64,000 nt of DNA from Oscillospiraceae bacterium (lineage in GTDB: Bacteria > Bacillota > Clostridia > Oscillospirales > Oscillospiraceae): assembly GCA_910575265.1 (NCBI GenBank), contig CAJTEA010000008.1:1-64000 (forward strand), given 5' to 3'. Under the pieces are notes generated by a model, which was not told where the DNA came from, made no database searches, and saw only the letters and a list, made by a program, of their open reading frames with translations. Position 1 is the stretch's first letter, and the number at the start of each line of letters is the position of its first letter. Positions 1-64,000 of this stretch are shown one piece after another. A program made the translations under genes and the position numbers.

Positions 1-60
1 ATGAAACGCGGCCTTTACTCCCATATAGATATCCTGCTGCGCTCCCTTACACAGTCTGAC

Positions 61-96
61 AGGGGCTGAGATCGTATGATCTCAGCCCCTGTTTTT
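61..96 (+). terminator. Rho-independent terminator at the left edge
   Basis: A perfect 13-bp stem (61-73 with 78-90) and a GTAT loop are followed by TTTTT. An open frame of 22 codons runs from base 1 into this stem and stops at 67-69; it may be the tail of a gene entering from the left, but it is too short to name. Confidence 0.85.
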
Positions 97-112
97 CCTT
101 GAATTGTTCTGG

Positions 113-303
113 TTTGAGCCGGAATCAGGAGTCGATAAAGCCGCAACAACCGCCGGTGTGACTGATCGGAATGGAGCCATCCAGATGATTCTCCTTAATC
201 TGGGCAATCTTTCTCATGTGGAGAAGTTTCTGGCGGATGCGGGTTATTCCGGCGAATGATTCACAAATCAAGTGAAAGACATTTGCGGTGCGCGGGTTAA
301 AGC
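113..303 (+). pseudogene. IS5-like transposase remnant
   Basis: Reading from 113, the frame gives segments such as TTAGVTDRNGAIQMILL and FLADAGYSGE, which resemble the catalytic-core region of IS5-family (DDE_Tnp_1) transposases around the second acidic residue (VTDR) and the LADAGY motif. The frame is cut by TGA at 257-259 and continues with FTNQVKDICGARVK before it changes into IS256-like sequence. Both ends of the element are missing, so this is an inactive fragment. The family assignment is from motif memory only. Confidence 0.6.
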
Positions 304-547
304 GATCATAGAGCAGTACAAACCGACAACAACAGAAGAGATGCGGGACATCTTTGGCCTTGTGTTCGAGGCTATGCTACAAGGGGACATGGATAGTCAC
401 CTGGGGCATGAGATGAATGACCGGGGAGCTAAGAGCGCAACCAATCGGCGAAACGGATATACGGAAAAGACAGTAAAATCCAGTATGGGTGAGATAGATA
501 TTTGTACGTCCCGGAGAAGGTTAATGGCAAGCGAACCGCCCTGCTGA
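304..547 (+). pseudogene. IS256-family transposase N-terminal remnant
   Basis: The frame open from GTG 272 encodes EEMRDIF, then LQGDMDSHLGHEMNDR, NRRNGYTEKTVKSS and GEIDI. This is the conserved N-terminal signature of IS256-family (Transposase_mut) proteins: HLGYEKNDR, NxRNGYxxKTVKS, GEIDI. Homology stops at about 505, where PRDR would be expected but the frame has slipped (CTSRRR). About 80 of roughly 400 residues survive. It is fused in frame to the IS5-like scrap upstream, so the apparent GTG-started protein is a chance chimera of two dead elements. Confidence 0.7.
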
Positions 548-579
548 ACGATAAATTCAGCAGAGCGGTTTTGCTTGCC
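526..579. repeat. Large imperfect hairpin at the scrap junction
   Basis: Arms 526-548 and 556-579 pair over about 23 positions with a few mismatches around a 7-nt loop. There is no clear T-run. It sits exactly where the IS256 scrap ends and before the relaxase tail begins, so it may be a transported repeat or a mobile-element end. Confidence 0.6.
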
Positions 580-632
580 CTATGTTTCTTATCTCCAGAG
601 TACATAGTATTTCGATTCTTTCCCGTCATCTC

Positions 633-998
633 AGCTGCTCAGGGCCGCTGGAGAGTGCCAAGTCCTACCGGGAGAAGAAAGCCAAACCCCTGCTGACGCG
701 GATCGTCAAGGTGCTGCGCTCTTTGTACCGGGCCTATGTCAAGTTGAAAGGGAAGTATGATCGTTTGCAGGGGGGCTATGGACGGGCCAGGGAGGGCAAC
801 GAGTGGTTGTCTGACCGCTTGCGGGAGGTGAAGTTGGAGAACAAGGCCCTGCGAGGGACAGTTGCCGACTTTGAGCGGGTAAAGCGAGCGTTCGGCCCGG
901 AGGAAGTAGAGCGAGCCGTGGAGGACGCAAAGCGCCGGGAGGCGCAAGAGCGGGAGCAGAAGAAAGCAAAGCGGAGGTTTAGACGGGGGGCGAGGTAA
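633..998 (+). pseudogene. MobV/Pre-type relaxase C-terminal remnant
   Basis: The frame from 582 to 998 carries, from about 633, a highly charged coiled-coil tail (ESAKSYREKKAKP, LKGKYDRLQGGYGRARE, LRGTVADFERVKRAFG). This resembles the C-terminal coiled coil of plasmid recombination/mobilisation proteins (Mob_Pre). The N-terminal relaxase domain with its catalytic residues is absent, so the gene is dead. It shares strand with the transposase scraps and adds to the picture of a decayed integrative or mobilisable element. Confidence 0.5.
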
Positions 999-1103
999 CG
1001 GACATCAGGAGGGCACTCCAAGGTGTACCCTCCTGATTTATACTTGTCAGCAGGGAATTTTACTGTTATAATGTAAACGATAAATTCCCATTGGAGGCCG
1101 CAG

Positions 1104-1634
1104 ATGAAAAACAGAAAACTAATTTTTATTGGACTATTTATCTTTTTAAGTGTGGTAATTGGTTCTTTTATATACTTTCCTAAAAGTATTGATACTGCAC
1201 TCAACAGAATAAAATATCCGTTTGAAGTAGGCGAAATCTTAACCTCCCAACAAATTGATGAAAATCTTATTGTAGTAATATATATTAACAAAAATAATAA
1301 TAATGAACTCCAGAACGCTATCATACAAAAAAACAGTATTTTTTATAGCGTTGTTGAAATGAATGGCTCTCTAAATATTGAAATACCTCAAAAGCTCGAC
1401 AGTGGTGACCTTAGAACGCAAGTATTGGTTTCTTGGTATGATAAAAGTGATAAATATGTTGTGATGGCTGTCGCTTATGACGAAGATGTAGCCGCTATTA
1501 CCTATCAAAATCAAGAGTTGACACCTTTAGATATAAACGGTTATCACTTGTTTTATGGGACTGGAACTGGCAAGTATGAAGTATATGAATTGTTTGACCA
1601 AGAGGGGAATCGCTTAGAACATATCAAGGAATAG
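1104..1634 (+). CDS. Small membrane-anchored protein of unknown function
   Basis: 176 residues. A lysine-rich start is followed by one hydrophobic segment (about residues 5-25, LIFIGLFIFLSVVIGSF), so it is probably anchored with the bulk outside. I do not recognise a family. Base composition is strikingly AT-rich compared with all core genes to the right, codon use favours A/T third positions, and it lies beside transposase and relaxase scraps; these point to horizontal acquisition. The start is supported by GGAG about 8 nt upstream (1092-1096). A terminator follows at 1664. It could be an accessory or immunity-type protein of the decayed element, but nothing in the sequence proves that. Confidence 0.7.
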   Translation: MKNRKLIFIGLFIFLSVVIGSFIYFPKSIDTALNRIKYPFEVGEILTSQQIDENLIVVIYINKNNNNELQNAIIQKNSIFYSVVEMNGSLNIEIPQKLDSGDLRTQVLVSWYDKSDKYVVMAVAYDEDVAAITYQNQELTPLDINGYHLFYGTGTGKYEVYELFDQEGNRLEHIKE

Positions 1635-1663
1635 TATTAAAGAAAAATGAGAAGTGATTTGGA

Positions 1664-1700
1664 AAAGGCGGGGAATGTGGTTGCATTTCTCCGCCTTTTG
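1664..1700 (+). terminator. Terminator of the AT-rich orphan
   Basis: AAAGGCGGGGAA pairs with TTTCTCCGCCTTTT across a 10-nt loop. It is followed by TGATACTATTTTGATACTAA, a tandem 8-10-mer, then AT-rich sequence up to the ptsI end at 1857 in which I see no gene. Confidence 0.7.
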
Positions 1701-1856
1701 TGATACTATTTTGATACTAAGAAATTGAGCGGCCAAAAATAACAGGTGAAACATCAACAAATTTGCGAATAATTTATCCGTGAAAACATAGAAAATACAG
1801 TCCCATATAATAGGATTTGTCGAGTGGGAATGAGCTTTTGCGAAAAGGCTGGACTC

Positions 1857-3512
1857 TCAGCACTCCAGCTTTTCCAGGGTGCAGGTTTTAGCGATAGACT
1901 TGCGGATTTTAGCCCGAAGCGGCAGGACGGCGGAGGGAGAGACGGACAGCTCGTCGATACCGATGGCCAGGAAGGTCTCCAGCAGGGTCAGATCCGCTCC
2001 CAGCTCGCCGCAGATGCCGATCCAAATGCCCGCTTTATGGGCGGCGTCGGCGGCCAGCTTCAGCGCCCGGAGGACGGCGGGGTGGTGGGGATCAAAGAAC
2101 TTGCCCAGATCGTTAGCCTGACGGTCGCAGGCCAGGGTGTACTGGGTCAAATCGTTGGTGCCCACTGAGAAGAAGTCCACCTCTTTTGCCAGCTCCTCCG
2201 CCACCAGAACGGAGGCGGGAGTCTCGATCATAACTCCGATCTCGGTATCCTGACGGTAGGGGACCCCCTCTCTGTCCAGCTCAGCCATCACCTTTTGGCA
2301 GGCCCGTTTGCACTCCTTGACCTCCCACACAGAGGTAATCATGGGGAACATGATCGCCACTTTGCCATAGGCGGAGGCCCGGTACAGCGCCCGCAGCTGG
2401 GTGCGGAACACCTCGGGACGGTTCAGGCAGATCCGGATCGCCCGGACACCTAAAGCGGGGTTCTCCTCCTTGTGCAGCTGAAAGTAGTCCACCTGCTTGT
2501 CCGCGCCGATGTCCAGAGTACGGATGACCACCCGCTTGCCGCCCATGGCGGCGGCAACCTCCTTGTAAGCCTGAAACTGCTCCTCCTCGGTAGGGTAGTC
2601 GCTGGAGGCCAGATACAGGAACTCGGAGCGGAACAGGCCGATACCCTGGCCGTCGTTGGACAAAACGGCGGACACATCCGCGGGGGAGCCGATGTTGCAG
2701 TAGACCATCATCTCCCGGCCGTCCATGGTAACGTCCCCCTGGCCTTTCATGGTCTCCATCAGCTCCTTCATTTCCCGCTGCTTTTCCATCTTGGTCTGGA
2801 AGGAGGACAGGGTGATTTTATCGGGGTCAATAGCCACCTGGCCGGTTTCACCGTCAATGTAGATCTCCCGTCCGGACTGGTCCGCTTTGAGGGCCTCGCC
2901 CAGGCCGCAGATGGCGGGAATGCCCATCGTCCGGGCAAGAATGGCGGTGTGGCTGTTGCTGGAACCGCCCTGGGTGATAAAGCCCAAAATCTTGGATTTG
3001 TCCAACTGGAGGGTTTCAGAGGGGGCCAGGTCGTCGGCGGCTAAAATCACCGGGACCTCAGAGTCAATCCCGCCCTCGGCGATCCCCATCAGGTTGTTGA
3101 GAATGCGGCGGGTCACATCCTTGATGTCGGCGGCGCGGCCCTGCATGTAAGGGTCATCCATCGCGGCCAGCATGGCGGCGAACTCCTCCCCGGCAAGCTC
3201 CACCGCCTTCTCCGCGAGGCAGCCCCGCTCGGTCAGGGTGTTCATCATACAGTCCACATAGTCCTCGTCCTCTACAAACATGGCGTGAGTCTCAAAGAGA
3301 ATGGCGGTTTCGTCGCCGGTATCCTCCCGAGCCTTATCGGCCAGGGCGTTAAGCTGGTCGATCGCTTTTTTCTGAGCGGCGGCGATGCGGGCCTTTTCCG
3401 CCTCAATGTCAGCGGCGGGGGTGTCCGAAATGGTGGTATCCGGGCGCTGGAAGAAATAGAGGGGGCCGTTGGCGACGCCTTTGGAGACGCCCTTTCCCTG
3501 CAGCATAATCAT
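1857..3512 (-). CDS. ptsI: PTS enzyme I (PEP-protein phosphotransferase)
   Basis: 551 residues, close to the usual 550-575. Enzyme I takes phosphate from phosphoenolpyruvate and passes it to HPr in the cytoplasm. The HPr-binding/phosphohistidine half contains QGGSSNSHTAILA with His188 as the expected phosphorylated residue. The C-terminal PEP-binding barrel shows FRSEFLY, VIRTLDIGADK and the active-site cysteine in ICGELGAD. ATG 3512 is preceded by GGAGG at good spacing. It is the last gene of the leftward mannitol locus, 72 nt after ptsH with a hairpin between them. Since the window shows no other complete enzyme I, it probably serves other PTS sugars too. Confidence 0.95.
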   Translation of the reverse strand: MIMLQGKGVSKGVANGPLYFFQRPDTTISDTPAADIEAEKARIAAAQKKAIDQLNALADKAREDTGDETAILFETHAMFVEDEDYVDCMMNTLTERGCLAEKAVELAGEEFAAMLAAMDDPYMQGRAADIKDVTRRILNNLMGIAEGGIDSEVPVILAADDLAPSETLQLDKSKILGFITQGGSSNSHTAILARTMGIPAICGLGEALKADQSGREIYIDGETGQVAIDPDKITLSSFQTKMEKQREMKELMETMKGQGDVTMDGREMMVYCNIGSPADVSAVLSNDGQGIGLFRSEFLYLASSDYPTEEEQFQAYKEVAAAMGGKRVVIRTLDIGADKQVDYFQLHKEENPALGVRAIRICLNRPEVFRTQLRALYRASAYGKVAIMFPMITSVWEVKECKRACQKVMAELDREGVPYRQDTEIGVMIETPASVLVAEELAKEVDFFSVGTNDLTQYTLACDRQANDLGKFFDPHHPAVLRALKLAADAAHKAGIWIGICGELGADLTLLETFLAIGIDELSVSPSAVLPLRAKIRKSIAKTCTLEKLEC

Positions 3513-3547
3513 GGCAGCTTCCTCCTTATATACGTAATAATGGGACA

Positions 3548-3575
3548 GGGGCGTCCGCCGCGAGGCAGACGCCCC
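3548..3575 (-). terminator. Hairpin between ptsH and ptsI
   Basis: GGGGCGTC and GACGCCCC form an 8-bp GC-rich stem with a 12-nt loop in the gap between two co-directional PTS genes. With no strong T-run it is more likely an attenuator or mRNA stabiliser than a full stop. Confidence 0.5.
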
Positions 3576-3584
3576 AAGCGTTGT

Positions 3585-3845
3585 TTACAGATTCTCCTTG
3601 AAGAACTGCTCCATAGCGGCGGCATTCGCCTCTTCATTGCCGCCCTCCACGGTAACGGTAACGGTCTCGCCGTTTTTGATGCCCATGCCCATAAGCGCCA
3701 TCAGCTTGGTAGCGGCGGCGGACTTGCCGTCGGCCTTGGCAATGGTAACGGTGCTGTCCAGAGCTTTGGCGGCCTTAGCCAGCATGCCCGCGGGACGGGC
3801 GTGGACGCCGATGGGATCGGTGATGGTGTAGGTAAACTGTTTCAT
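3585..3845 (-). CDS. ptsH: HPr phosphocarrier lacking canonical Ser46
   Basis: 86 residues. HPr carries phosphate from enzyme I to the EIIA domains. The catalytic histidine is His15 in IGVHARPAG with Arg17 beside it. Aligned by eye to Bacillus HPr, the regulatory region NLKSIMGVMSLG is replaced by AATKLMALMGMG: the Ser46 position is Lys47, with Thr46 just before it and one extra residue upstream. HPr kinase would therefore not have its normal target. The gene sits between mtlA and ptsI, with AAAGGAAG before ATG 3845. A second HPr with a proper Ser46 lies at 5933-6199, so the two may divide transport and regulatory work. Confidence 0.92.
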   Translation of the reverse strand: MKQFTYTITDPIGVHARPAGMLAKAAKALDSTVTIAKADGKSAAATKLMALMGMGIKNGETVTVTVEGGNEEANAAAMEQFFKENL

Positions 3846-3877
3846 GATAATACTTCCTTTCTAAAATAAATCATTGA

Positions 3878-5788
3878 TTAGGTTAGACCATTCAGCTTTT
3901 TATACAGCTCTTCCACGGTGGCGCTGTCCACCAGAGCGTCGGTATCCTCCTCGGTTTCACAGACCTCTACGATGCGGTTGAGAATGTCCAGGTGCTCCTC
4001 ACCCTGAGAGGCAATGCCGATCACCAGGCGGACAAGCTCCTCGTCCTCGCCCCAGACGATACCCTCGGGATAGGTCATGACCACCAAGCCGGTCTTTTGG
4101 ATAAACTCCCGGGACTCGTTGGTGCCGTGGGGGATGGCCACATGGCTGCCGATGGCGACGGGGAAGCCCGCGTCGCGCTCGATCATGCCCTGTACGTAGC
4201 CTTCGGTGCAGTAGCCGCTTTCCACCATCCGCTTGCCGCAGGCCTTAATGGCCTCCTCGGGTGTGACGGACTTACAGTTCAGCACAATGTTCTTCCTGTC
4301 CAGCAAAATCGCGCCGGGGGCAGCGGGGACAGCGTTGGCCTGGGGGACGGCGGGGGCGGGAGCGGTCTTGCCGCTGCGGGCCGCCACCAGCTCCTCCACC
4401 AGAGCGCCATACTCGGGGGCGCCCATGAAGTTCTGAATGGGGATGACCCGGGCGTTGGGATTGCTGGCCACGGCGCGGTGGGCCAGCTCGTGGTGGGTAA
4501 CAACGATCTGGCAGTCCTTGGGAATCTCGCTGACCGGGGCGTGGACCACCTCGATGTCGGTGATGCCGGCGTCCTTCAGCTTATTGCGCAGCATAGTGGC
4601 TCCCATGGCGGAGGAACCCATGCCAGCGTCGCAGGCAAAGACGATCTTCTTGACAGACTTGACATCCACCTTGGCTCCGGTGGGAGCGTCAGAGGGAGCG
4701 GGCTGCCCCTTGGAGGCGGCCTTGCTGGCGGCTACCTGAGCCTGGGCCTCGGCCAGGCTGGCGTCCTTGCCAAAGAGCTTCAGCAGGAAAACGGAGATGG
4801 CGAAGCTGACCGCTCCGGCCACGGCGATGCCGGCGATATTGGCGAAGTAGCAGCCCTTGGGGGTGAGCATCAGCTCAGCGATCACGCTGCCGGGGGAAGC
4901 GGGCCCGGACAGGCCGCCGCCCAGAAGGTTGAGGGTAAAAATGCCGCACACATTGCCCAGCATGGGGCCCAGGATAACGATGGGGTTCATGAGGACATAG
5001 GGGAAATAGATCTCGTGGATACCGCCCACAAACTGGATGACAGCGGCGGCGCCTGCGGAGGAGCGGGTTTCCCCCTTTCCGGCCACGCAGTAGGCCAGCA
5101 GCAGGCCCAGGCCGGGGCCGGGGTTGGACTCGATCATGTACAGGATAGACTTGCCCACTTCGCCGGCGGCCCGGAGGGCCTCCACCTGCTCGGTGCCGAT
5201 AGGGGTAAATACCCCGTGGTTGATCGCGTTATTCAGGAACAGTACCTTGGCGGGCTCCACCAGCACGGCGGTGAGGGGGAGCAGGCTGTGATCCACCAGC
5301 CAGCCCACGCCCGCGCCCAGCCAGTTGGTGAGGACGACGCAGGTGGGACCGATGGCGAAGATGGACAGAATGGCCAGCAGGCCGCCGATGATGCCCACGG
5401 AGAAATTGTTGATTACCATCTCGAAGCCGGCGGGGACATGGCCCTCCATCTTCTCGTCAAACTTCTTGACGCACCAGCCGCCCAGAGGGCCGCAGATCAT
5501 GGCGCCGATAAACATGGTGCTCTCGGTGGAGGCGATGGCGCCCAAGGCGGCCAGCGCGCCGGTCACCGCCCCCTTCTGTCCGCCCACCATCTTGCCTCCG
5601 GTATAGGCGATGAGGATGGGCAGCAGGTAGGAGAGCATGGGACTCACCATCTTGGCGATGGTGGCGTTGGGGAACCAGCCGGCCTCAATAAACAGGGCGG
5701 CAATCAGGCCCCAGGCAATGAAAGCCCCGATGTTGGGCATGACCATCCCGCTGAGGAACCGCCCGAATTTTTGTACCCGTTCTTTCAC
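3878..5788 (-). CDS. mtlA: Mannitol-specific PTS EIICBA permease
   Basis: 636 residues from GTG 5788, matching the length of E. coli MtlA (637). It imports mannitol and releases mannitol-1-phosphate. Domains in order: EIIC membrane domain (about 1-335, many hydrophobic helices, loop GGIHEIYFPYVLMNP), EIIB (from about 375; Cys386 in FACDAGMGSS) and EIIA (from about 495; His554 in HVAIPHGTNESR). The linker between B and A is Ala/Pro rich. The GTG start is chosen because AAAGGAG lies 8 nt before it, while the upstream TTG has none. It lies between the second HPr gene and ptsH, all leftward, and the product is oxidised by the divergent mtlD. Confidence 0.95.
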   Translation of the reverse strand: MKERVQKFGRFLSGMVMPNIGAFIAWGLIAALFIEAGWFPNATIAKMVSPMLSYLLPILIAYTGGKMVGGQKGAVTGALAALGAIASTESTMFIGAMICGPLGGWCVKKFDEKMEGHVPAGFEMVINNFSVGIIGGLLAILSIFAIGPTCVVLTNWLGAGVGWLVDHSLLPLTAVLVEPAKVLFLNNAINHGVFTPIGTEQVEALRAAGEVGKSILYMIESNPGPGLGLLLAYCVAGKGETRSSAGAAAVIQFVGGIHEIYFPYVLMNPIVILGPMLGNVCGIFTLNLLGGGLSGPASPGSVIAELMLTPKGCYFANIAGIAVAGAVSFAISVFLLKLFGKDASLAEAQAQVAASKAASKGQPAPSDAPTGAKVDVKSVKKIVFACDAGMGSSAMGATMLRNKLKDAGITDIEVVHAPVSEIPKDCQIVVTHHELAHRAVASNPNARVIPIQNFMGAPEYGALVEELVAARSGKTAPAPAVPQANAVPAAPGAILLDRKNIVLNCKSVTPEEAIKACGKRMVESGYCTEGYVQGMIERDAGFPVAIGSHVAIPHGTNESREFIQKTGLVVMTYPEGIVWGEDEELVRLVIGIASQGEEHLDILNRIVEVCETEEDTDALVDSATVEELYKKLNGLT

Positions 5789-5878
5789 AGATCTGACTCC
5801 TTTCAATATGTATTTAGGGAAGGATCACTTGGGAAAAGATGTATTTGTTTATGGTGTATCCCGCTTATAGCCACCGCG

Positions 5879-5908
5879 CTTCCAAGGAATCAAAGGATTC
5901 TTTGGAAG
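5879..5908 (-). terminator. Hairpin between second HPr gene and mtlA
   Basis: A 13-bp stem with one G.U-type mismatch (5879-5891 with 5896-5908, AAAG loop) in the 144-nt gap. No T-run follows on the minus strand, so it may trim or stabilise mRNA and set a different dose of HPr and permease. Confidence 0.55.
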
Positions 5909-5932
5909 TCCGCTTTCTAGGTGCCTTGACCG

Positions 5933-6199
5933 TTACAAGTCGCCCAGCCCGGACTCCACCAGCCTGACAGCGGCGGACAACGCCTCGGCCTCATCGGCAC
6001 CCTCACAGCGGATTTCGAGATTGCTGTCCCTTCGGATGCAGGAGGCCATCAGGTTCATGATGCTTTTGGCGTTGATGACTTTCTCGCCGAAGAGAATTGT
6101 GATGGTACTGTCATATTTGCCCAGCTCCGTGACCAGAATTTGAGCCGGACGCATATGCATTCCTTGAGGACCGACAAATTTGACATGTTGGGAAACCAT
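5933..6199 (-). CDS. Second HPr-family protein with Ser46
   Basis: 88 residues from ATG 6199. With this start the phospho-acceptor is exactly His15 (GMHMRPA) and the regulatory serine exactly Ser46 (NAKSIMNLMA), which confirms the start over a TTG further upstream; AAAGGATG gives the ribosome site. So this copy keeps both the PEP-dependent and the HPr-kinase-type sites, whereas the ptsH copy in the same locus has lost Ser46. It lies between the DeoR regulator and mtlA. It may be the catabolite-repression HPr (as HPr/Crh in bacilli) or a mannitol-dedicated carrier. Confidence 0.9.
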   Translation of the reverse strand: MVSQHVKFVGPQGMHMRPAQILVTELGKYDSTITILFGEKVINAKSIMNLMASCIRRDSNLEIRCEGADEAEALSAAVRLVESGLGDL

Positions 6200-6233
6200 A
6201 ATAAAATACATCCTTTCCAAAGCGTTTTATCTC

Positions 6234-6252
6234 ATGCTGTTCGTAACAGCAT
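6234..6252 (-). promoter_or_regulatory. Short perfect hairpin before second HPr
   Basis: ATGCTGTT and AACAGCAT form an 8-bp stem with a 3-nt loop between the regulator gene and the HPr gene. Possible mRNA processing or operator site; function not shown. Confidence 0.4.
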
Positions 6253-6265
6253 ATAGAGAACAAGG

Positions 6266-7009
6266 TTAAACCGCGATGACATCCGTGCTTTCCAGATACT
6301 TTCGGTCAGGCGGCTTGTCGGTGATAACCTGAGCCCTGTCCAGAGGCAGGATTGTGGCGGCGGTGACCCGGCCGAATTTGCTGGAGTCGGCCAGTACATA
6401 CACTGACTGCGCCCGGGACGCCGCCAGGAATTTCAGCGCGGCCGCCTCGGGGTCCGGAGTGGTAAAGCCCTGACTGACACTGACCCCGCTGGTACCCAGA
6501 AACGCTTTGGTAAAATTGTAGTGCCGCAGGGCGTCCAGCGCCTCGGCGCCCATAATGTCCACCGTGCTCGGCTTCAGCGCCCCGCCCAGCACATAGACAT
6601 TTCGTTCAAAGGCGGAGAGCATACCGGCAAAGTCGATGCTGCTGGTGACAAACAGGGCCTTGGAGTCCTTCAGATATTCGGCCATATGGAGCGCCGTGGT
6701 GCCTGTGTCCAGAAAAACCACGTCGTCTTCCCGCACCAGGCTGGCGGCATAGCGGGCGATGCGCTCCTTTTCACGGGTGTAGCGCTGTTTGGTGGCCAGG
6801 TCAGGCTCCTGGGCCAGGAACTCCACCTCCTCCAAGGTAGTGGCGCCGCCATGGATTTTTACCAGCTTGCCCTGGCGGGCCAGCGCGTTCAAGTCCCGGC
6901 GGATGGTGGCCTCAGAGGCGCCGGTGGCCTGGCAAAGGTCTGTCACACTGACTGTCTGACGTTGGGTAAGCTGATCTAAAATCGCTCGGGCACGCTGTTC
7001 CGCCAACAT
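6266..7009 (-). CDS. DeoR-family transcriptional regulator of the mannitol locus
   Basis: 248 residues from ATG 7009, chosen because AGGAGGGG lies just upstream; in-frame codons further out lack a site. An N-terminal winged helix (about 1-60: TVSVTDLCQATGASEATIRRDLNAL, KLVKIHGGA) is typical of DeoR repressors. The C-terminal sugar-phosphate-sensing domain includes VFLDTGTTALHMAEYL, TSSI and FLGTSGVS. It is the first gene of the leftward mtl/PTS unit and faces mtlD, so it likely controls both sides in response to a sugar phosphate such as mannitol-1-phosphate (inference). Confidence 0.88.
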   Translation of the reverse strand: MLAEQRARAILDQLTQRQTVSVTDLCQATGASEATIRRDLNALARQGKLVKIHGGATTLEEVEFLAQEPDLATKQRYTREKERIARYAASLVREDDVVFLDTGTTALHMAEYLKDSKALFVTSSIDFAGMLSAFERNVYVLGGALKPSTVDIMGAEALDALRHYNFTKAFLGTSGVSVSQGFTTPDPEAAALKFLAASRAQSVYVLADSSKFGRVTAATILPLDRAQVITDKPPDRKYLESTDVIAV

Positions 7010-7250
7010 CCTGTATCCCCTCCTGTATTCGGTGATTGTTTTTGCTTGTTGATTGATTTTGACTGAACAAATCATAACATAGTGTCCAAAGAATGTCAAC
7101 CGGATTTTCATTCGTTTTATTCACAAAAACAACACTTCTATTTTGTTAATCTTGCTGAATTAATAGGAGTTCGCATATGGGAATCCGGATAGATCAAATG
7201 GTTTGCTCCAACTGGAAATCCGTCTGTAATACAGAAAAGGTAGATTCAAT

Positions 7251-7276
7251 CAAAATCGCTCATTTGACCGATTTTG
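7251..7276. promoter_or_regulatory. Candidate operator in the deoR-mtlD gap
   Basis: A perfect inverted repeat CAAAATCG / CGATTTTG with a 10-nt spacer lies about 40 bp upstream of the mtlD -35 box. The 387-bp gap (7010-7396) otherwise holds only promoter-like AT-rich sequence; I see no gene in it. The site is a natural candidate for the DeoR protein. Confidence 0.4.
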
Positions 7277-7313
7277 AACACTTTTGATCGGGATTTTTTG
7301 GTGCTTTCCAATC

Positions 7314-7342
7314 TTGCGGGCCCGGGAGGGGCATGCTATACT
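7314..7342 (+). promoter_or_regulatory. Sigma-A promoter of mtlD
   Basis: TTGCGG, 17-bp spacer, TATACT with a TG two bases upstream (extended -10). It is about 55 bp before the mtlD start. Confidence 0.75.
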
Positions 7343-7396
7343 ATGACCAACAGGACCAAAGAACACGAAAAACAATGAAAAGGAGCGCGAACAGAC

Positions 7397-8560
7397 ATGA
7401 AACAGGCAATTATGATCGGCGCGGGCAACATCGGCCGGGGCTTTATTGGGGCCCTGCTGGAGAAAAGCGGCTACCATGTTACCTTTGCCGACGTAGCGGA
7501 GCATCTGATTTCCGCGATCAACGAGCGCGAGAGCTACACTGTGCATATCCAGGACAGGGAACAGGCGCGATGGACAGTCACGAACATCAGCGGCATTTCC
7601 TCCGCCAACCAGGAGCTGGTGGACGCTGTCGCCGGAAATTGCGAACTCATCACCACCGCTGTGGGCCTGCGTATCCTGCCCATCGTGGCCAGGCCCATTG
7701 CCGCCGGCATCAGGGCTCGGAAAGCCGCGGGGAGCACTCAGATCATGAATGTGGTGGCCTGTGAGAACGCGATCCGGGGTACCAGCCAGCTCCGTGAGGC
7801 CGTCTACAGCAACCTGAATGAGGAGGAACAGGCCTACGCGAAGGAGTATGTGGGCTTCGCCGACTGCGCTGTGGACCGCATTGTTCCCAAGGCCAGCTTT
7901 GAAAACCCTTTGGACGTGGCGGTGGAGCAATACACCGAGTGGGATGTGGAGAAGGCCGGCTGGAAGGGGGAGCTGCCCGATATTCAGGGCCTGTCCTGGG
8001 TGGACGATCTGTCCGCCTACTTAGAGCGTAAGCTGTTCACCCTGAACAGCGGCCATGCCATTTGCGCCTATCTGGGCACTCTGAAGGGCTGTAAGACCAT
8101 TGTGGAGAGCATCGCGGACCCCGCCATCAGCCATCTGGTCTATCAGGCCATGTGTGAGAGCGGCGAGGGTCTCATCAAGAAGTTCGGTTTTGACCCCGAT
8201 GCCCACCACGCCTATATTGACCGCATTTTCGCCCGGTTCCAGAACCCGTTCCTGGCTGACGAGACCCAGCGTGTGGCTCGCGAGCCCATCCGAAAGCTGG
8301 CGCCTACCGACCGGCTGATTAAGCCCCTGATGACCGCCTATCACTACGGTATGCCTGTGGACCACCTGCTTTTTGGCGCCGCCGCCGCCCTCCACTTCAA
8401 CTGCCCCGAGGACGAGCAGAGCGTAGAGCTGCAAAAGAAGATCAAGGACGAGGGCGTGGAGAAGGCATTGGAGGAGTACACCGGACTGAACCCCTCTGAG
8501 CCGCTCTTTGGCCGCGTTCTGGACGTATACCGCGCTTTGGGAATCGGGAAAAAGAACTGA
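7397..8560 (+). CDS. mtlD: Mannitol-1-phosphate 5-dehydrogenase
   Basis: 387 residues, the usual length. It oxidises mannitol-1-phosphate to fructose-6-phosphate with NAD. The N-terminal Rossmann fold shows AIMIGAGNIGRGFIG (about 4-18); CENAIRG, DCAVDRIVP and the catalytic region KLFTLNSGHAICAYLG follow, all typical of the long-chain mannitol dehydrogenase family. AAGGAG precedes ATG 7397. It is divergent from the regulator and PTS genes and has its own promoter and a terminator at 8590, completing the mannitol pathway encoded here. Confidence 0.95.
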   Translation: MKQAIMIGAGNIGRGFIGALLEKSGYHVTFADVAEHLISAINERESYTVHIQDREQARWTVTNISGISSANQELVDAVAGNCELITTAVGLRILPIVARPIAAGIRARKAAGSTQIMNVVACENAIRGTSQLREAVYSNLNEEEQAYAKEYVGFADCAVDRIVPKASFENPLDVAVEQYTEWDVEKAGWKGELPDIQGLSWVDDLSAYLERKLFTLNSGHAICAYLGTLKGCKTIVESIADPAISHLVYQAMCESGEGLIKKFGFDPDAHHAYIDRIFARFQNPFLADETQRVAREPIRKLAPTDRLIKPLMTAYHYGMPVDHLLFGAAAALHFNCPEDEQSVELQKKIKDEGVEKALEEYTGLNPSEPLFGRVLDVYRALGIGKKN

Positions 8561-8589
8561 GCGGCGGGCAAGCTGAAAGCCGATGAAAC

Positions 8590-8621
8590 AATATCCCGAA
8601 CGGAAAACCGTTCGGGATATT
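8590..8621. terminator. Bidirectional hairpin after mtlD
   Basis: A perfect 14-bp stem with an AAAA loop lies between the convergent mtlD and TauE/SafE genes; it can serve both strands. Confidence 0.75.
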
Positions 8622-8663
8622 GTTATGCAAGTTCCAATTTTGTTCGGTGCCCCAAGGAGAATG

Positions 8664-9452
8664 CTAAAGCGGAGTTAAATACCGCCACGCGTTGAAAATA
8701 CTGATACAGATAATCACCATCATCAAAAGGACAAACAGATTTTCGACCGCTTTTCCGTCCATATGACGATTCAGCTTCCGGCCAAGGATACCTCCCGCTA
8801 ATCCCCCAGCTGCCATCAGCATCAGCACAGGCCAGCGGAAATCCGGGACGGAAGCTGTGATCAGGGTGGTCAACAGGCCACAAAGCTGGCTGAATAAGAT
8901 GATGTAAAGGCTGTTAGCGGCGGCTGTTTTCGTATCCATACTGAAAAAGTAATACAACACCACCAGATTGATGGGGCCGCCGCCAATCCCCAAAAAGCTG
9001 GACATACATCCTAACGCCAAGCCGATTGCGGCACAGCCTCCCTTATTCCGAACCCGGCGGGTCGGAACGCGGGATTTATTCAGCGTGTAAAGCAGTGTCC
9101 CCGCTGTGACGATGGCCAGACAGGCGGACTGGATCGCCCCCACTTGGTTGGGCATGTCTGACAGCCTCCGCGCCAGCGCGAACAGCTGATTGCCCAACAG
9201 TCCACCCACCGCCGCCCCAACGGCCAGCGGCGTTCCGATATCCAGCGCGACATTTTTTTCTCCCGCCAGAAGCGACTTGCCCACGGAGTAGCAGGTCATG
9301 GTTAGTACAGTACAGCCGGACAGAAAGCTGATGGTGGATACAGTCTCCAGGCGGAATAAATCCAGCACAGGTTTTATAATGACCCCGCCGCCAATCCCGC
9401 AGATGGCGCCGACGGCGCTGGCCGCCAGGGCAACAAGAAAAAACAGTGGCAT
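8664..9452 (-). CDS. TSUP (TauE/SafE-type) anion exporter
   Basis: 262 residues, very hydrophobic with about eight membrane segments. Two family-type glycine motifs are visible: GAICGIGGGVIIKPVLDL near the N-terminus and SSFLGIGGGPINLVVLYYF in the second half, reflecting the internal duplication of TSUP proteins. Family members move sulfite, sulfate, sulfonates or related anions, often outward. It is the last gene of the leftward sulfatase cluster, 4 nt after the maturase, so export of the sulfate released by the sulfatase is a natural role (inference). It could also simply be a permease of unknown substrate. Confidence 0.88.
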   Translation of the reverse strand: MPLFFLVALAASAVGAICGIGGGVIIKPVLDLFRLETVSTISFLSGCTVLTMTCYSVGKSLLAGEKNVALDIGTPLAVGAAVGGLLGNQLFALARRLSDMPNQVGAIQSACLAIVTAGTLLYTLNKSRVPTRRVRNKGGCAAIGLALGCMSSFLGIGGGPINLVVLYYFFSMDTKTAAANSLYIILFSQLCGLLTTLITASVPDFRWPVLMLMAAGGLAGGILGRKLNRHMDGKAVENLFVLLMMVIICISIFNAWRYLTPL

Positions 9453-9456
9453 ACTA

Positions 9457-10572
9457 TCACCTCGGTTTCAGCAAAGCCCGCGCTCCATGCAGCCGCGGGA
9501 GGGCGTAGGCGAAGAATCCGGCATAGGCTTCGCAGTAGTAATTGCGGCCCAGCTCGTCAGCCTCTAACAGCCGGTCCCGGCGGCAGCCGTTGCGGCACAG
9601 GGGATACCACTGGCAGCGGCCGCACTGCTCCGGCACGCGCTCAGACGCCTGGACAAATCTCAGCTCTTCCCTGGCCCGGTCTAATTCCGCCCAGGAATTT
9701 TCGCGAATATTCCCCAGCCGGTAACTGTCCAGGCCGTAGAAATCACAGGGATAGACGCTTCCGTCCGCCTCCGCCAGATATTGCCGGCCGCAGCGCCCCC
9801 GCATGGAGCATTGCTCCGGGGCGTGCCCCTCCAGCATCCATATCAGATTGTCGAAGTAACGGATGGACCAATAGCGCCCCCGCTCCAACTCCCGGTACCA
9901 CAGGTCGAAAAGGGTTTTCAAAAATTCCTCATATTGGTTCGGAGACAGAGAATAGCGCTGTCCGCCCCGCTCCTCCGCCAGCGGGTCCAGGCATGGGATG
10001 TACTGCTGGAAACGGAATCCGCCTTTGCAAAGGGCGGAGAAAACGCTCTGGATATGTTTGGCCAGATAGCCCGTAACCACCGTGAGGACGTTGCGCTCCA
10101 CCCCGGCCCGCCCCAGCAGTCGGGCCGCCCGGAGCACCCGGTCGTAGGTGCCCTGCCCCGTCCCGTCCCGGCGGAAGCGGTCGTGGCACTCCCGGCTGCC
10201 GTCCAGAGAGAGGCCCACCAGAAAGTGGTTTTCCTTCAAAAAGCCGCACCAGGCCTCGTCCAGCAGTATTCCGTTGGTCTGGATGGAATATTGGACCGTC
10301 AGGTTCGGCGGGGCCGTTTTCGTTACGTGTCCGGTAAAGTCCCGATAGAAGTCCAGCCCCGCCAGGGTGGGCTCGCCCCCCTGGAACAGGAAGGTGACGG
10401 AGCCCTCCGCCGCCTTCACCGCCTTTTCTATGAGGGCGTGGCTTACCTCTTTTGGCATCAGCCCGTAATTGGGAACGGCGCGGGCGCTGGCCTCATCGGC
10501 ATAGAAGCAGTAGGCGCAGCGCAGATTGCAGCTGCTGGAGGCCGGTTTTAACAGGACGCTCAGGGGCGGCAT
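9457..10572 (-). CDS. Anaerobic sulfatase-maturating radical-SAM enzyme
   Basis: 371 residues from ATG 10572, chosen for the AAAGGGGGAG site; an upstream in-frame start has none. The radical-SAM cluster is CNLRCAYC (Cys15, 19, 22). Then come FLFQGGEPTLAG and a C-terminal SPASM region with many cysteines (CSMRGRCGRQY, YPCDFYG, CGRCQWYPLCRNGC) that bind two auxiliary 4Fe-4S clusters. This matches anSME, which converts the active-site cysteine or serine of sulfatases to formylglycine without oxygen. Its probable client is the Cys-type sulfatase two genes upstream. Radical-SAM/SPASM peptide-modifying enzymes look similar, but the QGGEPTLAG segment and the neighbour make anSME the best call. Confidence 0.92.
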   Translation of the reverse strand: MPPLSVLLKPASSSCNLRCAYCFYADEASARAVPNYGLMPKEVSHALIEKAVKAAEGSVTFLFQGGEPTLAGLDFYRDFTGHVTKTAPPNLTVQYSIQTNGILLDEAWCGFLKENHFLVGLSLDGSRECHDRFRRDGTGQGTYDRVLRAARLLGRAGVERNVLTVVTGYLAKHIQSVFSALCKGGFRFQQYIPCLDPLAEERGGQRYSLSPNQYEEFLKTLFDLWYRELERGRYWSIRYFDNLIWMLEGHAPEQCSMRGRCGRQYLAEADGSVYPCDFYGLDSYRLGNIRENSWAELDRAREELRFVQASERVPEQCGRCQWYPLCRNGCRRDRLLEADELGRNYYCEAYAGFFAYALPRLHGARALLKPR

Positions 10573-10630
10573 GGACGCTCCCCCTTTCTCGGCTTTGAAT
10601 TGGGCCGCCCGGATGGACGGCCCGCTTGGT

Positions 10631-11740
10631 TTATTTCTTGGCGGGGCCGACGGATCGGCCCAGATAAATTTCCGGAGCCAGGACATAGGTATAATTGATG
10701 TCGTCGCAGTCCCGGCTGCGGATCATCCGCATCAGGCGCGAGGCCACCTCCTGTCCGATCCGGAAGCCCTGGTGGATGGAACAGGTGATCCCTTCCGCTT
10801 CCCAGTCCTCGTTCGAGTAATCAAAGCAGACCAGGGAACAGTCCTCTGGCACCCGTTTGCCCTGTTTCTCCAACACCTGCCGCACCATCTGGTAGATCAT
10901 ATAGTTGCAGCAGACCACGGCGGTGCAGTGGGGCAGGCGCTTCAGGAAGCGGTCGATGGAGCGGACGAAGCTGGGATCGTGGGCCTCGTTGGAGACACAC
11001 CACTTGGTATAGTCGTCCTGGTACTCCACCCCGTTCTTCTGGAGGGTGGCCGCCATTCCCTGAAATTTCTCAATGCTCTGATAATTGTCTGAGACAAAAA
11101 CTCCGGCAATATTCCGGTGCCCCTCCCGGATCAGCAGGCCGATGAGCTCCTCCGCGCAGCGCAGGTCGTTGACCACCACCCGGGGGCACTTCAGATTCCG
11201 ATAATAGTTGTTATAGAAGATGACCGGGATTCGTTTCTGATAAATCTTCTGGTAACAGTCCAGGTTGGGGTTGAGCAGACTGGCCTTGACGCCGTCTACA
11301 ATAAAGCCCTGAAAGCCCTGGTTCATCACGGCCTGAAGGCAGCGGCGCTCGTTGGCGAACTTGTTGTCGGTGAGGAAGGCGCGCAGGTCCACCTGGTCGG
11401 GAGGCAGAATGCTGCGGATGCCCTCCATCAGGCTGGAGTTGGCGTTGCCGTCCTGGCCCTGGAGAATCAGCCCGATCTTGATCTTTCCTCCGCTGCCCCC
11501 CAGCTCCCAGGACAGGGCCTCCTCTTTGTTGATGTAGGTGCCGCTTCCTTTCACCCGGCGGAGCAGGCCCTCCGACGTCAGCCGCTCCAGCGCCCGGCGC
11601 ACCGTCTCCCGGCTTACGGACAGCTTCCGGCACAGAGTATGTTCCGAAGGGATTCTGGTATTGCTGGAAAACTTATTTTCCTCAATATAGGCCCGCGCCC
11701 AAAGGTAGACCCTCTCCGCCTTCCCGTCCAATTCCTTCAT
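10631..11740 (-). CDS. GntR/LacI-type (AraR-like) transcriptional regulator
   Basis: 369 residues from ATG 11740 (GAGGAGGGC upstream). The N-terminus is a GntR winged helix (about 12-70: IPSEHTLCRKLSVSRETVRRAL, LLRRVKGSGTYI). The rest is a LacI-type periplasmic-binding fold (IKIGLILQGQDG, GFIVDGVKASL, GHRNIAGVF, CTAVVCCNYMIYQMV). AraR of bacilli has this architecture and releases DNA on binding its sugar. It lies inside the sulfatase cluster between the sulfatase and the maturase, so it probably senses the imported ligand or its desulfated product. Confidence 0.9.
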   Translation of the reverse strand: MKELDGKAERVYLWARAYIEENKFSSNTRIPSEHTLCRKLSVSRETVRRALERLTSEGLLRRVKGSGTYINKEEALSWELGGSGGKIKIGLILQGQDGNANSSLMEGIRSILPPDQVDLRAFLTDNKFANERRCLQAVMNQGFQGFIVDGVKASLLNPNLDCYQKIYQKRIPVIFYNNYYRNLKCPRVVVNDLRCAEELIGLLIREGHRNIAGVFVSDNYQSIEKFQGMAATLQKNGVEYQDDYTKWCVSNEAHDPSFVRSIDRFLKRLPHCTAVVCCNYMIYQMVRQVLEKQGKRVPEDCSLVCFDYSNEDWEAEGITCSIHQGFRIGQEVASRLMRMIRSRDCDDINYTYVLAPEIYLGRSVGPAKK

Positions 11741-11771
11741 GACGCCCTCCTCAGAGACCATGCGGCATTCC

Positions 11772-13124
11772 TCAGTTGGTAATGACGGGCCGGTTCCCCT
11801 CCGCTCTCTCGATCCAATCCAGCAGCCGCTCCCGCAGCTCCGCTTTCACCTGCGCGTAGGCCGGGTCGGCCACCACATTGTTCAGCTGGTGGGGGTCCCG
11901 CTCCATATCGTAGAGGAAGTCGTCGGCGTACCGGTCCGCCGCCGCGGCCTCGCCGCCGTTGACGCCGGGGGCGTAGACCGAGTAGGTATACCGGGCCGTG
12001 CGGACGCACCGGCCCACCCGGCTTTCGGATATCTGCGCGAAAATCTCGTTGGGTCTATTATCGTCCTTTTTCTCCACCACGTCAAGGAGGTTTTCCCCGA
12101 TCATGGCGTCCCCCACGTCCACCCCAGCCAGGGCCAGGATGGTCTTGGGCAGGCTGGCGGTGCTCACCAGCTCCTCCACGGCGATCCCCCCTTTGAAGGG
12201 CCCGCCGGCGATGACCAGGGGCACATGGAGGGCCGCGTCGTGACAGGAGCGCTTGTAGTCGTCGTAGCCGTTGAGGTGGGAGTCCCGGTTGCGGGTGAGG
12301 AAGTGGGAGCCGTGGTCAGAGGCGAAGATAATCACCGTATTCTCATACAGCCCCTTCTCCTTCAGTCTGGCCACCAGCCGGCCCAGGTTCTCGTCCAGGC
12401 TGGCGCACTGGCCCAGGTAGTCTGGGTACTCCTCCAACCCGTTGCCCCCCAGTGCCTTCAGGTCCTCGGGCAGGACAAAATCCTTGAACCGCTCCTTGGA
12501 GCCCTCCGGCCCCTCGTAGTGCTTCCGGTCGTTCTGGTGGTGAGGCTCGATCTGGGATATGGTCATAAAGAAGGGCTTTTTTCCGTCGTACTGGTCGAAG
12601 AACTCCAGGGCCATGTCGTTGATGCGGTCCGCCCGGTAGCCCTTGAAGTCGATGCGCCGGTCGTTCTCGTCAAAGACAAAGCCGTCGTAGCCGTGGGAGG
12701 TGAACTCCAGCACATCGGCGGCGCGCCAGAAGCCGGTGTAGCCCCCCCGCAGCTCCCGGGGGATGGCGGTGACGGTGTGGTCGATGGTGGGGGGCTTCTC
12801 CAGCTCCCCGTCGCTGGCCAGGTGCCACTTGCCGATGTAGGCGGTCTCATAGCCCGCCTCCTCAATATAGCTGCCCAGGGTCTTCACCCCGGCGGGCAGC
12901 ATGATGTTGTTCCGGAAGCAGCCCGTCTCGGTGGGCCACTTGCCTGTCTGGAACAGGGCCCGGCAGGGGCCGCACACCGGCTGAGGGGAGAAGGCGTTGT
13001 CAAACTTGACCCCCTCCCGGGCCAGCCGGTCCAGATTGGGCGTGATGTCCAGGGGCTGGCCGAAGCAGCCGCAGGTATCCCAGCGCTGCTGGTCGGTAAA
13101 GTAGAATATAATGTTGTTGGGCAT
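11772..13124 (-). CDS. Cytoplasmic formylglycine sulfatase, Cys type
   Basis: 450 residues. The active-site signature is PVCGPCRALFQTG, matching C-x-P-x-R-xxxx-TG, with Cys51 to be converted to formylglycine. Metal-binding Asp11 (FTDQQRWD), GKWH (about 98-101) and the C-terminal FASDHGSHF complete a type I sulfatase site. There is no signal peptide, so the enzyme should act inside the cell; most gut sulfatases that attack polysaccharides are exported. This fits a small sulfated molecule brought in by the TctCBA genes upstream. Substrate is unknown; arylsulfatase-like and choline-sulfatase-like enzymes share these motifs. AGAAGGAGG precedes ATG 13124, 2 nt after tctA. Confidence 0.93.
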   Translation of the reverse strand: MPNNIIFYFTDQQRWDTCGCFGQPLDITPNLDRLAREGVKFDNAFSPQPVCGPCRALFQTGKWPTETGCFRNNIMLPAGVKTLGSYIEEAGYETAYIGKWHLASDGELEKPPTIDHTVTAIPRELRGGYTGFWRAADVLEFTSHGYDGFVFDENDRRIDFKGYRADRINDMALEFFDQYDGKKPFFMTISQIEPHHQNDRKHYEGPEGSKERFKDFVLPEDLKALGGNGLEEYPDYLGQCASLDENLGRLVARLKEKGLYENTVIIFASDHGSHFLTRNRDSHLNGYDDYKRSCHDAALHVPLVIAGGPFKGGIAVEELVSTASLPKTILALAGVDVGDAMIGENLLDVVEKKDDNRPNEIFAQISESRVGRCVRTARYTYSVYAPGVNGGEAAAADRYADDFLYDMERDPHQLNNVVADPAYAQVKAELRERLLDWIERAEGNRPVITN

Positions 13125-13126
13125 TG

Positions 13127-14629
13127 TCAGTCCTCCTTCTGAGCGGCGGCTTTTTTCTCCTTCATCTTGCCCCGGACGATGGTTCCCACCGCCGCCGCGA
13201 TGAGGACCAGGAAGATGATGCAGTACACACTGCTGAAAAAGATGCTGGGGCTGCCGTTGGAGATGAGCAGGGCCCGGCGGAAGTTGGTCTCGGTCATGCT
13301 GCCCAGCACCAGACCCAGCAGGATGGGCACCGGCGGCAGCTCCAGCTTGCGCAGCACCCAGGCCAGAGCGCCGAACACCAGGGCCACGCCCACGTCAAAG
13401 TAGTTGCCGTTGACCGAGTACGCCCCCGCGAAGCAGAAAATGACGATGATGGGGGTGAGGATTTCCTGGGGAATGGAAACTACCTTCGCGAACAGGGAGG
13501 TGAGGAACTTGCCCTGGAGACACATGAATATATTCACCAGAATCAGGCCCAGCATGATGGCGTACATGATGTCCCCCTGGGTGGTAAACAGGCTCAGGCC
13601 GGGGTTCAGGCCGTTGATCATCAGGGCGGAGAGCATAATGGCTACCGTGCCGTCACCGGGGATGCCCAGGGTGAGCAGGGGAATCAGAGTGGCTCCGGTG
13701 ACGGCGTTGTTGGCCGACTCTGCGGCGGCGATGCCCTCCACCGAGCCGTGGCCGAACTCCTCCGGGTGCTTGGACATGTTCTTGGCGGTGTTGTAGCTGA
13801 ACCAGGAGGCCTCTGAGGCTCCCGTGCCCGGGATGATGCCCACCAGCACGCCGATGATGGAGGACAGCAGCACGGGCCGGGCCATGCGCTTGTACTCCGC
13901 CTTGGTAATCACCCCGTCGTCCTTGATCTGGGTGGTGTCCAGATTGAGCCGGTCCAGGGGCTTCTCCGCCTTGGCCATGATCTCCACCAGGGCAAAGAGG
14001 CCGATCAGGCAGATGGCCAGGTCCAGCCCCAGGTAGAGCCGGGAGACCCCGAAGGTGAAACGGTCATAGCTGGTCATGGGGTCGGAGCCCACGCAGGAGA
14101 TGAGCAGACCCAGGCAGGCGGAGATCAGGCCTTTAATCATGCTCTTGCCCGACACACCGGCAATGATGGTCAGACCAAAGACACAGACCATAAAATACTC
14201 CGCCGTGCCCAGCTGGGCGGCGATTTTGGCCACCTGGGGCCCCAGGAACAGCAGCATCAGGGCGGAGAACACCCCGCCGAAGGTGGAGGCGTACAGGGCG
14301 ATTTTCAGCGCCGCCTTGGTGCGGCCCCGCTCCGAGAGCGGGTGTCCGTCCAGCATGGTGGCCGCCGCGTGAGGGGTGCCGGGGGTGTTGATGAGGATGG
14401 CGGACACGCTGCCGCCGTAGCCGCCGGCGCAGTAGATGCCCAGCAGGAACATCATGCCGGGAATGGCCATCATGGAGTAGGTGACGGGCAGGAACAAAAT
14501 GACGCACAGGATGACGCTCAGGCCGGGAATGGCCGCAAAGACCGAGCCCACAAACACACCGATGTTAATCCACAGGATATTTTCCAGGGTGAACAGCAGG
14601 CCGGTGGCTGGAATGATATGCTGTAACAT
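13127..14629 (-). CDS. tctA: Tripartite tricarboxylate transporter, large membrane subunit
   Basis: 500 residues from ATG 14629 (AAGGAGGGG upstream), the normal TctA length. About 12 membrane helices. Family-typical segments include INTPGTPHAAATMLDGHPL, PGTGASEASWFSYN and LTLGIPGDGTVAIML. It forms the transmembrane channel for a substrate delivered by TctC, using an ion gradient. It is ten bases after tctB and two before the sulfatase, so transport and desulfation are co-expressed. The name tricarboxylate is historical; TTT systems also take aromatic acids, dicarboxylates and other anions. Confidence 0.95.
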   Translation of the reverse strand: MLQHIIPATGLLFTLENILWINIGVFVGSVFAAIPGLSVILCVILFLPVTYSMMAIPGMMFLLGIYCAGGYGGSVSAILINTPGTPHAAATMLDGHPLSERGRTKAALKIALYASTFGGVFSALMLLFLGPQVAKIAAQLGTAEYFMVCVFGLTIIAGVSGKSMIKGLISACLGLLISCVGSDPMTSYDRFTFGVSRLYLGLDLAICLIGLFALVEIMAKAEKPLDRLNLDTTQIKDDGVITKAEYKRMARPVLLSSIIGVLVGIIPGTGASEASWFSYNTAKNMSKHPEEFGHGSVEGIAAAESANNAVTGATLIPLLTLGIPGDGTVAIMLSALMINGLNPGLSLFTTQGDIMYAIMLGLILVNIFMCLQGKFLTSLFAKVVSIPQEILTPIIVIFCFAGAYSVNGNYFDVGVALVFGALAWVLRKLELPPVPILLGLVLGSMTETNFRRALLISNGSPSIFFSSVYCIIFLVLIAAAVGTIVRGKMKEKKAAAQKED

Positions 14630-14639
14630 AAGCCCCTCC

Positions 14640-15155
14640 TTAAAAGTCCACGCCCAAGGCGAAGCGGAAGGCCGCCCAGATGGCCACCGCCAGCGCCAGA
14701 GTAATGACATAGTAGGATTTCTTCCGGCACCGGAAGTAGAGCAAAAAGCCCAGACAGCAGAAAATCGCGCCGATTACAAACAGACCGGTGAGCTTGCTCA
14801 GAAGCCAGGTGACGACCAGGATCGCCAGGATCACCAGGGCCTTGACTTCCACCTGGATGTTAATGACCTTCCAGTTCAGGGGCTGCCTGGTGGCCAGCTT
14901 ATACAGCTCTTTGCCCACCAGCATGGCGCAGCAGAGCATCATCACTACCATCAGCAGGGTCGGAAACGCGCGGCCATTGACCACGTCCTTCTCGGAAATT
15001 GCCACCTGGTCCGGCATGACCAGAAGTACCACAAGGGCTACGAGGAAAAACACCGCGCCGGTGACCAAATCCACGGGAATTCGGATTTCTTTTTCATGCA
15101 GCTTCCGGCCCCAGGAATCCATGCGGCCGTTGAACTGCTCCACCCATTTACTCAT
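14640..15155 (-). CDS. tctB: Tripartite tricarboxylate transporter, small membrane subunit
   Basis: 171 residues with four predicted membrane helices (LVTGAVFFLVALVVLLVM, LLMVVMMLCCAMLV, VKALVILAILVVTWLL and a C-terminal one), typical of TctB. It partners TctA in the membrane. The start has AAAGGAGG upstream. A strong hairpin with a T-run separates it from tctC, which should give more binding protein than membrane subunits. Confidence 0.9.
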   Translation of the reverse strand: MSKWVEQFNGRMDSWGRKLHEKEIRIPVDLVTGAVFFLVALVVLLVMPDQVAISEKDVVNGRAFPTLLMVVMMLCCAMLVGKELYKLATRQPLNWKVINIQVEVKALVILAILVVTWLLSKLTGLFVIGAIFCCLGFLLYFRCRKKSYYVITLALAVAIWAAFRFALGVDF

Positions 15156-15183
15156 GGGGGGACCTCCTTTCCTGATTCAAAAA

Positions 15184-15219
15184 GGGGAATGGGCGGGATT
15201 CCTCCCGATCCCATTCCCC
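15184..15219 (-). terminator. Attenuator between tctC and tctB
   Basis: On the minus strand CGGGGAATGGG pairs with CCCATTCCCC and is followed by TTTTT. Partial termination here would raise the binding protein over the membrane subunits. Confidence 0.75.
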
Positions 15220-15236
15220 GCACTGTGGTACTCAGA

Positions 15237-16202
15237 TCAGCCGGCAACGATGTCCTTGTACTCGTTGACGATGTTCTTTACATTTTCAACGTGGGCCTCC
15301 ACGTCCTCCACGGACATGGTGTCCACCTCCAGCAGCATGGTGTTATGCAGCCAGTCGGCGACCTCCTGGTCGGCCAGGATCTTGCCATAGAGCTCCTTCA
15401 GCTCGGCGACCTTATCGGCGTCAGTGCCGGCCCGGGCCATGACGAAGCAGCGGTTGCGGAAGTAGGGGTAGCCGTGCTGGCCCACACCCTCCACGCCCTC
15501 GAAGGGGCCGTTGGCGATGTCGTTCTCGTCGAAGGCGCAGACTACGGTCACGCCATTCTGCTGGTAGGTCTCCAGAATCTGGGACTGGTGGGAGACGGCG
15601 AACTGGGTCTCGCCCCGGGCCACGGCCTGGGCGGCCTCAGCGGCGGACTGGTAGGGGGTGAGCTTCAGCTTGTCGCCCGCGCCCATGGAGCCGAACAGAG
15701 CGGCGGCCAGGAAGGCCTCGGAGCTGGTGGCGCCGTTGACGGCCACGCTGATCTCGTTGCCCTGCTCCACATAGGCCTTCAGGTCAGCGATGTTATTGAG
15801 GTTCAGCTTGGCGTCGGCGGAGAGAACAAAGATGGAGGAGTACAGGTTCTCCACAAAGACAAAGTCCTCATACCCGAACTGCATCTTGTCCGGGTCCAGG
15901 ATGGAGGTGATGGACAGCAGACCCTCGCCCACAAACACCAGCTCGGTGTCGTTGGCCTTGGTGTCCGCTACCCAGGTATTCACGGTGGCGGCGTCCCCTT
16001 TGATGGCCTCGGCCACCAGGGTGATGGTGTCGGAGTAGCTGGTGGACTTGGTGGCCGCCTGCTGGCTCACCATAGCGGCTACGCCGGAGGGGGCCCAGGG
16101 ACAGGTGACCTTCCAGGTGGCGTTTTTCTTGCCGCCGCAGGAGGCGAGCAGCGCCACGCACATGGCTCCCACAAGGGCAAGGCTGAGAAATTTCTTTTTC
16201 AT
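15237..16202 (-). CDS. tctC: TctC-type substrate-binding lipoprotein
   Basis: 321 residues from ATG 16202 (AAGGAG seven bases upstream; the ATG two codons earlier is too close to the site). A lipoprotein signal peptide ends at LLASC, so the mature protein is anchored outside the membrane. The TTT binding-protein (Bug family) fold is seen in CPWAPSGVAAMVSQQ, FVGEGLLSI and VAVNGATSSEAFLAAAL. It is the first and probably most expressed gene of the sulfatase cluster and defines what is imported; the ligand should be an anion, plausibly a sulfated carboxylate (inference). Confidence 0.92.
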   Translation of the reverse strand: MKKKFLSLALVGAMCVALLASCGGKKNATWKVTCPWAPSGVAAMVSQQAATKSTSYSDTITLVAEAIKGDAATVNTWVADTKANDTELVFVGEGLLSITSILDPDKMQFGYEDFVFVENLYSSIFVLSADAKLNLNNIADLKAYVEQGNEISVAVNGATSSEAFLAAALFGSMGAGDKLKLTPYQSAAEAAQAVARGETQFAVSHQSQILETYQQNGVTVVCAFDENDIANGPFEGVEGVGQHGYPYFRNRCFVMARAGTDADKVAELKELYGKILADQEVADWLHNTMLLEVDTMSVEDVEAHVENVKNIVNEYKDIVAG

Positions 16203-16271
16203 AATCATACTCCTTTTCCATTTTTTCAGAGGCGGACAAGGTCGCTTTATCCCGTCTCTGTGGTATGTTTA

Positions 16272-16301
16272 AATCTAGCACAAGTCGGACACATGATTCA
16301 A
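16272..16301 (-). promoter_or_regulatory. Candidate promoter of the tctCBA-sulfatase cluster
   Basis: On the minus strand TTGAAT, 18-bp spacer, TAGATT about 70 bp before tctC. The 400-bp gap to polA (16203-16602) holds this and the polA promoter; nothing else is recognisable. Confidence 0.5.
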
Positions 16302-16533
16302 CATCTTTTTTTAAAAAATGAAGAAAGTTGTATGTTCGTTGTCTCCGTTATAGAAACCTGTCTGAAAAACCCCGTCTTTTCTTACATTTTATACAAACCG
16401 CATCAGCGATTCTGGATGCCCAAGCGCATTGACTACATTATCCCTGCGCCACCGAAGCATATTTGCTGACCCGTTACCACTCGCGGTATATTATCCCCCA
16501 AAGCACCCGGCACTCCCATAAAGACATGTTCTC

Positions 16534-16562
16534 TTGCTCAACGGGTTAAAATCTGGTATACT
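16534..16562 (+). promoter_or_regulatory. Sigma-A promoter of polA
   Basis: TTGCTC, 17-bp spacer, TATACT, about 40 bp before the polA start. Confidence 0.75.
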
Positions 16563-16602
16563 ATATCATTGAGATTTTATAAGCTTGAGGGAGACGTACA
16601 CT

Positions 16603-19299
16603 ATGAAAAAATTGATGGTCCTGGATGGCAACTCCATTGTCAACCGGGCCTTCTACGGGGTCAGTCAGAATTTGACAACCCGGGGGGGCCAGCCTACCAA
16701 CGCCATTTTCGGGTTTCTGAACATTCTTAACAAGCTGCTGGGCGAGGTTTCTCCGGACGCGCTGTGCGTCACCTTTGACCGCTCCGCCCCCACCTTCCGT
16801 CACCAGGCCTATGACCAGTACAAGGCTAACCGCAAGGGGATGCCGGAGGAGCTGGCCAGCCAGATGCCCCTTTTGAAGGATGTGCTGGGGGCGATGAACA
16901 TCCCCATGTACGAGCTGGACGGCTGGGAGGCCGACGACCTGCTGGGCACCATCGCCCGGCTGGACGAGGGGGCCGGCTGGGAGACAGTGATTGTCACCGG
17001 GGACAAGGACTCCCTCCAGCTAGTGACCGACCGGACCACCGTCAAGCTGGTGTCCACCCGCATGGGCCGCACCACCACCAGGGACGTCACCCCGGATTCC
17101 TTCCGGGAGGAGTACGGCTTCGATCCCATCCATATCATCGACCTGAAGGCCCTGATGGGGGACAGCTCGGACAACTACCCCGGCGTCAAGGGGGTGGGGG
17201 AAAAGACCGCTATGGCCCTGATTCAGCTGTATCATACCATCGCCCACCTCTACGACCATATGCCGGACATCTGCTCCGCCCCCGACACCCCCGCCAAGCC
17301 CGGCCTGGTGAAAAAGCTGACCGAGGGGAAGGAGAGCGCCTTTCTGTCCTACGACCTGGCCACCATCCGCGCCGACGCTCCCATTGACTTTCAGCCGGAA
17401 AACAACCTGCGCCAGACCCCGGACAACAACAAGCTCTATCAGCTGTTCCTGGACCTGGAGTTTGCCAAGCTCATCGACAAATACCACCTGACCGCCCCCC
17501 AGGGGGAGGTCCAGGCCGGCCCGGACACCCAAGCCGCCCTGGACGGCGGCTGCTATTTGGAGACGGAGATTAGCCCGGAGTACGCCCGGGAGCTGCTGGA
17601 GCTTTGGCGGACCAAGGAGGTGGTGCATATCGTCGCCCTGCCCTCGCTGGACGCGGTGTGCGTGGAGTGCCATCTGAACGACAACGCCTGGAACGCCAGC
17701 CTGCTGCGGGCGGACAGGCTGGACAACTACAATGAGATGATCCGGGCTCTCTTCTCCGACCCCGCCATCAAAAAGGCGGCGCATGGGGTCAAGAACCTGT
17801 GCCGTTCCCTGCTGGCCGAGGGCATTTCCCCCGCCGGCTTTGTGTTCGACACCGAGGTGGCCGCCTACCTCCTGGCCCCCACCGACGGCAGCTACGAGCT
17901 GGAAAAGCTGGGCCTGACCTACTACAATCAGCAGTTCCCCAAGGCCGCGGCCTATCTGGAGGAGGGGGCCTTCGGCCCCCTGTCCGACCCGACGGCCCCC
18001 GCGGAAGCCATGATGCGCCACTGTCTCCTGATTGACGATTTGCGTGAGACGCTTACCCGGCGGCTGAAGGAGCTGAATATGTGGGAGCTGTATGAGAGGG
18101 TGGACCTCCCCCTGTGCCAGGTGCTGGCTGAGATGGAAATGGAGGGCTTCCTCATCGATCGGAAGGCGCTGGCGGAGTTTGGCGAGATGCTGTCCGGGCG
18201 GATTGACCAGGCGCAGAGGACCATCTACGAGCTGGCCGGAGAGGATACCTTCAACATCAACTCCACCCAGCAGCTGGGGCGCATCCTCTTTGACAAGCTG
18301 GGCCTGCCCCCGGTGAAAAAGACCAAAAGCGGCTGGTCCACCAACGCCGACGTGCTGGAGAAGCTGCGGGGCCAGCACCCCATCATCGAGAATATCCTGG
18401 AGTACCGCCAGCTCACCAAGCTGAAATCCACCTACGCGGACGGCCTGGGCAAGGTCATTGGCCCGGATGGACGGATTCACACCTCCTTCCAGAACACCGT
18501 CACCGCCACCGGGCGGCTGAGCTCCACCGAGCCCAACCTGCAAAATATCCCGGTGCGCACCGAGCTGGGGGCGGAGCTGCGGAAAATGTTCGCCGCCCCC
18601 GCCGGGAAGGTGCTGGTGGACGCGGACTACTCCCAGATCGAGCTGCGCCTGCTGGCCCATATGGCCGGGGACCAGGCCATGATGGACGGCTTCAAAACCG
18701 GCGAGGATATCCACACCATTACCGCCTCCCAGGTTTTCGGTGTGCCCATTGAAGAGGTCACCCCCCAGATGCGCCGAAGCGCCAAGGCGGTGAACTTCGG
18801 CATTGTTTATGGCATCTCCCCCTTCTCCCTGTCCCAGGACATCGGCGTCACCGTCCAGGAAGCCAAGGAGTATATGGATAAGTACTTCACCCACTACGCC
18901 GGGGTGCGGGCTTATATGGACGGTGTGATGGAGCAGGCCAAACAGGCCGGGTATGTGGCCACCCTCTGGGGACGCCGCCGGTGGGTGCCGGAGATTAAGT
19001 CCTCCAACTTCAACACCCGTTCCTTCGGGGAGCGGGTGGCCCTCAACGCCCCCATCCAGGGCACCGCCGCCGACATCATCAAGCTGGCGATGATTCGGGT
19101 GTGGGAGCGGCTCAAGGTGGAGGGGCTGGAGGGAAAGCTGGTCCTCCAGGTCCACGACGAGCTGATTGTGGAGTGCCCGGAAGCGGAAGCGGAGACCGTC
19201 TGCAAGCTGGTGGAGGAGGAGATGGAGGGGGTCGCCGCCCTGTCCGTCCCCCTGCTGGCCGAAACCCACGCCGGGAAAACCTGGGCGGACGCCCACTGA
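16603..19299 (+). CDS. polA: DNA polymerase I
   Basis: 898 residues. Domains: N-terminal 5'-3' flap nuclease (about 1-290: VLDGNSIVNRAFYGV, ADDLLGTIA, TGDKDSLQLV, GDSSDNYPGVKGVGEKTA), a middle 3'-5' exonuclease-like domain (about 310-480) and the Klenow polymerase domain. Polymerase motif A is DYSQIELRLLAHMAGD, motif B RRSAKAVNFGIVYG, motif C QVHDEL. In the middle domain the expected DxE metal ligands are not visible (IVALPSLDAVCVEC), so proofreading is probably lost, as in other Firmicutes PolA. ATG 16603 is preferred over an upstream TTG because GGGAGA lies at proper distance. Single gene with its own promoter. Confidence 0.97.
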   Translation: MKKLMVLDGNSIVNRAFYGVSQNLTTRGGQPTNAIFGFLNILNKLLGEVSPDALCVTFDRSAPTFRHQAYDQYKANRKGMPEELASQMPLLKDVLGAMNIPMYELDGWEADDLLGTIARLDEGAGWETVIVTGDKDSLQLVTDRTTVKLVSTRMGRTTTRDVTPDSFREEYGFDPIHIIDLKALMGDSSDNYPGVKGVGEKTAMALIQLYHTIAHLYDHMPDICSAPDTPAKPGLVKKLTEGKESAFLSYDLATIRADAPIDFQPENNLRQTPDNNKLYQLFLDLEFAKLIDKYHLTAPQGEVQAGPDTQAALDGGCYLETEISPEYARELLELWRTKEVVHIVALPSLDAVCVECHLNDNAWNASLLRADRLDNYNEMIRALFSDPAIKKAAHGVKNLCRSLLAEGISPAGFVFDTEVAAYLLAPTDGSYELEKLGLTYYNQQFPKAAAYLEEGAFGPLSDPTAPAEAMMRHCLLIDDLRETLTRRLKELNMWELYERVDLPLCQVLAEMEMEGFLIDRKALAEFGEMLSGRIDQAQRTIYELAGEDTFNINSTQQLGRILFDKLGLPPVKKTKSGWSTNADVLEKLRGQHPIIENILEYRQLTKLKSTYADGLGKVIGPDGRIHTSFQNTVTATGRLSSTEPNLQNIPVRTELGAELRKMFAAPAGKVLVDADYSQIELRLLAHMAGDQAMMDGFKTGEDIHTITASQVFGVPIEEVTPQMRRSAKAVNFGIVYGISPFSLSQDIGVTVQEAKEYMDKYFTHYAGVRAYMDGVMEQAKQAGYVATLWGRRRWVPEIKSSNFNTRSFGERVALNAPIQGTAADIIKLAMIRVWERLKVEGLEGKLVLQVHDELIVECPEAEAETVCKLVEEEMEGVAALSVPLLAETHAGKTWADAH

Positions 19300-19338
19300 C
19301 CACTTATCCGCCCAAAACGACCGACTGTCCCAAACTCC

Positions 19339-19367
19339 TTGCAGGGACAAATTCCCTTTGTTATACT
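19339..19367 (+). promoter_or_regulatory. Sigma-A promoter of the 19429 membrane operon
   Basis: TTGCAG, 17-bp spacer, TATACT. Transcription would start near 19374, just inside the structured leader. Confidence 0.75.
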
Positions 19368-19369
19368 GA

Positions 19370-19427
19370 GGATGACCTGAAAACGGGCCGCCGAGGGCGG
19401 CGGCCCTTACATGAGAGGAGGTCATCC
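19370..19427 (+). promoter_or_regulatory. Structured 5' leader that hides the ribosome site
   Basis: A 9-bp outer inverted repeat (19370-19378 GGATGACCT with 19419-19427 AGGTCATCC) encloses a 9-bp GC hairpin (19385-19393 with 19398-19406). The right outer arm overlaps the AGGAGG Shine-Dalgarno of the next gene, so folding would block initiation. Depending on the exact transcript start the left arm may be partly or wholly present. Confidence 0.55.
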
Positions 19428-19428
19428 C

Positions 19429-19818
19429 ATGAAAAACCGTACTGGTCAAATTTTGCTGATTGCGTTTGTGCTGACCCTGGCCGCATACCTTGTGATGTTC
19501 GCAGCCTTCTTTTCCCAGTTTCCGATCAGCGCGTCCCCTCTGCTCCAATTTTTAATCCTGTACTTCCATGCGATTCCCATGCTTCTGATTCAACTGCTTC
19601 TGTTCCGGCTGTCCAAGCCCTGGTGGTGGAAACTGCTCCCCTTTCTACCCATGCTCGTGGTCGGGCTGGCCTTTTTACGCATCGCTGAGTGGCATATTCT
19701 GGGCTGGATTCTTGTCTTGTGGTGGTGCGCCGCCCCGGCGGCGGGGTGCGTGCTGGCCTGGGCGGCTTACGGGCTGTGTAGGCTGTATCAAAAGGGGGAT
19801 ATCCGCAATGCTCATTAG
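19429..19818 (+). CDS. Small four-helix membrane protein, unknown
   Basis: 129 residues, nearly all hydrophobic: about four membrane segments (ILLIAFVLTLAAYLVMFAAF, LLQFLILYFHAIPMLLIQLL, LLPFLPMLVVGLAFL, ILGWILVLWWCAAPAAGCVL). No family recognised. ATG 19429 is chosen over ATG 19411 because AGGAGG lies 7 nt before it. It is the first gene of an operon with another small membrane protein (11-nt overlap) and a CPBP protease, behind a leader that can mask the ribosome site. Confidence 0.75.
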   Translation: MKNRTGQILLIAFVLTLAAYLVMFAAFFSQFPISASPLLQFLILYFHAIPMLLIQLLLFRLSKPWWWKLLPFLPMLVVGLAFLRIAEWHILGWILVLWWCAAPAAGCVLAWAAYGLCRLYQKGDIRNAH

Positions 19819-20092
19819 TGCTGTGTTCTCGCTGTGCTCCACCCTCATCACCTTCGCCATCCTCTGCGCCCCCTTCTGCGGACTCCAGCTGATCCTTTGC
19901 CGGTGTTCTATCAAAGCGGTCCGGCTGTCCCCGCCGGTGCTGTTCGGCGCGGGATTCCTGTGGGGCTGGTGGTATCTGGACCGCCACTACAACTGGGACG
20001 CCCTGCTGGGTATTCTGGTTATGTTCCCCTGCGTCCTGGGCCTGATTGGCAGCGGAGCGGGCTGGTTCCTCTGGAAGAAGCGTTCAAGATAG
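19808..20092 (+). CDS. Small membrane protein, unknown, coupled to upstream gene
   Basis: 94 residues from ATG 19808, with GGGGGAT upstream inside the preceding gene and an 11-nt overlap, so translation is probably coupled. Three hydrophobic segments (LISAVFSLCSTLITFAILCA, PPVLFGAGFLWGWWYL, LLGILVMFPCVLGLIGSGAG). No family recognised. It lies directly before the CPBP protease gene; the three may form one membrane complex, but this is only context. Confidence 0.65.
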   Translation: MLISAVFSLCSTLITFAILCAPFCGLQLILCRCSIKAVRLSPPVLFGAGFLWGWWYLDRHYNWDALLGILVMFPCVLGLIGSGAGWFLWKKRSR

Positions 20093-20105
20093 GGAGGGGA
20101 TAGAA

Positions 20106-20771
20106 GTGAAAAGTGGGAAAGCATATGGAATCCTGTTCCTTGTTCTGCTCTGCTGCGCGGTTATGGCGTTCGTTGAGACCGTCCTTGAGCCGGCATATGC
20201 GGTTAAATCGGCAATAAAAGTTGTGGTCTTCCTGTTGCTGCCATTGATCTTCGCCAGGGCGGCAGGTATCAAGCGCTTCAATCCCATGTTTGTGCCGGAT
20301 AAGAAGCGCGTTCTTCCGCTGTTGGCGCTTGGCTTCCTGATTTACGCGGTCATTATGGGAGCATACGCGCTGACGAAAAACATCTTTGACTACACCGCGC
20401 TGGTTCAGTCCCTCTCCGCCGACCAGAACGTGGAGCCTGCCAGTTTTCTCTGGGTGGCGGCCTATATCTCTTTTTGCAACTCATTTTTAGAGGAATTTCT
20501 CTTTCGTTTTGTCTCGTTCTTAAAATTATCCCATTACGCGAGCCGGAAAACCGCCTATCTGTTCAGCTCCATCGCATTTGCTGTCTATCATATCGCGATG
20601 ATTGGAACCTCTTTTCCGCCGCTGTTACTGTTTTTGGCTTTAATCGGGCTGACCGTTGGCGGATATATATTTGATTATGTTGATGAAAAGGGAGAAGGGG
20701 TTTACTATTCCTGGATGATTCATATGTTCGCGGATTTTGCCATTATGACCATATGGTATCTTCACATGTAA
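20106..20771 (+). CDS. CPBP-family intramembrane metalloprotease
   Basis: 221 residues from GTG 20106, chosen for AGGGAGGGGATAGAA just upstream. It has about seven membrane segments and the three Abi/CPBP motifs: EEFLFR (about 138-143), SSIAFAVYH with the metal-binding His, and HMFADF near the C-terminus. CPBP proteins cleave membrane substrates or act in bacteriocin maturation, immunity and stress signalling. It is third in an operon with two small membrane proteins, which may be its partners or substrates (inference). Confidence 0.85.
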   Translation: MKSGKAYGILFLVLLCCAVMAFVETVLEPAYAVKSAIKVVVFLLLPLIFARAAGIKRFNPMFVPDKKRVLPLLALGFLIYAVIMGAYALTKNIFDYTALVQSLSADQNVEPASFLWVAAYISFCNSFLEEFLFRFVSFLKLSHYASRKTAYLFSSIAFAVYHIAMIGTSFPPLLLFLALIGLTVGGYIFDYVDEKGEGVYYSWMIHMFADFAIMTIWYLHM

Positions 20772-20785
20772 GAAGGAGTCTTTCT

Positions 20786-21247
20786 ATGTACTACGAGATC
20801 GTCCCCATGGACCGCGGTCACATCCCCCAGATTGCCGCCCTGGAGCGGGAATGCTTTTCTACCCCCTGGAGTGAGGCTCTGCTGGAGGACGCCCTGTTCG
20901 ATGACCGGGCCAGCTTCATCGTGGCGGAGGACGGGGAGGAGGGCAACATTCTGGGGTACGCCGGCCTCCACGCCGTGCTGGACGAGGGCTACATCGACAA
21001 CATCGCCGTCATCCCTGACGCCCGGCGGCACGGGGTGGCCTCCGCGCTGCTGGATGTGTTCTGCCGTTTCGGGGCGGCGAACCTGGCCTTTCTCACCCTG
21101 GAGGTGCGGAGCTCCAATGCCGCCGCCATCGGACTGTATGAAAAATTCGGTTTCCAGCGGGCGGGCCTGCGCCCCGGCTACTACCAGCACCCCCGGGAGG
21201 ACGCCGTCATTATGACCCGGGAATTCCCGAAGGAGGGAGAAGTATGA
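20786..21247 (+). CDS. rimI: RimI-type ribosomal protein N-acetyltransferase
   Basis: 153 residues, GNAT fold. ATG 20786 follows AAGGAG. The N-terminal motif ALERECFSTPWSEALLEDAL is characteristic of RimI, which acetylates the N-terminus of ribosomal protein S18. The acetyl-CoA loop is VIPDARRHGVASALLDVF and the C-terminal part NAAAIGLYEKFGFQRAGLRPGYY. It overlaps tsaD by 4 nt (ATGA), a common pairing in Firmicutes; tsaE and tsaB are not in this window. Confidence 0.92.
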   Translation: MYYEIVPMDRGHIPQIAALERECFSTPWSEALLEDALFDDRASFIVAEDGEEGNILGYAGLHAVLDEGYIDNIAVIPDARRHGVASALLDVFCRFGAANLAFLTLEVRSSNAAAIGLYEKFGFQRAGLRPGYYQHPREDAVIMTREFPKEGEV

Positions 21248-22254
21248 ATATCCTTGCCATTGAGTCCTCCTGTGACGACACCGCCGCCTCCGTGGTCCGG
21301 GATGGGCGGACGGTGCTGTCCAGCTGTGTGTCCTCTCAGATTGAGATGCACACCATCTACGGCGGCGTGGTCCCGGAAATCGCCTCCCGGAAGCATGTGG
21401 AGGCGATTTCCGGTCTGGCGGACCGGGCTGTTTCCGACGCGGGGCTGACAAAGGCGGAGCTGGACGCTGTGGCCGTCACCTATGCCCCTGGACTGATCGG
21501 CGCGGTGCTGGTGGGGGTCAATTTTGCCAAGGGGGCGGCTATGGCTTTGGACCTGCCCCTGGTTCCCGTCCACCACGTCCGGGGACACATCGCCGCTAAC
21601 TACATCACCCACCCGGACCTGGAGCCTCCCTTTGTCTGTCTGTGCGTCTCCGGGGGGACCACCGCCATTGTGGATGTGCGGTCCTATACCGATATGTCCA
21701 TTCTGGGTGGCACCCGGGACGACGCCGCCGGGGAGTGCTTTGACAAGGTGGCCCGGGTGCTGGGCATTGGTTATCCGGGGGGCGGTCCCATGGACAAGCT
21801 GGCTCAGGGCGGGGACGACACAAAATATAACCTGCCGGTGGCCCGCGTCGCCGGGGCGGAGCTGGACATGTCTTTCTCCGGCTTGAAAACCGCCAGCCTC
21901 AACCTGATTCACAACGTGGAGCAAAAGGGCGAGACCCTGGACCTGCCCGCCTTTGCGGCCAGCTTCGGCCGGGCGGTGAGCGACAGCCTGGTTCCCCGTG
22001 TACTGGCCGCCGCCGGAATGAGGGGGTATGGCAAGGTGGCCGTGGCCGGTGGTGTGGCCGCTAACAGCCGAATCCGGGCGGATCTCCAGGCCGCCTGCGC
22101 CAAAAGCGGAGACCGCCTCTTTCTCCCGGAGCTGCGCTGGTGCGGGGACAACGCCGCTATGATTGGCTGCCAGGGCTTTTACGAGCTTCGGGCGGGCCAT
22201 CTGGCTGGCTGGGACCTGAACGCCTACGCCACCCGGGATATTGGGTTGGGGTAA
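21244..22254 (+). CDS. tsaD: tRNA N6-threonylcarbamoyladenosine transferase
   Basis: 336 residues, standard length. It attaches the threonylcarbamoyl group to A37 of ANN-decoding tRNAs with TsaB and TsaE. Seen: ILAIESSCDDTA, VPEIASRKHVE, the metal-binding HHVRGHIAANY, CVSGGTTAIV, GECFDKVARVLG and GVAANSRIR. It starts inside the rimI stop and is translationally coupled. Typical member of the Gcp/Kae1 family. Confidence 0.96.
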   Translation: MNILAIESSCDDTAASVVRDGRTVLSSCVSSQIEMHTIYGGVVPEIASRKHVEAISGLADRAVSDAGLTKAELDAVAVTYAPGLIGAVLVGVNFAKGAAMALDLPLVPVHHVRGHIAANYITHPDLEPPFVCLCVSGGTTAIVDVRSYTDMSILGGTRDDAAGECFDKVARVLGIGYPGGGPMDKLAQGGDDTKYNLPVARVAGAELDMSFSGLKTASLNLIHNVEQKGETLDLPAFAASFGRAVSDSLVPRVLAAAGMRGYGKVAVAGGVAANSRIRADLQAACAKSGDRLFLPELRWCGDNAAMIGCQGFYELRAGHLAGWDLNAYATRDIGLG

Positions 22255-22448
22255 GGAAGGCTGGCCTGATTTGCGTTATGTTTACTGAAGAGAAACTGGA
22301 GCGGGACGGATAATTTTTCATATATACCGGAAACAAACTGGAATTGCTCCGTTTGAATGTTGAAAAGTCTGTGGAAAATGTTTAAAACTTTTTTCGCGTG
22401 AGTTATGATACAAAATTATGTAAACTAAAAACCCAGGAAAGAAAAACC

Positions 22449-22477
22449 TTGTTCCGACACAGGAATCAGGGTATAAT
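22449..22477 (+). promoter_or_regulatory. Sigma-A promoter of the thioredoxin pair
   Basis: TTGTTC, 17-bp spacer, TATAAT about 30 bp before the reductase start. The rest of the 22255-22507 gap shows no gene. Confidence 0.8.
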
Positions 22478-22507
22478 AGAGACATAACGATTTCGTGAGG
22501 GATTGGT

Positions 22508-23353
22508 ATGGCGTATGATCTGATCGTTTTGGGCAGCGGCCCGGCGGGGCTGGCGGCGGCGGTCGCGGCCCGGGGACGGAACAGGAGCGTCCTGGTGCTC
22601 GGCAACCGCTGGCAGGACAGCCCTCTGGCAAAAGCGGAGCGGGTGGACAACTACCCGGGTCTTCCCGGCCTGACAGGGGTTGAGCTGCTGGAAAAATTTT
22701 ATCGGCACGCGGCGGAAGCCGGAGCGGAATTTGTCATAGGCAGGGCCATTTCCCTGCTGGCCTGGAACGGCTTTTCCGTTACGGCGGGAAGTCAGGTCTA
22801 TCAGGGGGGAGCGCTGATTCTGGCTCCCGGCGTGATCCGGCTGTCCAAGTACCCCGGAGAGGAGGAGTATCTGGGGCGGGGGGTGAGCTACTGCGCCACC
22901 TGCGACGGGATGCTCTACCGGAACAGACCGGTGACGGTGGTGGGGCTGGCCCCGGACGCGCCCCAGGAGGCCAACTATCTGAAGAGTCTGGGCTGTCAGG
23001 TGGTCTATGTCTCACCCCGTCGGCCTCAGGGGCTGGAGGAGGGGATTCCCTATGTAAAGGCGGGCAGGCTGGCGATTCGGGGGGAGGACGCTGTTACTGC
23101 CCTGGAGGCGGACGGCGCCGTTCTGCCCTGTGCGGGCGTCTTTGTCCTGCGCCGCGCGGTGGCCCCCGCCGACCTGCTGCCCACGCTGGAGACAGAGGAG
23201 GGAGTGATCAAGGTGGACCGGCGGATGGCCACCAATCTGCCGGGCGTGTTTGCCGCCGGCGACTGTACCGGCGGTCCCCTTCAGGTGTCTAAGGCGGTAG
23301 GGGAGGGACATGTGGCCGCTCTGTCCGCCTGCGAATTTTTAGATCGACAATAA
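22508..23353 (+). CDS. Thioredoxin reductase-like flavoprotein with degenerate NADPH site
   Basis: 281 residues. The FAD motif LGSGPAGLAAA (about 8-18), the redox motif CATCDG (about 135-140) and the C-terminal FAD motif GVFAAGDCTGGP are those of low-Mr thioredoxin reductases. The second Rossmann motif, normally GGGxSAxEEA, reads VVGLAPDAPQEA, and the HRRxxxR motif reads VSPRRPQG. It is also shorter than the usual 305-320. Clostridial reductases that lack these motifs use reduced ferredoxin or have no known donor. It is followed 21 nt later by trxA, its likely partner. Confidence 0.88.
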   Translation: MAYDLIVLGSGPAGLAAAVAARGRNRSVLVLGNRWQDSPLAKAERVDNYPGLPGLTGVELLEKFYRHAAEAGAEFVIGRAISLLAWNGFSVTAGSQVYQGGALILAPGVIRLSKYPGEEEYLGRGVSYCATCDGMLYRNRPVTVVGLAPDAPQEANYLKSLGCQVVYVSPRRPQGLEEGIPYVKAGRLAIRGEDAVTALEADGAVLPCAGVFVLRRAVAPADLLPTLETEEGVIKVDRRMATNLPGVFAAGDCTGGPLQVSKAVGEGHVAALSACEFLDRQ

Positions 23354-23374
23354 ACAAAAGAAAGGATGCGCGGT

Positions 23375-23686
23375 ATGATTCATTTTGACCAAAAAACCTT
23401 TGACAAGACACTGGAAGAGGGCAAGCTGATGATGGTGGATTTCTGGGCCGAGTGGTGCGGACCCTGTCAGATGCTGGGCCCGGTGATTGAGGACCTGGCT
23501 GGGAGGTATGAGGGGAAGGCCGTAGTAGGCAAGGTGAACACCGATGAGGAACAGGAGCTGGCCATCCGCTACAGTGTGATGAACATCCCAACCGTTATTT
23601 TCTTTAAGGACGGCAAGGAGATCGACCGCAAGGTAGGCGTGATGCCGCCGGAGGCCTTTGTTCAGGTGCTGGAGCGGAATCAGTAA
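23375..23686 (+). CDS. trxA: Thioredoxin
   Basis: 103 residues with WAEWCGPCQMLGP (Cys28/Cys31 by this start) and cis-proline NIPTVIFF. It reduces protein disulfides in the cytoplasm. ATG 23375 is preferred to the in-frame ATG 23366 because GAAAGG is then correctly spaced and residue numbering matches the family. It shares a transcript with the reductase-like gene and ends in a strong terminator. Confidence 0.95.
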   Translation: MIHFDQKTFDKTLEEGKLMMVDFWAEWCGPCQMLGPVIEDLAGRYEGKAVVGKVNTDEEQELAIRYSVMNIPTVIFFKDGKEIDRKVGVMPPEAFVQVLERNQ

Positions 23687-23722
23687 AAAAGATCGTGCCC
23701 CGCAGTGGGGCACGATCTTTTT
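23685..23722. terminator. Bidirectional terminator after trxA
   Basis: GATCGTGCCCC pairs with GGGGCACGATC, flanked by A-run and T-run, between convergent trxA and the diguanylate cyclase gene whose stop codon is at its edge. Confidence 0.9.
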
Positions 23723-23723
23723 G

Positions 23724-25526
23724 TTACCGCAGGCAGAAGCCGCCTTTTTTGTTGTTTTTGACTTGATACAGGGCTTCGTCAGCAACCTGGCTCAAGGTCT
23801 CATAAGTACGTCCGCAGGTGGGGGCGCTGGCCGCGCCCACACTGACGCTGGCGGGGGTGTCGATCCCCTCGATTTTCAGCGTCCGCACCCGCTCCAGGAG
23901 CTCCTGACCTTTCTGCTCCGCTGTGGCCCGGTTGTCGGAGCCGGACAGAAACGCCACAAACTCGTCACCGCCCACTCGGGCCACAATATCGTCAGTACGG
24001 AAGGTCTCGGTCAGGATCTGCCCGATGGCAATCAGAAGCTTATCCCCGGCGGCGTGGCTGTACGTATCATTGACGAATTTGAAGTCATCCAGATCCAGCA
24101 TAAAGAGGACGCCTCTGGAGATCTGCTCCAGCCGGGCGTTGATGAGCTTAACGCCCGCCCGGTTGTACAGACCGGTGAGGGGGTCCTGTTGGGCCTGCTT
24201 GCGAAGCTCCTGTTCCCGGTCGAGCTGCATACTGATATCGGTCAGGGTGCCGATGAGGCGGAGAGAATGGCCGTCAGGGGAGAGGATCGCCTTGTATTGG
24301 CTGCGGTACCAGTTGTATTCCCCGTTCCGTTTTTTCATACGGATACGGTCGTGCTCAATCTGATCCGGGGCCATAGACCGGGCGCTTTGCAGAACACGCC
24401 GGACGTTTTCCCAATCGTCCGGATGGAGGACCGGGAAGTTGTCCTTGCCCCAGGTGACCTTTTCCAAACGGACATTCTCCAGGTCCAGTGTGTCCAGGGC
24501 GTTGGAAGTGAACTCCAGGCTGTCATCATCACAGTTATACTCAAAGAGGAGCGTATCCCGGAATTCGGACAGGGCGTTATAGCGGAGCTGTTCCTCCATC
24601 AGCCGCCTCCGCTGCTGCCAGGCCAGGGCGCATAGAAGGACGCACAGCGCCAGACTGACAACCATAACAACGGTTTGAACCATAGAGGTTTGGGCGATGC
24701 GGATATCCGGCGATTGAGAGAATTGCACCACACGCCACCCGTTATAGAAGGCGGACGACCAGGCGGCGTAGTGCCGTCCATCCTCGGCGTCGTAGCGGAA
24801 GGAACCGCTGGCGCTGGAGGAGTAAGCGGAGGAAAACTTCTCGGTTCCCTCCGCGTCAAGTCCGTCCTTTTTTCCCAGCTCGGTCAGGCTCAACCCCACG
24901 GAGCCTGGAACGCTGCCATAGACTACATAGCCGTCCTCTCCGATGAGTACACCGTGAACGGTTTGGAACAGACTGGAGTGCCGGCCCTGACTGATGAGCA
25001 GCTCGGCGTTCAGGCGGGCGGCCACCGCTCCCAGCAAAACCCCGTTCCGCTCCAACGGGTGGATGACCAGAACATGGGCGTTTGAGGGGTCCGAAGGGGT
25101 AATGATTTCACTGACCACAGGCTCCCCGGACAAGACCTGGCTGAAAGCCCGCTGCTCCTCCGGGTCTGCTCCTCCCCGCGACAGCTCGCTTAACCCAATA
25201 GAGTACAGGTTGAATCGCTGGCCGCGCAGATTCATGGTCTCCAGCAGCGGCAGCACCCAATCGTCCTCCAGGGGACGGCCGTCGGCCAGAAGGGCCTGGG
25301 CGGCGTTGTCCAGTACGGTCCGCGCTTCCTCGATCAGATCCTTTACGCCGTCGCCGCTCTCTATTGTATGGGCGGTCAGGCTCTCCAGAAGCACCCGGTC
25401 CAGTTCCTGCTCCAACGTCCGGCAGCGGATAACCAGCATCCCCAGGACCAGGGCAAGAAGAACCACGACACAGGCGATGAACACCAGCGTTAACCGTGAA
25501 CGATTCTGTTTTTCAGGTCTGGCCAT
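23724..25526 (-). CDS. Membrane diguanylate cyclase (sensor-PAS-GGDEF)
   Basis: 600 residues. A membrane helix (about 14-34), a long extracytoplasmic sensor region (about 35-285), a second helix (about 287-307, VVMVVSLALCVLLCALAW), a PAS-type segment (about 320-440: FRDTLLFEYN, NGEYNWYRSQYKAI) and a GGDEF domain (from about 445: DPLTGLYNRAG, VARVGGDEFVAFLSG). GGDEF is intact and the inhibitory I-site RxxD is present five residues upstream (RTDD), so it should make cyclic di-GMP with product inhibition. The sensed signal is unknown. Single gene. Confidence 0.92.
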   Translation of the reverse strand: MARPEKQNRSRLTLVFIACVVVLLALVLGMLVIRCRTLEQELDRVLLESLTAHTIESGDGVKDLIEEARTVLDNAAQALLADGRPLEDDWVLPLLETMNLRGQRFNLYSIGLSELSRGGADPEEQRAFSQVLSGEPVVSEIITPSDPSNAHVLVIHPLERNGVLLGAVAARLNAELLISQGRHSSLFQTVHGVLIGEDGYVVYGSVPGSVGLSLTELGKKDGLDAEGTEKFSSAYSSSASGSFRYDAEDGRHYAAWSSAFYNGWRVVQFSQSPDIRIAQTSMVQTVVMVVSLALCVLLCALAWQQRRRLMEEQLRYNALSEFRDTLLFEYNCDDDSLEFTSNALDTLDLENVRLEKVTWGKDNFPVLHPDDWENVRRVLQSARSMAPDQIEHDRIRMKKRNGEYNWYRSQYKAILSPDGHSLRLIGTLTDISMQLDREQELRKQAQQDPLTGLYNRAGVKLINARLEQISRGVLFMLDLDDFKFVNDTYSHAAGDKLLIAIGQILTETFRTDDIVARVGGDEFVAFLSGSDNRATAEQKGQELLERVRTLKIEGIDTPASVSVGAASAPTCGRTYETLSQVADEALYQVKNNKKGGFCLR

Positions 25527-25617
25527 AGCATTCCCTCCCTGCCAAAACAGCTTAATTGGCTTCCCATCATTGTATCACCGCGGATACGGTTTGTAAATAT
25601 ATCGAAAGACAAAAACT

Positions 25618-26991
25618 TCAAATCGGGCCCGGGCCTGTCAAAGCTTCTCCGGCCAGATAGATGTCCCCCGCCCCCACGGTGAGGATCAGGTCGCCTGGCT
25701 GGGCCAGTTCCGCGAGACGGGCGGCCGCCTGCTCCGGCGTGGCACAGCAGACCGCTCCCGGGACGCGCTCCGCCAGGGCCTGGGAGGATACCCCCAGGGT
25801 GTCGGTCTCCCGGGCGGCGTAGATATCCGCCAGCACCACCAGGTCAGCCAGCTTCAGCACCTGGACGAAGTCGTCGAAAAAGGCGGCGGTGCGGGAGTAG
25901 GTATGGGGCTGAAAGGCGCACACCACCCGGTTGTAGCCCAGGCCCTTGGCCATGGTGAGCAGGGCCCGCAGCTCGTCGGGATGGTGGGCGTAGTCGTCAT
26001 AGACGGCCGCGCCGTGATACTCACCTTTTTTCTCAAAGCGCCGGCCCGCCCCGGTGAAGGAGGCGAGGCCCTCCTCCACCGCTTTGCCCGGCACCCCCAG
26101 CACATAGGCGGCGGAGGCGGCGGCCAGGGCGTTGGAGACATTGTGCCGCCCGTGGACCTGGAGCTTCACATGGGTGTAGAGCTGGCTATGGACCAGAATA
26201 TCGAATTCAGGCCCGTCCGCTGCCTCCTGGAGGTTAGCGGCGGTGCACTCCGCTTCCTCCTCCAGGCCGAAGGTAAAGGCGTCCAGGCCATAGGCTACGC
26301 TCCGGGCCCCGGCGTTGTCCGCGTTGACGATCACACTGCCGTTGGAGGGCACCAGCTCCGCGAAGCGCCGGAAGGAGCGTTTGATGTCGTCCAGGTCCTG
26401 GAAGAAGTCCAGATGGTCCTCCTCCACGTTGAGGATGACAGCCACCGTGGGGGCGAAGGACAGGAAGGAGTTGCAGTATTCGCAGGACTCGGCAATGATG
26501 GTGTCCCCGCGCCCCACCCGGTGGCCCGCGCCTAAGATGGGCAGAGTCCCCCCGAGCATGACAGAGGGGTCCCGTCCGGCGGCCAGAAAGATGTGGGCGC
26601 ACATGGATGTCGTGGTGGTCTTGCCGTGGGTGCCCGCCACGCACAGGGCGTTTTTATAGTGACGCATGATGGCGCCCCATGCCTCGGCCCGTTCAAAGAC
26701 GGGGATACCCGCCGACAGGGCGGCGGCGATTTCCGGGTTGTCGTTGTGGACGGCGGCGGTACGGATGACGCACCCCGCCCCCTCCACGCTCTGGGGCAGG
26801 TGGCCGATGATCACCGGGATGCCCAGAGACCGGAGATGGGCCACCGTCTCGCTCTCCTTCATGTCGGAGCCGGTGATGTCCACACCTTTTCCCTTCAGCA
26901 CCTCCGCCAACGGGGCCATGGATACGCCTCCGATGCCCACCAGATGGGCGTGCGCGCCTGGCTTGATATAAGCTTCTATGTTTCGATCCAT
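25618..26991 (-). CDS. murC: UDP-N-acetylmuramate--L-alanine ligase
   Basis: 457 residues from ATG 26991 (TGAGGTG upstream). It adds L-alanine to UDP-MurNAc in peptidoglycan synthesis. Seen: HLVGIGGVSMAPLAEVL, ATP loop CVAGTHGKTTTTSM, ESCEYCNSFL, NVEEDHLDFF, GRHNVSNALAA and DDYAHHPDE. MurC normally lies in the dcw cluster; here it stands apart from other mur genes, next to rsmI on the same strand. Confidence 0.95.
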   Translation of the reverse strand: MDRNIEAYIKPGAHAHLVGIGGVSMAPLAEVLKGKGVDITGSDMKESETVAHLRSLGIPVIIGHLPQSVEGAGCVIRTAAVHNDNPEIAAALSAGIPVFERAEAWGAIMRHYKNALCVAGTHGKTTTTSMCAHIFLAAGRDPSVMLGGTLPILGAGHRVGRGDTIIAESCEYCNSFLSFAPTVAVILNVEEDHLDFFQDLDDIKRSFRRFAELVPSNGSVIVNADNAGARSVAYGLDAFTFGLEEEAECTAANLQEAADGPEFDILVHSQLYTHVKLQVHGRHNVSNALAAASAAYVLGVPGKAVEEGLASFTGAGRRFEKKGEYHGAAVYDDYAHHPDELRALLTMAKGLGYNRVVCAFQPHTYSRTAAFFDDFVQVLKLADLVVLADIYAARETDTLGVSSQALAERVPGAVCCATPEQAAARLAELAQPGDLILTVGAGDIYLAGEALTGPGPI

Positions 26992-27060
26992 ATTGCGGCA
27001 CCTCATTTTTATGGTTTCTCTTTCTATTCTATCCATTTTCAGGAAAAAGGGTGCGTTTTT

Positions 27061-27900
27061 TTAAAAATCTGATTTCCCAATGGCCCGGTCATAGAGCTGG
27101 TTCCGGGACAGTCCCAGCTCCCTGGCCGCCCGCTTCACCGCGTCCCGGAGGGACAGCCCCTCCTTGCGAAGCTTGTCCGCCAGAAGCAGACCGTCCTCCA
27201 GGGTGGCCTCCGCCTCCTCCACAGGCTCGGCGCCCCGGATTACCAGGACAAATTCCCCCCTGGGGGTGTTCTCCTGATACCAGGCGGCGGCCTCGCCCAA
27301 GGTGGCGCGCCGGACCTCCTCGTGGAGCTTGGTCAGTTCCCGGCACAGGGAAACAGGCCGGTCGGGGCCGAATACCTCCGCCATGTCCCGGAGGGTGGCG
27401 GTCAGCTTGTGGGGAGCCTCGTAAAAAATCATGGTTCGGGTCTCGCCCCGAAGGGATTCCAGATGGGCCTTGCGGTTCTTTTTGTTCATGGCCAGAAAGC
27501 CCTCGAAGGTGAACCGCCCGGTGGGCTGTCCGGATACGGCCAGAGCGGTCACCAAAGCGCAGGGACCGGGGATGGCGCGGACAGGGATGCCCTCCCGGAC
27601 GCACCAGGCCACCAGCTCCTCCCCGGGGTCGGAGACAGCGGGGGTGCCCGCGTCGGTGACCAGGGCGCAGCTCTCCCCGTCCAACAGCCGGCGGATCACC
27701 GTCTGCCCGCCAGTGTCTGTGTTGTGGCGGTGGTAGGTCACCATGGGCTTTTTCAGTCCCAGGTGGTTGAGCAGCTTTACCGTCACCCTTGTGTCCTCGG
27801 CGGCCAGAAAATCCGCCTGGGCCAAAGTATCCGCCATACACTTGGAGATATCCCCCAAATTGCCGATAGGGGTGGGGACCAGATAGAGCGTTCCGGCCAT
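27061..27900 (-). CDS. rsmI: 16S rRNA (cytidine1402-2'-O)-methyltransferase
   Basis: 279 residues. SAM-dependent methylation of C1402 in the decoding centre. Seen: LYLVPTPIGNLGDIS, AAEDTRVTVKLLNH, the SAM-binding VTDAGTPAVSDPGEEL, PVRAIPGPCALVTAL and FYEAPHKLTATL. GGAGAGG precedes ATG 27900. It is divergent from the tRNA methyltransferase gene, a frequent neighbour of rsmI in Firmicutes but usually co-directional. Confidence 0.95.
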   Translation of the reverse strand: MAGTLYLVPTPIGNLGDISKCMADTLAQADFLAAEDTRVTVKLLNHLGLKKPMVTYHRHNTDTGGQTVIRRLLDGESCALVTDAGTPAVSDPGEELVAWCVREGIPVRAIPGPCALVTALAVSGQPTGRFTFEGFLAMNKKNRKAHLESLRGETRTMIFYEAPHKLTATLRDMAEVFGPDRPVSLCRELTKLHEEVRRATLGEAAAWYQENTPRGEFVLVIRGAEPVEEAEATLEDGLLLADKLRKEGLSLRDAVKRAARELGLSRNQLYDRAIGKSDF

Positions 27901-27997
27901 CGTCTCACCTCTCCTTATTTATTCCCAGAATATTATAGCACAGTTGAGAAAAATGTGGTATCCTTTTCTTAAAATCTCTTGAAGGGAGGGCTTCCCT

Positions 27998-28618
27998 ATG
28001 GTCAAACAGGAGCGGCTTGGCCCTTACACGCTGTCCTGGCCGGAGGGGGTGTTCCCCCTGGGGGGCGACGCGCTGGCGTTGGGGGAATTCTGCACGGTAA
28101 AGCCCGGGTGGCGCGTGTGTGACCTGGGGACGGGGAGCGGGGCGCTGCTTCTGCTGCTGGCCCGGCGGGGGGAGAGGCTGTCCCTCACCGGGGTGGAGAT
28201 GGATCTCCTGTCCGCCCGAACCGCCCGGGAAAATCTCAGCGCCAACGGACTGGAGGGGGAGGTGCTCCGCGGCGACCTGCGCGCCGCGCCTCTGCCGGGC
28301 GGGAGCTTTGATCTGGTGGTGTCCAATCCACCCTACTTTCCCCTGGGGAGTGGAGCAAGCGGCGGACCCGCCCGGAGCGAGGAATTCTGTACGCTGGAGG
28401 AGCTGTGCGCCGCGGCCGGAAGGCTGGTGAAAAACGGAGGCCGCTTTGCCCTGTGCCACCGGCCGGAGCGGCTGGCCGACGTGATCTGTTCCCTTCGGGC
28501 CCACCGCTTGGAGCCCAAGCGCCTCAGGCTGGTATCCCACGGGCCGGGACATCCCCCGTCCCTTCTTTTGGTTGAGGCGGCGCGCCAGGGAAAACCGGGG
28601 CTGAGCATCGAAGGTTAA
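27998..28618 (+). CDS. trmN6: tRNA1(Val) N6-adenine methyltransferase-like protein
   Basis: 206 residues. Class I SAM methyltransferase: motif I VCDLGTGSGALLLLLA (about 40-55), VEMDLLSARTA, and the adenine-binding catalytic motif VVSNPPYFPLG (about 105-115), which marks N6-adenine or N5-glutamine methylation. The N-terminal PYTLSWPEGVFPLGGDALALG is typical of the YfiC/TrmN6 group. It is slightly short (about 245 expected). GAAGGGAGG precedes the start. Terminator at 28623. Confidence 0.8.
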   Translation: MVKQERLGPYTLSWPEGVFPLGGDALALGEFCTVKPGWRVCDLGTGSGALLLLLARRGERLSLTGVEMDLLSARTARENLSANGLEGEVLRGDLRAAPLPGGSFDLVVSNPPYFPLGSGASGGPARSEEFCTLEELCAAAGRLVKNGGRFALCHRPERLADVICSLRAHRLEPKRLRLVSHGPGHPPSLLLVEAARQGKPGLSIEG

Positions 28619-28622
28619 GCAA

Positions 28623-28654
28623 AAGCGGCTGGGCGCTCAAAGGCCCAGCCGCTT
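28623..28654 (+). terminator. Terminator of the methyltransferase gene
   Basis: AAGCGGCTGGGC pairs perfectly with GCCCAGCCGCTT across an 8-nt loop; the following TCTTC is weak. Convergent with the DUF1349 gene. Confidence 0.8.
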
Positions 28655-28675
28655 CTTCTAATTCTTCCGGTATAC

Positions 28676-29293
28676 TTACGCCTCGTCTGGCTTCTGGCCG
28701 TCGTGGGCCTTCCACGCGCATTCCGTGATCCTCATATCGGTAAACTCCGCGGTAAAGGAGGACTCCTCGGGACTGCATGCGTAGACACCAAACCGGATCC
28801 TTCCGCCGCCCTTCGCCATGTGGCATATCCGCATTTGCCGAAAGGTCTCGCCGTCAGGAGAGCACTCGATACAGTAGTCGTCCTCTCTGCGGCTGAAACG
28901 GTACCACATCACGGTTATGTCCGCTGGAATTGCGGTCGTCGCCCAGTCGGAGTAACCGCCGTTGGTCACTACGGAGCCCAGGTGCTGAAACTGTTCGTTT
29001 TCAAACTCAACGGCCCCCTTGATCCAGTTTTCGCTGTCCAGATACATGATTACGCCGCACTGGTCAAAGCGGTGATGGCTTTGGGCAAAATCTGTTCTGA
29101 CGGTAAAGGAAAAGTATTTTTCGTCCGTCTCCATTTGCAGAACAGGGGCGTTGTCGTTGCGGAAATGATAGTAGGTCCTTTGCCAGAGGTCTGTATGGGG
29201 CGCTGTGGTAATTTCAACTTTTCCGCCGTCAATTTTATATTGTGTGGGTTCTCGCGTCCATTTGAACGCGCCTATGTCAAATTCCATGGGCAT
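28676..29293 (-). CDS. DUF1349 concanavalin-A-like protein
   Basis: 205 residues from ATG 29293, which has AGAGGTG five bases upstream and starts just after the obgE stop. The whole protein is a DUF1349-type beta-sandwich (FDIGAFKWTREP, TDLWQRTYYHFRND, GVIMYLDSENWIKGAVE, VMWYRFSRREDDYCIECS). These small cytoplasmic proteins resemble the yeast Ree1 enolase regulator and lectin-like folds; the biochemical role is unknown. It is likely co-transcribed after obgE. Confidence 0.85.
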   Translation of the reverse strand: MPMEFDIGAFKWTREPTQYKIDGGKVEITTAPHTDLWQRTYYHFRNDNAPVLQMETDEKYFSFTVRTDFAQSHHRFDQCGVIMYLDSENWIKGAVEFENEQFQHLGSVVTNGGYSDWATTAIPADITVMWYRFSRREDDYCIECSPDGETFRQMRICHMAKGGGRIRFGVYACSPEESSFTAEFTDMRITECAWKAHDGQKPDEA

Positions 29294-29297
29294 AATG

Positions 29298-30578
29298 TCA
29301 CCTCTGATATTCAAATTCCAAGTCGTACAGAGACACGATATCCCCGTCCTTGATGCCCATAGCCTCCAGTTTGTCGAACAGACCGGACTGGCGAAGCTTC
29401 TGATCGAACCAGTTCCTCGACTCGTAGTCACCAAAATTGACGTTGGCGATGAGCCGCTGGAGCCAAGGGGCGTCGATGACCCAGGTGCCGTCGAACTCCT
29501 GGATGTCCACCTCGCCGTCAGTGTCCACCTCGGGGGGACGCTCCACGTAGGTTGGCTCATACACCGCCACGGGGGGCAGCTGGGCCAACTCCTGGGCGGT
29601 TTTCCACACTAACTCCCGGGTGCCCTGGTGGGCGGCGGCGGAAAGCTCAAACAGCTCCAGCCCCAGGCCCTCCACATGGGCGCGGAGCTTGTCCAGCAGG
29701 GCGGTGTTCTCCATGATATCCACCTTGTTGGCCGCCACAATCATCTTCCGGGCGGCCAGCTCGGGGGAGTATTGGGCCAGCTCGGTGTTGATGGCCTCAA
29801 AGTCGGCCACCGGGTCCCGGCCCTCCGAGCCGGACACGTCCACCACATGGATGAGCAGCCGGCAACGGTCGATGTGCCGCAGGAAGTCGTGGCCCAGGCC
29901 GGCGCCGTCGGCGGCGCCCTCGATGATGCCGGGGATGTCCGCCATAACAAAGGATACGCCCTCCTCCACATAGACCACTCCCAGGTTGGGGAAGAGGGTG
30001 GTGAAGTGGTAGTTGGCGATTTTGGGCTGGGCCCGGCTGACCACGCTGAGCAGGGTGGATTTTCCCACATTGGGGAAGCCCACCAGACCCACGTCGGCCA
30101 GCAGCTTCAGCTCCAGCACCACATCCCGGTTCTGGCCGGGCAGGCCGGCCTTGGCGAACCGGGGCACCTGGCGGGTGGGGGTGGCGAAGTGCTGGTTGCC
30201 CCAGCCGCCCCGTCCCCCCCGGCACAGGACAAACCGGTCGGTCTGGGACATGTCCTGGATAATCTCCTGGGTCTCGGCGTCCCGGATGATGGTGCCCCGG
30301 GGGACCCGGATGACCAGAGGCTCTCCGTCTTTCCCGGTGCACCGCTTGCCCGCGCCGTCAGCCCCGTTGCCCGCCACGTATTTGCGCTTGTAGCGGAAGT
30401 CCATCAGGGTGGACATGTGGTCGTTGACCTCCACCACAATGTCACCCCCCCGGCCACCGTCGCCCCCGTCGGGGCCGCCGTTGGCCACGTACTTTTCCCG
30501 GTGGAAGGACACCACACCGTTGCCCCCGTTGCCGGAGCGGACGGTGATTTTCGCCGTATCTACAAAGGGTGCTGCCAT
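29298..30578 (-). CDS. obgE: GTPase Obg
   Basis: 426 residues. Glycine-rich Obg fold (about 1-158: VRSGNGGNGVVSFHREKY, GPDGGDGGRGGD), G domain (about 159-330: GFPNVGKSTLLSVV, DIPGII, NKVD) and a C-terminal OCT domain (about 350-426) found in Firmicutes. Obg acts in 50S ribosome assembly, stress response and entry to sporulation. It is often near rplU-rpmA, as here, although four unrelated small genes sit between them. Confidence 0.96.
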   Translation of the reverse strand: MAAPFVDTAKITVRSGNGGNGVVSFHREKYVANGGPDGGDGGRGGDIVVEVNDHMSTLMDFRYKRKYVAGNGADGAGKRCTGKDGEPLVIRVPRGTIIRDAETQEIIQDMSQTDRFVLCRGGRGGWGNQHFATPTRQVPRFAKAGLPGQNRDVVLELKLLADVGLVGFPNVGKSTLLSVVSRAQPKIANYHFTTLFPNLGVVYVEEGVSFVMADIPGIIEGAADGAGLGHDFLRHIDRCRLLIHVVDVSGSEGRDPVADFEAINTELAQYSPELAARKMIVAANKVDIMENTALLDKLRAHVEGLGLELFELSAAAHQGTRELVWKTAQELAQLPPVAVYEPTYVERPPEVDTDGEVDIQEFDGTWVIDAPWLQRLIANVNFGDYESRNWFDQKLRQSGLFDKLEAMGIKDGDIVSLYDLEFEYQR

Positions 30579-30627
30579 TTGGGCACCTCCTTCTGCTCAA
30601 AAGCTGTCTTTTCCGTTTTCGGAATTT

Positions 30628-30942
30628 TTATCGACTTGTATCTGCTGACAAAAGCATCACATTCCACTGATACACGTCGCACCGGTAATAGCCTCTTTGT
30701 ATAATCGGATCGTCATTTGCAATTTTCTGAGCCTCCTTCAGGTCTTTCGCTTCAAAAAGCACCATTGCCCCATCCATGGTTCCCATTTCCATATTGCCAA
30801 ATACACCCGCTGCAAGGTAACGCTCCTTCGCAACCTTTTGCAGATATGCCATGGAATCCATGGCATCCTGCTCTGTCTCCTGTTTGTCTCCGATTTTGTA
30901 ATCAATCCTTGCGAAAAGCACACTGCCCTCTTTTAAGTTCAT
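30628..30942 (-). CDS. YciI-like dimeric alpha-beta barrel protein
   Basis: 104 residues with AGGAG before ATG 30942. The layout FARIDYK, then a helix with Ala/Leu repeats, then MDGAMVLFEAKDLKEAQKIANDDPIIQRGYY matches YCII-like proteins: ferredoxin-like fold with the conserved DPxxxxGYY end. Function is unknown in general; some members handle reactive or chlorinated compounds. A second YciI-like gene follows upstream, 15 nt away. Confidence 0.75.
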   Translation of the reverse strand: MNLKEGSVLFARIDYKIGDKQETEQDAMDSMAYLQKVAKERYLAAGVFGNMEMGTMDGAMVLFEAKDLKEAQKIANDDPIIQRGYYRCDVYQWNVMLLSADTSR

Positions 30943-30957
30943 AGCGGTCTCCTTTCT

Positions 30958-31257
30958 TTACAACAGATAGTTATTTTCTTTATATGCTGGCTGCAAAGCC
31001 TTCAGCTTGTAGGTGGCGAAGCCCTCTGCAACCAGGGGCTCCTGTTTGCACAGCGCCTCCGCTGCCTCAAGGCTCTCCGCTTTGAGGATATACATGCCGG
31101 CCACGCCGGGGTAGCCTTTGAACACGCCGGCAAGCTCAATGTGTCCAGCCTCGTCCAGGGCTTTCAGGTTAGCAACATGCCGCTCCACGGCGGCTTTTGT
31201 CAGCCGGTTATAAGTTTTAGTCTTCTCGATGAACATCACATACAGCCAGTTTTCCAT
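30958..31257 (-). CDS. YciI family protein
   Basis: 99 residues: ERHVANLKALDEAGHIELAGVF, GMYILKAESLEAAEALCKQEPLVAEGFATY. This is the classical YciI pattern with the conserved histidine (about position 27) and the EPxxxxGF C-terminal strand. Paired with another YciI-like gene on one side and a flavodoxin on the other, so it may act in a small redox or detoxification operon (context only). Confidence 0.8.
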   Translation of the reverse strand: MENWLYVMFIEKTKTYNRLTKAAVERHVANLKALDEAGHIELAGVFKGYPGVAGMYILKAESLEAAEALCKQEPLVAEGFATYKLKALQPAYKENNYLL

Positions 31258-31271
31258 GTATTATTCCCCTC

Positions 31272-31706
31272 TCATCGCAGCCCGTCAAAAAAGTCACAGG
31301 CGTTTTTCAGGTCGGTTTCATTGGGGCGGCCCTTGCAGATGCCGCCCACCAGCTTAAAGGGGCCAAAGGTGTCGTAGCCCTTGCAGCCAAAATATCCCAC
31401 AACTTGGGCCCCCTTGGCATTGACCGCCTCTTCGATGGCCTTGATGTTGTTTCTGCCGCCGTAGGTAGACAGGAAAAACACTTTTTTTCCGGTGGGCAGG
31501 TTGTTTTGCGCAAAATCCAGCACACTCTGGTGAAATTTCCCATAGTAGATGCCGGAGGCAAAGCCAATGAGCTCATAGCCGCTCAGATCGGTGGACTTTA
31601 CGGCAAGAGCGTCAATGAGAGCAACGTCCCGGCCCTGGGCGACGGCCTCCACCAGCTTTTTGGTGTTTCCGTGGTGGTTGGAATAGTAGACGATAGCTGT
31701 TTTCAT
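31272..31706 (-). CDS. Flavodoxin-family protein
   Basis: 144 residues. FMN phosphate loop AIVYYSNHHGNTKKLVE (about 4-20) and LSTYGGRNN in the isoalloxazine loop region identify a flavodoxin; the C-terminus GICKGRPNETDLKNACDFFD is typical of clostridial flavodoxin-like proteins. A low-potential one-electron carrier or FMN enzyme. Its start overlaps the stop of the acetyltransferase gene by 4 nt (ATGA). Confidence 0.88.
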   Translation of the reverse strand: MKTAIVYYSNHHGNTKKLVEAVAQGRDVALIDALAVKSTDLSGYELIGFASGIYYGKFHQSVLDFAQNNLPTGKKVFFLSTYGGRNNIKAIEEAVNAKGAQVVGYFGCKGYDTFGPFKLVGGICKGRPNETDLKNACDFFDGLR

Positions 31707-32314
31707 AGCTCGCGGTCCTCGATTCTCCGGTCCTTAAAATAGTATTTCCGGTCATGGTCGTTTATCTCCCGCAGGATCCGGCAGGGGTTGCCCACGGCTA
31801 CCACGTTGTCCGGCAGGTCATGGGTGACCACGCTGCCCGCGCCCACCACCACATTGTCGCCGATGGTTACGCCGGGGACCACCACCACATTGGCGCCCAG
31901 CCAGCAGTTGCGGCCGACTCGAATGGGGGCGTTGTACTGATACAGCTGTTCCCGCAGCTCGGGGCAGATGGGGTGGCCCGCCGTGGCCAGGACGCAGTTG
32001 GGGCCGAACTGGGTGTAGTCGCCCACGTAAATGTGGGTGTCGTCCACCAGGGTCAGGTTGAAATTGGCGTAGATGTTGTTCCCAAAGTGGACGTGCTGCC
32101 CACCGAAGTTGGCGTGGAAGGGGGTCTCGATGTAGCAACCCTCCCCGATTTCGGCGAACATCTCCTGAAGGAGCGCGGCTTTCCGCTCCAGGTCGGAGGG
32201 TTTGACCTGATTGTATTCAAACAGCCGGTCCAGGCATTGCAGTTGCTCCCGCTGAAGCGTCTCGTCCCCGGGAAGGTAGAGCATTCCGCTGTGCTGCTTT
32301 TCGCGAATATCCAC
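31703..32314 (-). CDS. Maltose/galactoside O-acetyltransferase family protein
   Basis: 203 residues. N-terminal Mac domain (GMLYLPGDETLQREQLQCLDRLFEYN), then left-handed beta helix repeats (VHFGNNIYANFNLTLVDD, NCWLGANVVVVPGVTIGDN, VVVGAGSVVTHDLPDN) with the catalytic His in ATAGHPI. It acetylates a sugar hydroxyl with acetyl-CoA. First gene of a short leftward group with the flavodoxin and YciI-like genes; AGGAGG upstream of the start. Confidence 0.92.
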   Translation of the reverse strand: MDIREKQHSGMLYLPGDETLQREQLQCLDRLFEYNQVKPSDLERKAALLQEMFAEIGEGCYIETPFHANFGGQHVHFGNNIYANFNLTLVDDTHIYVGDYTQFGPNCVLATAGHPICPELREQLYQYNAPIRVGRNCWLGANVVVVPGVTIGDNVVVGAGSVVTHDLPDNVVAVGNPCRILREINDHDRKYYFKDRRIEDREL

Positions 32315-32334
32315 AAAAAGACCTCCTTCTTACG

Positions 32335-32366
32335 AAAAAGCCGCAAACGGTTCCGTTTGCGGCTTT
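32335..32366 (-). terminator. Terminator of the rplU-prp-rpmA operon
   Basis: AAAGCCGCAAACGG pairs with CCGTTTGCGGCTTTTT on the minus strand with a 2-nt loop centre and a T-run. Sits right after rpmA. Confidence 0.85.
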
Positions 32367-32374
32367 TGATCTGA

Positions 32375-32665
32375 TTACTCCGCGGCGGCCTCTTCCACGA
32401 TGGAGACCTGCTTGCGGTCCTTGCCCAGGCGCTCGAACTTCACACGACCGGATTTCATAGCGAACAGGGTGTCGTCGCTGCCCTTGCCCACGTTGACGCC
32501 AGGGTGGATATGGGTGCCCCGCTGGCGGACCAGGATGTTGCCGGCCAGCACAAACTGACCGTCGCCCCGCTTCACGCCCAGCCGCTTGGCCTTGGAATCA
32601 CGGCCGTTGCGGGTGGAGCCCACGCCCTTTTTATGGGCGAAAAACTGTAAACCGATATTCAGCAT
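32375..32665 (-). CDS. rpmA: 50S ribosomal protein L27 with cleavable N-extension
   Basis: 96 residues. The first nine, MLNIGLQFF, precede the mature [15 protein letters not shown]. This extension is the Firmicutes type removed by the Prp protease, whose gene lies immediately upstream. L27 contacts the peptidyl-transferase centre and its mature N-terminus is needed for function. Confidence 0.97.
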
Positions 32666-32668
32666 CTC

Positions 32669-32998
32669 TTACACCTCCATGACGGTAATATTTTCAGGGT
32701 ACTCCTCAGCCAGCTGGACGCAGTGGACCATGAGGGCGGCCAGCAGAGCCTGACAGGTGCTCTCATTGGTCTGACCCAGAGCGCTGGGGAGCTTGAGGGA
32801 GAGAAACGCGTCCTTGTCCCGCGCCTTCACCGAAGCCTCCAGCCCCAGCACGTCGTTAACGGCGCACTCGGTAAGGCGGACGGCGCTGGTCAGGGCGGCG
32901 CAGACGATGTCCTCCCCCTGAGGGGCGTAGCCGCTGTGGCCCTTCATCTCGAAGCCCACGATCCGGCTGCCCTCAGAATGAAATGTGACGGTGGTCAT
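32669..32998 (-). CDS. prp: Ribosomal-processing cysteine protease Prp
   Basis: 109 residues from ATG 32998, overlapping the rplU stop. Active-site His in MKGHSGYAPQGEDIVCAA and Cys in the same motif (IVCAALTS) match the Prp (YsxB) family, which cuts the N-terminal extension off L27. Position between rplU and rpmA is the standard Firmicutes order. Confidence 0.93.
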   Translation of the reverse strand: MTTVTFHSEGSRIVGFEMKGHSGYAPQGEDIVCAALTSAVRLTECAVNDVLGLEASVKARDKDAFLSLKLPSALGQTNESTCQALLAALMVHCVQLAEEYPENITVMEV

Positions 32999-33309
32999 CA
33001 GGCCTTGATGGCGCCGATCTGAACCTTGGTGTAAGGCTGACGGTGGCCCTGGCGCTTGCGGTAACCCTTCTTGGGGGTGTACTTGAAGATACGGATCTTC
33101 TTGCCCTTTCCGTTCTTGACCACGGTGGCGGCCACGGAAGCGCCCTCCACAGTGGGAGCGCCGAAGGTAGCCTTGTCGCCATCCAGCACAGCCAGAACCT
33201 GGTCGAAGGTGATGGCGGCGCCGGCCTCGGCCTCCAGCTTTTCGATGAACAGAGTGTCGCCCTCCGCCACCTTGTACTGCTTGCCGCCGGTTACGATGAT
33301 TGCCTGCAT
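32998..33309 (-). CDS. rplU: 50S ribosomal protein L21
   Basis: 103 residues from ATG 33309 (AAGGAG nine bases upstream; the upstream TTG is not needed). Typical L21: [39 protein letters not shown]. Preceded by a structured leader and a strong promoter, followed by coupled prp. Confidence 0.96.
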
Positions 33310-33389
33310 AGTATTCAACTCCTTTATTACGGGCTCGCTCTCCCAGGCGGGGTCGTCCCACTTGCGGACCTGTTCAATGCGGCCCTAAC
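33310..33389 (-). ncRNA. Ribosomal protein L21 leader
   Basis: The 5' UTR of rplU on the minus strand contains the stretch CCGCAAGTGGGACGACCCCG close to the start codon, with complementary GTGGGA / CCCGCC pieces; this resembles the L21 leader known in Firmicutes, where L21 is thought to repress its own operon. Recognised by eye from the consensus, not by covariance search. Confidence 0.7.
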
Positions 33390-33418
33390 AGTTTAACAGC
33401 GGCTTCTCCCTTTGTCAA
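33390..33418 (-). promoter_or_regulatory. Sigma-A promoter of rplU-prp-rpmA
   Basis: On the minus strand TTGACA, 17-bp spacer, TAAACT: consensus -35 and near-consensus -10. Confidence 0.85.
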
Positions 33419-33445
33419 GAGCCAATTCTGGATTTTTTGACATTT

Positions 33446-34063
33446 TTAATAGCGCCGCACCACGGCCACCACTTTTCCGATGATCTCCGCGCGGGTGCCG
33501 TCGATGGGGTCATACTCCGGGTTCTCGGGCAGCAGCCAGACCTGTCCGTCTCGGCGCTGGTAGGTCTTGACGGTAGCCTCGTCCTCGAACAGGGCCACCA
33601 CGATCTCGCCGTTGCGGACCTCCCGCTGGCGGTGGACCACCACCAGGTCGCCGGGGAGGATGCCGGCGTTCAGCATGGATTCCCCTCGCACTTTCAGGGC
33701 GAAGTGCTCACCGGACAGGCCCTGTGTGTCGAAGGTGAGGTAGTCCTCGATGCACTCCTGGGCCAGGATGGGAGAGCCGGCGGCCACATTGCCCACCACA
33801 GGCACCCGGTTGGCGTGAGGGTCCGTCTCCTCGGCTACCGGGGTGTGGGTGACGCCGGGCAGAGAGATGGCCCGGGTCTTTCCCTCCGCCTTGACAATCA
33901 CGCCGGCCTCCTCCAGTCCCTTCATGTGGAAATGAACGGTAGAGGGGGACTTCAGACCCACCGCGGCGCAGATCTCCCGTACAGAGGGGGGATAGCCGTG
34001 CTCTCCGGTGAAGGACAGAATGTAGTCATATATCTCCTGCTGCTTTTTTGTCAGCTTGGCCAT
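33446..34063 (-). CDS. lexA: LexA SOS repressor
   Basis: 205 residues. N-terminal winged helix (about 1-65: KQQEIYDYILSFTGEHGYPPSVREI, STVHFHMKGLEEAG). Self-cleavage site Ala95-Gly96 in NVAAGSPI, catalytic Ser129 (RGESM) and Lys166 (ATVKTY). It represses DNA-damage genes until RecA triggers autocleavage. Its own promoter carries SOS-box-like sites, so it is autoregulated. Confidence 0.96.
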   Translation of the reverse strand: MAKLTKKQQEIYDYILSFTGEHGYPPSVREICAAVGLKSPSTVHFHMKGLEEAGVIVKAEGKTRAISLPGVTHTPVAEETDPHANRVPVVGNVAAGSPILAQECIEDYLTFDTQGLSGEHFALKVRGESMLNAGILPGDLVVVHRQREVRNGEIVVALFEDEATVKTYQRRDGQVWLLPENPEYDPIDGTRAEIIGKVVAVVRRY

Positions 34064-34127
34064 GGGAACGGCTCCTTTCAGCGGGCACAGGGCCCGAATC
34101 GACGGTTGCTTCTTTTATTTCAGCCGC

Positions 34128-34156
34128 ATTATATCACAAAGTATCCCTTCTGTCAA
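34128..34156 (-). promoter_or_regulatory. Sigma-A promoter of lexA
   Basis: On the minus strand TTGACA, 17-bp spacer, TATAAT: both boxes are perfect consensus. The -35 overlaps an SOS box. Confidence 0.9.
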
Positions 34157-34167
34157 ACGAATGTTCC
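34154..34167. promoter_or_regulatory. SOS box 1 (LexA operator)
   Basis: CAAACGAATGTTCC agrees with the Firmicutes consensus CGAACRNRYGTTYC at 13 of 14 positions and overlaps the lexA -35 box, so LexA binding would block polymerase. Confidence 0.8.
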
Positions 34168-34185
34168 ACGATTGGAAACCGTTTT

Positions 34186-34199
34186 AAAACGAATGCTCG
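34186..34199. promoter_or_regulatory. Possible weak SOS box 2
   Basis: AAAACGAATGCTCG fits the same consensus at about 10 of 14 positions, 32 bp from box 1 (three helical turns). Confidence 0.4.
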
Positions 34200-34206
34200 A
34201 CAAAAA

Positions 34207-34231
34207 CGGACGGCCCAATCAGGGCCGTCCG
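34207..34231 (-). terminator. Terminator of the DUF975 gene
   Basis: CGGACGGCCC / GGGCCGTCCG with a 5-nt loop, followed by TTTTTG on the minus strand. Confidence 0.85.
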
Positions 34232-34246
34232 GCAAGGAGATGAAAT

Positions 34247-35134
34247 TTACAGCGGCGGCATTTCAGGCAGGTTTTCCTCGTTGCTGGAGGCGGCCAGCAG
34301 CCGCGCGTCGTAAAAGCCCGCCCGGGCTGTTTCGCGGTAGGGGAGCAGCAGCAGGGACACCGGAATGGTGACCAGCGTGCTTGATATAACCACCGGCATG
34401 GAGTGGATGATATTCAGGGCCTGGTCCTGCCAGGTTTCCGTGAGAAAGGCGTCTACGGTCAGCAGTCCGGCCTGATGGAGGAAAAAGAGGATCACCCCGG
34501 CGGACAGAGCGAAGTTGACAGCCTCCCAGCCGATGAAGGAGAACTCCAGCTTGAACAGCTCCCACTTCCAGCCCCGCATCAGGGCGGCGCTGCGGAGGAT
34601 GGGTATGGTGGAGCCGTCGTCAGGGCGGTCGGCCAGCAGGTAAGGAGCCAGGGCGTACCGGAGGTGGAGGACAATGATCACGGCAATCAGACCGGCGGCA
34701 AAGAGCAGGAGGCTCAGGGTGCCCGCCGCGGCCGAGGTGCTGTTAAGCAGCAGCAAGACCACCGGTATGGCCAGAACAAAGGCCACCGGAAAGTACCAGC
34801 ACAGCACCCGGATATAGATGCCCAGCTCCATCAAAATGACCCGTCCGGCCACAGAAAAGCCCTGGGTCAGGGCGCCGGTGTCCGGGTCCAGCTGCCGGTA
34901 GGTCCACAGAGCCCAAAGGCACAGACCGAACTGGACCACAGTGCGGTACAGCGTCAGCAGAAGCTGGAAAAACAGCTGGACGGTGCGGTCCTCCGGCAGG
35001 GGAAGAAAGCTGATCAGCCAGGACACTCCGGTGGTCATGGCGATATAGGCCAGCGCGATCACCCAGAATTTGGGGTCGGTGAGGGAGATGCGCTCCCGGG
35101 CCAGGTGCTTGAGTTCGTTGCGGTCGATTTCCAT
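34247..35134 (-). CDS. DUF975-family integral membrane protein
   Basis: 295 residues with about six membrane helices (WVIALAYIAMTTGVSWLISF, VVQFGLCLWALWTY, YFPVAFVLAIPVVLLLL, LSLLLFAAGLIAVIIVL and others) and a hydrophilic ends layout. The pattern LRYALAPYLLADRPD, then a region SAALMRGWKWELFKLEFSFIGWE, is typical of DUF975 proteins, in which a helix repeat S..LM.G.K..LF.L.LSF.GW is conserved. Function unknown. It follows the beta-CASP hydrolase gene at 24 nt and ends in a strong terminator, so the two probably form an operon. Confidence 0.85.
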   Translation of the reverse strand: MEIDRNELKHLARERISLTDPKFWVIALAYIAMTTGVSWLISFLPLPEDRTVQLFFQLLLTLYRTVVQFGLCLWALWTYRQLDPDTGALTQGFSVAGRVILMELGIYIRVLCWYFPVAFVLAIPVVLLLLNSTSAAAGTLSLLLFAAGLIAVIIVLHLRYALAPYLLADRPDDGSTIPILRSAALMRGWKWELFKLEFSFIGWEAVNFALSAGVILFFLHQAGLLTVDAFLTETWQDQALNIIHSMPVVISSTLVTIPVSLLLLPYRETARAGFYDARLLAASSNEENLPEMPPL

Positions 35135-35158
35135 GAGACAGTCTCCGTTCCTGAAAGG

Positions 35159-36751
35159 TTATTGCCACTTCTCCATAATCTGTTTGATCTGTTCGGCCAG
35201 CTTGGCCAGATCCTTGTTGGACCGGCCCCTGCTGCGGCTGACCAGGTCGGACAGATCCCGGGACGCGTCCTGAAGCCGCAGATAGGCGGCGGAAGGGGCG
35301 GCGGAGCCGGCGGTTTTCTTGACCTCCAGCACCACGCCCTTGGCCAGCATGCAGTTGGTGGACAGGTCGTAGACCTCCTCGTAGAGGGGGGCGTGGGCGG
35401 GGATGCCCCGCTGGTTCAGGTCGTGGGCGAACAGCTCGGTGACCTCCCGGTCCCCGTGGACCACAAAGACCTGCTTGGGCCGGGGGGCGAAGTGCTCGAT
35501 CCACTCCAGCAGGTGGTCCCGGTCGGCGTGGGAGCTGAGACCCTTGAAGTTGACGATCTTGGCCCGCACGGCGATATCCTCGCCGAAAAGCTTGACGGAT
35601 TTGGCTCCCTCCAGCAGGCGGCGGCCCAAGGTGCCCTCCCCCTGGTAGCCCACAAAGACCACGGCGGACTCGGGACGCCAGAGGTTGTGCTTCAGATGGT
35701 GGCGGATTCGGCCGGCGTCGCACATGCCGGAGGCGGAGATGATGATTTTAGGCGTCTTGTCGTCGTTCAGCGCCCGGGACTCCTCGGTGGAGTGGGTGAG
35801 GGTCAGCCCGGGGAAGGTGAACAGGTTTTCGCCCCCCTGGATGACGGCGATGGCGTCGTCGTCCAGATAGCCGTTCAAATTGCCGGAATATATTTTGGTG
35901 GCCTCCGTAGCCAGGGGGGAGTCCACATAGACCTTGAAGGAGGGCAGAGACTGGACCAGGCCGTCCCGCTTGATCTCCCGCAGGTAGTACAGCAGCTCCT
36001 GGGTGCGGCCCACGGCGAAGGAGGGGATCACGATGTTGCCGCCCTTGGAAAAAACCTCGTCGATCAGGTTGGCCAGAGCCTGGGTGTAGCTCTCCGGGGG
36101 CTCGTGGTTCCGGTCACCGTAGGTGGATTCCATCACCACATAGTCGGCGGCGTCCACAAAGGAGGGGTCCCGGATGATGGGCTGGGCCTCGTTGCCCAGG
36201 TCGCCGGAAAAGACGATCTTTTTGGTAACGCCGTTCTCGGTGGCCCAGATTTCCAGAATGGAGGAACCCAGCAGGTGGCCCGCGTCGCTGAAGCGGATCT
36301 TGACCCCCTCGCAAAGGTCGAAGAGCCAGCCATATTCCACCGTCTCCAGCATGTGGATGGCCTCCTCCGCGTCCATCAGGGTATACAGCGGCTCCACCGG
36401 AGGCAGGCCGGCGCGCTTGCCCTTCTGGTTCTGCCAGTTGGCGTCCCCCTCCTGAATGTGGGCGGAGTCCCGGAGCATGACGGACAGCAGCTGGGCGGTC
36501 AGGCCGGTGGTGAGGATACGGCCGTTAAAGCCCTCCTTCACCAGCAGGGGGAGCCGGCCGGAGTGATCGATATGGGCGTGGGTGACCAGAACATAGTCGA
36601 TGTAATTGGGAGCGAAATCCAGGATATTGCCGTCGTGCTCGTCCTTGCCCTGCTGCAGGCCGCAGTCGATGAGGATTTTTTTGCCATTGACTTCCAGACA
36701 GTGGCAGCTTCCGGTTACCGCGTGGGCGGCGCCGAAAAATGTCAGTTTCAT
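35159..36751 (-). CDS. Metallo-beta-lactamase/beta-CASP RNA hydrolase
   Basis: 530 residues. N-terminal metallo-beta-lactamase motif THAHIDHSGRLPLL (about 57-70) with DAGHLLGSS further on, a beta-CASP domain in the middle (VIPSFAVGRTQELLYYL, VYVDSPLA, IIISASGMCDAGRI) and a C-terminal RMMBL motif (FKGLSSHADRDHLLEWIEHF, FVVHGD). This is the Ysh1/CPSF-73-like group of zinc-dependent RNases, acting on RNA 3' ends or decay. In bacteria its precise substrate is not settled. About 60 C-terminal residues form an extra Lys/Arg-rich tail. Confidence 0.9.
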   Translation of the reverse strand: MKLTFFGAAHAVTGSCHCLEVNGKKILIDCGLQQGKDEHDGNILDFAPNYIDYVLVTHAHIDHSGRLPLLVKEGFNGRILTTGLTAQLLSVMLRDSAHIQEGDANWQNQKGKRAGLPPVEPLYTLMDAEEAIHMLETVEYGWLFDLCEGVKIRFSDAGHLLGSSILEIWATENGVTKKIVFSGDLGNEAQPIIRDPSFVDAADYVVMESTYGDRNHEPPESYTQALANLIDEVFSKGGNIVIPSFAVGRTQELLYYLREIKRDGLVQSLPSFKVYVDSPLATEATKIYSGNLNGYLDDDAIAVIQGGENLFTFPGLTLTHSTEESRALNDDKTPKIIISASGMCDAGRIRHHLKHNLWRPESAVVFVGYQGEGTLGRRLLEGAKSVKLFGEDIAVRAKIVNFKGLSSHADRDHLLEWIEHFAPRPKQVFVVHGDREVTELFAHDLNQRGIPAHAPLYEEVYDLSTNCMLAKGVVLEVKKTAGSAAPSAAYLRLQDASRDLSDLVSRSRGRSNKDLAKLAEQIKQIMEKWQ

Positions 36752-36871
36752 AGTACAGCCTCCTTTGTGTCAATAGGATCTTGTCTCTATTGTACACCTT
36801 CTTTGGGGAAAAAGCTATACCAATTTGTGAATAATGTGTAAATCCGGCGAAATCAGGCGCCGCCAGTGGGA

Positions 36872-37648
36872 TTACAGCAGTCCAAAGTGCTCCAGCGCGG
36901 TGACAATGCCGTCCTCGTCCACCGATTTGGTTACATAGTCGGCCTGACCCTTGACAAAATCATCGGCGTTGCCCATCGCCACCCCGATATGGGCGTGACG
37001 AATCATGGGCAGGTCGTTCTCCCCGTCACCAAAAGCCATGGTTTCCGACCGGTCAAAGCCAAAATGCTCCAGAATGGCGTCCATCCCCCGATCCTTGCCT
37101 CCGCCGGGGGCGATGACATCCACAAAGGCGGGGTGCCAGCGCATCACCTCCAGCCCAGGGAAAAACCGCTCTCCAGCGGCCAGCTCCTCCTCCCTGGTGA
37201 AAAAGGCGGTCATCTGATAGACATCTTCCTCCAGGACCTGCCGCGGCGGAACCGGGTCGGGCAGGGGGAGATTCAGCTGGTTAGGAAAAATGTCGGTTCT
37301 GGGGTCGGGGTTGACAGAGAGGGTGTCTGTCTCGGTGAGAAAAAGACAGGGCGCTTTCGCGGCCTCCAGCAGCTCCACCTGCCGGGCGACTGCCGCTCGG
37401 GGGATGGGGTTGCGGCGGAGCACCTGATCCCTGGTGAAGCAGTACTGGCCGTTGACGGTGATAAAGCCGTCAAAGGGGAACACGCCGGCTGCGGGACCGA
37501 TGGACTTCCGGTGCCGCCCGGTGGCGAGGAACAGCTTGATTCCTGTTTCACGAAGGCGGTGGAGCGCGGCCAGGAGACCAGGCGAGACGCGGTGGGTTTG
37601 AAAGCTGACCAGTGTGCCGTCGATGTCAAAAAAGAGGGCTTTTGTCAT
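36872..37648 (-). CDS. HAD superfamily phosphatase, Cof type
   Basis: 258 residues from ATG 37648 (AAAGGGAG upstream). HAD motif I FFDIDGTLVSF (about 6-16), motif II LATGRH, motif III Lys in the GGGKDRGMDAIL segment and motif IV FGDGENDLPMI. The large cap between motifs II and III marks the Cof/YkrA group, which dephosphorylates sugar phosphates, flavin precursors or PLP-type compounds. Divergent from yabP. Confidence 0.92.
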   Translation of the reverse strand: MTKALFFDIDGTLVSFQTHRVSPGLLAALHRLRETGIKLFLATGRHRKSIGPAAGVFPFDGFITVNGQYCFTRDQVLRRNPIPRAAVARQVELLEAAKAPCLFLTETDTLSVNPDPRTDIFPNQLNLPLPDPVPPRQVLEEDVYQMTAFFTREEELAAGERFFPGLEVMRWHPAFVDVIAPGGGKDRGMDAILEHFGFDRSETMAFGDGENDLPMIRHAHIGVAMGNADDFVKGQADYVTKSVDEDGIVTALEHFGLL

Positions 37649-37728
37649 ATCAATACTCCCTTTTCCATTTCTGCTTTCATTGTACAATAAATCGCTTCCT
37701 GTTTCTATGTGCGAAATGGACGATTTTG

Positions 37729-37758
37729 GCATAAAGGCTGTCCCTCCGTCCATAGGAT
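37729..37758 (+). promoter_or_regulatory. Candidate sigma-E promoter of yabP-yabQ
   Basis: GCATAAA fits the sigma-E -35 consensus KMATAWW, followed after 15 bp by CATAGGAT (6 of 8 to CATACAMT). yabPQ is sigma-E controlled in Bacillus. The spacer is one longer than typical. Confidence 0.5.
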
Positions 37759-37779
37759 AGAGAGAAAGGGGGAATTGAT

Positions 37780-38070
37780 ATGTCATATGAGGAGGACCGG
37801 GCCCGCCCCGCCCTGGGGCACAGGGTCCTGCTGGAGGAGCGGGGGCAGCTGGTGATCTCCGGTGTGGAGGAGGTGGAGAGCTTTGACGAGAGCGCCATTT
37901 TCCTCACCACCGCCCAGGGCCCGCTGGAAATTCAGGGGGAGGGACTGCACATTGAAAAGCTGTCTCTGGACGGAGGCGATCTGAAGGTGGAGGGTCTGGT
38001 AAACGCCCTGATCTATGGGGAGGAGAGCCGGGGAAGGGGCGGCCTGCTGGCCCGGCTGCTGGGCGGATGA
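37780..38070 (+). CDS. yabP: Sporulation protein YabP
   Basis: 96 residues, usual length. Family features: HRVLLEERGQLVISGVEEVESFDESAIFLTT and HIEKLSLDGGDLKVEGLVNALIY. YabP is made in the mother cell and needed for spore coat/cortex-stage development. AAAGGGGGAA precedes ATG 37780. It overlaps yabQ by 4 nt. Confidence 0.93.
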   Translation: MSYEEDRARPALGHRVLLEERGQLVISGVEEVESFDESAIFLTTAQGPLEIQGEGLHIEKLSLDGGDLKVEGLVNALIYGEESRGRGGLLARLLGG

Positions 38071-38759
38071 CTGTTGACGTGCTGCAGCAGAGCCGGGCTC
38101 TGTGTCAGGCTCTGCTGCTGGGCGGAGCTATGGGGGTCGTGTATGACCTGTTCCGCGTTCTGCGGGTTCGAGTCAGGGTTCCACTGCTGGGGCCGCTGCT
38201 GGATCTGCTGTTCTGGCTGGGGGCCACAGGAGCCCTGTTTTTCTGGTCTCAGGACGCCTGGGGCGGCCAGATCCGTCTGTACGGCGCGGCCTTCTGTCTG
38301 GTGGGCGGATCCCTCTATTTTTGGGCGGTCAGCCCCTGGCTGCTCCGGCTGGGCTATCTGGGAGCCGATTTGATCACCGCTCTTTTGGGTATTTTGACCT
38401 TTCCTCTGGGGCTGTTGAAAAGATTTTTCAAAAAAATCAGAAAAATTGTAAAAAACATCTTTCTTTCCGGGACGAAATGGTATAGAATGAGAGGCGTTCC
38501 AAGACAGCTGGATAAGGCTGTCCGCCGCCGCCATCTACGGGAGAGAGGAGAGAGCGCCCATGGAGTTCAAACGAGCCGGATTTTTGACCAAAATCGTGGT
38601 TCTGGCGCTGCTGATTTATATGGCCACCTCTCTGCTGGAGCTGCGGGGGAAAATCCAGGAGGTCCAGGCCCAGCGGGACGAGCTGACCTGGCAGGTGACC
38701 GACCAGCAGCTGGAAAACCGAAAGCTGGCCGACGCCATCGCGAACAGCGACGACCCTGA
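38067..38759 (+). CDS. yabQ: Spore cortex biosynthesis protein YabQ, with long 3' overlap
   Basis: The recognisable protein covers about residues 1-150: QSRALCQALLLGGAMGVVYDLFRVLR, then about four membrane segments (LLDLLFWLGATGALFFW, LYGAAFCLVGGSLYFW, LGADLITALLGILTFPLGLL) and a basic tail FKKIRKIVKNIF. YabQ is an integral membrane protein required for cortex formation. No stop codon occurs before divIC; the frame runs 200 nt into that gene, and the last roughly 65 residues (rich in Gly, Arg, Pro) look like an out-of-frame reading of divIC rather than real protein. Either a long overlap or a lost stop/frameshift; the biological end may be near 38540. Confidence 0.8.
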   Translation: MTVDVLQQSRALCQALLLGGAMGVVYDLFRVLRVRVRVPLLGPLLDLLFWLGATGALFFWSQDAWGGQIRLYGAAFCLVGGSLYFWAVSPWLLRLGYLGADLITALLGILTFPLGLLKRFFKKIRKIVKNIFLSGTKWYRMRGVPRQLDKAVRRRHLRERGESAHGVQTSRIFDQNRGSGAADLYGHLSAGAAGENPGGPGPAGRADLAGDRPAAGKPKAGRRHREQRRP

Positions 38760-38835
38760 GATGCTGGAGCGGGTGGCGCGGGACCGGGGCTATGTGGAAA
38801 AGGACGAGACCCTGTTTATCGACGTGGCCAACTGA
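38560..38835 (+). CDS. divIC: FtsB/DivIC septum formation initiator
   Basis: 91 residues: short cytoplasmic start, one membrane helix (about 11-28, KIVVLALLIYMATSLLE), a coiled coil (KIQEVQAQRDELTWQVTDQQLENRKL) and the conserved end ERVARDRGYVEKDETLFID. It works with FtsL/DivIB in cell division. GAGAGAGGAGAG upstream gives the ribosome site. A TGG-extended -10 like TATAGAAT at 38481-38488 may provide a vegetative promoter separate from yabPQ. Confidence 0.92.
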   Translation: MEFKRAGFLTKIVVLALLIYMATSLLELRGKIQEVQAQRDELTWQVTDQQLENRKLADAIANSDDPEMLERVARDRGYVEKDETLFIDVAN

Positions 38836-38892
38836 AGAGCCGCGCTGTCTTGGCGTGTGTGTTATTCTTACAAGAGAGGATTTGGCGCTTTC

Positions 38893-39345
38893 ATGGAGTT
38901 AGGTGTAGGAGCCATCGTGGATGGCAAGGTGACAGGCATCACAAAGTTCGGGGCGTTTGTGGCCCTGCCGGAGGGAAAATCCGGACTGGTCCATATTTCG
39001 GAGATTGCCTATTCCTATGTGAATGAGGTGAGCGACCATCTGCGCGAGGGGCAGGAGGTCAAGGTGAAGATCATCGGCATCGACCAGGCCAGCCGGATCA
39101 ATCTGTCCATCAAGCAGGTAGAGCCTCCGCCTCAGCGCGCCCCCAGGCAGGGCGGCGGGGGCGGCCGTCCCCGTCAGAGCGGCGGGGTTCAGCGCCCCAT
39201 GGGGTTTGTCCATCAGGCCCCCAAGGAACCTACCGACTTCGAGGACCGGCTGAAGCAGTTTATGCAGTCCTCCGACAGCAAGCTGTCCGAGCTGCGCTAC
39301 ATTGAGAAGAAGGGCGGCAACCGCCGGGGCGGCGGACGCCGGTAA
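38893..39345 (+). CDS. yabR: S1-domain RNA-binding protein YabR
   Basis: 150 residues from ATG 38893; MELGVGAIVDGKVTGITKFGAFV is the family start. One S1 RNA-binding domain (about 1-75: KSGLVHISEIAYSYVNEVSDHL, VKVKIIGID, RINLSIKQ), then a Gly/Pro/Arg-rich linker and an acidic-basic C-terminus ending GGGRR. The ribosome site (AGAGAGGAT) is rather distant. Follows divIC in standard Firmicutes order. Confidence 0.92.
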   Translation: MELGVGAIVDGKVTGITKFGAFVALPEGKSGLVHISEIAYSYVNEVSDHLREGQEVKVKIIGIDQASRINLSIKQVEPPPQRAPRQGGGGGRPRQSGGVQRPMGFVHQAPKEPTDFEDRLKQFMQSSDSKLSELRYIEKKGGNRRGGGRR

Positions 39346-39362
39346 ATGGTTTGTTGACAAGG

Positions 39363-39388
39363 AGGGCCGTTCATGGACGGCCCCCTTT
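39363..39388 (+). terminator. Terminator after yabR
   Basis: GGGCCGT / ACGGCCC stem with a 6-nt loop, then CCTTTTG. Overlaps the spacer before the GNAT gene. Confidence 0.75.
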
Positions 39389-39409
39389 TGACTTATGGAG
39401 GGAACAGAT

Positions 39410-39916
39410 ATGAGCTGCGTGATACGAAAATGGAGGATTTCAGACCGGGAGCGGCTCGCGGAGATGCTGAACAACCCGAAGGTGCTGGACAATCTGCGGG
39501 ACGGCCTGCCTTATCCCTATACCCCGGCGGACGGGGAGGAGTATATCGCTTCCATGCTCGCGGCGGACGAAACCAGGACCTTTGCCTTTGCCATCACTGT
39601 GGACGGCGTGGTGATCGGCAGCGTTGGCGTGTTTCGTCAGGAGAATATCCATTTCCGGACCGCCGAGCTGGGGTACTATATCGGCGAGCCTTACTGGGGG
39701 AAGGGCTATACCACCAGCGCGGTGGAGCAGGTCTGCCGGTACGTCTTTGACCACTCCGACATTCTCCGGATTTTCGCCGAGCCCTTTGCCCGCAATACGG
39801 CCTCCTGCCGTGTGCTGGAGAAGGCGGGGTTTCAGTTTGAGGGGACCCTGCGCGGCAACGCGGTGAAAAACGGCAAGGTGCTGGACATGAAGCTGTACGC
39901 GCTGGTGAGAGCATAA
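39410..39916 (+). CDS. RimJ/RimL-type GNAT acetyltransferase
   Basis: 168 residues from ATG 39410 (GGAGGG 7 nt upstream; the in-frame ATG five codons earlier has no site). GNAT core: AELGYYIGEPYWGKGYTTSAV (acetyl-CoA loop) and EPFARNTASCRVLEKAGFQFEGTLR. This is the RimJ/RimL/SpeG-like branch that acetylates protein N-termini or small amines; substrate not predictable. Single gene; its stop codon lies in the left copy of the 33-nt repeat. Confidence 0.9.
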   Translation: MSCVIRKWRISDRERLAEMLNNPKVLDNLRDGLPYPYTPADGEEYIASMLAADETRTFAFAITVDGVVIGSVGVFRQENIHFRTAELGYYIGEPYWGKGYTTSAVEQVCRYVFDHSDILRIFAEPFARNTASCRVLEKAGFQFEGTLRGNAVKNGKVLDMKLYALVRA

Positions 39917-39940
39917 AAAAAGCGCCCCGTTTGGGGCGCC
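39908..39940. repeat. Left copy of 33-nt direct repeat with terminator hairpin
   Basis: AGAGCATAAAAAAAGCGCCC and the following GTTTGGGGCGCC recur at 41266-41298 with two mismatches in 33. The GCGCCCC/GGGGCGC hairpin with the A-run is a terminator for the leftward DUF6487 gene. The two copies bracket an AT-rich insert. Confidence 0.8.
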
Positions 39941-39949
39941 GGGCCGCTG

Positions 39950-40180
39950 TCAGGTTTCGGGAAATGGCATGATGAGCGTTTTGCAGGAACGGCAGACAAA
40001 AGCAGGATTAGCCTGATTGATACTGCTGAGGAGAGGTGGTGCAAGAGAAATAGCTCTAGTCCCCTTTAAAATGAATGGACTCATTGGCTTTTCCTCTCCC
40101 AGTGGAAGAAAGTAGCTCTTAGGGCTGGCCATCAGACGGCCTTCCTCCATTTCCTGGCCGCAATAAGGGCAGTTGTTCAT
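39950..40180 (-). CDS. Small zinc-ribbon protein (DUF6487-like)
   Basis: 76 residues. N-terminal CPYCGQEMEEGRLMAS and C-terminal FVCRSCKTLIMP supply two CxxC pairs for a zinc ribbon; the layout CPYCGxEMxxG with a later CxxC is that of DUF6487 proteins, of unknown function. GGTGGC upstream of the start is a modest ribosome site. It follows the frameshifted secreted-protein gene by 9 nt on the same strand. Confidence 0.75.
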   Translation of the reverse strand: MNNCPYCGQEMEEGRLMASPKSYFLPLGEEKPMSPFILKGTRAISLAPPLLSSINQANPAFVCRSCKTLIMPFPET

Positions 40181-40189
40181 AGTGCCACC

Positions 40190-41088
40190 TCAAGAAAAGT
40201 TTTTAACGCCAGGGTAGTTATAGGTCCAAAAGTCACAAAACAGCCAATATGCAACTTCATTTGACCTCCATGGCAGGTATCCTTCGTAATAATATGTAGA
40301 CGAATAGCCGCCACCTTCTAATGCAACTTGATACCTATTAGCATCAAAAGTCATTGCACGATTGGTGCTATCAACTGCTTTAACTTTATAATATACGATA
40401 TGGACATAATAATTTTTTACAAAAGCTTTTTGAAATGCTCCATCTACAATATTTACGCCTAGCGAAGATGCTGCGGCAAGAACGAGTTCAGCAACGAGAG
40501 TTTCAGGAGCAAGAAAGATTGTAAGTAAAACTGCGCTAACTACACCTATTGTTTTAGATACTAAAGACCCTAATTCTGCGTTAATTGTTTTATATTGGAA
40601 AGTATCTTTTAATGTTTGCTGATAAACTGATAATGAATAGTTATGTGGATTTGCATATGGATCATAACAGGTATTATAATTAATTTTACCTTGATAAACA
40701 AAAGATGTAGCATTAGGTGCGGAAATAACAGGTGTAGTTTTAGCCGCTGGAGTAGCTATATATTTAGAAACCGGTTCTACTGACTGTTCGACTTTTTGAG
40801 TAGTTGCATCAGTATATGTAATTGAAGCATACATATCTTCAATGCGAGTTGGGTCATAATTAGTTAGAGCTACATCAACTGTGTTGAGTAATACTCCATC
40901 AATATAATGTTCTACATGTGTTTTATTCTTGCTAGAGATAGAGATATAGACACTATTAGATTTTCCTTCAGCGTCAATAAAAGTAATAGGTTTTATATCC
41001 TTTGCTGAGCCGGTTTCAGCGGCGAAAGCAGGAGTTATAATAGAACTAATGATAGAAAAAGCAGTATTCCAGAGAGAATTTTTTTCAT
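40190..41088 (-). pseudogene. AT-rich secreted protein gene with A7 frameshift in the signal peptide
   Basis: AAAGGAG lies before ATG 41088, but the frame from that ATG stops after 17 codons. With one more A in the A7 run (41079-41085) the same start would read a good signal peptide (MKKNSLWNTAFSIISSII, then TPAFAAE) and run on without stops for about 300 residues to 40190. The predicted mature protein has a beta-rich start (KPITFIDAEGKSNSVYISIS), a hydrophobic centre (LVSKTIGVVSAVLLTIFLAP, LVLAAASSLGVNIVDGAF) and an aromatic-rich end (YSSTYYYEGYLPWRSN). Base composition is far more AT-rich than the neighbours. I do not recognise the family. A toxin/bacteriocin-like or surface protein is possible but unproven. 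Either phase-variable, decayed, or an indel in the read. Confidence 0.7.
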
Positions 41089-41265
41089 GAGTATGCTCCT
41101 TTCATAGCAATGTAAAATAGTGCGATAAATCGAGCATTTTCATAAAACATTGGTAACACCCCATTCCTTAATATTGATAAATATACTATAACACCGAAAG
41201 ACGTAAAAGTCAACAATAAATTATGTATAATTGCAAAAAATATGTATATGTTGTTGCGACAGTTT

Positions 41266-41298
41266 AGAGCATAAAAAAGACGCCCCGTTTGGGGCGCC
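41266..41298. repeat. Right copy of 33-nt direct repeat
   Basis: Same sequence as 39908-39940 with two mismatches. It marks where GC content returns to normal. The 41089-41414 gap otherwise holds AT-rich sequence belonging to the insert and a short leader of the amidohydrolase gene; no gene seen. Confidence 0.8.
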
Positions 41299-41414
41299 CA
41301 TGTGCGGGGAGAGACTCGCACAAAGCATATTGGTCGAGCTGGGACAAGTCTACCATAATTTGCCAATTAAGTCAATGGGAACCTTTGTCAGTTTTTGTCT
41401 ATGGAGGAATTGAT

Positions 41415-42569
41415 ATGCTCATTAAAAACGGCGCCGTCCACACCATGGACGGTCCCATTATTGAAAACGGCTATGTGGCCGTTACGGGGAGCAAAATCGC
41501 CCAAGTGGGGCCTATGACCGAGTGCCCCGCCCGCTGGGAGGGGGAGATCATTGACGCCCAGGGGGGGCACATCTGCCCCGGGTTTATCGACGCCCACTGC
41601 CACCTGGGGATGTTCGGGGACGCTTTAGGCTTCGAGAGCGACGACGGCAACGAGGAGACCGACCCCTGCACCCCCCAGCTCCGGGCGATTGACGCCGTCA
41701 ACCCGCTGGACCGCTGCTTTTCCGAGGCCCGGGCGGCGGGGGTGACCACGGTGCTTACCGGACCCGGTTCCGCCAACCCGGTGAGCGGACAGTTCGCCGC
41801 TGTCAAAACGGACGGCCGCTGGGTGGACGCTATGATTGTGAGGGCCCCGGTGTCTATGAAACTGGCTCTGGGGGAGAACCCCAAGCAGGTCTACCACGAC
41901 CGGGACGAGACCCCTGTGACACGTATGGCCACCGCCGCCATCATCCGGGAGAACCTGCGCAAGGCGGCGGAGTACGGCGAGAAGCTGGACAAGGCTGCCC
42001 AGGACGAGGACACCGACCCGCCGGACTACGACGCCAAGCTGGAGGCCCTGCTCCCTGTGGTCCGGGGGGAGCTGCCCGTCCACATCCACGCCCACCGGGC
42101 GGATGACATCGCCACCGGGGCGCGCGTCGCCAAGGAGTTCCGGTTAAAATGTGTCATCGTCCACGGCACAGAGGGCTATCTCATCCCTGAGCTGCTGGCA
42201 CAGGAGGGCATTCCTGTCATCACCGGCCCCGCCCTGGGGGACCGCTCCAAGCCGGAGCTGGCCAACATGACGCTGGAAACCCCCGCGCTGCTCCACAGGG
42301 CGGGGGTGGAGATCGCCATCTGCACCGACCACCCGGAGGTGCCCATCCAGTATCTGCCCCTGTGCGCCGCTTTGGCGGTGAAGGGCGGACTGGAAGAGGA
42401 GGCGGCCCTGGCCGCCATTACCATCAGCGCCGCCCGGATCGCCGGGCTGGACAAGACGCTGGGCTCCCTCACCCCCGGCAAGGAGGCGGACGTGGTGATT
42501 ACCGACCGCCACCCGCTGGAGCTGCTGGGAAAGGTGGAGGCTGTCCTCATCGGCGGGCGAAGAATTTAG
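41415..42569 (+). CDS. Amidohydrolase, imidazolonepropionase-like
   Basis: 384 residues from ATG 41415 (GGAGG seven bases upstream). Urease-type amidohydrolase fold: N-terminal beta-sandwich MLIKNGAVHTMDGPIIENG, metal-binding CPGFIDAHCHLGMFG (HxH, about 60), PVHIHAHRADDI (His about 217-221), VIVHGTEGY, and the Asp of AICTDHPEVP (about 300), ending in SLTPGKEADVVI. These match cytoplasmic metallo-amidohydrolases that open cyclic amides; the exact substrate is not evident. No signal peptide. Single gene. Confidence 0.88.
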   Translation: MLIKNGAVHTMDGPIIENGYVAVTGSKIAQVGPMTECPARWEGEIIDAQGGHICPGFIDAHCHLGMFGDALGFESDDGNEETDPCTPQLRAIDAVNPLDRCFSEARAAGVTTVLTGPGSANPVSGQFAAVKTDGRWVDAMIVRAPVSMKLALGENPKQVYHDRDETPVTRMATAAIIRENLRKAAEYGEKLDKAAQDEDTDPPDYDAKLEALLPVVRGELPVHIHAHRADDIATGARVAKEFRLKCVIVHGTEGYLIPELLAQEGIPVITGPALGDRSKPELANMTLETPALLHRAGVEIAICTDHPEVPIQYLPLCAALAVKGGLEEEAALAAITISAARIAGLDKTLGSLTPGKEADVVITDRHPLELLGKVEAVLIGGRRI

Positions 42570-42588
42570 AAAAAATTAACAAAAAACA

Positions 42589-42617
42589 TTGGACTTTCCC
42601 GCTTCCTGTGGTATAAT
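42589..42617 (+). promoter_or_regulatory. Sigma-A promoter of hpf
   Basis: TTGGAC, 17-bp spacer, TATAAT, about 70 bp before the hpf start. Confidence 0.85.
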
Positions 42618-42687
42618 AGGGATAACCGGAGGGAAGGAACCCCTTCCACCGGTTTATACCAGCCCTCTGGGTGAAAGGAGCGATTTT

Positions 42688-43236
42688 ATGAAATTCGTAT
42701 TTACGGACAAAAAGGTGACCCTGCCCGACTCCATCCACAAGTACGCGGAGAAAAAGGTGGGCAAGCTGGACCGTTTCTTTAAGGAGGACGCCACCGCCGC
42801 CGTCACGTTCAGCGTGGAGAAGGAGCGGAACAACAAGGTGGAGATTACCATCCGCTCCAGCGGCACCTTCTTCCGGGTGTCGGAGAGCACCTCCGATATG
42901 CGCGCCTCCATCGACGCCGCCGTCACCACCCTGGAGCGGCAGATCCGCAAGAACAAGACCCGCCTGGAGAAGCGGCTGCGCCAGGGGGCCTTTGAGCGGG
43001 CTCTGGATGTGGAGGTATCCACCTTCGCTCCCGATGAGCCGGAGGAGGGCGAGTACCGCATTGTTCGCAGCAAGACCTTCCCCATTAAGCCTATGACCAA
43101 GGACGAGGCCATCTTGCAGATGAACCTGCTGGGCCACAATTTCTTCGCCTTCCGGAATGAGGAGGCCGACGGCGCCTTTGCCGTGGTCTACCGCCGCAAC
43201 GACGGGGATTATGGTTTGATTGAGGATGAACCATAA
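42688..43236 (+). CDS. hpf: Long-form ribosome hibernation promoting factor
   Basis: 182 residues from ATG 42688 (AAAGGAG upstream). N-terminal HPF/RaiA domain (about 1-100: MKFVFTDKKVTLPDSIHKYAEKK as family start, DMRASIDAAVTTLERQIRKNK) and the C-terminal dimerisation domain (about 125-182: RIVRSKTFPIKPMTKDEAI, MNLLGHNFFAFRNEE, VVYRRNDGDYGLIE). It dimerises 70S ribosomes into inactive 100S particles in stationary phase. Confidence 0.95.
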   Translation: MKFVFTDKKVTLPDSIHKYAEKKVGKLDRFFKEDATAAVTFSVEKERNNKVEITIRSSGTFFRVSESTSDMRASIDAAVTTLERQIRKNKTRLEKRLRQGAFERALDVEVSTFAPDEPEEGEYRIVRSKTFPIKPMTKDEAILQMNLLGHNFFAFRNEEADGAFAVVYRRNDGDYGLIEDEP

Positions 43237-43308
43237 ATAAAGCATAAAGAAGGAGGGGAGTTAGCCTTAATGTCATCAAGCTAAGGTTCCAAGCTCCCTA
43301 AGAAAAAG

Positions 43309-43349
43309 CCCGCCACCTTTTTGTGAAAAAGGTGGCGGGTATTTTTTGT
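43309..43349. terminator. Bidirectional terminator after hpf
   Basis: CCCGCCACCTTTTT pairs with AAAAAGGTGGCGGG, followed by TATTTTTT; serves hpf and the convergent ferredoxin-type gene. A weaker stem of GGGAG...CTCCC lies just upstream. Confidence 0.9.
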
Positions 43350-43360
43350 GAATCATCGGG

Positions 43361-44209
43361 TTAATTCTTTGTGTGTTTCGTACTGATGCCGCAAAAACGC
43401 AGGCACTTCCGCGGACAGGCGTCCACACATTTTCCGCACCGGATACACTCTGGGGAGCGGGAGATTTCTTGCGGAGATAGGTCCACCGGACAAGCTTTTT
43501 CGCAGGCCATACAGGAGACGCACAGCTCCTTTTCCCATTGAATTTGCACAAGGCTGAATCGGTTGAACCAGCCATAAATGGCCCCTAGCGGGCAAAGATA
43601 TTGACAAAAAGGCCGGTAAATCTTGATGGAAAGCAGCACAATACCAAGCAAGATTCCAAACTTCCAGAGAAACAGGCCGCCAGCTTGGTCCTGGAGAGCC
43701 TCGTTCGCGCTAAGCAGAGGGATTGCGCCAAACAAGGTGCCGGAGGGACACAGATATTTACAGAACGCGGGGACTTTCGCCAATCCTCCAAACAAAAACA
43801 TGGAACCGACACACACCAAAAGAATCAGCGCTACGTATTTTCCATACTTCAGGATGTGGTGATAGGGCAGACGCTTTTTCTTTTTGAGGATGGGGATTTT
43901 GTGCGACAGATCCTGTACCAGCCCAAAGGGGCACAGCCAACCGCAGACGAAGCGTCCCAGCAGGCTGCCGAACAGGAAGAATACGCCCAAGGCGGCGAAA
44001 GGAATATGAAAACCTCTCTGATTCAACAGCGCCTGCAACGCCCCTATTGGGCAAGAGGCCACGGCGCCGGGGCAGGAATAGCAGTTCAATCCCGGAACAC
44101 AGGCGTATTTTAAGCTGCCGCGGTAGATTTTCCCGTTCGCAAAGCCGTATACATATCCATTTGTTATGATGGTGAACAGCAGTTGTACCGTCAGTCGAAG
44201 TCTTTTCAT
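43361..44209 (-). CDS. Polytopic 4Fe-4S protein (NapH/YccM-like)
   Basis: 282 residues. About five membrane helices and many cysteines: GLNCYSCPGAVASCPIGALQ, RFVCGWLCPFGLVQDL, FCKYLCPSGTLFGAIP, YRPFCQYLCPLGAIYG, then a soluble C-terminal double ferredoxin CVSCMACEKACPVDL and CIRCGKCVDACPRKCL. The repeated CxxxCP motifs within membrane segments are those of NapH/RdxA/NosR-type electron carriers that pass electrons across the membrane. Third gene of a unit with a TlpA-like lipoprotein and a CXXC peptide, so it may feed reducing power to the outside (inference). Confidence 0.88.
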   Translation of the reverse strand: MKRLRLTVQLLFTIITNGYVYGFANGKIYRGSLKYACVPGLNCYSCPGAVASCPIGALQALLNQRGFHIPFAALGVFFLFGSLLGRFVCGWLCPFGLVQDLSHKIPILKKKKRLPYHHILKYGKYVALILLVCVGSMFLFGGLAKVPAFCKYLCPSGTLFGAIPLLSANEALQDQAGGLFLWKFGILLGIVLLSIKIYRPFCQYLCPLGAIYGWFNRFSLVQIQWEKELCVSCMACEKACPVDLSPQEISRSPECIRCGKCVDACPRKCLRFCGISTKHTKN

Positions 44210-44212
44210 AGG

Positions 44213-44359
44213 TCATCCGATCCCGACGCACTCCAGGCAGATCATAACGGCCTTTCTCCAGATCACCTCAAGCTGTCCCTGAACAGCCCCAAGTCCGAGA
44301 AACGCCGCCCCGACCAGAACGCCCAGGCTCCAGCCTTTACATTTCTTCCAGAAGCCCAT
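44213..44359 (-). CDS. 48-aa CXXC membrane protein (CD1871A-like)
   Basis: 48 residues from ATG 44359 with GGAGGAAA upstream, inside the end of the tlpA-like gene (23-nt overlap). A lysine/aromatic start, one membrane helix (about 11-28, SLGVLVGAAFLGLGAVQG), then EVIWRKAVMICLECVGIG. The ending RKAxxICLECIGIG is that of the CXXC-motif proteins named after C. difficile CD1871A. It sits between a thioredoxin-like lipoprotein and a membrane ferredoxin, a recurring clostridial arrangement, so the CLEC pair probably relays thiol/disulfide electrons. Confidence 0.8.
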   Translation of the reverse strand: MGFWKKCKGWSLGVLVGAAFLGLGAVQGQLEVIWRKAVMICLECVGIG

Positions 44360-44954
44360 GAATGATTTCCTCCCACTTCTCTTTTTCCGCGGAACCGACA
44401 ACGCCACCCAGGTATGCCCCCTCTCCGTCAAAAAAGAAGGTGGTAGGCACACCGCTCACGCTGGACAGAATCGCCTGACCGATGGAGTCGTTGGCCAGCA
44501 GATGGAGATAATCCGCTCCGGTTTCCTGAATCAGGCTTTCCACGAGCGACTGATCCTCGCCCTCCATCACATCGCTGACGATGCCGATGAGCTGGAACTC
44601 CGCCGGGTCATACTCCGCCGCCAACTCGCTCAGCCCCGGCATCTCGCTGAGGCAGGGGCCGCAGTAGGTCGCCCATACATTGACCATGGTGAGCTTGGAC
44701 TGGGAGAAAATCTCCTGGGAAACTGTGTTCCCATCCAAATCAGTTCCCTCAAAAGTGATGAAAATGGGGGCGGTTTCTCCCTGATCAGACGGAGTAGGCG
44801 CCGAAGATGCCCCATCCTGGTCAGGGGCGACACCTGCTGTTTGCGTTTCGGGAGTATCCAAGGCTGGCGGCTTGCTGTTGTCCCCGGCGCAGCCGACAAG
44901 CAGAACCAGAGACAGCGTCAGAACAATGAAAAGTGTTTTTCGAAGTTTGTTCAT
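44337..44954 (-). CDS. TlpA/ResA-type thioredoxin-like lipoprotein
   Basis: 205 residues from ATG 44954 (TGGAGGAA upstream). Lipoprotein signal ending LVLLVGC, a low-complexity Pro/Ser/Thr/Asp linker (about 25-60), then a TlpA-like thioredoxin fold with the redox motif VWATYCGPCLSEMPGL (about 90-105) and cis-proline VSGVPTTFFFD. It should act on disulfides at the outer face of the membrane. First gene of a three-gene redox cassette with its own promoter. Confidence 0.9.
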   Translation of the reverse strand: MNKLRKTLFIVLTLSLVLLVGCAGDNSKPPALDTPETQTAGVAPDQDGASSAPTPSDQGETAPIFITFEGTDLDGNTVSQEIFSQSKLTMVNVWATYCGPCLSEMPGLSELAAEYDPAEFQLIGIVSDVMEGEDQSLVESLIQETGADYLHLLANDSIGQAILSSVSGVPTTFFFDGEGAYLGGVVGSAEKEKWEEIIHGLLEEM

Positions 44955-45182
44955 GTCAGTTCCTCCAGATAGGCAATCCGTTTTTTGCCGCCGGAAAAGC
45001 GGATCAACTTTTCTCTTAGTGATTTTCCCAGGCGACTGGACAAGTTGACGGGGGACGCGGCGCTCTTCAAGGAAACGCTGGAAATCCGCCCAGTTGGGCA
45101 GCGGATTATTTCCAAACGCAGTTTTTATGGTAGGTGGTACTGGCCCTCGCGATACGCCGTTCCATGTTCTCGTCTCAATTCT

Positions 45183-45211
45183 ATTATACGATATTCGGGA
45201 CGAATAATCAA
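45183..45211 (-). promoter_or_regulatory. Sigma-A promoter of the tlpA redox cassette
   Basis: On the minus strand TTGATT, 17-bp spacer, TATAAT. It leaves a leader of about 220 nt before the lipoprotein gene. The gap 44955-45260 holds this leader; no certain gene. Confidence 0.8.
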
Positions 45212-45260
45212 GGATAAGCCATAACAATCGGGTCGATACTTTTTTTGAGACGGTTGCCTG

Positions 45261-45800
45261 ATGCCGGCGGCGGATCTTATCCTTTCGCTGTCTCCGTTAA
45301 AAAAATACTACGCCCAGACCGGGGATCAGGACGATCTGATTTCGATCGGCACAATCGGCCTGATAAAGGGAATCTCCACCTTTAAATCAGACAAGAATGT
45401 TCGACTGGCTACCTATGCCAGTCGCTGTATAGAAAATGAGATTTTAATGCACTTTCGCTCCCAGCGAAAGCTTCAAGGAGAGGTCTCGCTTACCGATACG
45501 CTGGAGGCGGCGGGGGACAGTGGAACACTGTCTCTGATGGACGTGATCGCGGTGGATGACCATATGCTGGAGGACCTGGATACCAGAGATGCCTGTATCA
45601 AGGTCCGCCAATGTGTCCGGACCTGCCTGACACCACGGGAACGGATGATTATTACCCTGCGGTATGGGCTGGACGACCAAGCTCCCCGCACCCAACGGGA
45701 AATTGCGGACCAGTGCGGCATCAGCCGGTCTTATGTATCCCGCATAGAAAAAAAAGCCTTGGAGAAGCTTCAGAATGGGATGGAGGGCTGGACGCCGTGA
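45261..45800 (+). CDS. SigK-like sigma factor missing its N-terminus
   Basis: 179 residues. From LKKYYAQTGDQDDLISIGTI on it matches the sporulation sigma-K/sigma-E group: region 2 (RLATYASRCIENEILMHF) and region 4 (LTPRERMIITLRYGL, TQREIADQCGISRSYVSRIEKKALEKL). But the roughly 55 residues that normally precede KKYY (region 1.2 and start of 2.1) are absent: an in-frame TGA lies five codons upstream of the ATG, and no Shine-Dalgarno is visible. It may be the 3' half of a sigK split by a skin-like element, or a decaying paralogue. Divergent from the redox cassette. Confidence 0.75.
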   Translation: MPAADLILSLSPLKKYYAQTGDQDDLISIGTIGLIKGISTFKSDKNVRLATYASRCIENEILMHFRSQRKLQGEVSLTDTLEAAGDSGTLSLMDVIAVDDHMLEDLDTRDACIKVRQCVRTCLTPRERMIITLRYGLDDQAPRTQREIADQCGISRSYVSRIEKKALEKLQNGMEGWTP

Positions 45801-45904
45801 GAGAGAAGGTTAAGGCCGCGTAAAGAAAGGGAGAAAGAGGACGGCATGATTCTAGAAATATTCACCAAATATCCAGAGGGGATGGGGGAGCGCGGAAAAA
45901 TAGC

Positions 45905-45933
45905 TTGCTTTTTCGGTGGAGATATACTATAAT
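45905..45933 (+). promoter_or_regulatory. Sigma-A promoter of the TAXI transporter
   Basis: TTGCTT, 17-bp spacer, TATAAT, followed by a structured leader of about 110 nt. Confidence 0.85.
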
Positions 45934-46020
45934 AGCGTCGCGGACACGATAGTCCCGCGATTCATAAAGTGGCAAAAGCCCCATGGGGCTTTCGCTCTTC
46001 CCTGAGTTGGGAAGAGCGGG
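45934..46020 (+). promoter_or_regulatory. Leader with three consecutive stem-loops
   Basis: Stems at 45938-45960 (TCGCGG/CCGCGA extended with a bulge), 45975-45992 (AAAGCCCCATGGGGCTTT) and 45994-46017 (GCTCTTCCC/GGGAAGAGC). None is followed by a T-run. It could be a regulatory RNA element of the transporter or only mRNA protection; I do not recognise a riboswitch class. Confidence 0.45.
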
Positions 46021-46048
46021 CCAAACTCTAGAATGGAGGAACGAGAAT

Positions 46049-47119
46049 ATGAAAAAGAAACTTGCCCTTGCTCTGTCCCTTGCGATGGTTATGAGCATGG
46101 CCCTGACCGCCTGCGGCGGCAATGGCGGTGCTGCCAGCAGCAACAAAGGCGGCTCCAGCAGCGCCCCCCAGACGCCCACCGGCGGCTCCAGCAGCGTCCA
46201 GCAGGGCGGTGACAGCGGTCTGGCCCCCAAGGACGGCGGCACTCGTCTGACCTTTACCACCGGCGGTGAGACCGGCACCTACTACGGTTTTGGTAATGTC
46301 ATCGGCGGCAAGGTGGGCGACCTGACCAGCACCACCGTTAACACCATCTCCTCCGGCGGCTCCGCCGCCAACATCGAGTCCATGAACCTGGGCGACGCCC
46401 AGCTGGGCTTTGTGCAGTCCGACGTTATGGCCTATGCCTACAACGGCGAGCGCACCTTTGAGGAGTCCGGCGCTGTGACCGGCTTCTCCACCGTGGCCGC
46501 TCTGTACATGGAGCAGGTTCAGATCGTCACCGTCGATCCCTCGATTAAGACTGTGGCTGACCTGGCCGGCAAGCGCGTCTCCGTGGGCGCCGCCGGCTCC
46601 GGCGTGTTCTACAACGCTGTTGATGTTCTGGGCGTGTACGGCCTGGACATCGAAAAGGACATCACCCCCACATACCAGTCCTTCGGCGACTCCACCGAGG
46701 CTCTGAAGGACGGCCAGATTGATGCCGCCTTTGTGGTCGCTGGCGCTCCCACCACCGCCGTGACCGATCTGGCTTCCGGTCGTGACGTCTCCCTGGTCAG
46801 CCTGGATCAGGAGCACATCGACTCTCTGATTGCCAGCTCTCCCTACTACAGCCCCAACACCATCGGCAAGGATGTGTACGGCACCGCTGAGGACTGCACC
46901 ACCGTGGCCGTGGGCGCTGTTGTAATCGCCAATGACGATGTGAGCGACGCCGATGTGTACAACTTCCTGTACGGCACCTTCGAGGATATCGCCGGCCTGT
47001 CCCACGGCAAAGCCTCTGAGCTGGATCTGGACTTCGCCGCCTCCATCACCACCGTGGGTTATCACCCCGGCGCTGTGGCCTACTTCGCCGACAAGGGTAT
47101 CACTGTCCCTGGCAAGTAA
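46049..47119 (+). CDS. TAXI-type TRAP solute-binding lipoprotein
   Basis: 356 residues from ATG 46049 (GGAGGAACG upstream). Lipoprotein signal ending ALTAC, a Gly/Ser-rich linker (about 22-60), then the TAXI fold: LTFTTGGETGTYYGFGNVIG, TISSGGSAANIESMNLGDAQLGFVQSD, KRVSVGAAGSGVFYNA and IDAAFVVAGAPTTAV. It binds a substrate outside the cell and hands it to the fused permease encoded next. Ligands of TAXI proteins are often dicarboxylates or amino acids such as glutamate; not determined here. Confidence 0.93.
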   Translation: MKKKLALALSLAMVMSMALTACGGNGGAASSNKGGSSSAPQTPTGGSSSVQQGGDSGLAPKDGGTRLTFTTGGETGTYYGFGNVIGGKVGDLTSTTVNTISSGGSAANIESMNLGDAQLGFVQSDVMAYAYNGERTFEESGAVTGFSTVAALYMEQVQIVTVDPSIKTVADLAGKRVSVGAAGSGVFYNAVDVLGVYGLDIEKDITPTYQSFGDSTEALKDGQIDAAFVVAGAPTTAVTDLASGRDVSLVSLDQEHIDSLIASSPYYSPNTIGKDVYGTAEDCTTVAVGAVVIANDDVSDADVYNFLYGTFEDIAGLSHGKASELDLDFAASITTVGYHPGAVAYFADKGITVPGK

Positions 47120-47240
47120 GCGAAGCGGCACAATTGAGCAGAACTCCGAACCCTTAGCGTGAGCCAGGCGGCTGCGGCGGGCTGGTACCGTCGCGGCCGC
47201 TTTCTTGTTGTTCGGGCGTTCCTGCGCGGCGGATATATTT

Positions 47241-47256
47241 CCGCTCCGCGGAGCGG
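47241..47256. repeat. Perfect 16-bp palindrome between TAXI and permease genes
   Basis: CCGCTCCGCGGAGCGG is flanked by further imperfect complementarity (GGATATAT and GGTATATC). Likely an mRNA hairpin lowering permease relative to binding protein. Confidence 0.5.
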
Positions 47257-47314
47257 CGGTATATCTGCTTCGCAGCCCGCCTGCGGAGGAGCAGAAACGA
47301 GAAAGGAGATCTCT

Positions 47315-49330
47315 ATGGACCCAAATGAAAAGAAAGTGAGTACCCAGCCCGCCGCGGCGGACGTCGATGTCGGCTCCGCCGCTGATGTAGACGAGATCAT
47401 GAAAAAGTATGACAAGGAGTCTAACACCCGTATCTGGCGGGGCGCCCCCGGCTTAATCGTCCGGTTCCTTGGCATTGCTTTTTCCTGCTACTGCATCTTC
47501 TCCACCCTAACTGGTATCCCAACGCTGCCGGAGACCAAGCTGAATATCTTTGTGGCCCTCATCCTGATTATGGGCTATCTGCATTACCCCATCAAGAAGG
47601 GTGTTACCCGGGCCAACTACATTCCCATTTATGACTGGGTTATCATGATTGTGGGCGCGGTTCCCTTCCTCTACTTTGCCATCAATGCCAACGATGTCAT
47701 TAAGCAGGCCACCCGTCTGACCGCCACGGTCAACCACTGGGTCATTCTGGCCATCATTGGCGTGCTGGCCCTGATGGAACTGTGCCGCCGCTGCGTGGGC
47801 GTGCCCATTCTGGGTGTGCTGGGCGTTCTGCTGGTATATACCTTCTACAACGTCCGTTTCGGCAAGGTAATTTACGACCTGTTCTATACCTCCAGCGGCG
47901 TAATTGGCACTCCCATCAATACCTGTCAGAAGTATATTGTGGTGTTTATTATCTTCGGCGCGTTCCTGGAGCGCACCGGTATCTCCAACTTCTTTATCAA
48001 CCTGGCCAACTGCGCGGCCGGTTCCTCCGCCGGCGGCCCGGCTAAGGTGGCCGTTATCTCCTCCGCCCTGTGCGGCATGGTGTCTGGCTCTTCCGTGGGC
48101 AACACCGTGACTACCGGCTCGGTTACCATCCCCATGATGAAGCGTACCGGCTATAAGGGCGAATTCGCCGGCGCGGTAGAGGCCGCGGCCTCTACCGGCG
48201 GCCAGATCATGCCCCCCATTATGGGCGCCGCCGCCTTCCTTATGTCTGAGTATATGGGTATCCCCTACGCCAGTGTGGCCTTAAAAGCCATCCTGCCCGC
48301 TGTGCTTTACTTCACCGGCATCTATATCGCCGTCCATCTGGAGGCCAAAAAGTTGGGCTTGAAGGGAATCCCCCGGGAGGAGCTGCCCAAGTTCCGCAGG
48401 CTGTTGCCCAAGATGTACCTTCTGCTGCCTCTGGTGGTGCTGGTGGTGCTGGTTTCCACTCAGAGCCGTACCATGCAGTCCTCCGCCGCCATCGCCATTC
48501 TCGTCACCATTGTCGTTGGCCTGATTAACAATGTGGTCAACAAGTCGGCCGGCATTGACGACCCCGCTGAGAAGTTCACTGTGGGTAAGTTCTTTGACTC
48601 CCTGGAGGCCGGCGGAAAGAGCGCCGTCACCGTGGCTGTGGCCTGCGCTATGGCTGGTCTGGTGGCTGGCTGTATCACCACCACCGGTCTGGCCTCCACC
48701 CTGATTACCGCCATCGTGAAAATCTCTGGCGGTCAGGCCATCATTGCCCTGTTCCTGACCATGATCTGCTGCATCATTCTGGGCATGGGTGTGCCCACCA
48801 CCGCGAACTTCTGCATCATGGCCTCTACCTGCGCCCCCATCCTGATGGATAAGCGTATTGGCATCCCCCAGGTTGCCGCGTTCTTCTTTGTGTTCTACTT
48901 CGGTATTGTGGCCGACATCACTCCGCCTGTGGCGCTGGCCGCCTACGCCGGCTCCGCCATCGCCAAGGCGCCTCCCATGAAGACCGCTCTGAACGCCACC
49001 CGGCTGGCCATTGCCGCCTTTGTGGTACCTTATATCTTCGCGTTCAACCCCATTATGCTCTTTGAGTTCCCCGACGGGATGGGGACGGCTGTGAAGATTC
49101 TGGAATCTGTCCTCATTGTGGTCACTTCGCTGATCGGCCTGTTCGGCATTGCGGCGGCTCTGAACGGTTTCCTGTATCGGTCCATCAACCCCTTGTTCCG
49201 TGTCCTGATGGTGGCCGGCGGCCTGTGCATGATGGTTCCCGACCACGTTACCGATGTGATCGGTCTGGTGGTCGTGGGCTGTATTGTGGTGTTCCAGCGC
49301 ATGGGCGCGAAAAAGACCGCTTTGTCCTGA
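47315..49330 (+). CDS. TRAP transporter fused permease (4TM/12TM)
   Basis: 671 residues from ATG 47315 (AAAGGAG upstream). A hydrophilic N-terminal arm (about 1-45), then DctQ-like helices fused to a DctM-like 12-helix domain. Family segments: YIVVFIIFGAFLERTGISNFF, GGPAKVAVISSALCGMVSGS, EAAASTGGQIMPPIMGAAAFLM, CIILGMGVPTTANFCIMAS and FYFGIVADITPPVALAAYAG. It is the sodium-coupled permease partner of the TAXI protein. The two genes plus leader form a complete TAXI-TRAP system. Confidence 0.94.
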   Translation: MDPNEKKVSTQPAAADVDVGSAADVDEIMKKYDKESNTRIWRGAPGLIVRFLGIAFSCYCIFSTLTGIPTLPETKLNIFVALILIMGYLHYPIKKGVTRANYIPIYDWVIMIVGAVPFLYFAINANDVIKQATRLTATVNHWVILAIIGVLALMELCRRCVGVPILGVLGVLLVYTFYNVRFGKVIYDLFYTSSGVIGTPINTCQKYIVVFIIFGAFLERTGISNFFINLANCAAGSSAGGPAKVAVISSALCGMVSGSSVGNTVTTGSVTIPMMKRTGYKGEFAGAVEAAASTGGQIMPPIMGAAAFLMSEYMGIPYASVALKAILPAVLYFTGIYIAVHLEAKKLGLKGIPREELPKFRRLLPKMYLLLPLVVLVVLVSTQSRTMQSSAAIAILVTIVVGLINNVVNKSAGIDDPAEKFTVGKFFDSLEAGGKSAVTVAVACAMAGLVAGCITTTGLASTLITAIVKISGGQAIIALFLTMICCIILGMGVPTTANFCIMASTCAPILMDKRIGIPQVAAFFFVFYFGIVADITPPVALAAYAGSAIAKAPPMKTALNATRLAIAAFVVPYIFAFNPIMLFEFPDGMGTAVKILESVLIVVTSLIGLFGIAAALNGFLYRSINPLFRVLMVAGGLCMMVPDHVTDVIGLVVVGCIVVFQRMGAKKTALS

Positions 49331-49346
49331 TTCGTCAATTAGATAA

Positions 49347-49395
49347 AACCGACAAACCGGCGGGGCCTTTAGGCTTCGTCGGTTGTTGCTTTTTG
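49347..49395 (+). terminator. Terminator of the TAXI-TRAP operon
   Basis: AACCGAC / GTCGGTT closing stem with an internal GCC/GGC hairpin, then TTGTTGCTTTTT. Confidence 0.6.
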
Positions 49396-49408
49396 GGAGA
49401 GCTTTTGC

Positions 49409-49437
49409 TTGAAAACAGCTATATGGTATGGTAAAAT
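49409..49437 (+). promoter_or_regulatory. Sigma-A promoter of rmlA
   Basis: TTGAAA, 17-bp spacer, TAAAAT, about 70 bp upstream of the gene. Confidence 0.7.
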
Positions 49438-49505
49438 ATCAAAATAGGTGCCATTATAGTTTCGATGCTTACGGACGGCCGAATGGCCGGATAAGGAGAA
49501 CAACT

Positions 49506-50363
49506 ATGAAGGGTATTGTGCTGGCGGCGGGAAAGGGAACCCGCCTGTATCCTATGACCAAGCCGGTATGCAAGCCTTTGCTGCCGGTGTATGACAAGCC
49601 GCTGATTTATTACCCCATCGCGATTTTAATGCAAGCTGGAATCTCTGAGATTATGATTATCGTTCCCCCGGACGAGACGTCCACCTTCCAGGCGCTGTTA
49701 GGGGATGGAAGCCAATATGGTTTGCGCGTCGAATACGCTGAGCAGCCAGTGGCCCGGGGGATCGCTGACGCCCTGCTGATCGGCCAGGAATTTGTTGGCG
49801 GCGACCAGGTCTGCCTTGTGCTGGGGGATAACATCTTTTATGCCCCCACTCTGGCATCGACTCTGAAACGGGCCGCCGCCAATGACCGGGGGGCCACAGT
49901 GTTCGGCTATTGGGTGGAGGACCCCCGCCCCTTCGGCGTGGTGGAGTTCGACAAGGATGGAAAAGCCATCTCCATTGAGGAAAAGCCCCGCTATCCCAAG
50001 TCCAACTATATCATCCCCGGCCTGTATTTCTATGACCACCAGGTCATGGAGATCGCCAACCGCCTGAAGCCCTCCGCCCGGGGGGAACTGGAGATCACCG
50101 ATGTGAATCTGGAGTATCTCCGCCGGGGCCAGCTCCAGGTGGTTCCGCTGGAGAGAAACTTCACCTGGCTGGACGCCGGCACCGCTGACAGCTTGCTGGC
50201 GGCGAGTCAGTCTATCAAGCAAATCCAGGACACCACCGGCCGGTATGTGGGCTGTCTGGAGGAGCTGGCCCTCTATGAGGGCTGGATTACCGAGGAGCAG
50301 GTCCACGCCATTGGCGGTGAGCTGTCCATGACCTTGTATGGAAAATATTTGCAATGTCTGTAA
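49506..50363 (+). CDS. rmlA: Glucose-1-phosphate thymidylyltransferase
   Basis: 285 residues from ATG 49506 (AAGGAG upstream). Nucleotidyltransferase motif KGIVLAAGKGTRLYPMTKPVCKP trimmed here to LAAGKGTRLYP (about 6-16), then PLIYYPIAILMQAGI, LVLGDNIFYA and the sugar-binding SIEEKPRYPKSNYIIPGLYFYD. It makes dTDP-glucose, first step to dTDP-rhamnose. The other rml genes are not in the window. Together with the surface nucleotidase it forms a short co-directional group. Confidence 0.95.
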   Translation: MKGIVLAAGKGTRLYPMTKPVCKPLLPVYDKPLIYYPIAILMQAGISEIMIIVPPDETSTFQALLGDGSQYGLRVEYAEQPVARGIADALLIGQEFVGGDQVCLVLGDNIFYAPTLASTLKRAAANDRGATVFGYWVEDPRPFGVVEFDKDGKAISIEEKPRYPKSNYIIPGLYFYDHQVMEIANRLKPSARGELEITDVNLEYLRRGQLQVVPLERNFTWLDAGTADSLLAASQSIKQIQDTTGRYVGCLEELALYEGWITEEQVHAIGGELSMTLYGKYLQCL

Positions 50364-50412
50364 AACAGTCCCTCCGATAGCATAAGTGATTTGGATGGAA
50401 TGGAGGTATCCA

Positions 50413-52392
50413 GTGAAGCGTTTCCGCCGCTTGTCCGCCTGTCTGCTGGCGCTTTTGCTGCTGCTTTCCCTGCTGCCCGCTGGGGCGGCCCTGTCTGGGA
50501 GCCATACCACTACGGTGCTGTTTACCCATGATCTCCACTCCCACTTTCTGCCCCAGCCCGACGGGAGCGGAGGAGAATCCGGCGGCTACGCCCGGCTGAA
50601 AACCGCTCTGGACCGGGAGCGGGCCAGCCACCCAAACGCTTTGACTTTGGACGGCGGTGACTTCTCCATCGGTTCTCTGATCCAGACCCTGTACACCACC
50701 CAAGGGGCGGAGCTGCGCACCATGGGGGCTCTGGGCTACGACGCGGCGACCGCCGGCAACCATGAGTTTGACCACACCGGGACCGGTTTCGCCTCTATGC
50801 TCAACGCCGTGATAGCCAGCGGAGACCTGGCGCCCGCCCTTCTGATGGCCAACTACAAGCCCGCCGCCGACAACCCAGACAAGCTGGATATCCAGCGGGC
50901 CATGGCCACCTACGGCGTCCAGGACTATATGCTTTTGGAGCGGGGCGGGGTCACCTACGGCATTTTCGGCCTGATGGGGGTGGATTCCGACGCCTGCGCC
51001 CCCACCTCCGGCTTTACATTGGGGGATATGGCGGAAAACGCCCAGCGGTGTGTGGACGCCCTGAAAAAGGAGGGCGCGCAGTTCATCATCTGCCTGTCCC
51101 ACTCGGGGACCAACGAGAAAAAGAAGCTGTCGGAGGACGAACAGCTGGCTGAAATGGTGTCAGGCGTCGACCTGATCGTATCCGGTCATACCCACACCAC
51201 CTTGGCGGAGCCCATTGTGGTCAACGATACCTATATTGTATCCGCCGGACCCTACTGCCAGAATTTGGGGTCCATCACTATAGACTGGTCGGAGGACGGG
51301 ACAAAAACCCTGTCCGACTACCACCTGACCCCCATCGACCAGACCCTGCCCGAGGATGAGGACATCGCCCTGATGGTGGAGCGCTGGAAGCGGCTGGTGG
51401 GGGGGACCTACCTGGGCCGCTACGGCCTGAGCTATGACCAGGCGCTTACGGTGGCCGGGTTTGACCTGGATACCCCGGAATCCGGGGTGCAGAAGGGGAA
51501 CGCCCTGGGGGAGCTGGTGGCCGATGCCTTCCTGTGGGCGACACAAAATCTGGAGACAGACGCCCCCGATGTGCCCACCGTCACCGTCACCGCCGACGGG
51601 GTGCTCCGCGCCCCGCTGGCTTCCGGGGAGATTACCACGTCCATGGCCTTTGATGTGCTTTCCATGGGGGTGGGCAGCGACGGCACCTCCGGTTTTCCCC
51701 TGGTGGGGGTGTACCTCACCGGCAGGGAGCTGAAAGCCGCCGCCGAGGTGGACGCCTCCGTGCCCCCCCTCATGCCCGCCGCCCAGCTGTATATGGCGGG
51801 GATGGAGTACTCCTTCAATGTCCACCGAATGTTTTTCAACCGGGTGACGGACGCTCAACTGTACCAGAATGTGGAGTTTTTCCACAGTTCGGTGGTCGTG
51901 CTTCCCGATGGCACGGAAGAGCCGTCGAAAGCAGTGAATACAAGGTTTTACAGCGAAATTGAGGACGATCAGCTCTACCGGGTGGTTACCGGGATGTACT
52001 CCGCCCAAATGCTGGGCACTGTAAAGTCTAAATCCCTGGGCCTGCTGTCCCTGGAGCCCAAAATGGCGGACGGTACCCCGGTTACCGACTTCGAGGCCTG
52101 CATCCTCCGGGATGAGAACGGCAATGAGATCAAGGAGTGGTACGCCCTGGCGGCCTACCTGGAGAGCTTCGGGGAGGAGGGCATCCCCGGCTGGTATTCC
52201 AAGCCCAGCGGCGACGGACGAAAAAACGTCAGCCGAAGCTGGAACCCCATTGAGCTGGTGAAGAACCCCAGCTGGATCACCCTTGCGGCGCTGGCCGTCC
52301 TGCTTGTGGTCCTCGCTCTGGCGGCGTTTGTGATCCGCTGGCTGTACTACGCCAGGCGGCGCCGGCGCTACGGCAAAGGGACCAAGTGGTAA
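50413..52392 (+). CDS. Surface 5'-nucleotidase/cyclic phosphodiesterase
   Basis: 659 residues from GTG 50413 (GGAGG six bases upstream). Signal peptide (about 1-26, LLALLLLLSLLPAGAALS), metallophosphatase domain (FTHDLHSHFLP, LDGGDFSIG, AGNHEFDHT, ICLSHSGTNE, VSGHTHTT), a 5'-nucleotidase C-terminal domain (about 330-590: NALGELVADAFLWA, GVYLTGRELKAAAEV) and a C-terminal membrane helix with a basic tail (LAALAVLLVVLALAAFVIRW, RRRRRYGKGTKW). It should release phosphate and nucleosides from extracellular nucleotides while anchored in the membrane. Confidence 0.92.
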   Translation: MKRFRRLSACLLALLLLLSLLPAGAALSGSHTTTVLFTHDLHSHFLPQPDGSGGESGGYARLKTALDRERASHPNALTLDGGDFSIGSLIQTLYTTQGAELRTMGALGYDAATAGNHEFDHTGTGFASMLNAVIASGDLAPALLMANYKPAADNPDKLDIQRAMATYGVQDYMLLERGGVTYGIFGLMGVDSDACAPTSGFTLGDMAENAQRCVDALKKEGAQFIICLSHSGTNEKKKLSEDEQLAEMVSGVDLIVSGHTHTTLAEPIVVNDTYIVSAGPYCQNLGSITIDWSEDGTKTLSDYHLTPIDQTLPEDEDIALMVERWKRLVGGTYLGRYGLSYDQALTVAGFDLDTPESGVQKGNALGELVADAFLWATQNLETDAPDVPTVTVTADGVLRAPLASGEITTSMAFDVLSMGVGSDGTSGFPLVGVYLTGRELKAAAEVDASVPPLMPAAQLYMAGMEYSFNVHRMFFNRVTDAQLYQNVEFFHSSVVVLPDGTEEPSKAVNTRFYSEIEDDQLYRVVTGMYSAQMLGTVKSKSLGLLSLEPKMADGTPVTDFEACILRDENGNEIKEWYALAAYLESFGEEGIPGWYSKPSGDGRKNVSRSWNPIELVKNPSWITLAALAVLLVVLALAAFVIRWLYYARRRRRYGKGTKW

Positions 52393-52473
52393 AATCTGTG
52401 ATCTGCGCGGCGGAAAGCCGCTGGCATGATATAGGGATGAAAAAAGGAACTACTCTGAACAGGAGGAGAGACA

Positions 52474-53322
52474 GTGAAGAAGTACGAAATTGTGAAGAAA
52501 AAGACGCTGACGCCTGAGATCAGCCAGATCTCGGTGTACGCGCCGCTGGTGGCCGCCAAGGCCAAGGCGGGCCAGTTCATCATCCTGCGGGTGGATGAAG
52601 AGGGCGAACGGATTCCTCTGACCATCTCCAGCGCGGAGGACGGCCTGGTGACCGTGATTTTCCAGAAGATCGGCGGCACCACCATGGCGCTGGACCAGCT
52701 GAACGAGGGCGACTGCCTTCAGGATTTCGTGGGCCCCCTGGGCCTGCCCACCGAGGTGGAGGACCTGGGCCGGGTGGCCGTTCTGGGCGGCGGCCTTGGT
52801 TGCGCCATCGCTTTGCCCGTGGCCCGCGCCCTGTATCAGGCCGGCAATCAGGTGGACCTGATCGGCGGCTTTAAGACCAAGGATATCGTCATCCTGGAGG
52901 AGGAGATGAGCCAGGCCTGCACCGACCTCCACATCTGCACCGATGATGGCACCTACGGCTACCACGGCTTTGTCACCGGCAAGCTGGAGAAGCTGATCGA
53001 GAGCGGGGTCAAGTTCGATCGCGTCTTTGCCATCGGCCCCCTGATGATGATGAAATTTGCCTGCAAGCTCACTGAGAAGTACAACATCCCCACCACCGTG
53101 AGCATGAACCCCATCATGATCGACGGCACGGGCATGTGCGGCTGCTGCCGCCTGACCGTGGACGGCGAGGTGAAGTTCGCCTGTGTGGACGGCCCCGACT
53201 TCGACGGCCACAAGGTGGACTTTGATGAGGTAATCGCCCGCAACGCGACCTATCTGGAGCAGGAAATCAAGGCGAGAGATAACCATCTCTGCCGCCTGGG
53301 AGGAGGTGCCATGAATGGCTAA
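52474..53322 (+). CDS. nfnA: NfnA-type ferredoxin-NADP reductase subunit
   Basis: 282 residues from GTG 52474 with AGGAGGAGAG upstream. FAD domain (ISVYAPLVAAKAKAGQFIIL, RIPLTISSAED), NAD domain (RVAVLGGGLGCAIALPVARAL) and a C-terminal [2Fe-2S] cysteine set in GTGMCGCCRLTVDG and FACVDGP. Small subunit of the NADH-dependent reduced ferredoxin:NADP oxidoreductase, which couples NADH and NADPH pools by flavin electron bifurcation. It overlaps the large subunit gene by 8 nt. Sulfide dehydrogenase SudB has the same layout. Confidence 0.92.
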   Translation: MKKYEIVKKKTLTPEISQISVYAPLVAAKAKAGQFIILRVDEEGERIPLTISSAEDGLVTVIFQKIGGTTMALDQLNEGDCLQDFVGPLGLPTEVEDLGRVAVLGGGLGCAIALPVARALYQAGNQVDLIGGFKTKDIVILEEEMSQACTDLHICTDDGTYGYHGFVTGKLEKLIESGVKFDRVFAIGPLMMMKFACKLTEKYNIPTTVSMNPIMIDGTGMCGCCRLTVDGEVKFACVDGPDFDGHKVDFDEVIARNATYLEQEIKARDNHLCRLGGGAMNG

Positions 53323-54706
53323 TTTGCAAAATGTGAGAACCCTGATGGGAGATCAGGACCCCGCCAACCGTGTCAAGAATTTTAAAGAGGTGGCCCTGGG
53401 CTATTCCACCGGCGCGGCTATGAACGAGGCCGACCGTTGCCTGAACTGTAAGAACCGCCCCTGCGTCAGCGGGTGCCCGGTGGGCATTCCCATCCCTGAC
53501 TTTCTGCGCAAGGTGGCCGATGGCGACATCAACGGAGCCTATGAGATCCTGTCCGCCGCCAACGCCCTGCCCTCCATCTCCGGCCGGGTCTGCCCCCAGG
53601 AGACTCAGTGCGAGGGCATGTGCGTCCGGGGCATCAAGGGCGAGTCCATCGCCATCGGCCGTATCGAACGCTTTGTGGCTGACTGGGCCTACCTCCGGGG
53701 CTACAACGAAAAGATCAAGGCTGTCCCCAGTAACGGCCACAAGGTGGCGGTGATCGGCTCCGGACCCGCCGGTCTGACCTGCGCCGGCGAGCTGGCCCGT
53801 ATGGGCTATGAGGTCACTGTCTTTGAGGCGTTCCACGTGGCCGGCGGCGTGCTGAGCTACGGCATTCCTGAGTTCCGCCTGCCCAAGGCTGTGGTCAAGC
53901 GTGAGGTGGAAAAGCTGGAGAAGATGGGCGTCAAGATTGAGCTGAACATGGTCATCGGCAAGGTGCTCACCATCACCGAGCTGTTTGAGGAGCAGGGCTT
54001 TGAGGCTGTGTTTATCGGCTCCGGCGCGGGCCTGCCCATGTTTATGAAGATTCCCGGCGAGTCTCTGATCGGCGTTTACTCCGCCAACGAGTACCTCACC
54101 CGGATCAACCTGATGAAGGCCTACAAGGACGATTCCCCCACCCCCGTGCTCCACAACAAGAAGGTGGCCGTGGTGGGCGGCGGCAACGTGGCCATGGACG
54201 CCGCCCGGTGCGCCAAGCGCCTGGGGGCCGAGGTCCATATCGTCTACCGCCGCTCCGAGGCTGAGCTCCCCGCCCGTGCCGAGGAGGTCCACCACGCGAA
54301 GCAGGAGGGGATCATCTTCGATCTGCTCACCAACCCTGTGTCCATCGAGGGGGATGAAAAGGGCCAGGTCCAGTCCCTCACCTGCGTGAAGATGGAGCTG
54401 GGCGAGCCGGACGCCTCCGGCCGCCGCCGTCCCATGGCGGTGCCCGGCAGTGAGTTCAAGGTGGAGGTTGACGCCGTTATCATGTCCCTGGGCACCCAGC
54501 CCAACCCCATGAGCTATGAGGGAACCCCCGGCCTGGAGAAGAACCGGAAGGGCTGCGTGGCCGCGGACGAGAACGGCCGCACCTCCTGCCCGGCCATCTT
54601 CGCCGGCGGTGACGCCGCCACCGGAGCGGCTACCGTCATTCTGGCCATGGGCGCGGGCAAGTCCGCCGCCAAGTCCATCGACGAGTATATCAGGAGCAAG
54701 CAGTAA
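53315..54706 (+). CDS. nfnB: NfnB/GltA-type flavoprotein subunit
   Basis: 463 residues. N-terminal Fer4_20 region with two 4Fe-4S sets (CLNCKNRPCVSGCPV; CPQETQCEGMCVRG), then an FAD/NAD(P) fold: AVIGSGPAGLTCAGELARMG (about 145-164), VVGGGNVAMDAARCAKRLG with HIVYRRSEAELPAR for NADPH, and the C-terminal IFAGGDAATGAATVILAMGAG. It houses the bifurcating flavin and pairs with NfnA. Glutamate synthase small-subunit-like proteins share this fold, but no large GltB is present, supporting Nfn. Confidence 0.94.
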   Translation: MANLQNVRTLMGDQDPANRVKNFKEVALGYSTGAAMNEADRCLNCKNRPCVSGCPVGIPIPDFLRKVADGDINGAYEILSAANALPSISGRVCPQETQCEGMCVRGIKGESIAIGRIERFVADWAYLRGYNEKIKAVPSNGHKVAVIGSGPAGLTCAGELARMGYEVTVFEAFHVAGGVLSYGIPEFRLPKAVVKREVEKLEKMGVKIELNMVIGKVLTITELFEEQGFEAVFIGSGAGLPMFMKIPGESLIGVYSANEYLTRINLMKAYKDDSPTPVLHNKKVAVVGGGNVAMDAARCAKRLGAEVHIVYRRSEAELPARAEEVHHAKQEGIIFDLLTNPVSIEGDEKGQVQSLTCVKMELGEPDASGRRRPMAVPGSEFKVEVDAVIMSLGTQPNPMSYEGTPGLEKNRKGCVAADENGRTSCPAIFAGGDAATGAATVILAMGAGKSAAKSIDEYIRSKQ

Positions 54707-54709
54707 GGA

Positions 54710-54745
54710 AAACCGGCCGCCTCCGAATGTGGAGGCGGCCGGTTT
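54710..54745. terminator. Strong bidirectional terminator after nfnB
   Basis: A perfect 15-bp stem (54710-54724 with 54731-54745) with a 6-nt loop. It can end nfnAB and, on the other strand, the tiny unit that starts at 54926. Confidence 0.9.
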
Positions 54746-54749
54746 GGCT

Positions 54750-54854
54750 TTAGGGCAGAAGGCCGCTGAAAATGTCGTCCAGGGAGATATCCAGATCGCC
54801 GTACAGGCCGCACTGAAACGAGGTCTCAACGGCGGCGCGTTCCTCGGGCTTCAT
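54750..54854 (-). CDS. Candidate 34-aa peptide in a mini-transcript
   Basis: 34 codons from ATG 54854: MKPEERAAVETSFQCGLYGD followed by LDISLDDIFSGLLP and TAA. Acidic, one cysteine. Codon use is like that of the GC-rich neighbours. There is no clear Shine-Dalgarno; the start overlaps (ATGA) the end of a short upstream frame (VYPDWMLKK), so coupling is possible. It lies between a good promoter and a strong terminator. It may be a real small protein, the tail of a lost gene, or a small RNA. Confidence 0.35.
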   Translation of the reverse strand: MKPEERAAVETSFQCGLYGDLDISLDDIFSGLLP

Positions 54855-54925
54855 TTTTTCAGCATCCAGTCGGGGTAGACGGTACTCCCTTCGCTACTGA
54901 TTTGCGCTTCATCAACTTATTTACT

Positions 54926-54954
54926 ATTATACACCGGATTGCCCGGTTTGTCAT
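54926..54954 (-). promoter_or_regulatory. Promoter of the mini-transcript
   Basis: On the minus strand ATGACA, 17-bp spacer, TATAAT. The transcript to the 54710-54745 terminator would be about 200 nt. Confidence 0.7.
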
Positions 54955-54960
54955 GAAAAA

Positions 54961-54991
54961 ACAGGACCTCTTTGAAAAATAGAGGCCCTGT
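54961..54991 (-). terminator. Terminator of the aminotransferase gene
   Basis: ACAGGGCCTCT / AGAGGTCCTGT with one mismatch on the minus strand, followed by TTTTTT. Confidence 0.85.
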
Positions 54992-54996
54992 TTCGT

Positions 54997-56178
54997 TTAC
55001 TTGTAGGAATCGGCCAGCTCCTGGAACTTGGGAAGGGCGCGGCGGATCGTTTCAGTCTGGACGCAGTAGGACACGCGTACATGTCCGGGCGCGCCGAAGC
55101 CGCTGCCGGGGACGATAAGCAGGTCCAGCTTTTTGGCCCGCTCGCTGAAGGCTACGTCATCAGGCTCCAGGCTGCGGGGGAAGAGGTAGAAGGCCCCGCC
55201 GGGCTCCACTACGTGGTAGCCCATCTCCCGCAGAGCGGAGACAAACAGCCTGGCGTTCTCCTCGTAGACCTTCAGGTCGGCGGTCATGTCGCGGCACAGG
55301 GAGGTGACCTGCTGGAACAGACTGGGGGCGTTCACAAAGCCCAGGGACCGTCCGGCTCCGGCCACGGCGGCATACACATCGTCGGCGTCGGTGACATCCT
55401 TCGAGACCAGCACGTAGCCAATCCGTTCACCGGGGAGGGACAGGGATTTGGAGAAGGAGTAGCACACAATGGTATCCTTGTAGATGTGAGGGACCCAGGG
55501 GACCTCAAAGCCGGCGTAGACGATTTCCCGGTATGGCTCGTCGGAGATGAGGTAGATGGGGTGTCCGTACTCCTGGCTCCGGGCGGTGAGGATGGCGCCC
55601 AGCTTTTCCAGCGTCGCCCTGGAGTAGACCACACCGGAGGGATTGTTGGGGGTGTTGATGACCACGCCCTTGGTGTGTTCGTTGAGGGACTGTTCAAAGG
55701 CGTCGAAATCAATCTGGAAGGATTCAATCTCCGGGGGGATCAGGACCATTTTAGCCCCGGCTCCCTCGATGAAAACCTTGTACTCGGGGAAGTAGGGGGC
55801 GAAGACGATGAACTCGTCTTCCGGACAGGCCAGCCCGTTGAATACACAGGTCAGCGAAGCGGCCGCGCCCATGGTGATATAGAACCGGTCAGCGGTGTAG
55901 CTGGTTCCAAAGCGGCGGTTCAGGGAGGCGGCAAAGCGCTCCCGGGCGGCCAGGTCCCCCTGGGCGCTGGTATAGGCGTGAATCAGGTCGGGCTGTTCGG
56001 TGAGCAGGCGGATGGCCGTTTCGTTGACGGCGGCGGGGGCGGGGACGCTGGGGTTGCCGATGGAGAAGTCGTAGACGTTCTCCGGACCCACCTCAGCGGC
56101 GCGGAGCTTGCCGTATTCAAACAGCTCACGGATTACGGATCGGGCGGTGCCCAGCCCTCTCATGCGTTCAGAAACCAT
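54997..56178 (-). CDS. PLP-dependent class I/II aminotransferase
   Basis: 393 residues (AGGAGG upstream of ATG 56178). Fold type I: YDFSIGNPSVPAP, MGAAASLTCVF, NTPNNPSGVVY, LISDEPYREIVY and the PLP lysine in SFSKSLSLPGERIGY (about 240-254), plus the C-terminal arginine in HVRVSYC. It belongs to the AspC-like group; clostridial members with this look often act on aspartate or other amino acids with pyridoxal phosphate. Substrate not predictable from motifs. Single gene with promoter and terminator. Confidence 0.92.
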   Translation of the reverse strand: MVSERMRGLGTARSVIRELFEYGKLRAAEVGPENVYDFSIGNPSVPAPAAVNETAIRLLTEQPDLIHAYTSAQGDLAARERFAASLNRRFGTSYTADRFYITMGAAASLTCVFNGLACPEDEFIVFAPYFPEYKVFIEGAGAKMVLIPPEIESFQIDFDAFEQSLNEHTKGVVINTPNNPSGVVYSRATLEKLGAILTARSQEYGHPIYLISDEPYREIVYAGFEVPWVPHIYKDTIVCYSFSKSLSLPGERIGYVLVSKDVTDADDVYAAVAGAGRSLGFVNAPSLFQQVTSLCRDMTADLKVYEENARLFVSALREMGYHVVEPGGAFYLFPRSLEPDDVAFSERAKKLDLLIVPGSGFGAPGHVRVSYCVQTETIRRALPKFQELADSYK

Positions 56179-56231
56179 GGAATATAACCTCCTAATGAAT
56201 CATCAGCGTGGACAGTAAATGTTTCAAATTT

Positions 56232-56260
56232 ATTATAACACAGTGGTTTATTGGAGTAAA
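56232..56260 (-). promoter_or_regulatory. Promoter of the aminotransferase gene
   Basis: On the minus strand TTTACT, 17-bp spacer, TATAAT. The gap 56179-56447 contains this and the promoter of the enzyme I-like gene only. Confidence 0.65.
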
Positions 56261-56380
56261 GCGGAAAATGGAGTGGGGGACGCGCGGGATTCCTGGCCAA
56301 AAATTGCGAAAAAATGGAAGCTATTGTGAAGTAGCCAAAGAAAGTTTTTGCCAAACCACTATATTTGGAAAAAACTGTCC

Positions 56381-56409
56381 TTTACAAAACGAGGACAAGG
56401 AGCTATAAT
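56381..56409 (+). promoter_or_regulatory. Promoter of the enzyme I-like half gene
   Basis: TTTACA, 17-bp spacer, TATAAT, about 45 bp before the gene. Confidence 0.75.
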
Positions 56410-56456
56410 TTTTTAAAATTGCAGAGTGGTATCTCCATAGAGAGGGGATGGAGGAA

Positions 56457-57218
56457 GTGCAGGTTTTCACAGGCAAGGCGATTATGGATCAGATCGTGGC
56501 CGGCCGGCTGTGTTTTTACCGCCGTCCCGCGCCCAAGATCCAGATGTATACCCGGGGAGACTGGCGGCATGAGGTAAACCGCTTCCGGCAGGCTCAGCAA
56601 AGCGCGATTCTGGAACTGAACACCCTCTATCATCGGGCGCTGAATCAGGTGGGCGAGGGAGTGGCCTCCATCTTTCTGATTCACGGAATGCTGCTGGAGG
56701 ACCAGGACTACATGGAGACGATCCGCACGATCATCCAGGGTCAGAGCACAACGGCGGAGTACGCTGTACAGATGGCGGAGATCAGTTTTTCCGCCGCTTT
56801 TTCCGCTATGGAAAGTCCCTATATGCAGGCTCGGGCGGTGGATATCCGGGATATCTCCCAGCGGGTGCTCCGAGCCCTGATGGGCGGGCGGCAGGAGCTG
56901 CTGATGGATGAGTCGGCGATTCTGGTGGCCGATGAGTACTTGCCCAGTGAGGTGATGGACTTCGACCAGCGCCGGCTGCTGGGGCTGATTACCCGGAAGG
57001 GCAGTCTGGACAGCCATACCGCGATGCTGGTGCGAGCCTATCACATCCCCGCTATTGTGGAGGTGGACCTGTCTCCCAGGCAGGAAGGCCGGCTGGCTCT
57101 GATGGACGGATACGCCGGGAGGGTCTATGTGGACCCGGATCCGGAGCTTTTAAACCAACTGCGTGAACTGTATCAGGCCAATGGGCGGCCCAAAGGGTAC
57201 ATATTGAGCGTAAAATGA
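56457..57218 (+). CDS. Stand-alone N-terminal half of PTS enzyme I
   Basis: 253 residues from GTG 56457; GAGGGG is 9 nt before it, whereas ATG 56448 abuts that site (either start is possible). It resembles the first half of PtsI encoded at 1857-3512: IFLIHGMLLEDQDYMETI against ILFETHAMFVEDEDYVDCM, MESPYMQARAVDIRDISQRV against MDDPYMQGRAADIKDVTRR, and KGSLDSHTAMLVRAYHIPAI against GGSSNSHTAILARTMGIPAI. The phospho-histidine (His187) and HPr-binding helices are kept. The PEP-binding barrel is wholly absent and a stop is followed by a terminator. It cannot use PEP itself but could exchange phosphate with HPr, suggesting a regulatory or sensory role. Confidence 0.85.
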   Translation: MQVFTGKAIMDQIVAGRLCFYRRPAPKIQMYTRGDWRHEVNRFRQAQQSAILELNTLYHRALNQVGEGVASIFLIHGMLLEDQDYMETIRTIIQGQSTTAEYAVQMAEISFSAAFSAMESPYMQARAVDIRDISQRVLRALMGGRQELLMDESAILVADEYLPSEVMDFDQRRLLGLITRKGSLDSHTAMLVRAYHIPAIVEVDLSPRQEGRLALMDGYAGRVYVDPDPELLNQLRELYQANGRPKGYILSVK

Positions 57219-57231
57219 ACAGAGCGGAACA

Positions 57232-57252
57232 GGCCGCGCGGACAGCGCGGCC
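57232..57252 (+). terminator. GC hairpin after the enzyme I-like gene
   Basis: GGCCGCGC / GCGCGGCC, 5-nt loop, no T-run; the first of two hairpins in the gap to the FIST gene. Confidence 0.5.
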
Positions 57253-57277
57253 CCTGATTCGGGACGGGAAATATTCA

Positions 57278-57320
57278 ACCGGAGAGGCGCGGCGTAAACG
57301 GGGCCTCTCCGGTTATTATA
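57278..57320 (+). terminator. Terminator after the enzyme I-like gene
   Basis: AACCGGAGAGGC pairs with GCCTCTCCGGTT across a 13-nt loop, then ATTATATTT. It separates this transcript from the FIST-transducer unit. Confidence 0.75.
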
Positions 57321-57372
57321 TTTCCGCCGGTCGGAGCGGTACAATTTGTGGACGGGCCAACCGCATTTACAA

Positions 57373-57401
57373 TTGACAGATTATAAAAATTACCATATAA
57401 T
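57373..57401 (+). promoter_or_regulatory. Perfect sigma-A promoter of the FIST-transducer unit
   Basis: TTGACA, 17-bp spacer, TATAAT: both hexamers exact, among the strongest promoters in the window. Confidence 0.92.
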
Positions 57402-57438
57402 GATTCCGCTTTGAAATTATTTGGAAGGGGACAACAGC

Positions 57439-58494
57439 ATGAGACAATTTTATGGTATGAGCCAGCGAGGGAATCTGGACGAAGCGGTTCAGGGGCTGCA
57501 TTCTCCCCAGTTCATCATGCTATTATCCAACACCGATCAGTTTGAGGAGCATGTGGCGGCGCTGGAGCGGCGTTTTCCCGATGTGCCCAGTATCGGGTGC
57601 GTTGGAATGAGCTATCGGACTGGTGTGGCGGAGCACGGAGTGGGAGTCATCGCGTTTTCAGAGGGAGTGACCGCCGCCGCCAATGTGCTGGAGCAGGCGT
57701 CCAGCATGCCGGTTAAATACATAGACCGCCTGGAGCGGGATGTGCAGGCGGTGGGCGGCTCCAGCCGGGATACCGTGTGCATCGATTTTTGCTCCGGCAA
57801 CGACGCCTGTGTGCTCACCACAATTAATACCGCCCTGCGCAAGCGGGGGATCTCTCTGGTGGGCGGCACCGGCGATCAGGGGAAGGTGTCCGCCAACGGC
57901 CGGGTCTATCAGGACGCGGTGGCCTATGGGCTGGTGCGCAATCAAAACGGCCGGGTAAAAACCTATAAGGAAAATATTTATCACCAGCTGGGAAACTATC
58001 GGTTTGTGGCCTCCAATACGGACCGAGCCAATTATATCCTTGGCGCCCTGAACGGCAAAAGCGCCAAGCAGGTTTATCAGGACATCCTCCATGTAACGGA
58101 CGAGGAGATCCTGACCCGGACGTTTCAAAATCCCTTTGGCAAGCTGAACGGGGACGACACCTGTATCATTTCCATCAAGGAGGTCAAAGGGAACGCCCTG
58201 GCCTGTTTCCGCCAGGTAAACGACTCCGATGTGCTGATCCTGTTGGAGCTGGGGGACTACCGGGCGATTGTGCGGGACACCATCCAGGAGATCTGCCGGG
58301 ATTTTCCGCGCCGTTCGGCCATTTTTTCGGTGAACTGCCTATTCCGTTATAAGCTGTTCTCAGAGCAGGGCTATATGCAGGACTATCTGCGGGATATGGC
58401 GGCCCTGGGGAACCATGCCGGCTTCGTGGGCTATGGTGAACACTACAATAACCGGTTTGTCAACCAGTCTATGACCTGTGTGGTCTTTGAGTAA
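57439..58494 (+). CDS. FIST-domain sensory protein
   Basis: 351 residues from ATG 57439 (GGAAGGGG upstream; the TTG six codons earlier is inside that site). N-terminal FIST domain (QFIMLLSNTDQFEEHVAAL, PSIGCVGMSYRTGVAEHGVG, ISLVGGTGDQGKVSANGRVY) and FIST_C (KSAKQVYQDILHVTDEEIL, RSAIFSVNCLFRYKLFSEQ, AGFVGYGEHYNNRFVNQSMT). FIST domains are found fused to or beside signalling proteins and are thought to sense small ligands such as amino acids. It is soluble and 14 nt upstream of a chemotaxis transducer, so the two likely act as split sensor and output. Confidence 0.9.
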   Translation: MRQFYGMSQRGNLDEAVQGLHSPQFIMLLSNTDQFEEHVAALERRFPDVPSIGCVGMSYRTGVAEHGVGVIAFSEGVTAAANVLEQASSMPVKYIDRLERDVQAVGGSSRDTVCIDFCSGNDACVLTTINTALRKRGISLVGGTGDQGKVSANGRVYQDAVAYGLVRNQNGRVKTYKENIYHQLGNYRFVASNTDRANYILGALNGKSAKQVYQDILHVTDEEILTRTFQNPFGKLNGDDTCIISIKEVKGNALACFRQVNDSDVLILLELGDYRAIVRDTIQEICRDFPRRSAIFSVNCLFRYKLFSEQGYMQDYLRDMAALGNHAGFVGYGEHYNNRFVNQSMTCVVFE

Positions 58495-58508
58495 AGGGGG
58501 AAGATTCC

Positions 58509-59444
58509 ATGCTGTTGAAACGCAAAACTAAGCCGGCCGCGCCGGTCCAGGAAAAAGCGAGCCTGTATCCGGTGCTGCATATCGCGGGGAGCCTGAAGGA
58601 TTATCAGCGGGAGATTGTGAAAAAGGAGGTTGCCTCCCTTTGGGAGCTGAGCCAGGTAGGGGCCTCCTTTTCCGGTGTTCTGGAGGGAGGAGATCAGTTT
58701 CAGATGAAGCTCCAGGACCTGGGGGAGTCCTTCTCCAGCATCAGCGATACGGCGGAGCAGTTTGGCCAGGTAAGGGATGAAATCGGGCATGCGGTTTCTG
58801 AGGCGCGGGGGCAGATGGAGGCCTTGGAACAGACCTCCATGCAGGTGCAGCACTCCTACGATGCCATGGCCGAGATCTTTTCTCATCTGGAAAACGCGAT
58901 TCAGGGGATTCAGCAGACCTTGGGTAAGATTGTATCCATTGCGGAGCAAACCAATATTTTGGCCATCAATGCCTCTATTGAGGCGGCCAGAGCGGGGGCC
59001 GAGGGCCGCAGCTTCGCGGTGGTGGCGGCGCAGGTCAAGCAGCTGGCCGGAGAGATCAAGGATCTGGCGGGCGAGGTGGACAGTGGGGTCAACGAGGTGG
59101 AGCTCCGGTCGAAGGAGCTCAGTGACAGCATCTCCTCCTCCCAGCAGACCCTGGGCCAGGGAGTTGGCATCGTCAGTCAGACCGAGAGCAGCTATGATAA
59201 AATCACCAAGGCGGCGGAGGGCGCTATGTCTGTGCAGACCGGGATTACCGGCGTCATTGAGCAGTCGCAGCAGGAGCTGAGGGTGCTGTGTCAGTTTTTT
59301 GATCAGATCAAAGAGCAGTATCAGGAGGTAGTCAAGCACATCGACAGCGCCAGCCGGCTTGGCACCACCAAGAGCGCGATGTTTGAGGATATAGATAATA
59401 TTATTTCTCAGCTCCCTCCCCTTGTAAAGGATATGGAAAGTTAA
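58509..59444 (+). CDS. Soluble methyl-accepting chemotaxis-type transducer
   Basis: 311 residues, AAAGGGGGAAG upstream. No membrane helix. Mostly coiled coil (about 60-300) with the MCP hairpin tip IAEQTNILAINASIEAARAG followed by EGRSFAVVAAQVKQLAGEI, the region that contacts CheA/CheW. The N-terminal 40 residues are Lys/Pro rich. It lacks a ligand-binding domain of its own; the preceding FIST protein probably supplies it. No che or flagellar genes are in the window, so whether it serves motility or another output is open. Confidence 0.9.
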   Translation: MLLKRKTKPAAPVQEKASLYPVLHIAGSLKDYQREIVKKEVASLWELSQVGASFSGVLEGGDQFQMKLQDLGESFSSISDTAEQFGQVRDEIGHAVSEARGQMEALEQTSMQVQHSYDAMAEIFSHLENAIQGIQQTLGKIVSIAEQTNILAINASIEAARAGAEGRSFAVVAAQVKQLAGEIKDLAGEVDSGVNEVELRSKELSDSISSSQQTLGQGVGIVSQTESSYDKITKAAEGAMSVQTGITGVIEQSQQELRVLCQFFDQIKEQYQEVVKHIDSASRLGTTKSAMFEDIDNIISQLPPLVKDMES

Positions 59445-59531
59445 ATATGAGAAAACGTTTGCGGCAGCGCCTCGCTGGACGCGGCTGAAATGGATTTTGG
59501 AGACATGATCAATTTTTGGTGAGAATTCCAA

Positions 59532-59774
59532 TTATGGGGCGCGTTCCTGAACCAGGATAATGTCCTCCCCAAAGCGGCGGACGGAGGTCCAGGGAATTAC
59601 CTTGTCCTCCTCGCGGCCGAACAGGCCGAAGAAGCGCCGCCGTCCGGGGACGACCAGCGCCCGGACCTGACCGGATTCCAGGTCGATTTCCATGTCCCCC
59701 ACATAGCCGTACCGGGTCCCGTCCTCCACGCTGATAACCTCTTTATACCGCAGCTCAGCGATTCTGGTTTCCAT
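59532..59774 (-). CDS. YlmC/YmxH-family PRC-barrel sporulation protein
   Basis: 80 residues from ATG 59774 (GGGGGA six bases upstream; ATG two codons earlier is too near). PRC-barrel: ELRYKEVISVEDGTRYGYVGDMEID, then VRALVVPGRRRFFGLFGREEDKVIPW and the end RFGEDIILVQ. YlmC/YmxH proteins are small conserved Firmicutes proteins linked to sporulation; molecular function unknown. The 59445-59531 gap after the transducer gene shows no feature. Confidence 0.88.
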   Translation of the reverse strand: METRIAELRYKEVISVEDGTRYGYVGDMEIDLESGQVRALVVPGRRRFFGLFGREEDKVIPWTSVRRFGEDIILVQERAP

Positions 59775-59797
59775 ACTCATTCCCCCAAACAGAATAT

Positions 59798-59824
59798 AAA
59801 TTCCCGCCCGACGGGCGGGAATTT
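59798..59824. terminator. Hairpin in the divergent ylmC/glycosyltransferase gap
   Basis: A perfect 13-bp stem with a single-base centre (59798-59810 with 59812-59824), then GTTTGCTTT on the plus strand. Between divergent genes it may block read-through from the transducer gene. Confidence 0.6.
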
Positions 59825-59984
59825 GTTTGCTTTACGATATGCGGAGAACGGGCTGTCCTATGCGGTCGGACGGAATGTAAAAGAGATTAAGGAAACCTTT
59901 ATGAAATCTTAATCTTCTTCCTGCTCTGTCCTTAAAGAAGCTCTGATATCCTTGTGGACAGATCAACGAGAGGAGGAGCGGGAT

Positions 59985-61229
59985 ATGGATTGGCTGTTTC
60001 CTGCCGCGCTGGCCCTGACGGGTACAATGGGAGTATTGATGAGCATGTGGGGGCTGTGGTATCTGTTGTCTGGCCTGGCCTGTGTACGCAGGCCCCAGGA
60101 CTACGGGGTACACCCCGCCCACACGAAATTTGGGATTTTAATTGCCGCCCGGAACGAGGAGCTGGTGATCGGCCCCCTGATTAACAGTCTACTCACCCAG
60201 GATTATCCGGCGGAGCTTTATGATATCTGGGTTGTTCCCAACAACTGCGCCGACAACACCGCTCTGGCGGCCCGGAACTGTGGGGCTAAGGTGCTGGAGT
60301 GTACTGTCCCGGTAAAGAGCAAGGGGGAGGTCCTGCGCTTTGCCTATAACCGCCTGCGGGGCCGGCGGTATGACGCCTGGCTGGTCTTTGACGCGGACAA
60401 CGTGGTGGATCGCCGTTTTCTGGCGGAGATGAACAACGCCCGGCTCACTGGAGTTCAGGCGGCCCAGGGCTACCGGGACAGCAAGAACCCCTATGACACC
60501 GCTGTGTCCGGCTGTTCCTCCATCTACTACTGGATGATGGACCGCTTCCACAACGGGGGCAAGGCGGGGCTGGGCCTGTCCGCCATGATTGGGGGCACTG
60601 GCTTTATGGTGACCCAGAAGCTGCTGGACAAGCTGGGCGGCTGGTATTCCGAGACTATCAGCGAGGACCTGGAGCTCACCGCTCAGACGGTACAGGCGGG
60701 GGAGAGGGTGGCCTATGTTCCCAAGGCGGTTACTTATGATGAACAGCCTCTCACCTGGGCACAGTCCATCAAGCAGCGCCGCCGCTGGACCAGCGGCACT
60801 CTTCAGGTGGCCCGGCGGTATCTGCCCGCCCTGGGCGCGGCGCAAAACCAGCGGCCCCGGTTGGCGATTTTCGATTTTGAGGCTACCTTGCTGCTGCCGG
60901 CCTATCAGCTGGCCGCACTGGCGGGGCTGCTGTGTACCGCCCTTACCGCCGCTCTGGGAGGGAAAACCCTGGTTCAGGCCCTGATTCTGGGAATTGGGGG
61001 AGCGCTCGGCAACATCGCCTGGGCCGCTCTCACCGCCACCGCCGCCGCCGGAGCGGTGATTACCCTGGAGGGCAAATGGAACAGCCGGCTATGGAAGGGA
61101 CTGGCCGCCTATTGGCTGTTCCTGCTGACATGGCTGCCCATCACCGCCGTTAGCTTCTGGAAGAAGACTACCGTGTGGGAGGAAATTCGCCACACCCGCG
61201 CCATGGCCCCCCAGCTGCCGGGGAGATAA
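59985..61229 (+). CDS. Membrane glycosyltransferase, family 2
   Basis: 414 residues from ATG 59985 (GAGGAGGAG upstream). One N-terminal helix (about 5-30), a GT-A catalytic domain (ILIAARNEELVIGPLI, VPNNCADNTA, LVFDADNVVD with the DxD, SEDLELTAQ and QRRRWTSGTLQ corresponding to ED and Q(Q/R)xRW motifs), then three or four C-terminal helices. This is the processive cellulose/hyaluronan-synthase-like layout, so it may polymerise or transfer sugars at the membrane. Product unknown; no polysaccharide partners lie nearby. Confidence 0.9.
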   Translation: MDWLFPAALALTGTMGVLMSMWGLWYLLSGLACVRRPQDYGVHPAHTKFGILIAARNEELVIGPLINSLLTQDYPAELYDIWVVPNNCADNTALAARNCGAKVLECTVPVKSKGEVLRFAYNRLRGRRYDAWLVFDADNVVDRRFLAEMNNARLTGVQAAQGYRDSKNPYDTAVSGCSSIYYWMMDRFHNGGKAGLGLSAMIGGTGFMVTQKLLDKLGGWYSETISEDLELTAQTVQAGERVAYVPKAVTYDEQPLTWAQSIKQRRRWTSGTLQVARRYLPALGAAQNQRPRLAIFDFEATLLLPAYQLAALAGLLCTALTAALGGKTLVQALILGIGGALGNIAWAALTATAAAGAVITLEGKWNSRLWKGLAAYWLFLLTWLPITAVSFWKKTTVWEEIRHTRAMAPQLPGR

Positions 61230-61262
61230 TATGAAAAGCTGCTGCCTCATTTGATGTGATAC

Positions 61263-61314
61263 TATAGTCAAAGCACTTGAAATCGATTGCCGATTTTTAA
61301 GTGCTTTGACTATA
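61263..61314. repeat. Very long hairpin after the glycosyltransferase gene
   Basis: A perfect 16-bp outer stem (61263-61278 with 61299-61314) encloses a further 6-bp AAATCG/CGATTT stem with a short loop. AT-rich. It may act as a bidirectional terminator or mark the border of the AT-rich segment to its right. Confidence 0.8.
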
Positions 61315-61324
61315 AAGTTGTTTA

Positions 61325-62038
61325 CTAGGGGTCTACTTTTTGCAAATCTGTTATTCTTTTTATATATTTAATGAAAAGGAAGTAGTATACCGCGTAAACA
61401 AAAATTGTCACAGCTGATAATGGACGATTATTGCAACTAATTTGATAAATCTCCTTCAATTCCTCCAATAAGGGATAACCAGTAAATATGAAATACAACC
61501 AAATAATAAGGAGTGGCGCGCTCAGCCAGCATCCACTTATGACATAGCCTCGAAAAAAGCCGGTTAGATTAAAAAAGTTTGAAATGCCATCTATTTTTCG
61601 TCCATTATCTAACTTTTTAATCCAATGCTCCCATTCCATTGCTTCGTTTCCTGCCTCCACTCGCAATAGACGATTTATTTTGTTTTCCAGCTTTATTGTA
61701 TAAACGCCAAATCGTACTCGTCTATATATCAGGTCAATCCATATTAACCCCATGAACATAATCAAAAAAGGAAATACAATGATGAAAAGAAATAAGCATA
61801 TCTCTTTGCTTAACAAGGTTAGAAATTCTTCGCTGCATGTCGCGGTGGCAGTTACAGCAACACCTAACATAGTGAACGTTAGAGCAACCAATTGTATCTG
61901 ATGAGTATCTTCATGTTGTGCTTCCGCGCGCAGGCAGGAATATTCTGTCAGCAATGCTTGTAATCGTTCCTTATGTAAATTGATCTGCTCGGTTTCGTTT
62001 GAATAGTTTTGGCTGTTTTTTCTAAATAAATTAAACAT
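61325..62038 (-). CDS. AT-rich membrane protein of unknown function
   Basis: 237 residues from ATG 62038 (AAAGG about 12 nt upstream). A hydrophilic N-terminal helix with many charged residues (about 10-45, KERLQALLTEYSCLRAEAQ), two adjacent membrane helices (about 48-70 and 78-103, CLFLFIIVFPFLIMFMGLIW), a central soluble stretch, then two more helices (about 175-200 and 215-235). No family recognised. It is clearly more AT-rich than its neighbours and lies between two hairpins, which suggests transfer. The layout (helix, paired TM) recalls small membrane effectors in defence systems, but no partner gene is present. Confidence 0.7.
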   Translation of the reverse strand: MFNLFRKNSQNYSNETEQINLHKERLQALLTEYSCLRAEAQHEDTHQIQLVALTFTMLGVAVTATATCSEEFLTLLSKEICLFLFIIVFPFLIMFMGLIWIDLIYRRVRFGVYTIKLENKINRLLRVEAGNEAMEWEHWIKKLDNGRKIDGISNFFNLTGFFRGYVISGCWLSAPLLIIWLYFIFTGYPLLEELKEIYQISCNNRPLSAVTIFVYAVYYFLFIKYIKRITDLQKVDP

Positions 62039-62236
62039 TTCAAAACACATCCTTTATAGTGAATCGTGGCATCATATAAAACTGGTCTATAATTATATTC
62101 TACTGTTCGACAAATATAAATCTTACAGATGTCGTCCATACCTTTAATAAATCCAGCGGATACCAAGGCCAGCAGATGGATGTACAGTATAACAGCTTAA
62201 TTGGTTTTACCTGGAATTTAGCCAGTATCAAAAAGA

Positions 62237-62268
62237 CAACCGTAGGATGCTTTCACATCATACGGTTG
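62237..62268 (-). terminator. Terminator of the flavodiiron gene
   Basis: CAACCGTA.GATG / CATC.TACGGTTG with one mismatch and a 6-nt loop, then CTTTTTG on the minus strand. The rest of 62039-62329 is AT-rich with no gene seen. Confidence 0.75.
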
Positions 62269-62329
62269 CCTATCCCGACAAAGAAAACGTTTCATCAGGC
62301 ACGTCCTTTGAGGACGGCGATCCGTTATA

Positions 62330-63682
62330 TTATCGCGCCGGCTCGAAGTCGGAGGCGGGGCGGCGGCAGATGGGGCAGGTGTAGTCGTCGGGAAGGGTGT
62401 CCCCCTCATAGATGAAGCCGCAGATTTTGCAGACAAAGCCCTTGGGCTTGTCCGGAATGGGCTCGGCTTCAGGGGCGGGTTCCTCGCCCTTGATGGACGC
62501 GGCCAGGATGTTCGCCAGCGCCTCCAGCTCAGCTTCCTGACCAGGGGCCAGGGCGGACTTGAGGGTGATGGGGGCCTCGATAATCTCCAGATTCTTCATT
62601 CCGCCCAGGATTTCCGCCATCAGCTTGCCGCTGGCGGGGGCCCAGGAGCCGTTCTGGATGAGAGCGACTTTACGGTTTTGCAGGTTGTGGTGGGCCAGGT
62701 CCCGGAGCAGATGCTCCATGGGGTCAAAGACGCCGTTATTGTAGGTGGGGCAGGCGAACACGATGTGGCTGTACTGGAAGCAGTCGGACAGTACATAGGA
62801 GTAGTGGGTGACGGATACATCGTGCATCTGGACGGGTACGCCCAGCTCGGCCAGGCGGCAGGCCAGGATGTTGGCGGCGGTTTCAGTGTGGCCGTAGATG
62901 GAGGCGAAGGGGATGACCACGCCCTGAACCTCCGGCTCGTAGGAGGCCCACTTCACGTACCGGTCAATGATCTGGTTAAAATCCTTGCGCCACACAGGGC
63001 CATGGAGGGGGCAGATCATCCGGATATCCAGCTTGGAGGCCTTGTTCAGCAGGGCCATCACCTGGGGGCCGTATTTGCCCACAATGTTGGTGTAGTACCG
63101 GCGGGCCTCGTCCAGCCAGTCCCGCTCCCAGTTCACCTCATCGGCAAAGAGGACGCCGTTCAGCGCCCCGAAGGAGCCAAAGCCGTCGGCGGAGAAGAGA
63201 ATCTTGTCGGTGGAGTCGTAGCTCACCACCACCTCGGGCCAGTGGACCATGGGGGCGGCCACAAAGGTGAAGCTGTGTTTGCCGGTGGACAGGGTGTCCC
63301 CCTCGTTCACCAGAATGGCGCCGGCGGGGTCGGCGGCGTGAAACTGACGGATCATGTTGATCGCCTTGCCGTTGCAGACGATTTTCGCCTCGGGGTGGCG
63401 GAGCATCAGGTCACCCAGGGTGGCGGCGTGGTCAGGCTCCATGTGGTGGACAAAGATATAGTCCAGCTTCCGGCCGTTCAGGGCGTGGTCCAGATTCTCC
63501 AGAAACTGGGTCTGGACGGACCGGTCCACAGTGTCAAAGAGGACGGTCTTTTCATCCAGCAGCAGGTAGGAGTTGTAGGACATCCCCCGGGGGACCGGGT
63601 GGGCGGCCTCAAAGATGGGGTGCTGGCGGTCGTTAGCGCCGATCCAGATCAGGTCATCGGTGACCTTACGGGTACAATACAT
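62330..63682 (-). CDS. Flavodiiron protein with fused rubredoxin
   Basis: 450 residues from ATG 63682 (GGGAGG upstream). N-terminal metallo-beta-lactamase-like diiron domain (about 1-250: HHMEPDHAATLGD supplies HxExDH, APMVHWPE, CPLHGPVW), a flavodoxin domain (about 255-395: IPFASIYGHTETAANILA, FACPTYNNGVF) and a C-terminal rubredoxin (about 415-450: FVCKICGFIYEGD, YTCPICRRPASDFEP). It reduces oxygen to water (or nitric oxide) with electrons through its own rubredoxin, protecting an anaerobe. Single gene. Confidence 0.95.
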   Translation of the reverse strand: MYCTRKVTDDLIWIGANDRQHPIFEAAHPVPRGMSYNSYLLLDEKTVLFDTVDRSVQTQFLENLDHALNGRKLDYIFVHHMEPDHAATLGDLMLRHPEAKIVCNGKAINMIRQFHAADPAGAILVNEGDTLSTGKHSFTFVAAPMVHWPEVVVSYDSTDKILFSADGFGSFGALNGVLFADEVNWERDWLDEARRYYTNIVGKYGPQVMALLNKASKLDIRMICPLHGPVWRKDFNQIIDRYVKWASYEPEVQGVVIPFASIYGHTETAANILACRLAELGVPVQMHDVSVTHYSYVLSDCFQYSHIVFACPTYNNGVFDPMEHLLRDLAHHNLQNRKVALIQNGSWAPASGKLMAEILGGMKNLEIIEAPITLKSALAPGQEAELEALANILAASIKGEEPAPEAEPIPDKPKGFVCKICGFIYEGDTLPDDYTCPICRRPASDFEPAR

Positions 63683-63798
63683 GGGTAAAACCTCCCTTTT
63701 GTATCGGAATTTTGTCGTCATCATCATAGCATAATTTCCCGCGAAATGCGATAACAATTTGTAAACAGCGGAAAATTTTCCAGTTTGCCCGGAATCCG

Positions 63799-63827
63799 TT
63801 GAAAAAGAGCGGCAAATCCCGTATAAT
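63799..63827 (+). promoter_or_regulatory. Sigma-A promoter of trmD
   Basis: TTGAAA, 17-bp spacer, TATAAT, about 32 bp before the start. Confidence 0.85.
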
Positions 63828-63859
63828 ATGCCGTGAGTATCAGGAAAGGCGGGACAAGC

Positions 63860-64000
63860 ATGTACCGGATTGATATTATGACATTATTCCCCGACGTGGT
63901 GGGGGATATGCTCTGCGAGTCGGTTTTGGGCCGTGGGCAGGAGCGGGGCTACATTCGGGTGGAGTGCCACCAGATTCGGGATTATACCTTGAACAAACAA
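63860..64000 (+). CDS. trmD: tRNA (guanine37-N1)-methyltransferase, start only
   Basis: The first 47 residues before the window ends: MYRIDIMTLFPDVVGDM, then LCESVLGRGQERGYI and ECHQIRDYTLNKQ, the conserved N-terminus of TrmD (FDIxTLFPxxF, SVxGRAxxxG, RDYTxDKH). AGGAAAGGCGGG lies upstream of ATG 63860. It is usually inside rpsP-rimM-trmD-rplS; here it has its own promoter directly after a divergent redox gene. Confidence 0.9.
   Translation, partial: MYRIDIMTLFPDVVGDMLCESVLGRGQERGYIRVECHQIRDYTLNKQ

Follow-up and report, generated by a model that had tools for sequence, protein, structure and literature searches.

The seven genes of the reverse-strand cluster in the window (the whole stretch of 64,000 nucleotides that was analyzed) probably form a scavenging operon in which TctCAB imports a small sulfated sugar, led by GlcNAc-6-sulfate or a close relative, for desulfation in the cytoplasm. 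In the proposed mechanism, the TctC lipoprotein would bind the sugar extracellularly, and TctAB, a carrier working in the presumed inward direction, would move it in with the sulfate still attached. The linked maturase would convert the sulfatase to its formylglycine form, the cytoplasmic sulfatase would then take off the sulfate, and the desulfated sugar would pass into ordinary hexosamine/galactose catabolism. The TSUP protein, where encoded, may send the sulfate out, and the GntR/LacI regulator may work at an inverted repeat 5' of tctC, probably being relieved by the sugar. Import followed by cytoplasmic desulfation is the well-supported part of this prediction.

The gene content (Table 1) was the same as described in an earlier note on this DNA: TctC-TctB-TctA, an S1 sulfatase, a GntR/LacI regulator, an anaerobic sulfatase-maturating enzyme (anSME) and a TSUP protein. 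The importer is complete, as TctA, TctB and TctC are all present in the window.

Table 1. Genes and putative control elements of the sulfatase operon in the window.
Feature	Position	Strand	Basis or remark
TSUP (TauE/SafE) family anion exporter, predicted	8664..9452	-	PF01925, 111 bits vs cut-off 32.6
anSME, anaerobic sulfatase-maturating enzyme	9457..10572	-	start = M39 of ORF
Regulator: GntR DNA-binding domain + LacI-type effector domain	10631..11761	-	PF00392, PF13377
S1 sulfatase without signal peptide	11772..13124	-	C-G-P-C-R formylglycine site; PF00884, 158.5 bits
tctA, large membrane subunit	13127..14629	-	PF01970, 496.5 bits; start = M28 of ORF
tctB, small membrane subunit	14640..15155	-	PF07331, 38.7 bits vs cut-off 29.1
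tctC, solute-binding lipoprotein of tripartite tricarboxylate (TTT) importer	15237..16202	-	
13-bp perfect inverted repeat 3' of TSUP gene, possible terminator	8591..8620	-	read from sequence; unflagged by scan
Candidate operator of regulator: inverted repeat TACAACTTT-N20-TGTTGA	16298..16332	-	overlaps weak -35
Putative promoter upstream of tctC, with weak -35	-35 TTGAAT 16301-16296; -10 TAGATT 16277-16272		by eye; unlisted by scan

The C-x-P-x-R site, the metal and sulfate ligands and the sulfatase fold (structure model with a pLDDT of 92.9) identify the enzyme as an S1 formylglycine sulfatase. Its catalytic residues were identical in 49/49 sequences. The ATG is preceded by a Shine-Dalgarno sequence and lies directly before the first core strand. 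This start site and the fold leave no room for a signal peptide, so that an exported enzyme was ruled out and the cytoplasmic location given in the earlier note was upheld. Choline-O-sulfatase (BetC) operons likewise contain a cytoplasmic S1 sulfatase working after import; the window enzyme, by contrast, scored 119.5 bits with TIGR03417 against a cut-off of 433.45, and was rejected as a choline sulfatase.

In the profile comparison with the PDB, the top four matches were BT4656 (213.6 bits), the exo-L-galactose-6-sulfatase 7lha (191.3), the unnamed 9s03 (190) and BT3177 (186), three of these four closest solved sulfatases being S1_11 sugar 6-O-sulfatases. The structure comparison gave S1_25, B. 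fragilis YidJ and glycosaminoglycan sulfatases as best rows, with BT4656 sixth and the aryl- and steryl-sulfatases just 3-4 Z units under it. K291-R292 of the window sulfatase aligned with the Lys-Arg of BT4656 (K362-R363 of 5g2v). As to the S1_11 recognition triad, residue 289 is D/E in 49/49 sequences but shifted by one inserted residue, and the His-bearing segment showed no conservation. This triad is described as His/Asp/Arg, and BT4656 and BT3177, from Bacteroides thetaiotaomicron, as acting on 6-O-sulfated GlcNAc (PMC10154612). The match of the window enzyme to the triad is thus incomplete, and its identity to these two enzymes is 22-30%; they are described as parts of Bacteroides PULs, with BT4656 periplasmic (PMC10154612), whereas the window enzyme is cytoplasmic. 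Five further sulfatase-domain genes are present in the genome of the window.

The maturase contains radical SAM and SPASM domains, exceeded the TIGR03942 cut-off (366.6 bits) and matched the solved anSME 4k37 with 379.3 bits over residues 39-401. The latter, from Clostridium perfringens, belongs to the same family; the anSME of the window is, by contrast, encoded together with its likely client. It was the sole above-cut-off match in its genome, the second match reaching 122 bits. Among the best 80 of 209 confirmed sulfatase loci, a maturase was near the sulfatase in 51. When 14 of the 29 genomes with no maturase in the flank were checked, 11 had one above the cut-off elsewhere, one had a match just below it (332 bits), and L072 and L046 had weak matches only.

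These best 80 of 209 loci, many of them MAG contigs with short flanks, are the set used for all locus counts, and lower-identity relatives are therefore under-sampled. tctA was upstream of the sulfatase gene in 57/80 loci and within 200 nt of it in 55/80 (2 nt in the window); full tctCBA was found in 48 of the 67 loci with at least 3.2 kb upstream. The regulator was directly downstream of the sulfatase in 51/57 Tct loci vs 2/22 others, one of the two being L089, which is cut at the sulfatase. Since L089 and L090 have less than 1 kb upstream, Tct absence cannot be judged there. The Tct-linked set spans Oscillospiraceae, Lachnospiraceae and Faecalibacterium, and also the pseudomonadote Anaerobiospirillum, and on the tree of sulfatase loci the Tct label switches 12 times, at least seven of them forced. 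In the additional homologues fetched at 43-55% identity, no tctA was found near the sulfatase, and sugar ABC permeases adjoined it only in L104, L107 and L108. The earlier note, which had proposed import, cleavage inside the cell and a linked maturase, had itself named the lack of a conserved neighborhood in relatives as a refutation; such a neighborhood was found and supports that proposal. The TSUP gene, on which its suggestion of sulfate export rests, is present in the window, but its linkage is loose, being detected in the fetched flank of 24/57 Tct loci vs 1/23 others and not found in that of the remaining 33/57. TSUP as an obligatory core component was thus rejected.

GH112 (lacto-N-biose phosphorylase) was encoded in 54/79 carrier genomes vs 19/295 background genomes, the background being the order of the window, not Lachnospiraceae, and including carriers and the window's own genome, with relatedness and gut habitat uncorrected. 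It was part of the sulfatase flank in 8/80 loci vs 0.32 expected, assuming 3 Mb genomes and 0.75 copies, and this neighborhood switches five times on the tree, at least three of them forced. It was absent from 25/79 carriers, including the complete genome of A. colihominis (L042). Since GH112 was similarly frequent with and without Tct (37/56 vs 17/23 genomes), it was ruled out as a partner of the Tct importer specifically, and the link is therefore with the niche of the sulfatase. Sugar-type ABC permeases were found within 10 kb in 11 of the 23 loci without Tct and in none of the other 12, some of which have short flanks. Five such loci combine GH112 with sugar ABC permeases (L043, L049, L052, L063 and L078; Pfam on L078), and L077 has a sugar ABC permease with a GH2 beta-galactosidase. 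In L038, L040 and L058, an anSME-GH112-ABC group lies opposite the adjoining Tct operon (Pfam on L038). The lacto-N-biose/galacto-N-biose operon in the genome of the window is located away from the sulfatase operon, as is an above-cut-off NagA. Thus, the earlier remark that no catabolic enzyme is encoded is correct for the operon itself, but not for the genome, nor for the three loci where GH112 adjoins it.

Because of these GH112/ABC neighborhoods, the solved sulfatases closest to that of the window and the regulator's effector domain of LacI type, a sulfated sugar is favored over the phenol, steroid or carboxylate sulfate to which the earlier note had pointed. TTT carriers are described as mostly importing organic acids with two acidic groups (PMC5812351), which speaks for such a small sulfated acid, as does the lack of a sugar enzyme in the operon. 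Nevertheless, this cargo is unlikely: orthologous sulfatases occur in GH112/ABC sugar loci, GH112 is found in most carriers, and the top PDB profile matches are sugar sulfatases apart from the unnamed fourth. According to PMC5812351, the characterized TTT ligands, with one exception, carry a pair of carboxylates or groups of another kind, sulfate and amide among them, and carriers are known for sulfolactate and for galactarate/glucarate. GlcNAc-6S has a single acidic group, which counts against it as a typical TTT ligand. A sugar with two acidic groups (sulfated uronic acid, disulfated hexosamine or other glycosaminoglycan fragment) would suit this two-group habit (PMC5812351), and BT4656 is described as acting on heparin-derived 6S-GlcNAc/GlcNS (PMC10154612). 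Such a cargo is equally improbable, since no polysaccharide lyase or unsaturated-uronyl hydrolase was recognized by eye among the neighborhood genes listed (Pfam on chosen genes) and GH112 suggests mucin or milk-type glycans. Still less probable is a Tct importer that moves a different cargo and is tied to the sulfatase gene by a common promoter alone: the 12 non-Tct loci with no nearby sugar ABC permease fit it, but tctA and the sulfatase gene are closely spaced, Tct and regulator are mostly retained or missing together, and sugar ABC importers replace Tct beside the same sulfatase. GlcNAc-6-sulfate or a near relative, presumably from mucin, is thus kept as the lead candidate.

The GlcNAc-6-sulfate cluster of Bifidobacterium breve was reportedly first described by Egan et al. 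in 2016. Strain UCC2003 grows on GlcNAc-6-S, with growth impaired when both nagA genes are missing, and its cluster Bbr_0851-0853 joins a sulfatase and the maturase AtsB to a sugar transport protein (PMC6045583), a grouping similar to that in the window. This kind of system is therefore already known: uptake followed by cytoplasmic desulfation has its precedent in B. breve, which belongs to another phylum and whose carrier is listed as a transport protein for glucose/fructose rather than as TTT (PMC6045583). New here are the TTT carrier, the host range and the GH112 link. Sulfolactate is a sulfonate whose C-S bond is cut by a lyase, whereas the window encodes a sulfate-ester hydrolase and its maturase. 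The SlcHFG sulfolactate systems of Roseovarius and Chromohalobacter do resemble the operon in that TTT carriers import an organic acid containing sulfur (PMC5812351). No paper was found in which TTT, sulfatase and TSUP are treated together, although TTT and sulfatase are co-mentioned in six.

Bifidobacterium bifidum is described as releasing GlcNAc-6S from mucin extracellularly without assimilating it, and the released fragments are proposed to serve partners such as B. breve (PMC11186840). It is tentatively suggested, at rather less than even confidence, that a TTT carrier takes in free GlcNAc-6-sulfate, or a sugar close to it, with the sulfate in place, to be desulfated inside. Sulfated mucin sugars would then have a second route, outside the bifidobacteria, across Oscillospiraceae, Lachnospiraceae, Faecalibacterium and Anaerobiospirillum, with sugar ABC importers swapped in next to the same sulfatase in other strains. 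If so, a far broader set of gut Clostridia would take up these sugars, including the culturable Flintibacter muris, Anaerotruncus colihominis and Faecalibacterium prausnitzii, and mucin-sulfate turnover would be connected to the GH112 pathway. Sulfated-sugar uptake would be assigned to TTT carriers, a class whose listed ligands are organic acids (PMC5812351). Moreover, the reading would supply named parts for testing, from the carrier, the enzyme and its maturase to the regulator and its candidate operator.

The perfect short palindromes before tctC were mostly T- or A-rich chance pairs and were rejected; the gapped repeat was derived from shared 9-mers. It matched once in the window and not at all in 100 shuffles, and in relaxed form once in the genome vs two matches for the reversed control pattern. 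The repeat precedes tctC in 32/50 upstream regions and may be the site bound by the GntR/LacI regulator. In L069, which lacks Tct but has kept the regulator, it precedes the sulfatase gene instead.

All seven genes proposed in the earlier note were found on the minus strand, in the order tctC, tctB, tctA, S1 sulfatase, GntR/LacI regulator, anSME and TSUP exporter. The listed start of the maturase ORF is 38 residues too early, as the alignment to a solved anSME opens at M39; with the start moved to that residue, the intergenic gaps in operon order were 81, 10, 2, 10, 58 and 4 nt. A divergent gene for DNA polymerase I borders the operon upstream, and a 13-bp inverted repeat lies downstream. Six matches to Pfam Sulfatase were detected in the 3.6 Mb genome, the window gene being the strongest, and the window maturase was the sole anSME over the cut-off. 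A PTS cluster adjoins the operon (see table).

The sulfatase starts at an ATG preceded by AAGGAGG and leading directly into the first core strand. This leaves no space for an export signal, in agreement with the earlier note. The S1 catalytic residues were identical in all 49 aligned homologs. In a family-profile search of solved structures the GlcNAc-6-sulfatase BT4656 ranked first (213.6 bits), followed by an exo-L-galactose-6-sulfatase (191.3), the unnamed 9s03 (190) and BT3177 (186); all but 9s03 are S1_11 members. In the structure comparison S1_25, YidJ of B. fragilis and glycosaminoglycan sulfatases ranked over BT4656, with differences so small that the fold alone does not decide the subfamily. 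The sugar-recognition triad of S1_11, as described in the accessible part of PMC10154612, was matched only in part, and S1_11 membership is not claimed.

Of the 209 relatives confirmed in a scan of named bacterial genomes, the best 80 were kept, and gene families were mapped at all 80 loci. Among these, tctA was found upstream of the sulfatase in 57 (Tct loci), within 200 nt in 55. Where 3.2 kb or more of upstream sequence was available (67 loci), tctCBA was complete in 48. The regulator directly followed the sulfatase in 51/57 Tct loci but in only 2/22 others, and anSME was present in the fetched flank of 51/80. Thus, the core of the expected neighbourhood is conserved, while the TSUP gene is only loosely attached (24/57 Tct loci against 1/23 others) and the one-strand order of the window was seen in 11/80; at other loci the maturase gene sits before tctC or points towards the operon. 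The relatives include Flintibacter, Faecalibacterium, Anaerotruncus and Lachnospiraceae. Anaerobiospirillum (Pseudomonadota; three loci) carries Tct genes, the maturase and a sulfatase of 77–78% identity, which suggests transfer between phyla. The gene is uncommon in evenly drawn samples, each counting the window's own genome: 4/200 genomes of its family (E 1e-60), 13/295 of its order and 7/398 of its phylum (both E 1e-45). This scarcity contrasts with the protein database, where the best 120 matches listed were all at least 95% identical.

Features located in the window and in loci fetched from genomes (L-numbers; L138 is from the window's own genome)
Locus	Coordinates	Strand	Feature
Window	1857-8560	minus	PTS cluster: PEP-utilising enzyme, EIIC/EIIB/EIIA protein, HPr, DeoR regulator
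Window	within 1857-8560	plus	Mannitol dehydrogenase family gene
L138 (contig C5)	9055-15895		GH112 phosphorylase, ABC sugar importer genes, AraC regulator
L076	14132-18782		Second, different sulfatase (25% identical, with SGSH_C) directly after TctC (PF03401), a TctB-sized ORF and a TctA homolog
L103	7194-9966		52%-identity homolog beside a second divergent sulfatase (24% identical to the family)
L105	6442-9319		52%-identity homolog beside a second divergent sulfatase (26% identical to the family)
L107	5138-6001		Class II aldolase-like gene
L092	5652-6506		Class II aldolase-like gene

Of 50 upstream regions, taken from the window and from 49 of the 57 Tct loci, 32 have the pattern ACAACTTT-N8..30-GTTG before tctC, and in 30 of these the spacer is N21. 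Elsewhere in the best 80 loci the pattern was observed only in L069, which lacks Tct genes but keeps the regulator and has the pattern before the sulfatase gene; seven more matches were opposite-strand readings of the same sites. A relaxed pattern matched the window's genome once, at tctC, against twice for the reversed control, so that rarity alone proves little. The case for this putative site rests instead on its conserved position before tctC, and the repeat is a candidate operator of the linked regulator.

The best clue to the cargo is what substitutes for the Tct importer at other loci. Sugar-type ABC permeases were found within 10 kb of the sulfatase in 11 of the 23 loci without Tct among the best 80, and were not seen within that distance in the other 12, which weighs against a sugar cargo. 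GH112, lacto-N-biose phosphorylase, joins them in five (L043, L049, L052, L063 and L078, the last confirmed with Pfam); L078 also encodes an APH-family kinase, read as an N-acetylhexosamine kinase, and a GH2 beta-galactosidase is encoded in L077. Both systems meet in L038, L040 and L058, where TSUP-tctC-tctB-tctA-sulfatase-regulator stands opposite anSME-GH112-ABC (Pfam run for L038). Mapped onto the sulfatase tree, the Tct label switches 12 times, at least seven forced by well-supported branches, and the GH112 neighbourhood five times, at least three forced.

GH112 lay in the sulfatase flank of 8 of these 80 loci, with 0.32 expected under the assumptions made. It was present in 54 of the 79 carrier genomes searched against 19/295 genomes of the window's order, a background not matched for Lachnospiraceae or gut habitat and not corrected for kinship, and was about as frequent without Tct (17/23) as with it (37/56). 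In a separate set of eight carriers it occurred in all five with Tct beside the sulfatase and in none of the three without, one of which (L125) is truncated within 1 kb upstream. A GH112-ABC-AraC operon is also encoded in the window's genome, as is a NagA over the cut-off.

Taken with the regulator's LacI-type effector domain, these neighbourhoods, label changes and genes favour as predicted cargo a sulfated mucin- or milk-glycan-type sugar over the sulfated phenol, steroid or carboxylate first proposed. Since 25 of the 79 carriers lack GH112, lacto-N-biose sulfate is probably not the only cargo, and a sulfated monosaccharide would fit carriers with and without the enzyme. A sulfated uronate or a disulfated hexosamine is also possible, because the TTT ligands listed in the accessible part of PMC5812351 mostly have two carboxylates or equivalent groups, whereas GlcNAc-6-sulfate has a single acidic group.

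Import of a sulfated sugar followed by desulfation inside the cell, as proposed here, has a precedent in B. breve UCC2003. According to the accessible part of PMC6045583, this strain grows on GlcNAc-6-S, grows less well when both nagA genes are missing, and carries a cluster whose members are given as a glucose/fructose transport protein, a sulfatase and AtsB. This precedent supports the mechanism and lowers its novelty. Sulfolactate and sugar acids are likewise published cargoes of TTT carriers (PMC5812351, as far as accessible). No link between a TTT carrier and a sulfatase was found in the open-access literature, covered partly by titles and abstract starts; new here are the TTT carrier, the broad distribution among Clostridia and the interchange with GH112/ABC loci.

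Additional sulfatases were observed at some loci (see table). The second sulfatase of L076 raises the possibility of two separate origins for the pairing of Tct with a sulfatase. The aldolase-like genes near two distant sulfatases belong to one cluster with 61% identity, L092 being the one examined with Pfam, and hint at an additional sugar pathway.
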